From: Gemmatimonadota bacterium
GTDB lineage: Bacteria; Gemmatimonadota; Gemmatimonadetes; Longimicrobiales; Gaopeijiaceae
Reading direction: 5' to 3'
Length of the DNA: 38,317 bases
NCBI GenBank assembly: GCA_013002885.1
Contig: JABDLS010000001.1
Coordinates: forward strand, 1 to 38,317
Below are positions 1 through 38,317 of the stretch, piece by piece. Made by a program: the position numbers and the translations under genes. Position 1 is the first letter of the stretch. Each line of letters opens with the position of its first letter. The notes under the pieces were generated by a model. The model was given only the letters and a program-made list of their open reading frames with translations, was not told the origin of the DNA and did not search any database.

Positions 1-1992
1 CAGGACAACGGCTCCAACGGAGGGCCCACTCGAACGGCCTTCGACCACGGCATCCGCAACGCCGACTGGTTCAAGACCCTGGGTGCCGACGGCCATGACC
101 AGGCCACGGAGCCCGGCAACCCCGACATCCTCTACGCCGAGTCCCAGCAGGGGAACCTGCACCGGGTCGACCGACGCACGAGTGAGGAACTTGCCATCCA
201 GCCTCAGGCCAGGGAGGGAGAGCCCGCCGAGCGCTTCAACTGGGACGCGCCCATTGAAGCCAGCTTCCACATGCCGACTCGCGTGTACCACGCGTCCTAC
301 CGGGTATGGCGCAGCGACGACCGGGGCGATAGCTGGACGCCCATCTCCGGAGACCTGACCCGCAGCGAGAATCGCATCGAACAGCCCATCCTGGGCCGCG
401 TCCAGAGCTTCGACAACCCGTGGGACATGGGGGCCATGTCCAACTACAACACGGTCACCTCCATCGGGGAGTCGCCTGTCGATGAGGACGTGGTGTGGGC
501 AGGCACGGACGACGGCCTCCTCCACGTCACCGAAGACGGAGGAGCGACGTGGCGTCGCATCGAGGTGGGGACGCTTCCGGGAATGCCCGACCGCGCCTTC
601 GTCAACGACATCAAAGCAGACTTCCACGACCGGAGCTCGGTCTACGTGGCTCTGGACAACCACAAGGAGGGCGACTTCTCGCCCTACCTGGTGAAGAGCT
701 CGGATCTGGGGCGCTCATGGCAGTCGCTCGCCGGGGATCTTCCGGACCGTCATCTGGTGTGGCGCGTGGTCCAGGATCACGTGGACCCGGACCTCCTCTT
801 CGCTGCCACCGAGTTCGGCATCTTCGTCACCGTCGATGGTGGCGCGGAGTGGATCGAGATCGATACGGGGCTGCCCACCATCTCCTTCCGCGACATCGTC
901 ATCCAGCGCGATCACGAAGACGTGGTGGCGGCGTCCTTCGGCCGGGGGATCTTCGTTCTCGACGACTACACACCGCTGCGCGAAGCCGCCGAGCAGGGCC
1001 TCACCGCCGAAGCCACGCTCTTCGACACCCGGCCCGCCCTTTGGTACATCCCAAAAGAGGTGTCGGAAGACCAGGGCGCGAACGAGTGGACCGCCGAGAA
1101 TCCGCCGTACGGGGCTGTCTTCACCTACCACCTGCGCGACGGCTTCATGTCGCGCGAGGCCGAGCGCCGCCTGGCGGAAGCCGCTATCGCGGCGGGGGCG
1201 GATGTGCCGTTCCCCGGTTTCGACGCCTTGGAGGCCGAGCTGCGCGAGCAGGGGCCTTGGGTCCACCTGGTCGTCCGTGACGCCGCCGGCGAGGTGGTCA
1301 ACCGTGTCGACGGTCCCACATCCGACGGGATCCACCGTGTGGCGTGGGATTTGACCCTCGCGTCGCAAGCGTTCGTCGAGCCCGGGGACGAGGGGACAGA
1401 CGGTGAGCTCTGGGCGCTTCCCGGGACGTACACGGCCACCCTGGAGGTCCTCGAGGAGGGCGAGGTGCGGCAGCTCGCCGGACCCATGGAGTTCGAGGTG
1501 CAGCCGCTGTACGCGTCGACGCTCCCCCGGGTGGCGGCCGCGGCGATTGCCCAGTTCCGGGACGACTTCGTGGAGGTGCAGCGCGAGGTCGATGCCACCG
1601 AGCGTCTCCTCGAGGAGCAGCTCGGGACGGTAGCGGCTCTGCAGACGGCCCTCGCGCGGGCGTCCAGCCCCGACGCAGAGCTCGTGAACCGGCTCGAGGC
1701 CGCCCGTCAGGAACTCCTCGCCCTTCGAGAACGGATGGACGAGAGCGAGGCGATGGACGAAGTAGGGGAATCGGGCCCGCCGACGCCTGGCGACCGGCTC
1801 AATGCGGCCGAGGGCGGACTGGAGACGACGCATGGTCCGACAGCGCAGCACCGGCTCATGCTGGACGTTGCTCGTAGCGAGCTCGCGCCGATCCGCGCAG
1901 AGATCGAGCGGATGGCCGAGGAGGTGGTGCCGGCGTTGCAGGCGGATGTGGAAGCGGCAGGGGCGCCCCCGGTGAGGCGGGGAGGGGCGTGA
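1..1992 (+). CDS. Sortilin/VPS10-like beta-propeller protein (glycosyl-hydrolase-like BNR repeats), 5' truncated
   Basis: The frame is open from base 1, so the N-terminus lies outside the window; 663 residues remain. The visible part starts inside a propeller with repeated BNR/Asp-box-like motifs (SDDRGDSW, TEDGGATW, SSDLGRSW, TVDGGAEW) and ends the propeller near GRGIFVLDDYTPL. After it comes a region with a FlgD/Ig-like look (HRVAWDLT, LPGTYTATLEV) and a C-terminal helical, Glu/Arg-rich stretch likely to form a coiled coil. This architecture is typical of the roughly 1000-residue secreted proteins annotated as glycosyl hydrolase or sortilin-like in Gemmatimonadota and Acidobacteriota. Their substrate is not established, and an enzymatic role should not be assumed. 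The stop overlaps the GTG start of the next gene by four bases (GTGA), suggesting translational coupling. Confidence 0.85.
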   Translation, partial: QDNGSNGGPTRTAFDHGIRNADWFKTLGADGHDQATEPGNPDILYAESQQGNLHRVDRRTSEELAIQPQAREGEPAERFNWDAPIEASFHMPTRVYHASYRVWRSDDRGDSWTPISGDLTRSENRIEQPILGRVQSFDNPWDMGAMSNYNTVTSIGESPVDEDVVWAGTDDGLLHVTEDGGATWRRIEVGTLPGMPDRAFVNDIKADFHDRSSVYVALDNHKEGDFSPYLVKSSDLGRSWQSLAGDLPDRHLVWRVVQDHVDPDLLFAATEFGIFVTVDGGAEWIEIDTGLPTISFRDIVIQRDHEDVVAASFGRGIFVLDDYTPLREAAEQGLTAEATLFDTRPALWYIPKEVSEDQGANEWTAENPPYGAVFTYHLRDGFMSREAERRLAEAAIAAGADVPFPGFDALEAELREQGPWVHLVVRDAAGEVVNRVDGPTSDGIHRVAWDLTLASQAFVEPGDEGTDGELWALPGTYTATLEVLEEGEVRQLAGPMEFEVQPLYASTLPRVAAAAIAQFRDDFVEVQREVDATERLLEEQLGTVAALQTALARASSPDAELVNRLEAARQELLALRERMDESEAMDEVGESGPPTPGDRLNAAEGGLETTHGPTAQHRLMLDVARSELAPIRAEIERMAEEVVPALQADVEAAGAPPVRRGGA

Positions 1993-2945
1993 GGGCCAGG
2001 GCGAGTAAAGGGACAACGCTCGTGGACACGAGAGCGGGTGGCGTTGGAGCCGCGCTACTCACGGCCGTCGTCATGTACGCCACGTTCGCGGGGCCGCTCG
2101 CCGCCCAGGACACTTTCCTCACCCGCTGCGGCGCCGCGGTCCACCAGGAGGAGGGCACCGGTTGGGTTTCGGTGCCCCAGGGGCAGATCTTCTGCCCCCT
2201 GGCCGCGGACCCGAAGGCCGAGCGTTCCTACGTGAGCTACCTCCGCGGAGACTTCGCGACCATTGCGAACGCACCGTCGGGGCAGCAGACGAACATCGGC
2301 GCGGTGGGACTCGGTGACAGCTTCGCCCTCTTCCGATACGCGGCCCGTAGGCCGGGCAACGGCGTACAGGTGGACCTCGCCGCGGCCGTATTCAGTCAGT
2401 TCAACCTGGACACGAAGAGCTTCGACCTCATCAATGCCGACTACCTGGTGGGCATCCCCGTGACCATGCGGCACGGCGGGTTCTCCGCGCGCTTGAGGGT
2501 CTATCATCAGAGCTCGCACCTGGGGGACGAGTTCCTCCTCAACAACCAGCCCGAGCGAGTGAATCTCTCGTTCGAGTCCGTCGAGGCCATCCTGTCGCAG
2601 GAGGTAGGGTCGCTGCGGATCTATGGGGGAGGGGAGGCGTTCTTCCGGCGGGAGCCGGCCGACCTCGCCAGCCGGTTGGTGCACGCGGGCGGCGAGTTGA
2701 GACCCGTGATCTTCGGGGATGGCCGCGTCCTCCTGGCCTTCGACTACAAGCTCGTCGACGACGGCTCGTGGAGCTACGCCTGGAACGCTCGAGCCGGCCT
2801 CGAGCTGGCGCGTGTTCCCACCCCGGGACACCCACCGCGAATCATCACCATCATCGTCGACTGGTACGAGGGGACGGCGCCCTACGGGCAGTTCTACCGC
2901 GACGACATCCGCTACTTCGGCGTCGGGTTCAACCTGTCGCGTTGA
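1989..2945 (+). CDS. DUF1207 domain protein, exported
   Basis: 318 residues from a GTG that overlaps the preceding stop. A hydrophobic segment at about residues 17-38 ending LAAQ looks like a signal peptide. The body matches my memory of the DUF1207 family: FCPLAADPKAERSYVSYLRG near the start, paired Tyr/Arg-rich strands in the middle (RVYHQSSHLGDEFLL, RIYGGGEAFF), and the family-like end with DWYEGTAPYGQFYRDD followed by YFGVGFNLSR. The alternating polar/aromatic strands and terminal aromatic/basic residue suggest an outer-membrane beta-barrel, which is inference. The function of DUF1207 is unknown. It is probably co-expressed with the upstream propeller gene. Confidence 0.8.
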   Translation: MRARASKGTTLVDTRAGGVGAALLTAVVMYATFAGPLAAQDTFLTRCGAAVHQEEGTGWVSVPQGQIFCPLAADPKAERSYVSYLRGDFATIANAPSGQQTNIGAVGLGDSFALFRYAARRPGNGVQVDLAAAVFSQFNLDTKSFDLINADYLVGIPVTMRHGGFSARLRVYHQSSHLGDEFLLNNQPERVNLSFESVEAILSQEVGSLRIYGGGEAFFRREPADLASRLVHAGGELRPVIFGDGRVLLAFDYKLVDDGSWSYAWNARAGLELARVPTPGHPPRIITIIVDWYEGTAPYGQFYRDDIRYFGVGFNLSR

Positions 2946-2984
2946 CGGCGCCGCCTTGACGCGGCCGAGGAAGCCGAGCTTCCC

Positions 2985-3815
2985 TCACCGCTTACGCCCC
3001 ACGCCCAACAAATGCGGGCTTAACCCCATGAGGGTCGGCTCCTCCTCGATCTCCCTCGCCGCGCGTATCAGATCCTCCCGCTTGCGGGAGTCCGCCCAAC
3101 GCTCCTCGAAGTCTCCGAGCAGCCCGGCTGGGCCCTCCAGCCCATAGACCCCCAGCAGGCCGAGGCCCGAGTCTGTCAGCTCCGCCCTGAACTCATCGGG
3201 GGTGTGGAAGTACGCGGTCGTGAAGTATCCGGGAAATTCGTCCGGGTTACGGTGCTGGCCGGTCTCCAGATCCCGCTCCATCATCGTCACGAAGGCCGGG
3301 TCGGCGAGGCGGTCGTGGACCAGGCCGTTGAACAGGGACGCCCATCGGGTGATACAGGCCGCGAAAAGCAGACCACCGGCCTTGAGCACCCGAGCGGCCT
3401 CGGACAGGGCGGTTGCGCGTTCGCCAGCGGTGGTGAGGTGGTATAGCGGGCCCAGGAGGAGGACCATGTCCACGGCGCCGTCGGGGACCTCGAGGCTCCT
3501 GGCGTCGCCGACTTCGGCAGAGGCGAGGGGGCGAGGCGCGTCCTCGTTGCGGGCGCTCGCGAGGTCCACGAGACGCTGCACCGGGTCGACCAGATGGACC
3601 TCGTACCCCTTGGCCGCCAGCCAGAAGGAGTACGCTCCGGCAGCACCGCCGACGTCGAGGACCACGGACGGTGGGTCAGGCGCGAACCGCTGGATCAACT
3701 CCTTGCTCCGGGCCGCCTCGATCTGCGACGCGCCCTGGGACAGCCGCTTCTCCTCGGGCCGCCGGTCGTAGTACGAACGGATGGCGTCGTCGAGGCGGGG
3801 GAGATCGTGGCTCAC
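2985..3815 (-). CDS. Class I SAM-dependent methyltransferase
   Basis: 276 residues. The Rossmann-fold glycine motif VVLDVGGAAGAYSF (about residues 51-64) is motif I. It is followed by an acidic residue at the end of strand 2 (HLVDP) and by motif DMVLLLGPLYHL, matching class I methyltransferases of the UbiE/Methyltransf_11 group. These transfer a methyl group from S-adenosylmethionine, but the acceptor cannot be told from sequence. There is no signal peptide, so it should be cytoplasmic. Its start lies 21 bases after the stop of the M28 peptidase on the same strand, so the two may share a transcript although no functional link is obvious. It converges on the DUF1207 gene with a 39-base gap. 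Confidence 0.87.
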   Translation of the reverse strand: MSHDLPRLDDAIRSYYDRRPEEKRLSQGASQIEAARSKELIQRFAPDPPSVVLDVGGAAGAYSFWLAAKGYEVHLVDPVQRLVDLASARNEDAPRPLASAEVGDARSLEVPDGAVDMVLLLGPLYHLTTAGERATALSEAARVLKAGGLLFAACITRWASLFNGLVHDRLADPAFVTMMERDLETGQHRNPDEFPGYFTTAYFHTPDEFRAELTDSGLGLLGVYGLEGPAGLLGDFEERWADSRKREDLIRAAREIEEEPTLMGLSPHLLGVGRKR

Positions 3816-3836
3816 AGGGGCCGGCTCATGGTTGAC

Positions 3837-5294
3837 CTACATCCGGTCCGACGGAAAGACGACCACGCTCTCGTGCCCGTTGGTTCCGACGGCTGCCACG
3901 CCGTAGAGGTGATTGTCGATGACCATCCCCTCGAGGGTGAACTCGGTGACGTCTCCCACGAACCGGGAGTGCTGCCACTGAGGCGCTGTGGTATCACGCC
4001 AGTAGATCGTGTAGCCGGCGAGGTTCGGATCATCGACGGGGTCCCAGCGCAAGGTCGTCGAGGGCCTAACGGCGCCACCGATGGCCACGTTCTCCGGAGC
4101 CGGCGGCGCCCAGGCAAGGGATGCGAGGACCGAGGCGTTCACCGCCGTCAGACGAGCCGCGAAGTCGAAGTCGACATGCTCGATGACATCGCCATACTCG
4201 ATCCCGTCCTCCGTGCGTAGATCCTGGTGCTGGCGCTCGTACTGCTCATTCGTCTCCATGATGCGAACGCCGGGGAATCCCGCATCGTTGAAGGGCCGGT
4301 GATGCCCACCCCGCCCGAACCTGTCGAGCCGGTAGATCATGATGGCCTCGAGGTTGGTGAAGTACGTCTCGGTGATCCGATGGACGTACCGGGCAAGCTG
4401 CCTCGACGGACCGTCGACCTCCCCGCCGTAGACGCGGTAGCTACGGATCTCTTGTTCGGAAGCCGTCACCGGATAGGGCTCGGAGAAGACGCGGAACGTG
4501 TTGTTCTCGATGACGCCGTTGATCCCTTCGATGTTGCCGATCATGTCGTTGTTGAGCACGCCGACGATGTCCCAGCCTTCGGCCCGGGCCACCTCGGCCA
4601 TGTGCTGCCCGCCCCAGAGGCCTTGCTCCTCACCGGAAAGACCGACGAGGACGACGCTGGTGGGGAAGTCGAATTGCGTGAGGATCCGTGCGGCCTCGAT
4701 GACGCCGGCCATCCCCGAGGCGTTGTCGTTGGCGCCCGGCGCGTCGGTGACCCCGTCCGATCCGTTGGAAGCCCTCGAGTCGATGTCGCCGCTCATGATG
4801 ACGTAGCGATCCGGGTGGACCGTACCGCGGATGATCCCGACGACGTTCACCACGTTGACGGGCTCAGGTAGGCGCTGGCTGTCTTCCGGGCCGAACAGTC
4901 GGCCTTGGTAGAAGACCTCCATGCAGCCCCCGCAGTCTGCCGAGATCTGATCCATTTCCGACTTGATCCAGCGTCGGGCAGCCCCGATGCCGCGCGTCGC
5001 CGAGAGCGTGTCGGACAGAGTGTTCCGGGTCCCGAAGTCGACCAGGGTCTGGATGTCCGATCCGATCCGCCCCGGAGATGCCGCCTCGATGATCTCGTAG
5101 ATCGTGCGGTCGGTGGCGGGGGGGACGTCCTGGCCGGAAACGGGCGACGGCGCGGTCACTACGGCCGCCAGGACGAAGGTCGCGACCGATGCCAGGGCGG
5201 CCGCGGCGCCGTCGACGGTGGCGGACCCCAGGGCGGGCGCCCACGGCGCGGTAAAGAGCGAGGTCGAGTGGCGGCGAAGAACAGGTGAAGGCAC
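3837..5294 (-). CDS. M28-family zinc metallopeptidase with C-terminal Fn3-like domain, secreted
   Basis: The frame is open to an ATG at 5579, but I prefer the GTG at 5294 (485 residues). It has a GGAG box 8 bases upstream, and the protein then begins shortly before a hydrophobic export segment ending SPVSGQ. The longer form would carry a basic leader and overlap the divergent dioxygenase gene. The peptidase core shows GANDNASG (D190), SGEEQGLWGG (E222/E223), NNDMIG (D250) and a late GHHRPFND. The usual HxD zinc motif is GDID (D170 to D172), so the His ligand appears replaced by Asp. The last roughly 90 residues (PPAPENVAIGG, TLRWDPVDDPNLAGYTIYW) look like a fibronectin type III domain. Probably an exported aminopeptidase-like enzyme, with activity uncertain because of the ligand change. 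Confidence 0.85.
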   Translation of the reverse strand: MPSPVLRRHSTSLFTAPWAPALGSATVDGAAAALASVATFVLAAVVTAPSPVSGQDVPPATDRTIYEIIEAASPGRIGSDIQTLVDFGTRNTLSDTLSATRGIGAARRWIKSEMDQISADCGGCMEVFYQGRLFGPEDSQRLPEPVNVVNVVGIIRGTVHPDRYVIMSGDIDSRASNGSDGVTDAPGANDNASGMAGVIEAARILTQFDFPTSVVLVGLSGEEQGLWGGQHMAEVARAEGWDIVGVLNNDMIGNIEGINGVIENNTFRVFSEPYPVTASEQEIRSYRVYGGEVDGPSRQLARYVHRITETYFTNLEAIMIYRLDRFGRGGHHRPFNDAGFPGVRIMETNEQYERQHQDLRTEDGIEYGDVIEHVDFDFAARLTAVNASVLASLAWAPPAPENVAIGGAVRPSTTLRWDPVDDPNLAGYTIYWRDTTAPQWQHSRFVGDVTEFTLEGMVIDNHLYGVAAVGTNGHESVVVFPSDRM

Positions 5295-5475
5295 GTCTGC
5301 GGCTCCGTTGGTCGTGTCGAATCTGGTCTGCACAGCGGGCGCACCCGTGTAGATGCGACCTGCCTGCACTGCGCGACGAAGATAACGGGCGACCACGGGC
5401 CCCACGCCAGATGCTCGAGCACTTGTCTGTCGGGCCGGTGGGCTGGAACTTCGCTCGACGAGAGCTGACCACACG

Positions 5476-6570
5476 ATGCGCACCGCCGTTTGGCAACGAA
5501 GACAGGAGTCCAAAATTCCCCTCCCCGAAGGTATCCCCGAGCGCTTCGATGGACCCGCCGCGTGGGTTGGTCGCGACATGCAGGGCCGCGCCGGCGAGTG
5601 GATCCATCACCTAACCGCCGAGCAAGTCTCCGATCTGGAGCATGCAGCCCGTTCCTACCTGAGTCTCGGTCGGGACGTGGGCGAGATCACCGCCGACACC
5701 TTCCCGATGCGTGTGCTCGACAGTCATCTGGCCGGGTTGAAGGAGACGCTGCTCCACGGCATCGGATTCCAGGTCCTTCGGGGGCTGCCCCTCGACCGAT
5801 TCGACCAGCTCACCGCGGCGACGATCTTCTGCGGTATCGGCGCCCACTTGGGAAGCGCCAGGTCGCAGAACGCCGCAGGCCACATCCTCGGCCATGTGCG
5901 CGACACTGGAGCGTCTTCGAAGGACACGAATACCCGTATCTACCAGACCGCTGAGCGGCAGAGTTTCCATACCGACAGCGCCGACGTCGTCGGCCTCATG
6001 TGCCTGCAAGACGCGAAGGACGGTGGTGAATCCCTGCTGGTCAGCGCCCTGTCCATCTACAACCGGCTCCGGGCCGAGCGGCCCGATCTGCTGGAGCGTC
6101 TCTTCGACCCTATCGCCACCGACCGCCGAGGTGAGATACCGCCGGGTGCGAAGCCGTACATGGAAATTCCGGTTTTCAACTGGCACGCCGGGCACCTCAC
6201 CGTGTTCTACCAGCGTCAGTACATCGAGAGTGCCCAGCGCTTCGAGGGGGCCATGCGTCTCACCCCGGCGCACATGGAGGCTCTGGACAGGCTCGACGAT
6301 CTGGCGAACGACGCGGAGATGCACGTGCGAATGCGCCTCGAGCCCGGGGACATGCAGTTCGTGTACAACCACTCTCAGCTCCACGATCGAACGTCGTTCG
6401 TGGACTGGCCGGATCCGGGCAAGCGCCGGCATCTGCTGAGGCTCTGGCTGTCGCCGGAGGGGGACCGGGAGCTTCCACCGGTCTTCGCTCAGCGCTACGG
6501 ATCCCTCGAGGTGGGCAACCGGGGTGGCATCGTGACCGAGGAGACGGTGCTCAGCGCACCCATCGACTGA
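5476..6570 (+). CDS. TauD/TfdA-family Fe(II)/2-oxoglutarate dioxygenase
   Basis: 364 residues from ATG 5476. The facial triad is visible: H165-T-D167 in QSFHTDSADVV and a distal His in QLHDRTSF (H303). The 2-oxoglutarate-binding Arg is in RRHLLRLWLSPE (R322). The segment LHGIGFQVLRGLPLD and the overall length fit the TauD/TfdA clan. Members couple 2-oxoglutarate decarboxylation to hydroxylation of small substrates, and the substrate here is unknown. There is no signal peptide, so it is cytoplasmic. It is divergent from the M28 peptidase across a 181-base gap and nearly abuts the convergent transglycosylase gene (9 bases). The start is uncertain by a few codons because the Shine-Dalgarno is weak. 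Confidence 0.87.
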   Translation: MRTAVWQRRQESKIPLPEGIPERFDGPAAWVGRDMQGRAGEWIHHLTAEQVSDLEHAARSYLSLGRDVGEITADTFPMRVLDSHLAGLKETLLHGIGFQVLRGLPLDRFDQLTAATIFCGIGAHLGSARSQNAAGHILGHVRDTGASSKDTNTRIYQTAERQSFHTDSADVVGLMCLQDAKDGGESLLVSALSIYNRLRAERPDLLERLFDPIATDRRGEIPPGAKPYMEIPVFNWHAGHLTVFYQRQYIESAQRFEGAMRLTPAHMEALDRLDDLANDAEMHVRMRLEPGDMQFVYNHSQLHDRTSFVDWPDPGKRRHLLRLWLSPEGDRELPPVFAQRYGSLEVGNRGGIVTEETVLSAPID

Positions 6571-6579
6571 TGGGGGCAC

Positions 6580-7869
6580 TCAGCGCTCTGCTTCGACTTC
6601 CGGAGCAACGGGCACGGTCAGCCGTGCCCCTACCGGTAGCCTCAGCGCCGACACGCTGGGGTTTGCGGCGCGGATTTCGGCGGTCCTTATGCCGTAACGC
6701 TGGGCGATGACCGACAGCGTCTCGCCGGAGCGGACGACGTGTTCGACGAAGGTGACGCGCCGCTCAGGGGCGAGGCGGGAGTAGTTGACTTCGAAAGCGT
6801 CGGCGTGGCCGACCGGCACCTTCAACGACACCTCGCGACCGGCCGGCGTGATGCCCCGAACGAACTCGGGATTGAGGCGGGCGATGTCCGCGTAGGACGC
6901 CTCGGCCGCGCCTGCCACCACGTCCAGGGTCGTCTGATCGGGCACGTGGACGAGCTCGAACCTCAGGCGATCCTCGCTGGGTTGGGCAAAGCCGTAGGGC
7001 TCAGGGTTGCTGGCGATCCACATGGCCCCGTAGAGCTTGGGCAGGAAGGCCCGCGTCTCGGGGGCGAAGTGCTCGCGGAGGGCCCAGAAAAGGCTGTCTG
7101 TACGGGGCTCGCCGGGGGCGTGCTGTCGGAGGAGCCGTCGTACCCGGGTTGGACCGGAGTTGTAGGCCGCGAGAGTAAGGAACCACGACTCGAATTCGTC
7201 ATTGAGGTCGACCAGGTAGTCGAGGGCGGCGGCCGTGGATCGTTCAGCGTGACGGCGCTCGTCGACGAGCGGACTCACCTCCAGGTCCAGGCTTCGTGCC
7301 GTGGGGGCCATGAGTTGCCACAGCCCCACCGCGGAGGCACGGCTGGTGACTCCAGGGGCGTAGCCACTCTCGATAAGGGGCAGGTAACGGAGAGAGGGGG
7401 GCAGGCCGTGGTCCGCGAGTGCCGAGTCGACGGTGGCGCCGAGGGCCGCCATACGCTCGAGGAACTCGGGAAACCACAGCGACGCGGGCCCGGTCCAATA
7501 GCCCATCCAGTCGTGAACACTACGCGCAAAGTCCCTGTCCCGTAGCACCGGTGACGACAGGAACTCGTCGCGGGAGCCGGCGGGAAGCCAAGCCTGGAGA
7601 TACACCTCCAGGGAGACGCCGTCGAACTCCACGGGAATGACGGGAAGAGCGGGGAGGGCGGTCGGACGGGTGTCGACCGTTGGCGCGGGTGAGGGGTCGG
7701 ACCCGAGGGTGAGCCTCAGCCCCCCGTACGCGAGGACGACGGTGGCCGCGACAGCCACCACGACGGTACCGGGCGCAGGCGGGGGACGTCCGGTCCGCAT
7801 GATCCACCGGTGGCGGATGACGGTAGGCCAGGACGCTACTCGCCCCCGCCTTCTCGAAGCCTTCCTCAT
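6580..7869 (-). CDS. MltD-like membrane-bound lytic murein transglycosylase with LysM domain
   Basis: 429 residues. An N-terminal hydrophobic segment (about 34-55) anchors or exports the protein. The SLT domain follows, with the catalytic Glu in LPLIESGY (E167), then SRASAVGLWQLM and LAAYNSGPTRVRRLL, which are characteristic of family 1 lytic transglycosylases cleaving peptidoglycan glycan strands. The C-terminus has a LysM repeat (HVVRSGETLSVIAQRYGI, then an AAN motif and LPVG) for glycan binding, preceded by a LysM-like region without clear hallmarks. This is the MltD arrangement, although a lipobox is not evident. It starts 26 bases after the VWA lipoprotein gene on the same strand, implying an operon. 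An internal ATG at 7800 is an alternative start closer to the membrane segment. Confidence 0.9.
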   Translation of the reverse strand: MRKASRRRGRVASWPTVIRHRWIMRTGRPPPAPGTVVVAVAATVVLAYGGLRLTLGSDPSPAPTVDTRPTALPALPVIPVEFDGVSLEVYLQAWLPAGSRDEFLSSPVLRDRDFARSVHDWMGYWTGPASLWFPEFLERMAALGATVDSALADHGLPPSLRYLPLIESGYAPGVTSRASAVGLWQLMAPTARSLDLEVSPLVDERRHAERSTAAALDYLVDLNDEFESWFLTLAAYNSGPTRVRRLLRQHAPGEPRTDSLFWALREHFAPETRAFLPKLYGAMWIASNPEPYGFAQPSEDRLRFELVHVPDQTTLDVVAGAAEASYADIARLNPEFVRGITPAGREVSLKVPVGHADAFEVNYSRLAPERRVTFVEHVVRSGETLSVIAQRYGIRTAEIRAANPSVSALRLPVGARLTVPVAPEVEAER

Positions 7870-7895
7870 GGCTGGTCAGTTTTGAGGCAGATGCC

Positions 7896-8576
7896 TCAGA
7901 GCTCGAGAGCGACGTCCAATCGCTCGAGGTCGTTGATGACGGTGAACTCGCCACCGCCGGCTTGAACCCGCTCGCGCCAGGCGTCGAGTCGCGTCGCATA
8001 TGCCCGGGGATCCACGTTGTCCGGGCGGAGCTTCGTCACGTTCAACGCGATGACACGAACGCCGTCCAACTCCATGGGGAAGTCCCGGATGTAGCCCTCG
8101 GGCAGGTCCTCCTCCATGTCGGAGAAGATCAGGACGGCCCTGCTCCCCGGTCCGACTTCTTCGAGCCATTCGGCGGCCTGCAGCACACCGCCGGTGATGT
8201 CGGTGTGGGCCGCAGCGGTTACGGTGTCGGTGAACGCACCGATCCGTTCCATGAACAGCCGCTTCTGGTCGTTGGCCACGGACGGCCGGGCGTCGAAGGT
8301 CACGCGCATGATGATGTCCTTCTCGCTGAAGCTGCCTCCGTCGATGCGCGCGACACCGAACGAATCGCCGGGATCCAGGGTGCCGAGGAGGTAGTTGATC
8401 ACCGAGCGTGCGCGGTCCAACTCCCCTGCGTACGTACCCGAGGTATCGAGGAGCAGGAAGACTCCGGTTCCTGGTGGCGTGCTCGCGCAACCTGCCACGG
8501 TGAGGGCCGCGGCGAGAGCCATGCCGATGCCTGCGAAGCGTTTCGCGGGACGTGCCGATGGGATGAGTCGTTTCAT
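7896..8576 (-). CDS. VWA-domain lipoprotein
   Basis: 226 residues. A basic N-terminus and hydrophobic stretch lead to a lipobox LTVAGC, with C30 the probable lipidated cysteine. A von Willebrand A domain begins directly after it. FLLLDTSGTYAG carries the MIDAS start (D44, S46, T48 in place of the usual second Ser), and the DMEEDLPEG segment supplies a later metal-site loop. Such domains bind ligands through a divalent metal. The protein should sit at the outer face of a membrane, in the periplasm or outer membrane. It lies between the coiled-coil membrane protein gene (30 bases upstream) and the lytic transglycosylase gene (26 bases downstream), suggesting a role in envelope organisation or cell-wall turnover. 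The partner is unknown. Confidence 0.82.
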   Translation of the reverse strand: MKRLIPSARPAKRFAGIGMALAAALTVAGCASTPPGTGVFLLLDTSGTYAGELDRARSVINYLLGTLDPGDSFGVARIDGGSFSEKDIIMRVTFDARPSVANDQKRLFMERIGAFTDTVTAAAHTDITGGVLQAAEWLEEVGPGSRAVLIFSDMEEDLPEGYIRDFPMELDGVRVIALNVTKLRPDNVDPRAYATRLDAWRERVQAGGGEFTVINDLERLDVALEL

Positions 8577-8606
8577 TGAAGGAACTCCCAGGAAGGGCTA
8601 CCGACG

Positions 8607-10043
8607 TCAGGCCGTGGAGGTCGTGCGGTCCGCTCTCACGTCGCGAGCGCGACGCTCCCGCTCCGACATCACCAACTCTTCCACCTTGAGAGGAAGGAAG
8701 ATGAAGACGTCGTAGAGGTTGTTCAGCGCCTTGCCGGCGTGGTCCACCCCGAATCCGACCATCTCAACGGTGAAGGCCACGGCGCGCAGAAGCCCAGCCG
8801 TGACCTGGCCCAGAACGATCCGCCCGGAGTGGATGAACGACTCGAGAGGGATGGCGACGAAGGTGAGGGCGAAGGGAAGGATGAAGCCCATGACCATCTG
8901 TCCCACGGCAGGAATCCACATGAACTCGGGGCGTGTAACCGTACTGCCCGCAAGTTGTTGAGTCAGCGCGGCGCGGTCCGCCGCCAGCATGTCCCTCATG
9001 TAGGCGAGAGACGATTCGATGCCGGCGAGAATGAGCAGGATGGAGAACGTGGCCCACGCCATCTGCCGTCGGGTCCGGGCGTCGAGTCGTCCGATGACGG
9101 GGAACAGCCGTGTGATACGGAGGGACTCCATGAGGAACAAACCCATCGTGATCTCGATGAGGATGATCACCAATGCCGCGACGTCCGACGTCTGCATGGA
9201 GCCGAGCCGGCTGGTCGCCCCGACCATCTCCGACATGGGTAGCGCGATGAGTTGGAAGTTGATGAAGCCGCCGAGGGACGCGACCACCAGGACAAGGCTC
9301 GCGGTGACGAACTGCGTCAGGGTCGACGAAGCGAGCTTCCGCTCCGCCATGTTCGCCTCCTTGGCGATCTCGCGGTATCGATCCATGAGCTCATCGAGAT
9401 GGCGTGCTCGCTCGAAGATGCCGGCGACCGACCGCTCTACGCGATCGAGGGTCGACGACATGCTGCGCCACGCGGGGACCATCCGGGCGAGAAGCTCGTG
9501 GCGCTGGCGGCTCGTGTCGCGGTAGGACTCCATGGCTTCCTCATGGGCCTCCTGGATGGCCGAGCGCAGGGCTCCCACGGCCTTCGCGGCCGCGCTCTGA
9601 TCGCCGGCCTGTCGGACCAGCTCTCCGCTGGCTTCGAGGGTCCGGGTCCACGACTCGGGTGCTGGCGGCGTGTCGGTGACCTTCTGATAGTCCTCATCGA
9701 TGCGGGCCACCTGATCCGCCAGCTTCCGATGCAGTACCGGGTAGGCTCCCAGGTCGCGATCCACCGCATCGGAGATCCGGCGGAACTCCTGTTCGATCTG
9801 GCGTTCCGTGTCTTCGAGGCCCTCGCTGAGGAGCACCTCGCGGGTTCGTTCGCTGAGTCGCCCCTGTACGCCGCGCAGTGCGACGGCGATCCGCTTACAG
9901 CCCTGATTGACGGCCCGGGCGACGCCGAGGATGCCTCGATGGGCCGGGGCCCGGGCGCCATACAGAACGAGAATGAGCGTTACGACCAACAACGCCGCGG
10001 ACAGTGCCGGGTTTCCCGGCCAAACCATGAGCCATGTAGGCAT
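8607..10043 (-). CDS. Multi-pass membrane protein with long coiled-coil region, unknown function
   Basis: 478 residues from ATG 10043, with GGAG ten bases upstream. I do not recognise a family. A first membrane segment lies at about 10-28. It is followed by roughly 200 residues of charged, heptad-like helix (GLEDTERQIEQEFRRISDAV and AVGALRSAIQEAHEEAMESY are examples). At least four more membrane segments follow, between about 245 and 440 (LTQFVTASLVLVVASLGGF, VAALVIILIEITMGLFLM, MAWATFSILLILAGIESSLA, MVMGFILPFALTFVAIPLES). The tail is basic. The coiled coil would form a large soluble domain between the first and second membrane segments. It is the first gene of the probable operon with the VWA lipoprotein and lytic transglycosylase, so a scaffold in the cell envelope is a reasonable but unproven idea. 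Confidence 0.8.
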   Translation of the reverse strand: MPTWLMVWPGNPALSAALLVVTLILVLYGARAPAHRGILGVARAVNQGCKRIAVALRGVQGRLSERTREVLLSEGLEDTERQIEQEFRRISDAVDRDLGAYPVLHRKLADQVARIDEDYQKVTDTPPAPESWTRTLEASGELVRQAGDQSAAAKAVGALRSAIQEAHEEAMESYRDTSRQRHELLARMVPAWRSMSSTLDRVERSVAGIFERARHLDELMDRYREIAKEANMAERKLASSTLTQFVTASLVLVVASLGGFINFQLIALPMSEMVGATSRLGSMQTSDVAALVIILIEITMGLFLMESLRITRLFPVIGRLDARTRRQMAWATFSILLILAGIESSLAYMRDMLAADRAALTQQLAGSTVTRPEFMWIPAVGQMVMGFILPFALTFVAIPLESFIHSGRIVLGQVTAGLLRAVAFTVEMVGFGVDHAGKALNNLYDVFIFLPLKVEELVMSERERRARDVRADRTTSTA

Positions 10044-10287
10044 CGTGCGGGCTCTCCATCACTGGATGAGTGCAGGTTGCCCAGGGGGATGCGCCGACGG
10101 AAGCCGGGTCGTGCAGAAAGGGTGCCAGGAAGGGGGCCGCGAAGGCGAGCGGTCGCCGTAACCCACCCCTCGGTAAGGAGTTGGCCCGGGTCGCACACGC
10201 CGGCCGACTTGCCACTGGATCGGCACGAACGTCCGAAGGCCGGCATCGGAGTGTCGACCGGAAGGCGGGATGTGAAAACGATGCCCT
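10044..10287. other. Intergenic region between divergent operons
   Basis: Together with the promoter patch this makes a 324-base gap between the coiled-coil membrane protein gene (-) and padR (+). I see no convincing gene, RNA or repeat here. Short open frames on both strands have no Shine-Dalgarno or recognisable product. It presumably holds the leftward promoter of the 6580-10043 operon, which I cannot place. Confidence 0.5.
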
Positions 10288-10316
10288 TTCGCAAGGAGGG
10301 GGTGGGATAATACTAT
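10288..10316 (+). promoter_or_regulatory. Candidate sigma70-type promoter for padR-permease operon
   Basis: TTCGCA (10288-10293), a 17-base spacer and TACTAT (10311-10316) give a plausible -35/-10 pair about 50 bases upstream of the PadR start. It sits in an unusually AT-rich patch. An overlapping GATAAT (10306-10311) is an alternative -10. The pair was called by eye, not by model. Confidence 0.45.
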
Positions 10317-10335
10317 TCTTCTGGAAAAGAAATAG
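10313..10335. promoter_or_regulatory. Imperfect inverted repeat, possible PadR operator
   Basis: CTATTCTT (10313-10320) and AAGAAATAG (10327-10335) form an imperfect palindrome with one bulge. It overlaps the proposed -10 and start site of the operon whose first gene is a PadR repressor. PadR proteins commonly autoregulate through such dyads, though the classic ATGT-n8-ACAT pattern is not present. Confidence 0.4.
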
Positions 10336-10367
10336 CCGGCTCAGGTCAGGCCGGAGAATCCCGGACG

Positions 10368-10703
10368 ATGTTGCTTATGGCAGACCCTCTTTCCGACCTC
10401 GAAGTCCTGGCCCTGGCGGCCATTCTCCAGCTGGGGTCCGACGCCTACGGTGTTTCCATTCGCGACGAGATCCGTGAACGCACGGGTCGCTCGGTCTCCG
10501 TGGGTTCGCTCTACAAGGCCATCCATCGGATGGAAGAGCGGGGCTACGTCTCTACCTACGTGGGCGAGCCCACCGGTGTCAGGGGCGGGCGGGCCAAGAA
10601 GCACGTGCGGGTGGAGATCTCTGGTCGGGAAGCCCTGGGTGACTCCGTCAGGGCCCTCGGTAGCATGCTCGAGGGACTCGACGTCGACCTCGGCGTGACG
10701 TGA
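10368..10703 (+). CDS. PadR-family transcriptional regulator
   Basis: 111 residues. The winged-helix pattern is typical of PadR: LSDLEVLALAAILQLG, then DAYGVSIRDEIRERTGRSVS, SVGSLYKAIHRMEERGYV, and a wing with GGRAKKHVRVEISGREAL. Its length matches the short PadR-s1 type with little more than the DNA-binding domain and a terminal helix. ATG 10368 has GGAG 11 bases upstream; ATG 10377 is an alternative start. The stop overlaps the GTG start of the permease gene by four bases. In Acidobacteriota and Gemmatimonadota such regulators are frequently found directly before orphan MacB/FtsX permeases, and it probably controls this pair. Confidence 0.92.
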   Translation: MLLMADPLSDLEVLALAAILQLGSDAYGVSIRDEIRERTGRSVSVGSLYKAIHRMEERGYVSTYVGEPTGVRGGRAKKHVRVEISGREALGDSVRALGSMLEGLDVDLGVT

Positions 10704-13324
10704 ACAGGCCCCGGCCTCCGGGGTGGATGGCTCGGCTACTCGGGGCCCTGCTGCCCGATGAGGAGAAGGACTTCATCCTGGGGGATCTGGAGGAGGAGTT
10801 CCACCGGTGGGAGGTCGATGGAGGCCGCGTGAACGCGGTGCTCGGATACGTGTGGGAGGGGACGCGGACGGTGCTGTCCCTGGTGGCATACACCTTGGAT
10901 GTGGAGGGGATGATGACGGGAATCGGGAACGACGTGCGTGGCGCCCTCAGGACCTTTCGTCGTAGGCCGGGCTTCTCGGCGGTGGTCGTGCTCATGCTCG
11001 GTCTTGGGGTCGGCGGTGCCACAGCGGTTTATAGCGTGCTGAGGGGTGTCGTCCTATCACCCCTCGAGTTCGAGGATCCTGACGAGGTCGTGATGCTCTG
11101 GGGGCGAAGCGCCGAGTATCCGCGTGCTCCTCTAACCGTGGGCGACTACAAGGCGCTCGAAGAGGGCGTTCGCTCGTTCGAAGAGGTCACCGCCTCGTGG
11201 AGCAACACGGCGCTCCTCCTGGGAGACGGTGAGGCAGAGCAGGTCAGCGTAGGATGGGTGACGCCGACCTACTTCGATGTGGTCTCGGTCGACCCGGCCC
11301 TGGGCCGCACACTGCAGGAAGGGGATCACCTCGGGGTCGTCATTTCGCACGGTCTCTGGGCGAGCAGGTGGGGAGCTGACCCGGACGTGATTGGTCAATC
11401 TGTCCGGCTGCCTGGCGAGACCTTCGAGGTCGTCGGCGTACTACCGCGGGACCGCAACCCGAACCTCTCGAGCTTCGCCGGGAACCGAACTTCGTTCGAC
11501 CTGTGGCGCCTGCAACCGCCGGAGTGGCTGGAAGGGGAGGACCGTTCCGTCGGATGGCTCCGCGCAACCGCCCGATTGCGTGATGGGGTCACCCTCGAGG
11601 CTGCCCAGGCCGAAACCGATGCATTCATTCAGAGGGTGAACGAGACGGTCAGTGCCCGGGACGGAGGAACGGATCTTCGCGTGGATCTCATCCCGGCGAG
11701 ATCTGATCTCGTGGGTGACATCGCCCCGACGCTCTGGATCCTGCTGGCTGCCGTTCTGGGGGTGCTCCTGATCGCCGCTGGCAACGTGGCGAACCTGATG
11801 CTGGTACAGGGAGAGGCCCGGACGTCTGAGATCGCTCTTCGGGCGACCCTCGGCGGCTCGCGGACCCGTTTGGTTCGTCAGCTCATGGTGGAGAGCGGCG
11901 TCCTGGCGGTCGCCGGCGGCATGACGGGTGTGATGCTCGCATCGGTCGGGCTTTCGGGTCTGTTGCGTCTGGCGCCCCCGAGCCTGCCTCGGCTCGAGGC
12001 GGTGACCCTCGACTGGACGGTATTCACCTTCGCCCTCGCAGTGACGGCGCTCACCGCGGTGGTGTTCGGGCTTGCTCCTGCCATCCGAGCGAGCCGTTCC
12101 GACCTGACCGGAGCACTCAATGACCGCCGGGCCACGGCGGGGCCGCGGCGTCGTAGGCTGAGCCGAGGCCTCATTGTCGCCGAGGTGGCGCTCTCGCTGA
12201 CCCTCCTGACAGCTACAGGGCTTCTCCTTCGCAGCCTCTCGGGCCTTCGAGACGTCGACTTGGGGTTCGATCCGGACGGCCTCGTGACCTTCGCCGTCGA
12301 GGCCCCTGATTGGGGTGGAAGCGCGCAAGAGGCCGCGGCGACGATGACTGCGTATCTGGAAGCGATGCGTTCCGTTCCAGGGGTACAGGCGGCTGCGTTC
12401 ACCAACCGCGTGCCTCTCGGAGGTGGCCTCTTTACCGGGAGCATGCGCTCCGAAGACATGGTGGCGGCGGACGCCCCCACCATCGAGGCCTCGTTTCGCT
12501 GGGTGACCCCGGACTTCTTCGACACGTTCGGCTCGCGGCTCCTTCAGGGCCGCGCGTTCAGGCCGGAAGATGGCCTCGGGGTGGTGATCGTCGACGAGCG
12601 GGCCGCCGACCTTGCGTGGCCCGGTCAGAATGCTCTAGGGCGACGGGTCGAGACCTCTTCCGTCGGTGGCGAGCCCCAGTGGGCCGAAGTCATCGGCGTG
12701 GTCGAGCCGATGAAGCACGCCGGGGTTGCGTCGGCGGCTCAAGAGACGGTGTTCCTTCCCATGCTCGCCGCGGCCCACCAACAGAACTTTCGCTACGTGG
12801 CCCTTCGGGTCACCGGCGAGCCACTCGCGGTCCTCGGCCCTCTTCGGGAAGCCGTCCGAGCCGTGGATGGGTCCGCCGTCGTCGCGCGCGTCAGGACGAT
12901 GGCCCAGCTGGTCCGCGACGACACGTCCGGGACCCGGTTTGCCAGCTTTCTCCTCACGGTCTTCAGTGGGGTCGGACTCCTGCTCGCGACCGTGGGCCTC
13001 TACGGTGTGATGTCGTACTCCGTGCGGTTGAGGTCGCGTGAAATCGGCATCCGGGTGGCTCTAGGAGCAGACAGGGAGTCCATCCTGCGCGAGGCCCTGC
13101 GCTCGGGTCTCGTTCTTCTGGGGGCCGGCATTCTACTGGGTGTTGGCATCTCCCTCGGGGCCGGGCGCGTTCTGGAATCCCTCCTCTTCGGCGTCGGCGC
13201 TAGAGACGCAGGGACTCTGATAGGGGCCTCGGTCCTGATGCTGGTTGTCGGCCTGGTGGGCACCGGCCTTCCCGCCCGCGGCGTTCTGGGCCTGGACCCG
13301 GCGGCCACGCTTCGGGAGGAATGA
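10700..13324 (+). CDS. ADOP-type orphan ABC permease (duplicated MacB/FtsX)
   Basis: 874 residues starting at a GTG overlapping the padR stop. The first roughly 60 residues (MARLLGALLPDEEKDFILGD) match the permease-prefix domain of acidobacterial duplicated orphan permeases. Two MacB_PCD/FtsX units follow. The first has a membrane helix at about residues 92-115, a periplasmic domain, and three or four helices from about 340 to 465. The second begins with a helix near SRGLIVAEVALSLTLL, then another periplasmic domain (TPDFFDTFGSRLLQGRAF) and three C-terminal helices. There is no ATP-binding domain in the protein or next to it, as usual for this group. Substrate and partner ATPase are unknown. 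MacB relatives act as mechanotransmission exporters of peptides, lipoproteins or antibiotics. Confidence 0.9.
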   Translation: MNRPRPPGWMARLLGALLPDEEKDFILGDLEEEFHRWEVDGGRVNAVLGYVWEGTRTVLSLVAYTLDVEGMMTGIGNDVRGALRTFRRRPGFSAVVVLMLGLGVGGATAVYSVLRGVVLSPLEFEDPDEVVMLWGRSAEYPRAPLTVGDYKALEEGVRSFEEVTASWSNTALLLGDGEAEQVSVGWVTPTYFDVVSVDPALGRTLQEGDHLGVVISHGLWASRWGADPDVIGQSVRLPGETFEVVGVLPRDRNPNLSSFAGNRTSFDLWRLQPPEWLEGEDRSVGWLRATARLRDGVTLEAAQAETDAFIQRVNETVSARDGGTDLRVDLIPARSDLVGDIAPTLWILLAAVLGVLLIAAGNVANLMLVQGEARTSEIALRATLGGSRTRLVRQLMVESGVLAVAGGMTGVMLASVGLSGLLRLAPPSLPRLEAVTLDWTVFTFALAVTALTAVVFGLAPAIRASRSDLTGALNDRRATAGPRRRRLSRGLIVAEVALSLTLLTATGLLLRSLSGLRDVDLGFDPDGLVTFAVEAPDWGGSAQEAAATMTAYLEAMRSVPGVQAAAFTNRVPLGGGLFTGSMRSEDMVAADAPTIEASFRWVTPDFFDTFGSRLLQGRAFRPEDGLGVVIVDERAADLAWPGQNALGRRVETSSVGGEPQWAEVIGVVEPMKHAGVASAAQETVFLPMLAAAHQQNFRYVALRVTGEPLAVLGPLREAVRAVDGSAVVARVRTMAQLVRDDTSGTRFASFLLTVFSGVGLLLATVGLYGVMSYSVRLRSREIGIRVALGADRESILREALRSGLVLLGAGILLGVGISLGAGRVLESLLFGVGARDAGTLIGASVLMLVVGLVGTGLPARGVLGLDPAATLREE

Positions 13325-13551
13325 GGGGACCCCCGTGTCCGGTGTGCGCCGGCTGCATTTCAGGGCACGCCGGTGGCAAAGAAGTGCATCGGCTCGACCA
13401 GAAGTGGTGGTCATACAGGTTACAAAGAAGGTGAGGTTTTCCATGTAAATAGTTGTGAAAAAGCAATTTGAAGAATCTTGGGCATTTGGGCACCTTCCTT
13501 GCCTCAGTGGAGGGCGAAGGCACATAGACTCCTGCTTGGAGGCCCCCCCAA

Positions 13552-14130
13552 ATGCACCGCTTTCGCTCTCTTCTGGGCGTGTTCACGGTCGGCGTGCTTG
13601 TTCTTGTCGCTGGCTGTGACGACGCACCCTTCGCTCCGCACGAGGACCTCTCCGATCCCGAGGCTGGCCTGCTCGGCGCCCAAGACGACCTGGCCGAGGA
13701 ACTTCTTGGCCTGACGGGCGCGGAGGTGACGGTTCTCGAGCGCGCCGAACCTCTGGCGCGGACCGAGACGGCCTCTCGCACCATCGGCTCTTGGGGAGGC
13801 GTGATCCGCCTGCCCGAAGCCGGATTGACGGTTCTCGTCCCCCGCGGCGCACTGCGGTCCCGCACGTCGATCACCGTGACTGCCCCTGCCGGGGCCCTCG
13901 TCGGATATCACTTCGAGCCCCATGGCCTCGAGTTTCGGCGCCCCGTGACGCTCGTGCAGGACATCACTCTAACGTCTCTCCTGAACGGAAGAGCCCTGCT
14001 GGGTGCGTACTTCCAAGGGCCCCTGGAGCCCACGGTCACAGCCCTCGAGATCCTCCCGCTCTACCTGACGCAGTCGTCCGGCGCAATCCGCATCGACCAC
14101 TTCTCGGGCTACGTGATCGCGACAAATTGA
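13552..14130 (+). CDS. ZU5-like domain lipoprotein
   Basis: 192 residues. The signal peptide ends in lipobox VLVAGC (C22). After a short acidic linker, the segment SWGGVIRLPEAGLTVLVPRG, then ALRSRTSITVTAPAG and HGLEFRRPVTL, has the pattern of a ZU5 domain: a beta fold with a conserved start of GG, LPRGAL-like turn and TITV strand. ZU5 domains are found in surface and scaffold proteins and have no catalytic function. The protein is likely anchored in the outer or inner membrane facing the periplasm. It precedes the two TPR genes by only 20 bases, so all three are probably one transcript. The 227-base gap upstream contains an AT-rich stretch (about 13411-13480) likely to hold its promoter. Confidence 0.75.
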   Translation: MHRFRSLLGVFTVGVLVLVAGCDDAPFAPHEDLSDPEAGLLGAQDDLAEELLGLTGAEVTVLERAEPLARTETASRTIGSWGGVIRLPEAGLTVLVPRGALRSRTSITVTAPAGALVGYHFEPHGLEFRRPVTLVQDITLTSLLNGRALLGAYFQGPLEPTVTALEILPLYLTQSSGAIRIDHFSGYVIATN

Positions 14131-14150
14131 ATCGAGGCATCGGAGTACCC

Positions 14151-15215
14151 GTGACGACTGGCCGGACTCGAGAGGAGCGCCTCGAGCGGGCACTGACCCT
14201 CGCTCGAACGGGTCGCGCCGCCGAAAAGCGGCGTGACCTTGCCGGGGCCCTGGATCGCTATTCGGCTGCGCGCGATGCCCTCGAGGGTGTAGGGCCGACG
14301 GCCCTCGAGGCGAATGTGCTGCGTTGGAGTGGATCGGTCCTCCGCGACCTCGGCGACATCGAGGGAGCCGACGTCCTCTACGCGGATAGCGTCTCGGTAG
14401 CGGACCGGATCAACGACACGGCTGCCAAGGCGTCGGGACTGAATTGTCGGGCCGTCATCGCTCAACGGCGGGGGCACATCGAGGATGCCATCGAGTTGTA
14501 TCGAGGCGCCAAGATGTTGGCGGCAGAGGCCGGTGAGATCCGCCTGTACGGGATGATCGAGCAGAATCTCGGCGTCCTGGCCAATATTCGCGGTGACCTG
14601 CCTCGGGCGTCGTCCCACTACCACGCCGCCCTCGACGCCTTCGAGGAGGTAGCGGACGATGAGGCGGCATCGTGGGTGCTCAACAACCTGGGCATGTTGT
14701 ACACCGACCTGGGTCAGCCTAGGCAGGCGGAGAGCTTCATCGGGCGCGGCTTGGCCATCGTGCTGGCTCGCGGCGACCGGCCTATGCAGGGCATCCTTCG
14801 CACCAACCTGGGGGAGGCCCTTCTAGCTCAGGAGCGGTGGGAAGCAGCGGAAAGAGAGCTCAGCGAAGCGCTGGAGTTGGCACGGGAAGGCCAGGACCGT
14901 GCCCGCGAAGGGGAGGCTCTGCGCTACATCGGCGTCCTGCACGCCCAGAAGGGTCAGGAGGAGCTGGCTCTGGCCAACCTGAGCGAAGCCCTCAAGATCG
15001 GGAGTTTCCTCGACGACTTCCTCCTCGTCTCCGAAGTCCTGACGGACAGGGGAGCGATTCATCGGGACGGCGGCCGGATCGAGGAAGCCGTTGCCGACTG
15101 GTCCAGGGCCGCCGCAGGTTTCACGACGCTCGGCGCTTCTCGCGACGCCGATCGAGTAGCGAGCCTTCTCGATGCACTTCCGGGTCCGGCGGGCTTGCGG
15201 GAGTCGCCCTCATGA
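14151..15215 (+). CDS. Tetratricopeptide-repeat protein
   Basis: 354 residues from GTG 14151, chosen for its GGAG at 14142-14145. The frame is open further upstream, but only across the preceding gene. TPR units run across almost the whole length (about residues 10-340); examples are RGHIEDAIELYRGAKMLA, NNLGMLYTDLGQPRQAESFI and RYIGVLHAQKGQEELALANL. There is no signal peptide, membrane segment or enzymatic domain, so it is likely a cytoplasmic protein-interaction module. Its repeat layout parallels that of the next gene: both contain an EQNLG...IRGDL unit and a NN.G.L unit at similar places. The two look like a tandem duplication, the second having gained or kept an HD-GYP output domain. Stop and next start overlap (ATGA). 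Confidence 0.85.
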   Translation: MTTGRTREERLERALTLARTGRAAEKRRDLAGALDRYSAARDALEGVGPTALEANVLRWSGSVLRDLGDIEGADVLYADSVSVADRINDTAAKASGLNCRAVIAQRRGHIEDAIELYRGAKMLAAEAGEIRLYGMIEQNLGVLANIRGDLPRASSHYHAALDAFEEVADDEAASWVLNNLGMLYTDLGQPRQAESFIGRGLAIVLARGDRPMQGILRTNLGEALLAQERWEAAERELSEALELAREGQDRAREGEALRYIGVLHAQKGQEELALANLSEALKIGSFLDDFLLVSEVLTDRGAIHRDGGRIEEAVADWSRAAAGFTTLGASRDADRVASLLDALPGPAGLRESPS

Positions 15216-16834
15216 TCAGGATCGCGCACGCGCTCCCCGCCCATGAGCACATCCGGACGGCACGGGAGGCCGAGAGACTGGGACACACGCGGGAGGCCCG
15301 CGACGCATACGAGCAGGCCATGCGAGCACTGACCCCGCTGGATGCGCCCGACCTGGCTCCCAAGCTTCTTCGCTGGATCGCCTGGACCCATTCGACCGAC
15401 GGCGATCACCACGCGGCCCTAGATGCCCTTGAAGCCGCGGAAGCCGTGGCCACCGCGTCCGGTGACGGAGGCGCCCTGGCATCGGTGCTGAACACCCGGG
15501 CCGGGACGCTTTTCGGTATTGGGGAGTTGGATGCGGCCAAGGCCATGTTCCAGCGGGTGCGGGCCCTGGCCGCGTCCCAGGCCGACCGGAAGCTGCTGGC
15601 GATCGCAGAGCAGAATCTGGGTACCGTCTCGTCCATCCGGGGGGACCTGGAAGCCGCCTTGGCGCGTTTCAAGGCGAGCCTTGCCCACTTCGAGGCGCTG
15701 GACGAGGGGTCGTATGTGGGACCGCTCCTCAACAACATCGGGAGGTTGCAGAGTGAGCTCGGGCACGAGGCGGGTGCCCGGGCCACGCTCTCGCGAGCCC
15801 GGGCACGCTGTGTGTCGGAAGAAGACGTTCACCACCTGATCATCGTCGAGGTCAACCGCGCGCGGCTCATGTTGCGGTCCGGGGAAGCGGTCCGTGCCCT
15901 ACGGACGGCGGAGGAGGCCCGCGAGTTGTCCGCGACGGTTGGTGACGACCGCTGGATCGGCGAGATCCTCCTGGTGTGCGGCTCCGCCCACCAGGAGCTG
16001 GAGAACTCGGAGGTCGCTCTCCACTTCCTGTGCCGCGCACGCGAGATCGCCGAGGGCCGTGAGGACCCCAAGCTCATTGCGGACGTCGTTCTGGAGCAGG
16101 CCCGGGCCCTACGCTCGGTGGGCCGCAATCGAGACACCCTCGTTTCGCTGAACGAGGCGCGGCAGCTCTTCGAACGCCTCGAGGCCCGTCTCGATCTGGT
16201 TTCAGTTCGGGAGCGCCTCGGAGAGCTCGAGGAAGCCTTCCTGACCATCGTCCGCGACTGGGGCGAGTCCATCGAGAGCAAGGACGCCTACACCCAGGGG
16301 CACTGCTCCCGGGTATCGGACTACGCATGCATGCTCGCCGAGGTCTCAGGGATGAGCGAGCACGACCTTCGTTGGTTCCGCATGGGAGCCCTTCTCCACG
16401 ACGTGGGCAAGGTCTCCGTCCCCCTCGAGATCCTGACGAAGAACGGGCGGCTCGAGGACTCGGAGTGGGCCGTCATGTCTCGTCACCCCGAGTTCGGGGT
16501 CGAGCTTCTCGAAGGCATCGAGTTCCCCTGGGACGTCCGTCCCATGATTCGACATCACCATGAGCGGTGGGATGGCTCCGGGTATCCCGACGGACTCGCC
16601 GGCGAGGATATTCCCCTCGAGGCTCGGATCCTGACCATAGCGGACATCTACGACGCCCTCACGACGACCCGGAGCTACCGCCCTGCCTTCTCACACGACA
16701 AGGCAATGGCGATTCTGGCCTCGGAGCGGGGGACCACCGTCGATGCGGGGCTGCTGTCACTCTTCGAGGCCGAGGTTGCGCCCCTCATCGCAGAGCTCGT
16801 GCTCGACGTGGCCCCACAGGCCGTCGCCGTCTGA
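15212..16834 (+). CDS. TPR/HD-GYP protein, probable cyclic-di-GMP phosphodiesterase
   Basis: 540 residues from ATG 15212, which overlaps the previous stop (ATGA). The longer upstream frame only covers the preceding gene. Residues 1 to about 340 are TPR units. The HD-GYP domain then runs from about 345 to 530: KDAYTQGHCSRVSDYACMLA, LLHDVGK (H396, D397), the triple-His segment HHHERWDGSGYP with the GYP motif at 457-459, and ADIYDALTTTRSYRPA. All metal-binding positions I can identify are intact, so hydrolysis of cyclic-di-GMP (or a related cyclic dinucleotide) is likely. There is no membrane segment or receiver domain; input is presumably via protein binding to the TPR region. It is the last gene of the ZU5-TPR-TPR/HD-GYP unit. 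Confidence 0.9.
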   Translation: MIRIAHALPAHEHIRTAREAERLGHTREARDAYEQAMRALTPLDAPDLAPKLLRWIAWTHSTDGDHHAALDALEAAEAVATASGDGGALASVLNTRAGTLFGIGELDAAKAMFQRVRALAASQADRKLLAIAEQNLGTVSSIRGDLEAALARFKASLAHFEALDEGSYVGPLLNNIGRLQSELGHEAGARATLSRARARCVSEEDVHHLIIVEVNRARLMLRSGEAVRALRTAEEARELSATVGDDRWIGEILLVCGSAHQELENSEVALHFLCRAREIAEGREDPKLIADVVLEQARALRSVGRNRDTLVSLNEARQLFERLEARLDLVSVRERLGELEEAFLTIVRDWGESIESKDAYTQGHCSRVSDYACMLAEVSGMSEHDLRWFRMGALLHDVGKVSVPLEILTKNGRLEDSEWAVMSRHPEFGVELLEGIEFPWDVRPMIRHHHERWDGSGYPDGLAGEDIPLEARILTIADIYDALTTTRSYRPAFSHDKAMAILASERGTTVDAGLLSLFEAEVAPLIAELVLDVAPQAVAV

Positions 16835-16863
16835 GCCAGCATCCTCCGGGGGCTCGAGGGCGC

Positions 16864-18000
16864 TCAGCCCGCCCAGACCTCCGCGTCGGGTTGGAAGTGC
16901 CGCCACGCGAACCAATAGACGACGAACGCGTCTTCCCGGACGTCCAGCCGTTCACCTGCGAGCTGGCCGTCGACGGCGAGTCCGTCGATACGCCAGACGC
17001 TGCCCGTCTCGGCGTCGGTGAACGTCCCGTCGTTGTTCGCGGCGAAGGTCAGCGGCTGCCCTCCGACGGTAGCGTAAAAGGCGATGGCCGTCTCGCCGTC
17101 GTCGGCCTGGTAAAAGACCGTTGTCGGCTCCCCGTCGATCTCCTCGTTCAGGGCGCCTTCACTACCCAACGCCGAGGCGAGTTCGCCGAAGGGGAAGCCG
17201 ATGCCGCTGCCGTCACCCGATCGAATGCCCAATACGCGCTCTTTCAGGGGCCGGGACCGGTCCACAGGCATGTCGTGGAGGAGGTCTTCGTCTTGCCGGT
17301 ATTCCTCGTAGGGCGACTGGCGGTAGTTGCGGTTGAAGCCGGTGGCGCTGGAGACCACCAGAGTGGTGGGGTATAGAGCCTTCCATTCCCCCCAACTCAT
17401 CTCGACGACAGGCAGGAGGGTCATCGACTGGTCCCGGAAGCGGGAGCACGTTCCCGCCACGGCGAGTTGCGGTCCGTAGACGTCGCCGGAGGTGCGGTCG
17501 TACAAGACGAGATTGTTCGCGAAGAGCAGCCCCGAGACGGCCACGTCGAGGCGCTCGGCCCCAAGCTGCGGATCGAGACGGAGGCCGGATCCGGTGAGGG
17601 GACAGAACGTGACCGTGAACCACGCCCCGTCGACCCGGTCGTTGATCACCTCGTGGTGGTCCAGAACGGCATGCGGATAAGCGCGAGCGGAGCCGTTGGC
17701 GACGACGCCGAGAACACGCTCGTCGTCTTCGAGATACAGGGCCCCGGTCTCACCCTGGGTCACCATCGGCGGTTGCGTCATGGCTGGAATCGCGCCGGGC
17801 GAGGTCTCGGAGACCAGGAGGTCACGATTCAGGTCACAGATCAGGTCTCGAGTGCGGTCCCCTCCGTCGACCCCGACGGGCTCCCCGTCGCCACACGCGC
17901 CGGACGCGAGGGCCAGGAAGACTCCGAGCCGCAGCGCGCGCCGGAGCGAGGCAGGGGGGGAGGCCCGAAAGTGGGAAGCTCGATGTGAGGTCGGCGGCAT
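16864..18000 (-). CDS. DUF3179 domain lipoprotein
   Basis: 378 residues from ATG 18000, with GAG seven bases upstream. The frame stays open to 18717, but this extension is antisense to the photolyase gene. The N-terminus has a hydrophobic stretch (LGVFLALASGAC) ending at a Cys with a non-ideal lipobox. The body matches DUF3179: YPHAVLDHHEVINDRVDG, then VTFCPLTGSG with the conserved Cys-Pro, NNLVLYDRTSGDVYGP, MSWGEWKALYPTTLVVS and YRQSPYEEY. The family's biochemical role is not known. The conserved CP and the repeated WG/YP motifs suggest a periplasmic or extracellular domain. It is divergent from the photolyase across 138 bases that include the repeat array, and may respond to the same regulator. 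Confidence 0.88.
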   Translation of the reverse strand: MPPTSHRASHFRASPPASLRRALRLGVFLALASGACGDGEPVGVDGGDRTRDLICDLNRDLLVSETSPGAIPAMTQPPMVTQGETGALYLEDDERVLGVVANGSARAYPHAVLDHHEVINDRVDGAWFTVTFCPLTGSGLRLDPQLGAERLDVAVSGLLFANNLVLYDRTSGDVYGPQLAVAGTCSRFRDQSMTLLPVVEMSWGEWKALYPTTLVVSSATGFNRNYRQSPYEEYRQDEDLLHDMPVDRSRPLKERVLGIRSGDGSGIGFPFGELASALGSEGALNEEIDGEPTTVFYQADDGETAIAFYATVGGQPLTFAANNDGTFTDAETGSVWRIDGLAVDGQLAGERLDVREDAFVVYWFAWRHFQPDAEVWAG

Positions 18001-18084
18001 GACGATCTCGTGGGAGAAGCGTACGGTCACAGTATCGAAGTGGGCCACGGTTCGCAGAGGTTCCCACCGCCTCCCTGTCGCGTG

Positions 18085-18115
18085 TTCAATAAAAGTTGTA
18101 CAATACATGTACAAT
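18085..18115 (+). promoter_or_regulatory. Candidate promoter of the photolyase gene with long spacer
   Basis: TTCAAT (18085-18090) and TACAAT (18110-18115) are separated by 19 bases, the long spacing typical of MerR-family-regulated promoters. A second TACAAT at 18099-18104 is an alternative -10, with a poor -35. The elements were picked by eye. Confidence 0.4.
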
Positions 18116-18129
18116 ACTGCTACAGCCCA
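18097..18129 (+). promoter_or_regulatory. Three 11-bp direct repeats, CarH/LitR-like operator candidate
   Basis: TGTACAATACA (18097-18107) and TGTACAATACT (18108-18118) are adjacent near-identical 11-mers. The next 11 bases (18119-18129) keep TACA in the same register. The array ends at the Shine-Dalgarno AAGGAAA of the photolyase gene. Head-to-tail repeats with 11-bp period are, as I recall, how B12-dependent CarH photoreceptors bind DNA. No carH gene lies in the window. Confidence 0.55.
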
Positions 18130-18138
18130 AGGAAAGCC

Positions 18139-19695
18139 ATGGCTTCGGAAGTGCCAGCCATTCGAATCCGCACCTTTGTAGACGCGAGCATCAACGAGGC
18201 CGGTGACTACGTCCTCTACTGGATGATCGCCAACCGCCGTCTGGTGTGGAATCATGCCCTCGACAGGGCCGTGGAGATGGCTCGATCGCTGGAGAAGCCG
18301 CTTCTGATCTTCGAGGCCCTTCGTGTCGGGTACCCCTGGGCCGCCGATCGCCATCATCAGATGATCATCGACGGCATGGCCCACCATCGCGCTCGGCTCG
18401 ACGGGCTCTCCGTCACCTACTATCCCTATGTCGAGCCGGAAGAAGGCGCGGGCAAGGGGCTTCTCCAGGCGCTGGCGGGCTCGGCGTGCGCCGTCGTCAC
18501 CGACGACACACCCACCTTCTTCATCCCCAAGATGCTCCGCGCGGCCTCGGCGGTCGTGCCGTGTCGGATGGAGGCCGTCGACAGTTGCGGACTTCTTCCT
18601 CTCCGGGCTGCGTCGAAGGGGCACGCGGCGGCGTACCACTTCCGCCGCTTTCTTCACAAGACGCTCCCCGAGCATCTGGGCGAGGCTCCTCGCGCGGACC
18701 CTCTGGGCGGAGTCCAACTACCCGAATTGGATGGGGTTCCTGACGCCTTTCTCGAGCAGTGGCCTCCGGCACACGAACTTCTCGCCGATGAGGTCTTCTG
18801 GCGTGGAGACCCCACCCAAGCATCCGCCGAAGAGCAAGACGGCCGCGATCCCACGAAGGCATCCGGTCCACTTCTGGATCTGAGTTCGCTGCCCATCGAC
18901 CACAGCGTGACTCCGACGGCCACCCGGGGTGGACACGGGGCCGCGCGTCGCCGGCTGGACGACTTCCTGGCGGACGGGTTGGAGCGATACGCCGAGGATC
19001 GCAACGATCCGGACTCAGACGCGGCGAGCCGCCTCTCACCGTGGCTGCACTACGGGCACATCTCCGCGCACGAGGTCTTCTCTGCGGTGGCGGAACAGGA
19101 GGATTGGTCGCCTCAGCGGATCTCGGGCCCTCCCGACGGTCGAAGGAAGGGGTGGTGGGGAATGAGCGAGGCCGCCGAGTCGTTCATCGACGAGCTGGTC
19201 ACCTGGCGGGAGTTGGGTTACGGCTTCTGCTACCACGAGTCCGATTACGCCAGCTACGAGTCCCTTCCCGAGTGGGCGCGAGAGACCCTGGAAGCCCACG
19301 CCGGCGACGAGAGGGAACACGTCTACTCCCTCGAAGAGCTCGATTCCGCGTCCACGGACGACGAGATCTGGAATGCGGCGCAACGGCAGTTGGTGCATGA
19401 CGGCGTCATCCAGAATTACCTTCGCATGCTCTGGGGCAAGAACATCCTCGCGTGGACGGAGCACCCCCGGGATGCTCTCGACATCATGATCGAGCTCAAC
19501 AACCGCTACGCCCTCGACGGGCGCGACCCGAACTCGTACTCGGGGATCTTCTGGGTCATGGGCCGGTTCGACCGAGGTTGGCCTGAACGTGAGGTCTACG
19601 GGAAGGTCCGCACCATGACCTCCCGGTCGACGCGGAAGAAGCTGAAACTCGATCGCTATCTGGAGCGCTGGGGCGCTCAGGGTTCGCTGCTTTGA
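18139..19695 (+). CDS. Class II deoxyribodipyrimidine photolyase
   Basis: 518 residues from ATG 18139, preceded by AAGGAAA. The N-terminal antenna domain starts with GDYVLYWMIANRRLVWNHAL, the class II form of the photolyase fold. The FAD-binding half shows SRLSPWLHYGHISAHEVF, ESFIDELVTWRELGYGFCYH, the class II-type stretch YSLEELDSASTDDEIWNAAQ, NYLRMLWGKNILAWTE and the near-terminal LDGRDPNSYSGIFWVMG. It should repair UV-induced cyclobutane pyrimidine dimers in DNA using blue or near-UV light with reduced FAD. The gene is preceded by the tandem 11-bp repeat array, which suggests light-responsive control. The downstream phosphatidyltransferase gene follows after 111 bases and need not be co-transcribed. 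Confidence 0.93.
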   Translation: MASEVPAIRIRTFVDASINEAGDYVLYWMIANRRLVWNHALDRAVEMARSLEKPLLIFEALRVGYPWAADRHHQMIIDGMAHHRARLDGLSVTYYPYVEPEEGAGKGLLQALAGSACAVVTDDTPTFFIPKMLRAASAVVPCRMEAVDSCGLLPLRAASKGHAAAYHFRRFLHKTLPEHLGEAPRADPLGGVQLPELDGVPDAFLEQWPPAHELLADEVFWRGDPTQASAEEQDGRDPTKASGPLLDLSSLPIDHSVTPTATRGGHGAARRRLDDFLADGLERYAEDRNDPDSDAASRLSPWLHYGHISAHEVFSAVAEQEDWSPQRISGPPDGRRKGWWGMSEAAESFIDELVTWRELGYGFCYHESDYASYESLPEWARETLEAHAGDEREHVYSLEELDSASTDDEIWNAAQRQLVHDGVIQNYLRMLWGKNILAWTEHPRDALDIMIELNNRYALDGRDPNSYSGIFWVMGRFDRGWPEREVYGKVRTMTSRSTRKKLKLDRYLERWGAQGSLL

Positions 19696-19806
19696 GGCCG
19701 TCGCGGTAGCGACAGGCCAAGCAGAAGCGGTCGGGGGTCCCGGCGAATGCGTGGGAGGGCTACGATGTCTGGACATCCCCTCAGCAGGCTCTTCTCGTAG
19801 ACAGCA

Positions 19807-20385
19807 ATGCGCGCCGTCCTCTGGTTCCTGACCTTCGCTCGTCTCGCGTTCGTTCCGATCTTCCTCTGGGTCGGCGCGGCGGCCCAGGAGGCAGCTCGGT
19901 CCGGTGGGGACCCCACCGCACTCCGATGGACCGCCATCGGTATCCTCTTCACCATGGGCGTCACGGACGTTGCCGACGGCGTGATCGCGCGCCGTTACGG
20001 GCTCACGAGCCAGATCGGCGCCGTGGTGGACGCAGCCGCTGACAAGGTTGCGCAGGCCGCCTTTCTGGTCTTTTTCGCTGTGAGCGAGGGACCCGTGTTC
20101 ACGGCGTTACCCCTCCTTTTCGTCGCCGTGATCTTCGGCCGGGACATTCTCGGCCTTGTCGGCTGGCTCACTCTGCGCGCGTGGTACGGCCCCATCGTCA
20201 TCGTCCATTCCTGGCACGGGAAGGCGACGACGGGTGCGGTGGCGTTCGTCCTGGTGTGTGCCGCCCTGGCGGTTCCGCCTCGCTGGCTGAACCCGGTCCT
20301 CCTGTGCACGGGCTTCCTCGCCCTGGCCAGCGTGCTCGGCTACTTCTTCGAGGGTCGCCGGCGGGGACGGGCGGCAGCCGCCTAG
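19807..20385 (+). CDS. CDP-alcohol phosphatidyltransferase
   Basis: 192 residues. The family signature D-x2-DG-x2-AR-x8-G-x3-D-x3-D is complete: D54, D57-G58, A61-R62, G71, D75 and D79 (TDVADGVIARRYG onward). About five or six hydrophobic segments make it an integral inner-membrane enzyme. It transfers a phosphatidyl-type group from a CDP-linked donor to an alcohol acceptor, the PgsA/phosphatidylinositol-phosphate-synthase reaction type. The acceptor cannot be assigned. No Shine-Dalgarno stands out before ATG 19807. The end overlaps the stop of the convergent M20 peptidase by four bases. Confidence 0.9.
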   Translation: MRAVLWFLTFARLAFVPIFLWVGAAAQEAARSGGDPTALRWTAIGILFTMGVTDVADGVIARRYGLTSQIGAVVDAAADKVAQAAFLVFFAVSEGPVFTALPLLFVAVIFGRDILGLVGWLTLRAWYGPIVIVHSWHGKATTGAVAFVLVCAALAVPPRWLNPVLLCTGFLALASVLGYFFEGRRRGRAAAA

Positions 20386-21680
20386 CCGAGGTCGGTCTCG
20401 GCGCAGAATCTAAGGGCGGTCACGGCGAGGGTCTGCGCCATGTGGGTGAGTTCGTCGACGCCTACCCACTCGTCGGGTCGGTGGGCCCTTCTGATGTCTC
20501 CCGCACCGTAGAGGACCGTCGGAATACCGCCCACCTGTCGGATGAGGCCGGCGTCCGCGCCGAAAGGCACGCCCTCCACGGAGGGTGTCTGGCCTTTCAG
20601 GGACCCTTCGGCAGAGCAAAGCACACGGACCAGCGGGTGGTCGGGGTCGGTCTCGGCGGAGAGGAAGCGACCACCCCACCACTCGACCACCGGGGGGTGG
20701 TCTCGGAGGAATTCGTCGTCGGTGGCAGCGTCTCGCACGGCGGACTGCAACTCCCGCCGCGCGTCCGCCGGATCTTCATCCGGTCGTACGCCCATGCGCC
20801 CTTCCATCGTCGCGTGCTCCGGCACCGACGAAGCCCAGTCTCCGCCTCGCATCGTGCCAATGCTGATGGGGAAGGGGATGACATAGCGGCGAAACAGGTC
20901 TCCGTCCGGCCGGGCGTCGTTTCGGCGCGTCTCCAACGCCCGAATGGCGCCATAAAGGTCGAAGAGCTTCTCGAACGCGCTGACCCCTTCGTCTCGGACG
21001 GCGCCGTGGGCGCTCTTGCCCGACACCCTCACCCGGAAGTTGAGACAGCCGGCCTGAACGGGAGCCACCACCCCCCCTGTGGGCTCCATGACGATGGCGC
21101 CGTCACCCCCGTGACCCCGGAGAAGCGTGGCGAGCGTCCCGATTCCTCCGTCTTCTTCTCCAATGACGCTCTGGAGGTGAATGCTTCCGGAGAGGGCCAC
21201 TCCCGAGTCGCGAATCGCCTTGATGGCGTAGAGGCCGGCCGCGAGGGGGCCCTTCATGTCCAACGCTCCGCGGCCGTACAGGCGTCCGTCCTGGATCTCT
21301 CCGGCGAACGGGGGGTGGGTCCAGAGGTCGATGTCCCCGGGCGGCACCACGTCGACGTGCCCGTTCAAGACCAGTGAACGCCCGCCGCCAACCCCCTCCA
21401 GCGTGCCCACGAGTCCCACGGCCTCGGTACGCTCGATCTCCCACGAGCAGGCGGGGTGCGTCTGAACGGCGGCCAGATCGAGGATCCACCGGTCGATGGA
21501 GAGGCCGACGTCCGCCATGAGGTCCCGCATGACGTCCTGAGCCCGGGTTTCATTTCCGTTCCAGCTCGGCGCACGGATGAGTCGACGGGCGGCTTCGATC
21601 ATGCCCCCGACGTCGACCTCGTCCACCACACGTCGCTCCAGCGAAGAGAGCTCCGCTGGTGGCTCCTCCTCGGAGCTCAT
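20382..21680 (-). CDS. M20-family metallopeptidase (ArgE/DapE/aminoacylase type)
   Basis: 432 residues. The dinuclear zinc site of the M20 family is visible: NGHVDVVPPG (His and catalytic Asp), YGRGALDMKGPL (bridging Asp), SVIGEEDGG (catalytic Glu pair), VMEPTGG, and a late GDIRRAHRPDEW (His). The central lid or dimerisation domain follows SGKSAHGAV. Family members hydrolyse N-acyl amino acids or succinyl-diaminopimelate. This one fits the ArgE/DapE/ACY1 group, but the substrate is open and it should not be called argE or dapE on sequence alone. It has no signal peptide and is cytoplasmic. It lies 34 bases downstream of the dienelactone-hydrolase-like gene on the same strand. Confidence 0.9.
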   Translation of the reverse strand: MSSEEEPPAELSSLERRVVDEVDVGGMIEAARRLIRAPSWNGNETRAQDVMRDLMADVGLSIDRWILDLAAVQTHPACSWEIERTEAVGLVGTLEGVGGGRSLVLNGHVDVVPPGDIDLWTHPPFAGEIQDGRLYGRGALDMKGPLAAGLYAIKAIRDSGVALSGSIHLQSVIGEEDGGIGTLATLLRGHGGDGAIVMEPTGGVVAPVQAGCLNFRVRVSGKSAHGAVRDEGVSAFEKLFDLYGAIRALETRRNDARPDGDLFRRYVIPFPISIGTMRGGDWASSVPEHATMEGRMGVRPDEDPADARRELQSAVRDAATDDEFLRDHPPVVEWWGGRFLSAETDPDHPLVRVLCSAEGSLKGQTPSVEGVPFGADAGLIRQVGGIPTVLYGAGDIRRAHRPDEWVGVDELTHMAQTLAVTALRFCAETDLG

Positions 21681-21714
21681 TCGTCTACGCCGCCCCGCAC
21701 GGCGCTACGGATCC

Positions 21715-22608
21715 TCAGCCGAGGTGCTCCCGGAAGAACGCGATGGTCCGTTCCTGGGCGAGACGTGCGGCTGCCTCGTCGTAGCGTGGGGTCGTGTCGT
21801 TGTGGAAGCCGTGGTTGACGTCCGGATACATATGCATCGTGTACGTCTTCTCGTGCTCTTCCAGGGCCGCCTGGAACTCGGGCCACCCGGCGTTCACACG
21901 TTCGTCGAGGCCGGCGTAGTTGATGAGGAGAGGGGCCTGGATGCTCGGCACGTCCTCGGGGTCCGGCTGGGACCCATAGAAGATCACACCGGCTCCCAGG
22001 TCGGACATCCGGACGGCCAGGGTGCCGACCATGCCGCCACCGAAGCAGAAGCCTACCGCTCCGACGCGGCCGGTGGACTCAGGGTGGTCCACGAGGAAGC
22101 GGGCACCCGCCATGAAGTCCTCGGTCATCGTCCCACGATCGAGTTGACGCTGCATGGTGCGTCCCTCGTCGTCGGTCCCAGGGTAACCGCCGAGAGGTGT
22201 GAGCGCGTCGGGGCCAAGGGCCAGGAATCCTGCTGCCCCGAAGCGACGAACCACGTCTTCGATGTATGGATTGAGCCCACGGTTCTCGTGGATCACGAGT
22301 ACGGACGGCCACGGACCGTCGACCCCGGTGGGGCGGGCCATGTAGCCTCGCATCGTCCCCGACCCCTGGGGCGAGGGGTATTCGACGTACTCCCGCGCGA
22401 CTCTGGGGTCGTCTTCAGGGACCTCGGCTGCCCATGCGTATTCGGGGCTGAGGGCGTCGAGGAACATGGATGCGGACATGCCTGCGGCCGTGAACTTGGC
22501 CGCTCCATCCAGGAAACCGCGGCGATCGATGATGCCGTGGATGTACTGATCGAAGAGGGTCAGGACCTCGGCCGGGAAATCCCCGGCCTCGAGGCGAGTG
22601 CGGGTCAT
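21715..22608 (-). CDS. Dienelactone-hydrolase-family protein with Tat-like N-terminus
   Basis: 297 residues from ATG 22608, with GGAG eight bases upstream. A longer frame to 22686 lacks this support. The alpha/beta-hydrolase core has the DLH nucleophile elbow GFCFGGG (Cys), an Asp in LLINYAGLDERVN and a His in VNHGFHND, and the conserved VLVIHENRGLNPYIEDV. Before the core, residues 28-50 contain DRRGFLDGAAKFTAAGMSAS, which resembles a twin-arginine signal though it sits further in than usual. Such DLH-like proteins with Tat-like leaders are common, annotated as dienelactone hydrolase or carboxymethylenebutenolidase, and their real substrates are mostly unknown. A cytoplasmic location cannot be excluded. 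It is upstream of the M20 gene in a likely two-gene unit. Confidence 0.87.
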   Translation of the reverse strand: MTRTRLEAGDFPAEVLTLFDQYIHGIIDRRGFLDGAAKFTAAGMSASMFLDALSPEYAWAAEVPEDDPRVAREYVEYPSPQGSGTMRGYMARPTGVDGPWPSVLVIHENRGLNPYIEDVVRRFGAAGFLALGPDALTPLGGYPGTDDEGRTMQRQLDRGTMTEDFMAGARFLVDHPESTGRVGAVGFCFGGGMVGTLAVRMSDLGAGVIFYGSQPDPEDVPSIQAPLLINYAGLDERVNAGWPEFQAALEEHEKTYTMHMYPDVNHGFHNDTTPRYDEAAARLAQERTIAFFREHLG

Positions 22609-22726
22609 GGTCGTAGCTCCTGGCGCAGGAGAAGGGCTATGGATCGGTCGCGGTCGCCAATCTAGGTGCCGAGGCGGGGGTGGCATAGCTTGGATGTGTC
22701 AAGCCATCCACCCGCCCACGGTATCC

Positions 22727-25096
22727 ATGGCCGCGAAGTCACTCTCCCGCGTCTCACAACGTCGTCCCATCAGGCTTGCGAGCCTGCTGGCGGGGGTGGT
22801 CGCCCTTGTGTCGTGCAGCGATACGACGGGCCCGGGTGCTCCGGTGCCTACGACGGTCACCCCCGAGGCGTCTTCGGTGACCTTCACGTATCTCGGGCAG
22901 CAACGGACCGTCGCCCTGGTGGTGCGCGACCAGACCGGTGCGGTCATCTCGGGGCCCGCCATCACATGGACGTCGGACGACCCCGCCGTCGTCGAGGTGT
23001 CGGCTGGAGTCGCGACCGCGGTAGCCGGGGGCTCCACCACGCTGCGGGCTTCGGCGGGAACGGCGTCCACGTCGGTCAGCGCGTCGGTGAGCCAGGTCGT
23101 GGCCGACATCAGCCTCTCGGACACCGCCTGGTCGTTTTCCTCCTTCGGAGACACCCTCCGTCTGGAGGCCACTGTCGAGGACTCGAGCGGGGCGCGCATT
23201 CCCACGCACAGCCCCGAATGGACTTCGCTCGATACCATGGTGGTCACCGTTTCCGGCGAGGGACTCGTCACGGCGCGGGGGAACGGCTCCACCGCGGTGA
23301 CGGCCGCGGCGGGTGGTGTCCTGCGCTCGGCTCGGGTCACCGTCGATCAGCGCGCGACCGCCTTCGTGCTCCCGGCGGACTCCGTGCGCTTCACCTCCCT
23401 CGGCGATACCGCGACGGTGGAGCCGATGGTCCTCGACGGCCAGGGAAACCCCATCGATGCCGCAGAGCTGACATGGAGCTCGCAGGACGAGAGTGTGGTC
23501 ACAGTGTCGGCGTCGGGACGGCTGATGGCGGCGGGCAATGGATCGACTGCGGTGACGGTCACCGCGGGCCTCATCGTCACCCAGGTCGAGGTAGAGGTCG
23601 CTCAGTCAGCGTCGACGCTCGAGCTCGAGCCCGACTCGATTGTCCTCGCAGACCCCGGTGACCAGGCGGTGGCGGTGGCGATGGCTCGCGACGCAGGGGG
23701 AAGCGCCATAGCCGGGGCGCCGCTTGCCTGGCAATCCCGGGACGCAGGGATCGCCGACGTCGCTGTCGACGGCACGATCACCGCCTTCGCCACGGGCAGC
23801 ACATTCGTCGTGGTCACCCACGAGGCGCTCACCGATTCCGTGGCCGTCAGCGTGGAGCCTGAGCTCACCCTGGTCGCCCTTGGTGAGACGACACCGGAGG
23901 CCGTTGTAGACACCGAGGTCTCGCTGGCCGCCAGGGTCGAGACCGTCCTAGGCGGCGCATACTCCGGAGCTCAGGTCGCCTGGAGCGTCGACGCCGGCTC
24001 CGGGAGCATCATTTCATCGGGCGAGTCGGAGAGCGACGCAACGGGTCACGTCAGTGCTGTCTGGCGGCTGGGTTCGGTCTCCGGAACCCAGCGCGCCCAC
24101 GCATCGCTGGAGAGCCGGGGCAACACTGTGGTCGTGACCTTTACGGCTACCGCCCAGGCGGGGCCGGCAGCGACAGCTTCCCTCAGTGCTGATACGCTAC
24201 TGCTGAGCGCCCGTGGTGAGACGGCGTTCCTGGCGCCCGCCTACTTCGATGCCTTCGGCAACGTCACGTCGGGTTCGGGGGTGTCATGGGTCTCTCGCGA
24301 TCCGGCGGTGGTCACGGCAGCCACCGACGGCCTGGTGACCGGCGGTGCCAACGAGGGCACCACCTGGATCGTGGCGTTCCTGTCCGGCAGTCCCGTGGAC
24401 TCCATCGAGGCTACGCTGGAAATGCGCGGCGCCATTACCGTCACTTTCGACGACGGGTGGCGCTCGGTCTACGAGAACGCGTGGCCCGTCCTGCAGACCA
24501 TGGACATCCCGGCGAACGTGGCGGTGTACACCGAGGCCGTCGGCTTCCCGGCCTATATGACCGAGGCCCACCTGAACGAACTTCACGACGCCGGATGGGC
24601 CATGGTGGCGCACACGGTGACCCACGACAGCCTGCCCAACCTCTCCGCGGGGGAGCTGGACTTCGAGCTTCGGGCGGGCCAGGAGTGGCTTGTGACGCGC
24701 GGGTACCGGGGCTCGAATGTCTTCGTGGCGCCTTATCACGAGTTCGAGGACCGGGAGAAGACCGCGGCTGCTATCTACTACACGGCCGCCCGCGGGTATT
24801 CGGCGAATACGATATCGCCCGACAGCATCGTCTCGTGGATGCCCGACCGCCCCTTCGACCTCACGGGCTTCGAGGGCGACGATCTCCCTTACACCACCAC
24901 GATGGGCCGGGACCGGCTGCGCACGCTCCTCCAGCGAACGCTGGACGAGGGGGCGTTCATCGATCTCTTCTTCCATCAGATTCCGGCGGCGAACGCCGCC
25001 GATTTCCAGGCGCTCATGGACGTGGTCGACGAGTTCAGGGAGCGCGTTCTCACGTACGATCAGCTCTACCCGGTCTTTGCCAGGGGCGTGTTCTGA
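22727..25096 (+). CDS. Lipoprotein with about six Ig-like (BIG2-type) domains and C-terminal NodB polysaccharide deacetylase
   Basis: 789 residues from ATG 22727, which places a basic region, hydrophobic core and lipobox LVSC at the start; ATG 22694 is an alternative. Six Ig-like units follow: four BIG2-type with the ITWTSDDPAVVEVS pattern (about residues 35-385), one Big1/invasin-like (SLAARVETVLGGAYSGAQV), and another BIG2 unit. The NodB-type domain starts at ITVTFDDGW (D575, D576) and has HTVTHD (H629, H633), the usual metal-binding set, then VFVAPYHEFED and a late LFFHQIP. It probably removes N-acetyl or O-acetyl groups from a surface polysaccharide or peptidoglycan while tethered by the Ig-like stalk. 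The substrate is unknown. Confidence 0.87.
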   Translation: MAAKSLSRVSQRRPIRLASLLAGVVALVSCSDTTGPGAPVPTTVTPEASSVTFTYLGQQRTVALVVRDQTGAVISGPAITWTSDDPAVVEVSAGVATAVAGGSTTLRASAGTASTSVSASVSQVVADISLSDTAWSFSSFGDTLRLEATVEDSSGARIPTHSPEWTSLDTMVVTVSGEGLVTARGNGSTAVTAAAGGVLRSARVTVDQRATAFVLPADSVRFTSLGDTATVEPMVLDGQGNPIDAAELTWSSQDESVVTVSASGRLMAAGNGSTAVTVTAGLIVTQVEVEVAQSASTLELEPDSIVLADPGDQAVAVAMARDAGGSAIAGAPLAWQSRDAGIADVAVDGTITAFATGSTFVVVTHEALTDSVAVSVEPELTLVALGETTPEAVVDTEVSLAARVETVLGGAYSGAQVAWSVDAGSGSIISSGESESDATGHVSAVWRLGSVSGTQRAHASLESRGNTVVVTFTATAQAGPAATASLSADTLLLSARGETAFLAPAYFDAFGNVTSGSGVSWVSRDPAVVTAATDGLVTGGANEGTTWIVAFLSGSPVDSIEATLEMRGAITVTFDDGWRSVYENAWPVLQTMDIPANVAVYTEAVGFPAYMTEAHLNELHDAGWAMVAHTVTHDSLPNLSAGELDFELRAGQEWLVTRGYRGSNVFVAPYHEFEDREKTAAAIYYTAARGYSANTISPDSIVSWMPDRPFDLTGFEGDDLPYTTTMGRDRLRTLLQRTLDEGAFIDLFFHQIPAANAADFQALMDVVDEFRERVLTYDQLYPVFARGVF

Positions 25097-25237
25097 CGTC
25101 TGCCTAGGGACCCCACTGGTGGGAAACCCCGTCGGGGCGGAGATTTGGAACCTTGGCATCCACCGGGTGTCCGTTCGCCAGCGAAAGGACTGATCTCGAG
25201 GGGCCTCGCCCCGAGAAGACATCGAGGAGAGCTGAAG

Positions 25238-26395
25238 ATGATCCGTTTTCCAGTGGCGCTCATCGCCGCCGGTCTGACCCTTACCGTGACGGCACCGGTC
25301 CTGGCCCAGGACGGCGACGTTCACCGTTCCAAGTACCACGACTATCGCGTCGTCACGGTGGCCGATGGCTTCGAGGTCCCTTGGGGCATGGCGTTCCTTC
25401 CTGACGGTGACATCCTCGTCACGGAGCGTCCTGGTCGGATTCGCGTCGTTCGTGACGGCCGGCTTCTCTCGGCGCCCGTGGAAGGCGCTCCGGAGGTCCT
25501 GGCCCAGGGGCAGGGTGGCATGCTCGACATCACGCCCCATCCCGACTTCGCCCGGAATCGGATGGTCTACCTGAGCTACTCGAAGCCCAAGGCTTCCGAA
25601 GGAGCCACCACGGCCATCGCTCGGGCGCGTTACGAGAATGGAGCGCTTCACGACCTGGAAGACATCTTCATTGCCGATTCCGAGGGGAGGGGGCACTACG
25701 GCTCTCGGATCGTCTTCGATGGCCAGGGCCACATCTTCTTCAGCGTCGGTGATCGACAAGCGCCACCCCGAGGAGATCTGGAAGCACACCCGGCCCAGGA
25801 TCGGTCCAATCACCACGGCACCATCAACCGGATCCACGAGGATGGGCGGATACCTGCCGACAATCCCTTCGTGGGGGTCGACGGTGTGGAGCCTTCCATC
25901 TGGAGCTACGGACATCGCAATCCGCAAGGCATGGTCATGACGGAGTCCGGCGAGCTCTGGGCGACCGAGCACGGCCCTCAGGGTGGTGACGAGCTCAACC
26001 TGATCCTGCCTGGCGAGAACTACGGCTGGCCCGTGGTGGGCTACGGTGTGAACTACGGCTCGGGGTCTGCGATCCACGAGGCCACGATGCGCGAGGGGTG
26101 GCAGGACCCCCGGTACGTCTGGGTGCCCTCCATCGGTACCTCGGGGTTGGACATCTACACCGGGGACCAGTTCCCCGAGTGGCAGGGCAGCCTGTTCGCC
26201 GGTGGACTCGCCGGTGAAGTCGTCTACCGCTTCAGTCTCGACGGCGACATGGTCACCGAGCATGAGACCCTCGTAGACGGAATCGACCGGGTCCGGGCCG
26301 TAAATCAGGGTCCCGACGGCTACATCTACCTCGCCCTCGAGCGGAGGGGTGGTGAGCTCTCCAGCATCGTTCGGCTGGAGCCTGTCCGACGCTGA
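25238..26395 (+). CDS. PQQ-dependent aldose sugar dehydrogenase-type protein
   Basis: 385 residues from ATG 25238, with a strong GAGGAGA box eight bases before it. A signal peptide ends at TAPVLAQ. The six-bladed propeller of soluble glucose/aldose dehydrogenases (YliI/Asd type) is evident: GFEVPWGMAFLPDGDILVTE, RPGRIRVV, GQGGMLDITPHPDF, WSYGHRNPQGMV, ATEHGPQGGDELNL and GENYGWPVVGYG. These contain the motifs that line the PQQ and calcium sites. Activity would be periplasmic oxidation of aldose sugars, with electrons passed to the respiratory chain. Whether this organism makes PQQ is not shown here, as no pqq genes are in the window. It is separated from the upstream NodB gene by 141 bases and may have its own promoter. 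Confidence 0.92.
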   Translation: MIRFPVALIAAGLTLTVTAPVLAQDGDVHRSKYHDYRVVTVADGFEVPWGMAFLPDGDILVTERPGRIRVVRDGRLLSAPVEGAPEVLAQGQGGMLDITPHPDFARNRMVYLSYSKPKASEGATTAIARARYENGALHDLEDIFIADSEGRGHYGSRIVFDGQGHIFFSVGDRQAPPRGDLEAHPAQDRSNHHGTINRIHEDGRIPADNPFVGVDGVEPSIWSYGHRNPQGMVMTESGELWATEHGPQGGDELNLILPGENYGWPVVGYGVNYGSGSAIHEATMREGWQDPRYVWVPSIGTSGLDIYTGDQFPEWQGSLFAGGLAGEVVYRFSLDGDMVTEHETLVDGIDRVRAVNQGPDGYIYLALERRGGELSSIVRLEPVRR

Positions 26396-26447
26396 CCGCC
26401 TGAGGGCCGTGGTGGGCCCGAGGCGTGCCGGCGGCCAAGCCCGGCGC

Positions 26448-26987
26448 ATGAGGGTGGCCCTGGTTGTCGGCCTCCCCTTGGTGGTGGGCCTGGCGAGGGC
26501 TCCGCTGGTCGGCCCGACGCTGGCCGCTCAGGAGACGGCCCCGTCCGTCGCGGATTCCCAACGCGATGGACGGGGCTGGTTTCGTAGCGTCCTGGGCGTC
26601 AGCCCAGAACGTAATCGCGTCATCGTCGGGCTATGGGCCATGCATCCCTTCGAGCCTCAGTTCCCCGAGGTCGATGGCACCCGTGGATTCGGCGGTCTAT
26701 ACGGACATTGGTTCGGGACCACGTTCGTGAACTCGTACGACGAGAGGACCTGGGCGCTGGGCATCGAGCGCGACTGGGTGCGTTGGCGCCGGGGCCGCGC
26801 CGGCCTCGGAGTCGGCTACCGCGTGGGCCTCATCGCCGGCTACGACGAGCGTTTGGTGGAGATCGGGCGCCACACCCCGGTGTTGCCCTTCGGCGGGGTC
26901 CTCGTCTGGGCACGCTTCGGGCCGGTGGCCGTCGACAGCTACTACGTGTACCGGGCCATCACCTTGGAGACGTCCGTCGTCTTTTGA
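26448..26987 (+). CDS. Small exported protein of beta-barrel character, unknown function
   Basis: 179 residues from ATG 26448. A signal peptide is likely (VALVVGLPLVVGLARAP through LAAQ). The mature part alternates hydrophobic and polar residues rich in Trp, Tyr and Gly: LYGHWFGTTFVNSYDERTWA, GLGVGYRVGLIAGYDERLVE, VARFGPVAVDSYY-like strands, and a terminal VVF. This fits an eight-stranded outer-membrane barrel. A loose resemblance to the end of PagP (a GLG..AG repeat, a PVLP segment, a GPV strand) exists, but I would not assign that function. Codon use looks like that of the neighbours. It lies 52 bases after the sugar dehydrogenase gene and 137 before the M28 gene. Confidence 0.65.
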   Translation: MRVALVVGLPLVVGLARAPLVGPTLAAQETAPSVADSQRDGRGWFRSVLGVSPERNRVIVGLWAMHPFEPQFPEVDGTRGFGGLYGHWFGTTFVNSYDERTWALGIERDWVRWRRGRAGLGVGYRVGLIAGYDERLVEIGRHTPVLPFGGVLVWARFGPVAVDSYYVYRAITLETSVVF

Positions 26988-27124
26988 CCAGCTCCCGGCT
27001 CGGGCGGGCGGAGACCGTGAAGCCGGCAGCCCGCTCGTGCTTGCCCGGGAGATGTGAGCGTCTGATGTTTGCTTCTCGCTTCCAGCGTCTGCTTCTCAAA
27101 ACGCTTCATCGCCCGGGGGAACCC

Positions 27125-28237
27125 ATGACCGTGCGGCTCGCAACGTTTGCCGTGGCTGCTCTTCTCGTCGTTCTCCCTGCCGGACCGGCTGCGGCCCAGA
27201 ATCCTGGGGACCAGGAGGAGCGGATCAGCGATCCTCCGGAGCTTCGGCGAAGCCTTCGGCGGGTTCTAGGTGGCGTGCCCATGACGCCGGCCGACAGCAT
27301 GCGTCAAGAGATCGTTCGGCGCCTGGACTTCGAGTCCTACAAGGAGTTGCTGCGAGGTCTCACCGAATTCGGCGACCGTGAGCAGGGCACGGCTCGGAAT
27401 GCGGCCGCGGTCGACTGGATCGAAGATCGCCTGAGGAGCTGGGGCTACGAGACCGAGCGGGTCCGCTACATGTACACCCCCCGTGGCTCCGACACGGCCG
27501 AGCCCAGGGAAGAGGTGTTCGGCACCCTCGTGGGTGTGACCCGTCCCGACGAGATGTACATCATCGGCGCCCACATGGATGGCCGCGGGGGTGGGGAAGC
27601 GGCCAACGACGACGGATCGGGGACGGCCCTCGTCCTGGAGATCGCTCGGGCGCTCTCATCCTCCGATATCGCCGCCGACCGAACGATTCGTTTCGCCCTG
27701 TGGAACAACGAGGAGACGGGCCTTCAAGGGGCGGAGGCGTACGTGGAGCAGCGTGCGGAGCTGCAGGGCATCGAGAACCCGCCCGGGTCCGGCGACTACC
27801 CGGAACCCCGGTGGTTGGGCATGATCCAGCACGACATGATGATGTGGGACCATGGGAACCCCGTGACCTTCGGACAGGCCCTGGACGCCGATGTGGACGT
27901 GGAATTTCAGTTGGCGTCCGATCTGGCCGCGGAGTCGGCGCAGTTGGGCCTCGCCCTGATCAATGCGAACCGGATGCACGCCACCGACTACCCAGCGGTG
28001 CTCAGCAACGCCATGAGCAACACCGATTCGACGCCCTTCATGAACCTGACGCCGTCGGTGAGCCTGCGGGAGAACCGACGCCTCTACGAAACAGGCAATG
28101 GTGCCAATCCCCACTGGCATCAACCCACCGATCTATTCGAGACCTTCTCGGACCGGGACTTCATGCTGGGATTCAACGCTGCCCAAACGACCCTCGGGGC
28201 GCTTACGGAGTTGGCGGGGATTCGCTTGGTTCGGTAG
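27125..28237 (+). CDS. M28-family zinc aminopeptidase, secreted
   Basis: 370 residues from ATG 27125, preceded by a GGGGGA box. It has a signal peptide ending GPAAAQ. The metal site is complete: IIGAHMDGRG (H150, D152), ANDDGSGTA, NNEETGLQGA (catalytic and ligand Glu), MIQHDMMMWDHG and NPHWHQPTDLFE (His). This contrasts with the other M28 gene in this window, whose first ligand is changed. Likely an exported di-zinc exopeptidase acting on peptides in the periplasm or outside the cell. An in-frame ATG at 27065 would add 20 residues but would put a second basic stretch ahead of the signal peptide. Spacing to the preceding barrel-like gene is compatible with either operon or independent expression. 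Confidence 0.92.
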   Translation: MTVRLATFAVAALLVVLPAGPAAAQNPGDQEERISDPPELRRSLRRVLGGVPMTPADSMRQEIVRRLDFESYKELLRGLTEFGDREQGTARNAAAVDWIEDRLRSWGYETERVRYMYTPRGSDTAEPREEVFGTLVGVTRPDEMYIIGAHMDGRGGGEAANDDGSGTALVLEIARALSSSDIAADRTIRFALWNNEETGLQGAEAYVEQRAELQGIENPPGSGDYPEPRWLGMIQHDMMMWDHGNPVTFGQALDADVDVEFQLASDLAAESAQLGLALINANRMHATDYPAVLSNAMSNTDSTPFMNLTPSVSLRENRRLYETGNGANPHWHQPTDLFETFSDRDFMLGFNAAQTTLGALTELAGIRLVR

Positions 28238-28246
28238 CGGAAGCGA

Positions 28247-28855
28247 TCAGGCCAGGGCGTCGGCCCAGTGCTCCTCGCTGATGACCGCGATGGGGACGCC
28301 CCGCTCCGCGTACTGGACGACCTCGTCGAGGAGGCCGCCGAAATCGCCCTGCGACCAGTCCGCGGCGGCTATGGCACCAATCACCACGAAGTCCGTCCGG
28401 CGATTGACGCTCCGCTCGCAAATCCCGCCACGCTCCCGCACCTCTCTCTCGCAGGCGTGGAGGGGGCCGTACGCCATCTCTCCACCGAAAACGAACGTCT
28501 GGCCCTCGAAGACGACTTCGGGGGGCGGACCGGTGAGTGGTAGATCGGTGGCGAGGGGGTAGCCGCCCCCGAAGCCCGACGGATTCTCAGCGAGCTGGCT
28601 GAGCATGGAGGCCAGCCGCTGGCGCTCACGTTTGTCCGCCCGCCCATCCATGAAGATCCGCTCCAGACGCCTGGCGAGGAGGTTGGCTGGGTACCGGGTG
28701 GCGATCTCCGGGTTCTCCTTCGCCCAGTCCGACAGGCGTTCCGCCTCCTCCGCCGAGACGTCGCCGTCGGCGATAACGCCTCGCACGAGTCCAACCATCT
28801 CGGCGAGGCCCTGCTCGACGCGACGCTGAGCTTTGAGCTGGGTGGCCCGATTCAC
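28247..28855 (-). CDS. TerB-like helical domain plus BRCT-domain protein
   Basis: 202 residues. The first roughly 90 residues are helical with VRGVIADGDVSAEEAERLSD and LERIFMDGRADKRERQRLAS. These two acidic D-G-x-x-x-x-E turns are reminiscent of TerB-type folds. The C-terminal half resembles a BRCT domain of the DNA-ligase type: VFEGQTFVFGGEM, EVRERGGICERSVNRRTDFV, VVIGAIAAADW, and VPIAVISEEHW as the final Trp-containing helix. BRCT domains bind phosphopeptides or DNA ends, and this combination without an enzymatic domain suggests a regulatory or DNA-associated role. The start is 40 bases after the stop of the CotH-like gene on the same strand, so they may be co-transcribed, but no functional link is obvious. 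Confidence 0.75.
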   Translation of the reverse strand: MNRATQLKAQRRVEQGLAEMVGLVRGVIADGDVSAEEAERLSDWAKENPEIATRYPANLLARRLERIFMDGRADKRERQRLASMLSQLAENPSGFGGGYPLATDLPLTGPPPEVVFEGQTFVFGGEMAYGPLHACEREVRERGGICERSVNRRTDFVVIGAIAAADWSQGDFGGLLDEVVQYAERGVPIAVISEEHWADALA

Positions 28856-28895
28856 GAATTCCTGCCCATCGGGGAATCAGTCCGAGTGCTCGAGA

Positions 28896-30008
28896 TCACC
28901 GTCCGGTGTTCATGTCGCGACACTCGTCGATGATCTCGTCCTCGAACTCCTCCGGGTCGTCGACCACCTTCCAGAAGTCCTCGAAGTACTCGAGCATGTC
29001 CTTGGCGTCGTCTTCGTCGAAGCGCTCGTACCCTTGAGCGGCGAAGCCATTGATCAGTGCTTCGATGTCCCCGCGCTTGTCCGCGAAGGCGGAGGTCGCG
29101 GCAGCATGGTTCAGTTCCGGCCGACAGAAGCCGCGGTAGAGACGCTGGGTCACACGTCGAATCTTGTTCTGAAGGGCCTCCGTGACGGTCGCGTATCGAG
29201 CGTTGACGAGGCCGGCGAAGTCGAAGTCGTATGGGACGGTCAAAAACCGCGCGTCTTCCGTGCGAATCAACTTCACGTTGTGGAAGAAGACGGGCGACCA
29301 GTCGACGTTCCCGATCATGTAGTTGAACATGGCCACCTGGACCGAGTACTCCGCCCACGCCCGTTGGGGGGCGAACTGGGTCACGTCCTGGTGGGTCGCT
29401 CGCGCCCGTTCCGCCATGCGGTCTTCGTCTTCGATGAGGAAGCCGAACTTGGTCCGGGTGTCGTAGTCGTCCTCGATGTCTTCGTAGGTGATCTCCACCA
29501 ACCGCACCCGGAAGCTCTGTGGGGTGAACTCGTTGAAGATGCGGTACGCCAGGTACTCGTCGAAGACGTAGTTCTGGTAGTTGTCGCTGCCGTCGTTGCA
29601 GGGAGTGACGAGCTTCAGCTTGTCCTGACCCTCGAAAACCGTGCCCTCCATCTGACTCGTGGGGAAATCGAGGCGAAGGGGCGGGAAGTTGCAGTTGCGC
29701 TTGTTCCGCCGGAAGTTGCCGCGGGTGCGGGTGTCCACCGGCTTCACGACCTCGCTGCCGTCGCTGTCGATAAAGGTCAGGGTGCCCTCGACTTCCACCG
29801 AATCGTTGCGCTCGTCGCGGAGCCATTCGATGTCCGTCCGAAGGGTCATGCGGATGGGCTCATGAGACTGGAAGAGTGGCGCGTTCTCGGCGGCCTCGGC
29901 ACGCTCGGCGTACTCTTCCGGGGTGGGGATCACGACTTCCTGACCGGCGAGGCCGAAGGGGGTTAGGAAGAGCGAGAGGAGGGCGGCGGGGAGGCTGCGT
30001 CGATCCAT
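28896..30008 (-). CDS. CotH-kinase-like secreted protein
   Basis: 370 residues from ATG 30008 (AGGA close upstream). ATG 30026 also has a GGAG box and adds six residues. The signal peptide is LPAALLSLFLTPFGLAGQ. The body has the CotH pattern: TRTRGNFRRNKRNCNFPPLR (RGN then Lys), GQDKLKLVTPCNDGSDNYQN, FDEYLAYRIFNEF, VRLVEITYEDIEDD, GFLIEDEDRM, then NYMIGNVDWSPVFFHNVKLI and VPYDFDFAGL, which hold the Asn/Asp and DxD-like metal-site residues expected in CotH kinases. The assignment is by eye, with no search. A secreted protein kinase-like enzyme would act outside the cytoplasm. It is divergent from the DUF4956 gene (150-base gap), matching the CotH/VTC/DUF4956 clustering I recall from other bacteria. 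Confidence 0.68.
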   Translation of the reverse strand: MDRRSLPAALLSLFLTPFGLAGQEVVIPTPEEYAERAEAAENAPLFQSHEPIRMTLRTDIEWLRDERNDSVEVEGTLTFIDSDGSEVVKPVDTRTRGNFRRNKRNCNFPPLRLDFPTSQMEGTVFEGQDKLKLVTPCNDGSDNYQNYVFDEYLAYRIFNEFTPQSFRVRLVEITYEDIEDDYDTRTKFGFLIEDEDRMAERARATHQDVTQFAPQRAWAEYSVQVAMFNYMIGNVDWSPVFFHNVKLIRTEDARFLTVPYDFDFAGLVNARYATVTEALQNKIRRVTQRLYRGFCRPELNHAAATSAFADKRGDIEALINGFAAQGYERFDEDDAKDMLEYFEDFWKVVDDPEEFEDEIIDECRDMNTGR

Positions 30009-30158
30009 GGTGTTCCTCGGGTGCATCGGGTCTCCGCCAAGAGTATCCGGCGGCGCGCCCGTTTGTCCAGCGGTGGGTTGCTCTTCATCGGGCTTCGGGC
30101 GCATCATTGGGCGCTGGGGACACAGACGTGACCCTCTCACCCCGAAAGACGGACGTGC

Positions 30159-31226
30159 ATGGCTTCTCGACGAACGAAGGGCCTCCGTGGCCAAGGCCTG
30201 GGGCGGGTCGTCGTCTACTACCTCCTCTTCGCCGTGGCCCTGGTCCTCCTCGTCCAGTACGTGCCCTCCATACGCGAGGTGGTTTCGGGCGCCCGGTTGA
30301 ACCAGCTCGGCACGGGACTCGAAGAAGCCTTCGGGGTCGTCGCTCCACCCATCGGTCAAGAAATCGGGGCTGGACCCTGGTCGGGTGCCATCGTGGCCGG
30401 ACTCTCGATGCTCGGGGCCCTGGCCATCATGGTTCCAGTGACCCTCGTCTACATGATCACCCGAAGCCGTCGTGGATACGACGAGTCGGTGGTCCACACG
30501 CTGCTCATCCTGCCCGTGGCCGTCACGGGAATCGTGATGATCGTGCAGAACAGCGTGGCGCTGGCCTTCTCCCTTGCGGGGATCGTCGCGGCGGTGCGTT
30601 TTCGCACGACGTTGGAAGACACCAAGGATGCGGTCTACGTCTTCCTCGCCATCGGCGTGGGTCTGGCCTCTGGCGTCCAGGCCCTCGGGATCGCCTTGAC
30701 GCTGTCCCTGATCTTCAACCTGGTCATCGTGGCTCTCTGGTTCACCAACTTCGGCAACGTCTACGCTGAGCAGCGGAGCCGGGACGGTGCCATGGGGGTT
30801 GGCGACGTCCTTGCCGGCCCTCATTCAGCCCTGGCCGCCCTCCAGGTCGGCGACCGGGCGGTCCTCGAGGCGGTGTCCGTCGGCGAGATCAAGGAGATGG
30901 CGGAGCGCGCGGTTCGCTTCGAGCGCCACATCACCGAGGAGCGGCAGAAGAACAAGCGGAAGCGGGCCAATGCCCTCATCATCGTCCACTCGGCGAGCGC
31001 GGAGGAGGCGCAGACCTACGTCGATGGCGTGCTCACGGAGTTCGCCGTCCGCTGGAAGCTCGTGGAGATGGAGCCGACGTCCACGGGCCAGATGCTCGTG
31101 TATGTGGCTCGCCTCGACGACCCTTCCGCCGAAGGGGCCGTCATGGACCGGCTGAGGGAAGGGCACGGGGGCGTCGTCTCCGCCGCCGAGTTCAGGTCGC
31201 TCAAGGGACTGAAGCCCAGAAAGTGA
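30159..31226 (+). CDS. DUF4956 integral membrane protein
   Basis: 355 residues. Membrane segments: about 14-34, 70-98, 110-140 and 160-195, then a soluble C-terminal half (about 200-355). The hallmark DUF4956 stretch is clear: LAFSLAGIVAAVRFRT, LEDTKDAVYVFLAIGVGLAS. The C-terminus has a basic coiled stretch (EERQKNKRKRANALII) leading to a ferredoxin-like alpha/beta region (EEAQTYVDGVLTEFAVRWKL). DUF4956 is of unknown function but is frequently adjacent to VTC-type polyphosphate polymerase genes, which suggests it handles or senses polyphosphate at the membrane. Its stop overlaps the GTG of the next gene (GTGA). It is first in a three-gene coupled operon ending in the CYTH/PPK1 fusion. Confidence 0.88.
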   Translation: MASRRTKGLRGQGLGRVVVYYLLFAVALVLLVQYVPSIREVVSGARLNQLGTGLEEAFGVVAPPIGQEIGAGPWSGAIVAGLSMLGALAIMVPVTLVYMITRSRRGYDESVVHTLLILPVAVTGIVMIVQNSVALAFSLAGIVAAVRFRTTLEDTKDAVYVFLAIGVGLASGVQALGIALTLSLIFNLVIVALWFTNFGNVYAEQRSRDGAMGVGDVLAGPHSALAALQVGDRAVLEAVSVGEIKEMAERAVRFERHITEERQKNKRKRANALIIVHSASAEEAQTYVDGVLTEFAVRWKLVEMEPTSTGQMLVYVARLDDPSAEGAVMDRLREGHGGVVSAAEFRSLKGLKPRK

Positions 31227-32110
31227 GGTACCTCGAGCTGATGACGGCGGTCCTGGTCGCCTGCGGGCCGGCCGAAGACGAGGATCAGGCGCCGAGGCCG
31301 GGCGACATAGATCGGGCCGCCCCCGAAGTCGATGAAACCGGGAGCCAGGTGACGCTCCTCAGCTACGACTTCACCACCGCCGATGCCCGTTTCGAGCTTC
31401 CTGGCCGCCTGGACGAGATCTCCGGCTTGGCTTTCACGGCCGACGGACGACTCCTGGGCCATGACGACGAACGCGGTCGAGTCTACGAGATCGACCCGGG
31501 CAGGGGGGACGTGGGCAAGCAGTTCGACCTTGGAAGCGGAAACGTACAGGACGACTTCGAGGGGATCGCAGCCATCGGTGAGCGTCTCTTCCTGGTGTCC
31601 AGCACCGGCTTCCTCTACGAGTTTCGAGAAGGTGCAGACGAAGTCGATGTGCCCTATCGGGTTACGGATACGGGCCTTGGCTCGTCGTGCGAGGTCGAGG
31701 GACTCGACTTCGACCCCGACTCCGAAGCCCTGCTTCTGGCGTGCAAGCGCGCCGACGGAGACGGCCAGTCGCTGAGGTTGTATGCCCTTCCTGTGGGCGG
31801 GGGAGCAGCGACGTCCATCGACGTGGCTCGTTCCGAACTGGCCGCATCGGGCCTCGACCCCGACTTCCAGCCCAGCGCAGTGGCGGTGACCCTGGACGGT
31901 ACCTGGATCCTCCTCTCTGCGGTCACGGAGAGCATCGTCGAGATCGATTCGTCGGGCCGCGTTCTCGCCGGTGTGGCCCTGGGACGACAGAACCACCCCC
32001 AGCCCGAGGGGCTCGCGATCGGTGCGGATGGAACGCTGTACATTGCCAACGAAAGGAACGGTGATGATCCCCACATCACCGTGTACCGACGCCAGGGAGA
32101 CGGCGCGTGA
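31223..32110 (+). CDS. SdiA-regulated/phytase-like beta-propeller lipoprotein
   Basis: 295 residues from GTG 31223, overlapping the previous stop. A short signal sequence ends at lipobox VLVAC (C14). An acidic linker leads to a propeller: LDEISGLAFTADGRLLGHDD, GRVYEIDPG, VQDDFEGIAAIGERLFLVSS, CEVEGLDFDPDSEALLLACK, DFQPSAVAVTLDGTWILLSA, and HPQPEGLAIGADGTLYIANE. The repeated EG[IL] plus acidic residues match the SdiA-regulated and esterase-like phytase family, some members of which hydrolyse phosphate esters. The protein is probably exposed on the periplasmic side. Its stop overlaps the GTG of the polyphosphate kinase fusion. Phosphate-related activity here is suggested only by context. Confidence 0.78.
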   Translation: MRYLELMTAVLVACGPAEDEDQAPRPGDIDRAAPEVDETGSQVTLLSYDFTTADARFELPGRLDEISGLAFTADGRLLGHDDERGRVYEIDPGRGDVGKQFDLGSGNVQDDFEGIAAIGERLFLVSSTGFLYEFREGADEVDVPYRVTDTGLGSSCEVEGLDFDPDSEALLLACKRADGDGQSLRLYALPVGGGAATSIDVARSELAASGLDPDFQPSAVAVTLDGTWILLSAVTESIVEIDSSGRVLAGVALGRQNHPQPEGLAIGADGTLYIANERNGDDPHITVYRRQGDGA

Positions 32111-35100
32111 TCCGAAGGCTCAACGTTCCAGTGCCCGATACCGCCCGCTTTCTCGCCCTGACCGAGAAGCGACGACCCCTGGGCATGTGGACGACGACGC
32201 CCGGGTATCGCCTTCTCCGCGATACCTACTTCGATACCGCAGACGGGGCGCTCATGGAGCGGGAGATGACGTTGCGGATCCGCTCGGAGGCCCGGGGACA
32301 TCAGCTTCTGAAGCTGTCCATCAACCGTGAGGTCAGCCTCCAGGGTGTGGTGGAACTGGAGACATTCGAGACGCCCATGGTCCAGGGGCTCTACGAGACG
32401 CTGGCCGGGGACTCCGAGATCGCGGCTCGGATCCGGCAAGTGGTGGAACCGGCAGCCCTGCGCCCCCAGGCCGCCATGGACATCGACCGCGAAACGCGTG
32501 AGCTGAAGTCGGGACGCTTCGGGCGAGCAACCCACCGCATGGCCTTCGACGAGGTCATCGCGCATGCTCCCGGCGCGGCGAGGGAGTTCCAGGAGATCAC
32601 CCTCATCGAGCTCACGAGCGGCAAGGTCACGCTCGAAGAGTTGGGTGACCGGCTGCGAGAGGGTCACGGCTTCACGAGTGACGGCCTGGACACGATTCGT
32701 CGGGTCCGAAGCTACCTGGTGGCCGGCAACGGGGCGGGACCCTCGGCCATTCCGCAGGACGTCCAGGTGGCGCTCATGCTCACCCGGAACGCGGAAGTCG
32801 CGCTGGTGGAAGGCCCCGACGGCCTCACGCTTCCGACCTCCCGCGGGTCTGGCGAGGACATCGCCCGTGAGTACCTCGCTGACCTCACGGGTGTCGAACC
32901 GACGGGCACCGACCTCGATCTGGTGGGCTTCGCCGCCGCCAAGAAGGGAGGATCCGACCTGGAGGTCTGGCTCCATGAGCTCTCGGCAGGGGTCCAGCCG
33001 TCCGGGTTCATCTGGATGCCGGTCGTCGAGTTGATGCAGCGTCTGGGCGCGCCCAGACTGCGGGACCCTGGCCTCATCGCCACGATGCTCATGCTGGTGC
33101 GCTCCGAGATCGGCGAGCGGATGCTGGCCGACGTGCCCCTGGGTGCCGTCCCCCCTCGGGAGCTGCCGCTGGAGCCGCGGGAGGATGGCCTCGAGCCGGG
33201 GAAGGGTCCCGACGACTATCTCGACCTGGAATTGAGCATTCTCGACTTCAACCAGCGGGTCTTGGAGTTGGCTGAGGACGGGTCGATCCCACTTCTCGAG
33301 CGCTTCCGTTTCCTCTCCATCTTCTCCAGCAACCTTGACGAGTTCTTCGTGGTCCGGACGGGGCGACTCAAGGAGGAGGTGGCCCGAGGTGAACAGGACG
33401 CCTACGAGGATCTATCAGCCCAGCAGCTTCTCGACCTCGTGGCCGTGAGGGTCAGAGCGCTCCTCGCGCGGCAGTATTCATGCTTCCAAAGGGTGCTCGA
33501 ACCGGCCCTCGCACAATGCGGCGTGCGGATCGTGGACTGGGAGGACCTCGATCCCGCGGCACAGGCCGGACTCCGCCAGCGGTTTGCGGATGAGATCTTC
33601 CCGCTCATCACGCCGCTTTCCATGTCCTCGGGTCCGGGAAGGTCCTTTCCGAGGCTCATCAGCCTGGGCCTCGCGCTGGCGGTGTCCCTGCGCCGTGGTG
33701 CCGAGGGCAAGGCCGAGCTGGGGTACGTGCCGATTCCCGACGATGTGGACCGATTCCTTCCGGTTCCCGACTCCCAGGACGTCATTCCCGTGGAGCGGGT
33801 CATCGGTGCCAACGTCGACCAGCTTTTTTCGTCCGCCGAGGTCGGTCGCACCTATGCCTTCCGGGCGAGCCGCGTCGGCGACGTGGACATCGACGAGGAC
33901 TCGTCGGGATCGCTCCTCCTCGACATCCAGGACGAGGTCGAGGCCAGGCCCTACAAGCCCATCATCCGGTTGGAGGTGGAGGCTCGGATGCCCAGGGAGG
34001 TCCGCGCGTTCATCCTCAACTCCATTCGCGACGACCAAACCATGGATGGAGCCACCGTCGATGCGTCGGACGTCTACGAGTTGCCGGGTCTCGTCGATCT
34101 CACGGGTGTTGCCGATCTGTGCGATCTCGAGGTGGAGGAAGGACTCTTCGAGCCGTATACGGCTCACCCTCTTCTCCAGGAGAACGGCTCGATCTTCGAC
34201 TTGCTGGCCGAGCGCGACATTCTCTGCCATCACCCCTTCCACGACTTCGAGGCGACGGTAGGACGTCTTCTCAACGAGGCAGCCCGCGACCCCGACGTCG
34301 TGGCCATCAAGCTCACGCTCTACCGGACCGGGCGTCGATCACCCGTCATGGATGCCCTCCTGGAGGCTCTCGCCCAGGGCAAAGACGTCTCGGTCTTCGT
34401 GGAGCTCAAGGCCCGCTTCGACGAGGAAAGCAATATCCATTGGACGAAGCGGTTGGCCGACGAGGGCGCCCGGGTCGTCTATGGAGTGGTCGGATACAAG
34501 ACCCACGCGAAAACCGCTTTGGTCATACGGCGCGAGGCTGAAGGAATCCGCAGGTACGTTCACATCGGGACCGGCAACTACAACGCCACCACCGCCCGGT
34601 TCTACACCGACTTCGGGCTCATGTCCGGCGATCCCGACCTGGGAGCCGACCTCAACGACTTCTTCAATGAACTCACGGGGGGGGCCGGTCCGCCGGAAAC
34701 GCAGTTCCGGCGGCTTCTGGTGGCGCCCCACTCGCTGGTTCAAGGCATCGAGCGGATGATCCGCCGGGAGATCGAGCACGCCGAGGCGGGCCGACCCGCC
34801 CGGATCCAGGCGAAGCTCAATGGGCTCGCCGACCGGAAGGTGGTCCGCACCCTCTACGAAGCAGCTCGAAAGGGAGTCGAGATCGACCTCATCGTCCGCT
34901 CGATCTGCACCCTGCGTCCCGGCGTGCCCGGTCTGTCGGACACCGTGCGGGTGTACAGCATCCTCGGGCGATTCCTCGAGCACTCGAGGATCTACTACTT
35001 CGAGAACGCCGGTCAAAGCGAGTACTACATCGGGTCGGCCGACTGGCGGGCACGGAACCTTCGCCGCCGCGTGGAAGTGGTGACCCCGGTGGACGATCCC

Positions 35101-35280
35101 GCAGGCCGGGGACTTCTTCGGGCGGTCTTCGACGCACAGCTGGAGGACCCGCGAGCCTGGACGCTTCGAGCGGACGGGGCCTTCGAGCGCGCACGCGGGG
35201 ATGGGCCCGATTCTCAGCATCGCTTCATGGCAACCCGCGGAGGATTGGATTTGGCCGAGGCCGAGACCAGCGGTACCTGA
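32107..35280 (+). CDS. ppk1: CYTH domain / Nudix-like region / PPK1 polyphosphate kinase fusion
   Basis: 1057 residues from GTG 32107; a usual PPK1 is about 690. Residues 1-205 form a CYTH-like tunnel fold (RDTYFDTADGALMEREMTLR, LLKLSINREVSL, REFQEITLIELTSGKVTLEE), but the N-terminal ExExK motif is replaced by MIRRLNVPV, so metal binding is doubtful. Residues about 219-335 have a Nudix-like layout without the catalytic Glu residues (AREYLADLTGVEP). From about 369 a complete PPK1 follows: LDFNQRVLELAED, FLSIFSSNLDEFF, GYKTHAKTAL (H800), YVHIGTGNYNATTARFYTDF (H819), FLEHSRIYYFEN (H959). The 19-residue gap between the first two His matches E. coli H435/H454. It makes polyphosphate from ATP. The operon with DUF4956 and the propeller is translationally coupled. 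Confidence 0.93.
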   Translation: MIRRLNVPVPDTARFLALTEKRRPLGMWTTTPGYRLLRDTYFDTADGALMEREMTLRIRSEARGHQLLKLSINREVSLQGVVELETFETPMVQGLYETLAGDSEIAARIRQVVEPAALRPQAAMDIDRETRELKSGRFGRATHRMAFDEVIAHAPGAAREFQEITLIELTSGKVTLEELGDRLREGHGFTSDGLDTIRRVRSYLVAGNGAGPSAIPQDVQVALMLTRNAEVALVEGPDGLTLPTSRGSGEDIAREYLADLTGVEPTGTDLDLVGFAAAKKGGSDLEVWLHELSAGVQPSGFIWMPVVELMQRLGAPRLRDPGLIATMLMLVRSEIGERMLADVPLGAVPPRELPLEPREDGLEPGKGPDDYLDLELSILDFNQRVLELAEDGSIPLLERFRFLSIFSSNLDEFFVVRTGRLKEEVARGEQDAYEDLSAQQLLDLVAVRVRALLARQYSCFQRVLEPALAQCGVRIVDWEDLDPAAQAGLRQRFADEIFPLITPLSMSSGPGRSFPRLISLGLALAVSLRRGAEGKAELGYVPIPDDVDRFLPVPDSQDVIPVERVIGANVDQLFSSAEVGRTYAFRASRVGDVDIDEDSSGSLLLDIQDEVEARPYKPIIRLEVEARMPREVRAFILNSIRDDQTMDGATVDASDVYELPGLVDLTGVADLCDLEVEEGLFEPYTAHPLLQENGSIFDLLAERDILCHHPFHDFEATVGRLLNEAARDPDVVAIKLTLYRTGRRSPVMDALLEALAQGKDVSVFVELKARFDEESNIHWTKRLADEGARVVYGVVGYKTHAKTALVIRREAEGIRRYVHIGTGNYNATTARFYTDFGLMSGDPDLGADLNDFFNELTGGAGPPETQFRRLLVAPHSLVQGIERMIRREIEHAEAGRPARIQAKLNGLADRKVVRTLYEAARKGVEIDLIVRSICTLRPGVPGLSDTVRVYSILGRFLEHSRIYYFENAGQSEYYIGSADWRARNLRRRVEVVTPVDDPAGRGLLRAVFDAQLEDPRAWTLRADGAFERARGDGPDSQHRFMATRGGLDLAEAETSGT

Positions 35281-35327
35281 ACGTCCGAGCCTCGTATATT
35301 TTCAGCGCCGACCCAACGGGTCGCTCC

Positions 35328-35401
35328 GCGCCTGTAGCTCAGCTGGATAGAGCATCGGCCTTCTAAGCCGACGGTCGCAGGTTCGAGTCCTGCCAGGCGC
35401 G
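35328..35401 (+). tRNA. tRNA-Arg (anticodon UCU)
   Basis: Acceptor GCGCCTG pairs with CAGGCGC (35394-35400). The D-arm is GCTC/GAGC and the anticodon stem is TCGGC/GCCGA with loop CTTCTAA, giving anticodon TCT. The T-arm is GCAGG-TTCGAGT-CCTGC. The discriminator is G35401. CCA is not encoded. A TATATT at 35295-35300 could be its -10, but I see no good -35. Confidence 0.95.
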
Positions 35402-35452
35402 CTCGAAGCTTGATCCTCCAGGCCCACTCTGTGCGGCTGCCCTGTTCTAACG

Positions 35453-36391
35453 ATGACCCACGCCCTCGGAAACGCGCTGAAGCTGTTCGTGGCATTTGGC
35501 CCGGCTTTCGTGGTTTGCGCCTGCGCCTCCGAGCCGGGGGGCGCCGACGTGCGCACCCAATCGCGAGACGCCCTACGCACGGCCCTCGACTCGGTCGTCC
35601 AGACCAGCGGTGCAGAGGTCGTCGGTATCTACTACCGGAGCCTCGCCGAAGGTGGTGACTCGATCACCATCGACGCCGATGTCCGGATGCACGCCGCGAG
35701 CACCATGAAGGTCCCGGTCATGCAGCGGCTCTTCCTGGACCATCAAGAAGGCCTGCGGAGTCTCGACTCGACGCTTCCGGTGAAGCGGACCTTCCGATCC
35801 ATCGTCGATGGATCGACGTACGACCTTCCGCCCGAGTCGGATTCCGACACCACCTTCTATGGGGAAGTGGGTGGTCAGGCGACGATCAGAGAGATGGTCG
35901 ACCGAATGATCACCTGGTCCAGCAATCTGGCGACCAACATCCTCATCGAGGCGGCCGAGCCCGAGCGCATCGAGACGATGCTCGCCGAGATCGGTGCCGA
36001 CTCCATGTCGGTGCTCCGCGGCGTAGAAGACCTGAAGGCCTTCGAGGCCGGGCTTTCGAACTCCACGACCGCCCGAGGTCTTGGTGCAGCCATGGCGGGA
36101 ATCGTCGAATCGGAGGTCTTCTCCGAGGAGGTCCGGGAAGGGATGCTCGACATTCTTTCCCGCCAGCATTTCACGGGGGGTATTCCATCGGGGGTACCCG
36201 ACGGCGTACGGGTGGCCAACAAGACCGGGTGGATCACGGGAATCCACCATGACGCGGCGATCGTTCTTCCCGAAGATGCATCGACCTATGTCCTGGTGAT
36301 CCTGGTCCGCGGCCATCCTGCGGAGGATCAAGGTGAGGCGATGATCGCCGACCTGTCTGCGTTGGTCTGGGCCCACCAGATGGGGAATTGA
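35453..36391 (+). CDS. Class A beta-lactamase-like serine hydrolase, probable lipoprotein
   Basis: 312 residues. The N-terminal hydrophobic segment ends near VVCACAS, with C22 or C24 a possible lipidation site. Catalytic motifs of the penicillin-binding/beta-lactamase fold: AASTMKVPVM (S83-x-x-K86), WSSNLATN (S156-x-N158, the SDN-like motif) and ANKTGWITG (K257-T-G). The omega-loop Glu of true class A enzymes (ExxLN) is not obvious. The corresponding region reads RGVEDLKAFEAGLSNSTTAR, similar to generic serine hydrolases of the Beta-lactamase2 group. A beta-lactamase or peptidase role cannot be separated by sequence. It begins about 50 bases after tRNA-Arg. Confidence 0.85.
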   Translation: MTHALGNALKLFVAFGPAFVVCACASEPGGADVRTQSRDALRTALDSVVQTSGAEVVGIYYRSLAEGGDSITIDADVRMHAASTMKVPVMQRLFLDHQEGLRSLDSTLPVKRTFRSIVDGSTYDLPPESDSDTTFYGEVGGQATIREMVDRMITWSSNLATNILIEAAEPERIETMLAEIGADSMSVLRGVEDLKAFEAGLSNSTTARGLGAAMAGIVESEVFSEEVREGMLDILSRQHFTGGIPSGVPDGVRVANKTGWITGIHHDAAIVLPEDASTYVLVILVRGHPAEDQGEAMIADLSALVWAHQMGN

Positions 36392-36412
36392 AGGGCGAGC
36401 GCTACCCTTTTT
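36391..36412 (+). terminator. Weak intrinsic terminator candidate after the serine hydrolase
   Basis: AAGGG (36391-36395) and CCCTT (36405-36409) form a 5-bp stem with a 9-base loop, followed by a run of T to 36412. It sits in the narrow gap between convergent genes and overlaps both stop regions. The stem is short, so the call is tentative. Confidence 0.3.
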
Positions 36413-37625
36413 CGGTCGTGTCCACCCTGACTCCGGCGTCCAACGTCCGATGAACCGGGCATCGATCAGCGATCTCCATGAGGCGGGCGCGCTGCTCTTC
36501 GTCCAGCGGCCCGACGAGCTCGATTTCCCGGTCGATGACATCGAGTCGCGGGTCCTCTTCGCAATTTTCGCAGTCCTTGGCGTGGATCCGCCGGTGCTTC
36601 AGGCTGACGCGTGCCTCCTCCAAGGGCCACTCCTTTCGTCCAGCGTACATCTGGAGCGTCATCGACGTACACGCTCCCAACCCGGCGATGAGGTAGTCGT
36701 AGGGTGTCGGTCCGGCGTCCGCTCCTCCCACCGACGCCGGCTCGTCGGCGACGAGGACGTGCCGCCGGATGGCGATGTCGGTGTGGAAGGTCCCTTTGCC
36801 TGTCCGGGTCACGGCTCGGTCCGCCTCGCGGAGCTCGTCGATATCAGCCGGCCCATCCCGCAGGTCGACGTAGCGGCTGGCCCAGGCGGCGAGGACGGTG
36901 GCCACGTATGCCGAGTCCGCCGAGTCGGCGAGCAGGTGGTCGGCACCGTCCAGTGAGACGAAGCTCTTCGGGTGCTTGGCCATCCGGTAGAGCCTGGCCG
37001 CGTTGTCGACGCCCACGATCTCGTCGACGGGCGAGTGCATGAACAGCAGGGCTGCGTCGAGGCCGGAAACCACCTCCTCGACGTGTTGGGCCCTGAGGTC
37101 GTCGAGGAACTGCTTTTTGATATTGAAGGGGCGGCCGCCGATACGAACCTCGGCCATGCCACGTTCTTCGATCTCCTCTGCCGACGCCTCCACGTGTCGG
37201 AGTACGTGCTCGGGGTCTGCAGGAGCGCCGATGGTCGTAACGGCCCGTACGGCGGGCAGTGAGGCGGCGGCCTGCAACACCGCGGCTCCACCCAGCGAAT
37301 GTCCGACGAGAATCGAGGGCCCAGCGCCCAGTTCATTTGCCATGAAGCGACCGGCCGCAACCAGGTCCTCGACATTGGATGAGAAGTTGGTATCGGCGAA
37401 GTCACCCTCGCTTTCTCCCAGCCCCGTGAAGTCGAATCTCAGGACGCCAACGCCACGACCGGCGAGCGCTTTCGAGATGTCGACCGCTGCTCGGATATTC
37501 TTCGTGCAGGTGAAGCAATGGGCGAACAGCGCCCACGTGTGGGGCCGAGGGCCCGGTGGCGCTTCGATACGGGCGGAGAGGAGGTGGCCGTCCACTCCTT
37601 CGAACTGGATCTTTTCGGTGGGCAC
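36402..37625 (-). CDS. Bifunctional alpha/beta-hydrolase / OsmC-family protein
   Basis: 407 residues from GTG 37625, with AGGGAG five bases upstream. The N-terminal alpha/beta-hydrolase (about 1-255) shows ILVGHSLGGAAV (nucleophile Ser), FMHSPVDEIVG (Asp) and DGADHLLAD (His), with FDFTGLGESEGDF near the start. The C-terminal OsmC domain (about 265-407) has LGACTSMTLQMYA and ADRCPVHRTLDAG, supplying the two Cys of the peroxidatic pair. OsmC domains reduce organic hydroperoxides. This fusion is a recognised family annotated as bifunctional alpha/beta hydrolase/OsmC. The hydrolase substrate is unknown. Cytoplasmic. It converges with the serine hydrolase at a 10-base gap. Confidence 0.93.
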   Translation of the reverse strand: MPTEKIQFEGVDGHLLSARIEAPPGPRPHTWALFAHCFTCTKNIRAAVDISKALAGRGVGVLRFDFTGLGESEGDFADTNFSSNVEDLVAAGRFMANELGAGPSILVGHSLGGAAVLQAAASLPAVRAVTTIGAPADPEHVLRHVEASAEEIEERGMAEVRIGGRPFNIKKQFLDDLRAQHVEEVVSGLDAALLFMHSPVDEIVGVDNAARLYRMAKHPKSFVSLDGADHLLADSADSAYVATVLAAWASRYVDLRDGPADIDELREADRAVTRTGKGTFHTDIAIRRHVLVADEPASVGGADAGPTPYDYLIAGLGACTSMTLQMYAGRKEWPLEEARVSLKHRRIHAKDCENCEEDPRLDVIDREIELVGPLDEEQRARLMEIADRCPVHRTLDAGVRVDTTEKG

Positions 37626-37746
37626 GTATGCTCCCTGACGCGGGTTTACCGTCTTTCGGCGATTGTTTACATTTTCGCGCTCGGCCGCAAACGGCCGACT
37701 CGACCCTCAGGTGCGCAACTCACGACGCGGACACGAGGGTCCCATG

Positions 37747-37820
37747 GTGGGCGTAGCTCAGTCGGTTAGAGCGCCGGATTGTGGTTCCGGAGGTCGCCGG
37801 TTCAAATCCGGTCGTCCACC
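37747..37820 (+). tRNA. tRNA-His (anticodon GUG)
   Basis: Acceptor GTGGGCG pairs with CGTCCAC. The D-arm is GCTC/GAGC and the anticodon stem is CCGGA/TCCGG with loop TTGTGGT, giving anticodon GTG. The T-arm is GCCGG-TTCAAAT-CCGGT with one wobble. G37746 is available as the G-1 residue characteristic of tRNA-His and would pair with C37820. CCA is not encoded. Confidence 0.95.
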
Positions 37821-37823
37821 CTG

Positions 37824-37866
37824 AAAGCCGCGTCACAGAAGGATAACGATACGGTTTCGGCTTTTT
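37824..37866 (+). terminator. Possible terminator after tRNA-His
   Basis: AAAGCCG (37824-37830) and CGGCTTT (37858-37864) can pair over seven bases, followed by T to 37866. The 27-base loop is long, so efficiency is uncertain. It is placed well between tRNA-His and the rrn promoter. Confidence 0.35.
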
Positions 37867-37901
37867 GACGGGGCGGTGCGAAAAAAGATTGCCTCAAGGT
37901 G

Positions 37902-37930
37902 TTGACCGCCCTCAGGGGTACGGTTACCAT
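37902..37930 (+). promoter_or_regulatory. rRNA operon promoter candidate (sigma70 type)
   Basis: TTGACC (37902-37907), exactly 17 bases, then TACCAT (37925-37930). An A-rich tract (GAAAAAAG, about 37880-37887) just upstream could act as an UP element. This is the best -35/-10 match I see in the window, and it faces the 16S gene about 290 bases downstream. Confidence 0.65.
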
Positions 37931-38217
37931 AAATGCCTCGCAGCGAGTGGCCGCTTGGACCTGCCACGCGCTGCGTTTTGCTCGAACGGAGTTCCCCTGC
38001 CGCTTCCGCGGCGCATGAACACTCCGAACACGAGCCACCCAAGTTGTTTGAAAACCGAGGTTTCGAGTGTATTGAGCGGGCCTGAGCGACAGGCGCTTTG
38101 TCTTGTCGCATCCGACCTTCGGGTCGGCAGGTCATAACAACAAAGATTCCGAATGCTCGATCAGTACACGTAGTACAGGTCGCGTTCGAACAATAGAGCT
38201 ATCAATCAAGCTATTTC
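37931..38217 (+). other. 16S rRNA leader with boxA-like and UUCG hairpin elements
   Basis: This is the untranslated stretch between the rrn promoter and the 16S 5' end. TGTTTGAAAAC (38045-38055) resembles the boxA antitermination element of rRNA leaders. CCGACC-TTCG-GGTCGG (38112-38127) is a perfect 6-bp stem with a UUCG tetraloop, in a position where leaders carry boxB or processing hairpins. AATAG...CTATT near 38193-38215 may be part of a processing stem. Minor open frames here are not genes. Confidence 0.55.
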
Positions 38218-38317
38218 TCAACGGAGAGTTTGATCCTGGCTCAGGACGAACGCTGGCGGCGTGCTTAACACATGCAAGTCGTACGAGGGCCCAGAGCTTG
38301 CTCTGGAGACCCGAGTG
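38218..38317 (+). rRNA. rrs: 16S ribosomal RNA, 5' end only (truncated by window end)
   Basis: The universal 5' segment AGAGTTTGATCCTGGCTCAG starts at 38225, corresponding to E. coli position 8, so the mature end is near 38218. It is followed by the conserved GAACGCTGGCGGCGTGC and ACACATGCAAGTCG. Only the first 100 bases are present, ending in the variable V1 region. The rest of the rRNA operon lies beyond the window. Confidence 0.97.

Follow-up and report, generated by a model that had tools for sequence, protein, structure and literature searches.

A PPK1-based polyphosphate locus with a DUF4956 membrane protein and a putative CotH-type kinase in Gemmatimonadota

What connects a polyphosphate kinase to a DUF4956 membrane protein and an exported kinase-like protein, whose genes lie together at positions 28,247-35,280 of a 38,317-nucleotide stretch of a Gemmatimonadota contig (JABDLS010000001.1; the whole stretch is referred to as the window)? 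To our knowledge, DUF4956 has no known function, and we know of no source of phosphate donor for kinases outside the cell. A sequence-only reading of the window proposed a variant polyphosphate module, in which a CYTH domain fused to PPK1 takes the place of a VTC polymerase. The association of CotH, polyphosphate polymerase and DUF4956 genes, on which it drew, is indeed published (PMC7112168 and PMC12345266, in the available parts of both).

Organization of the locus

The CotH-like gene (28896-30008, minus strand, 370 aa) diverges from a run of three plus-strand genes, encoding a DUF4956 membrane protein (30159-31226, 355 aa), a beta-propeller (31223-32110, 295 aa) and a CYTH-middle domain-PPK1 fusion (32107-35280, 1057 aa). 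Both gene overlaps within the run, at 31223 and 32107, read GTGA, and all four genes were found where the sequence-only reading had placed them. The 150 bp between the divergent starts (30009-30158) presumably form the promoter region, in which a scan based on consensus only finds a single weak sigma-70-like site, on the minus strand (30069-30042). A TerB/BRCT-like protein of 202 aa (28247-28855, minus strand) is encoded 40 bp downstream of CotH, its Pfam matches to TerB (E 0.014) and BRCT (0.069) both falling under the cut-off. A homologue adjoins CotH in all seven distinct loci of the window layout that extend past CotH (the window, L025/L127, L026/L129, L029, L130, L131 and L132), and co-transcription of the two genes is possible.

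The CYTH-PPK1 fusion

By all profile tests the polymerase of the locus is a PPK1, with a CYTH domain attached at its N-terminus. Four Pfam domains (PF13089, PF02503, PF17941 and PF13090; 6.3e-30 to 2.8e-67) cover the whole catalytic core at residues 371-1037 (33217-35217, plus strand), and TIGR03705 (poly_P_kin) scores 703 bits against a cut-off of 466. Residues H800 and H959 of the core are kept in 78/78 aligned PPK1s, and by motif we take them to be the equivalents of H435 and H592 of E. coli PPK1. These two are the catalytic histidines of the E. coli enzyme (PMC6537752, in the part available). Judged by its sequence, the fused core would make polyphosphate from ATP, as proposed. The fusion is the sole PPK1 found in the window's genome (89% complete), in which a PF09359 search returns no VTC match. 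A general housekeeping role everywhere is ruled out for the fused form, with seven of the eight fusion-bearing f3 genomes also carrying an ordinary-length PPK1, in a different clade.

The CYTH (triphosphate-tunnel) domain occupies 32107-32730 on the plus strand (PF01928, 2.3e-8), and its AlphaFold2 model (mean pLDDT 88) has the predicted tunnel fold, matched by Foldseek to ygiF (5a60, 9e-11) and to the VTC complex (8i6v_D, 2e-7). Of 59 search matches, 14 (the best at 3.9e-13) were classed separately, as CYTH proteins of other kinds. Catalytic CYTH/TTM domains carry the metal-binding motif ExExK on strand 1. A sequence scan finds it in none of 38 distinct proteins (a few are truncated N-terminally), which makes it improbable that the domain serves as a further polymerase or triphosphatase of the ordinary type; with the motif missing and PPK1 intact, we reject it as the polymerase. 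The idea that a CYTH-PPK1 fusion fills a VTC slot thus survives in part: the PPK1 does carry a CYTH domain, and VTC (PF09359) is matched in just one of 59 relatives, where it adjoins a canonical DUF4956 gene, but the CYTH domain lacks ExExK, and the middle domain had been missed.

This middle domain (32740-33144, plus strand, about residues 212-346) is possibly Nudix-like. The best natural PDB match of its 33-sequence profile is the ADP-ribose pyrophosphatase 1v8u, at a weak E of 0.05, and Foldseek aligns it with the Nudix hydrolase 9jax at 5e-5, but with an rmsd of 10.7 over a long alignment. None of the 33 members matches a Nudix family in Pfam, and the generally known Nudix box pattern gives zero matches in the sequences of alignments A2 and A3.

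The membrane protein and the exported components

The DUF4956 and CotH-like names given by the sequence-only reading both survive profile searches, DUF4956 being the firmer. PF16316 matches the membrane protein at 49.2 bits against a cut-off of 30.6 (6.3e-13), and at E <= 0.01 all 44 DUF4956 sequences of alignment A4. The AlphaFold2 model (mean pLDDT 83) predicts long helices and a C-terminal ACT-like (ferredoxin-like) domain, and a fold search yields zero PDB matches below 1e-3.

For the CotH-like protein, PF08757 scores 31.1 bits against 23.8 (2.2e-7), covering only profile positions 2-77 of 322. The start at 30008 was chosen by eye for its signal-peptide-like N-terminus, and the open frame extends to 30824. 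Among 32 aligned homologues, only six match PF08757 at E <= 0.01, and those of L202 and L205 do not reach the Pfam cut-off; residues D236, N244, D261 and D263 are invariant, and we take D236 and D261/D263 to be the CotH catalytic Asp pair. A PDB search returns zero sequence relatives for these proteins, and NCBIfam offers no family name for either the CotH-like or the DUF4956 protein. The product is best called a putative CotH-type kinase, a name that profile searches support and that is the weakest-backed of the module's assignments. The exported kinase-like protein of two other families runs on into an Omp85-like barrel. The N-domain of these kinase-barrel proteins finds nothing convincing among PDB sequence relatives; its hhalign match to the CotH-like protein is weak (E 0.014, probability 3%), the aligned part spanning the D and DFD/DRD motifs.

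The beta-propeller matches PF13449 (Phytase-like, 2.8e-8) and PF06977 (SdiA-regulated, 3.7e-8). Near its N-terminus stands a lipobox-like LVAC, a pattern shared by 7 of 22 homologues, and the protein is probably exported; it may be a sensor or hydrolase, as the sequence-only reading proposed.

Recurrence and linkage

The order DUF4956, propeller, CYTH/PPK1 is kept in all seven fusion-bearing genomes of the window's family, its own included, and the CotH-like gene is divergent in all five loci whose contig reaches it (the window, L025, L026, L028 and L029). This recurrence rules out a module unique to one genome, one of the outcomes that would have counted against the sequence-only reading. Many Gemmatimonadota, and a small number of other bacteria, have a polyphosphate kinase gene near DUF4956, and an exported kinase-like protein is often encoded close by; two contigs labelled Gammaproteobacteria/Pseudomonadales hold DUF4956, propeller, CotH-like and unfused PPK1 genes.

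A PPK1 lies within 10 kb of DUF4956 at 16 of 31 above-cut-off places, where uniform placement predicts 0.2; the 15 places with no PPK1 at that distance include several on short contigs. Among 59 relatives, PPK1 is found in 28 of 29 DUF4956-positive genomes, the remaining one having VTC, versus 12 of 30 DUF4956-negative ones (Fisher 2.6e-6, uncorrected for kinship), and the DUF4956 and VTC profiles both match the same three of 14 control genomes, that of Corynebacterium glutamicum among them. Across 80 loci, a kinase-like gene accompanies DUF4956 in 59 and PPK1 in 34; in the 36 with full flanks, the counts within 7 kb are 28 and 15. Neither PPK1 nor a CYTH part lies within 7 kb in 44 of the 80, so DUF4956 with CotH also exists without an adjacent polymerase. 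VTC is matched at 0/80 by an insensitive model built from one sequence. The genome of L187, with DUF4956, propeller and CotH-like genes, gives zero PPK1 matches. Of the 13 relatives from the same genus, nine give no match to the fusion and none to PPK1.

In a quick-search tree, built after removal of identical sequences and of matches covering fewer than 560 profile positions, 42 of 78 PPK1 rows are module-type and form one clade (SH-aLRT 100), comprising CYTH-fused PPK1s, unfused linked PPK1s and four DUF4956-PPK1 proteins. The last, in four genomes (L161, L163, L170 and L177), combine DUF4956 and a full PPK1 in a single open frame lacking CYTH, with PPK1 taking the position behind the membrane part that the ACT-like domain otherwise occupies. 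One polypeptide thereby holds both parts, which places DUF4956 in a biochemical context. The ACT-like domain is absent from these four and from the L205 DUF4956 homologue, and is therefore not essential to the DUF4956/PPK1 link. Nor does the association need the CYTH domain: besides these four, unfused PPK1s stand in six loci (L107, L174, L179, L180, L202 and L205). Genes for CHAD, a second PPK1 and Ppx/GppA come after the fusion in L161; the CHAD gene, a separate one, is Pfam-checked and has homologues in eight other loci. The kinase and propeller HMMs find no match around the fusions of L161, L170 and L177, and the L163 locus is just 3.8 kb long. L202 and L205 have a PPK1 of a different lineage within the same gene set. 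Their rows, with those of L199, L145 and L147-L149 (the latter four upstream of DUF4956), fall outside the module clade, which argues against a strict DUF4956 rule.

Proposed mechanism and alternatives

We favor, with somewhat better than even confidence, a membrane-coupled polyphosphate module, in which PPK1 synthesizes polyphosphate at a DUF4956 partner, probably coupled to export, alongside an exported kinase. Its connection with polyphosphate stands on good evidence. The basis is observed: the parts themselves, the repeated linkage between them, the fusions of DUF4956 with PPK1, the clade that the PPK1s form, the intact catalytic histidines and the loss of ExExK. The PPK1 core would polymerize ATP-derived polyphosphate in the cytoplasm, working with the DUF4956 protein, to which it is fused in some relatives and which the fusion may contact in the window's organism. 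As a consequence of this partnership, the growing chain would form at the membrane and probably be passed into or through it, comparable to yeast VTC, which couples synthesis to translocation. Since the metal-binding ExExK is lost, the CYTH and middle domains probably do not cut the chain but bind it, guide it or serve as phosphate sensors. Once exported, the CotH-like kinase and the propeller would work beyond the inner membrane; the kinase might modify substrates at the cell surface, keeping pace with the supply of polyphosphate, and exported polyphosphate might find its use outside the cell. Against this reading stand the DUF4956 places and loci that lack a nearby PPK1, the L187 genome, the lack of kinase and propeller matches around the DUF4956-PPK1 fusions, the S. 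intermedius aggregation results described below and the zero count of PDB fold matches for DUF4956. A bolder version, which we regard as rather unlikely, makes DUF4956 an inner-membrane channel fed by PPK1, the exported polyphosphate serving as phosphate donor (or substrate) for secreted CotH-type kinases where ATP is absent. It would account for the company of CotH, polyphosphate polymerase (VTC or PPK1) and DUF4956 in unrelated bacteria.

The likeliest of the competing explanations, though a doubtful one, is regulation: an MgtC-like DUF4956 with an ACT-like cytosolic domain would sense phosphate or nucleotide and act at the membrane as the on/off switch of PPK1, polyphosphate would remain in the cell, and the kinase and propeller would be separate envelope regulators. 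The C-terminal ACT-like fold points this way, the MgtC C-terminal domain (2lqj, E 0.02) being among its weak matches to small alpha/beta domains, as do weak PF16316 matches to two MgtC genes of relatives (G051, 7.4e-5; G050, 1.7e-4; overlapping places with equal open frames). A CYTH domain without ExExK would fit sensing, and SIR_1592, presumably a DUF4956 protein, is described as MgtC plus ACT (PMC12345266, in the part available). The DUF4956-MgtC comparison itself is weak, however (hhalign E 0.055), the fusions and the L205 homologue do without the ACT-like domain, and this reading does not account for the exported proteins so often encoded nearby.

It is also conceivable, at a low probability, that DUF4956 and CotH together constitute a module for a surface polymer (exopolysaccharide or coat), with the polymerase an optional add-on or mere neighbor. 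Kinase-like genes are commoner than PPK1 beside DUF4956, and L187 has both module genes in a genome with no PPK1 match; the Gram-positive trio sits in pel loci (PMC7112168, PMC12345266), and deletion of the presumed DUF4956 and CotH genes alters Pel, as far as the available part of PMC12345266 reports. Such an add-on would hardly be expected to yield direct fusions, one of them beside CHAD, PPK1 and Ppx/GppA, a dedicated PPK1 clade, another PPK1 lineage in company with the same genes (L202 and L205), or the near-universal presence of PPK1, or once VTC, in DUF4956-positive relatives. The patchiness within the genus is what a chance neighborhood of an ordinary PPK1 amid unrelated genes would predict, but given the linkage, fusion and clade results, and the fact that these genes turn up together again in several families and in records from other phyla, its probability is negligible.

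Comparison with known systems

The combination may be undescribed, as the sequence-only reading supposed, which agrees with the literature found among open-licence PMC papers; in these, searches on membrane-bound polyphosphate kinases and on Gemmatimonas polyphosphate kinase gave nothing bearing on the module. With canonical bacterial PPK1 (E. coli type, 1xdo/1xdp) the enzyme shares the full four domains and both catalytic histidines, while differing in its N-terminal CYTH/middle or DUF4956 extension, its separate clade and its membrane gene partner. CYTH-CHAD proteins such as ygiF (5a60) provide the best CYTH fold match and a polyphosphate context; here, PPK1 replaces CHAD and ExExK is lost. 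The MgtC family resembles DUF4956 in the ACT-like C-terminal fold and in weak profile cross-matches, whereas homology, at the hhalign E given above, is not established.

Like the module, the eukaryotic VTC complex ties a polymerase to a membrane partner and includes a TTM/CYTH fold (PMC9911596, in the part available). In VTC the TTM fold polymerizes, whereas here PPK1 would do so beside a TTM fold lacking ExExK; DUF4956 gave no sign of homology to the membrane subunits of VTC, and translocation is what we infer for the module. If export holds, bacteria would have a PPK1-based counterpart of VTC, coupling synthesis to translocation.

Closest are the accessory genes of Gram-positive pel loci (PMC7112168; SIR_1592-1594, PMC12345266; available parts), which encode a secreted CotH kinase, a polyphosphate polymerase and DUF4956 together, the S. 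intermedius counterpart of DUF4956 presumably being the protein with MgtC transmembrane and ACT parts. In S. intermedius, deletion of the presumed DUF4956 gene and of the CotH-like gene lowered aggregation, an effect that the available part of PMC12345266 does not describe for the polymerase gene SIR_1593. The trio is thus already published, and the form described here is a variant on it: the polymerase is a PPK1 with a middle domain and a CYTH domain lacking ExExK, a propeller is added, an Omp85-like barrel may follow the kinase part in relatives, and some DUF4956 proteins are fused to PPK1.

Gene content of the module

The sequence-only reading had claimed a variant polyphosphate module of four genes, all of which are found in the window where it had placed them. 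A CotH-like gene (28896-30008, minus strand; Pfam CotH 2.2e-7, covering only positions 2-77 of 322 in the profile) diverges from a plus-strand run of three genes, consisting of a DUF4956 gene (30159-31226; Pfam 6.3e-13), a propeller gene (31223-32110; Pfam Phytase-like 2.8e-8, SdiA-regulated 3.7e-8), and a CYTH/PPK1 fusion gene (32107-35280; Pfam CYTH 2.3e-8 and four PPK1 domains). Pfam backs both the CotH-like and the DUF4956 name, and the two reported GTGA overlaps are present at 31223 and 32107. A TerB/BRCT-like gene (28247-28855, minus strand) lies 40 bp downstream of CotH, and a homologue adjoins CotH in all seven distinct loci, the window among them, that share this layout and continue beyond CotH. 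The genome comprises 4.0 Mb in 156 contigs, C122 being the window, and is 89% complete; in it, a search with the PPK1 middle domain located PPK1 at a single place, the fusion. Downstream of the module, a Beta-lactamase2-type protein (1.9e-44; 35453-36391, plus strand) directly follows a tRNA-Arg, and an alpha/beta hydrolase joined to an OsmC-like domain is encoded at 36402-37625 on the minus strand.

Domain architecture of the CYTH/PPK1 fusion

The fusion comprises 1057 amino acids. An AlphaFold2 model of residues 1-361, built from an alignment of 22 rows, has a mean pLDDT of 88. Foldseek identifies its N-terminal part as a triphosphate-tunnel (CYTH) domain, with E. coli ygiF as the top match (5a60, 9e-11) and yeast VTC complex chain 8i6v_D also matched (2e-7); Pfam finds CYTH in 19 of 22 members (E <= 0.1). 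The ExExK motif, expected near the start of a CYTH domain, occurs near the N-terminus in none of 38 distinct proteins, a few of them incomplete at the start, and relics are kept in a few, namely ETELN in locus L135 and IEVKL in L148. The PPK1 catalytic-site residues H800 and H959 are kept in all 78 aligned PPK1s. Since these histidines are conserved and ExExK is absent, the PPK1 looks working and the preceding CYTH domain looks non-catalytic. The proposal that a CYTH domain fused to a bona fide PPK1 takes the VTC slot therefore stands for the PPK1 (four Pfam domains, NCBIfam poly_P_kin at 703 bits, both histidines) and does not stand as worded for the CYTH domain, which lacks ExExK and is followed by an additional middle domain. 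This domain, at roughly residues 212-346, is possibly Nudix-like. A Foldseek match to Nudix hydrolase 9jax reaches 5e-5, though with an rmsd of 10.7, and the domain's profile (33 sequences) reached 0.05 against ADP-ribose pyrophosphatase. Pfam detected Nudix in none of the 33 members, and no Nudix box was found in the middle-domain sequences searched.

Recurrence among Gemmatimonadota

Among 59 genomes surveyed, the window's own included, the fusion N-terminal part was matched in 23. DUF4956, propeller and fusion follow one another in all seven fusion-bearing genomes of the window's family, so the neighbourhood is not unique to one genome, and the CotH-like gene is divergent in all five members whose contig extends that far. 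Of the 16 fusion-bearing genomes in two other families, 13 encode next to the fusion a large kinase-barrel protein, whose N-terminal half is kinase-like and whose C-terminus resembles Omp85; DUF4956 lies in the same stretch in 10, and a second kind of propeller is nearby in 7. The fusion in G037 is without both kinase-barrel and DUF4956 neighbours, and G046 and G057 are interrupted by contig ends. Examples of kinase-barrel genes located between DUF4956 and the PPK1 fusion, among others in these families, are those of L034 (10543-13272, minus strand), L042 (8319-11069, minus strand) and L036 (5386-8580, plus strand). Of four such proteins scanned, only that of L042 exceeded the Pfam cut-off for the Omp85-like C-terminus (7.8e-10). 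The N-terminal half bears kinase-like D...D.D motifs, whose register suggests kinship to CotH, the profile comparison being weak.

A phylum-wide sample of 249 genomes yielded 45 strong N-terminal-profile matches (E 2e-49 or better) in 43 genomes, with an open frame of at least 888 codons in 42 of the 45; the PPK1 part was checked in the loci retrieved. In nine of 13 same-genus relatives (G001-G004, G006, G007, G011-G013), no match to the fusion or to any PPK1 was found, and polyphosphate kinase is thus patchy within one genus.

Linkage of PPK1 and DUF4956

DUF4956 exceeded the cut-off at 31 places in 29 of the 59 genomes, and PPK1 lies within 10 kb at 16 of these places, versus 0.2 expected. 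PPK1 is present in 28 of the 29 DUF4956-positive and 12 of the 30 DUF4956-negative genomes (Fisher 2.6e-6, uncorrected for kinship); the remaining positive genome, G049, has VTC adjoining a canonical DUF4956. Of 14 control genomes, the same three are matched by the DUF4956 profile and by the VTC profile. A midpoint-rooted PPK1 tree of 78 rows, from a quick search without bootstrap, has one clade (SH-aLRT 100) that unites 29 CYTH-middle, 3 CYTH-only and 4 DUF4956-fused proteins with 6 linked PPK1s without detected fusion, one of which (L109) is interrupted by a contig end.

The DUF4956 alignment was also used for a pattern-based scan of the named-species collection, which gave 326 relatives; the best 80 loci were taken. 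These are mainly from Gemmatimonadota, with a few labelled KSB1, Rubricoccaceae, Pseudomonadales, Gammaproteobacteria and Kuenenia, the last (67% GC) possibly misbinned. Within 7 kb of DUF4956, these best 80 loci hold a kinase-like gene (CotH-like or kinase-barrel) in 59, PPK1 in 34, propeller in 24 and VTC in none, the VTC model being insensitive. For the 36 loci flanked by 7 kb or more on each side, the counts are 28, 15, 11 and, with the same insensitive model, 0, respectively; two hold none of these. In L205 (45% GC), the gene order is DUF4956, propeller, an opposite-strand phosphatase-like gene, unfused PPK1 and CotH-like, flanked by a monomeric isocitrate dehydrogenase and a TPP enzyme; by eye, the phosphatase-like gene (11462-12565, minus strand) shows metallophosphoesterase-type motifs. 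L202 holds the same four parts, DUF4956, propeller, unfused PPK1 and CotH-like. The CotH-like proteins of both loci obtain good scores with the CotH-like HMM of this analysis and stay below the Pfam CotH cut-off. The PPK1s of L202 and L205 are placed outside the Gemmatimonadota module clade, so the same genes are accompanied by a second PPK1 lineage. On a contig of 6.1 kb, L187 (labelled Pseudomonadales) carries DUF4956, propeller and CotH-like genes; no PPK1 was matched in its genome. A small YbjN-like protein is encoded just upstream of DUF4956 in L111 (7408-7830, plus strand) and at 12 further ORF matches, some being one gene present in two loci; the loci concerned show no PPK1.

The most telling new fact is the fusion of DUF4956 to a complete PPK1 in one open frame, observed on the plus strand in L161 (9974-12763), L163 (717-3581), L170 (9641-12580) and L177 (9941-12766). 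The DUF4956 part is matched at 6e-14 to 9e-9 and the sequence is continuous into PPK1, which takes the place of the ACT-like domain after the membrane part; the DUF4956 HMM match ends at 213-236. In L161, the fusion is followed on the opposite strand by a CHAD protein (6.8e-36; homologues in eight other loci), a second PPK1 and Ppx/GppA. The surroundings of the fusions in L161, L170 and L177 yielded no CotH-like, kinase-barrel or propeller gene; L163 spans just 3.8 kb.

Possible function and comparison with known systems

Read most simply, the module would be a polyphosphate synthase linked to a partner in the membrane. In yeast VTC, according to the available text of PMC9911596, the polymerase domain lies above a membrane channel, and translocation is coupled to synthesis. 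The module would resemble it in having a polymerase at a membrane partner. By this analogy, DUF4956 may serve as a channel or for docking; R147 and R149 are among its invariant residues, and L105 and L106 show a similar RYR stretch in their canonical DUF4956. The kinase and the propeller both look exported, which suggests that the product matters on the outside; polyphosphate would then be exported and used there. The main rival explanation is regulation by an MgtC/ACT-like sensor instead of export. It gains from weak matches of the DUF4956 profile to MgtC genes (G051:C48 and G050:C193), which hint at a distant relationship between DUF4956 and MgtC.

The clustering of CotH, polyphosphate polymerase and DUF4956 genes, taken as known in the sequence-only reading, is indeed published: the available text of PMC7112168 describes them accompanying pel loci of streptococci, clostridia and bifidobacteria. 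In S. intermedius, the portion of PMC12345266 at hand reports that deletion of SIR_1592, an MgtC TM + ACT protein that we take as the DUF4956 member of the trio, or of SIR_1594 (CotH) reduced aggregation and shifted Pel amounts in opposite directions; for the polymerase gene SIR_1593, it describes no effect of this kind. Its authors found the trio nowhere outside pel loci. In the available text of the open-licence PMC papers searched, three of which name DUF4956, we found no description of PPK1 with CYTH or DUF4956, which agrees with the suggestion that the combination may be undescribed. As the trio is published and, within these sources, such a PPK1 is not reported, the window module is a variant of a known association: the company of CotH, polymerase and DUF4956 is already known, and the PPK1-based variant is new.
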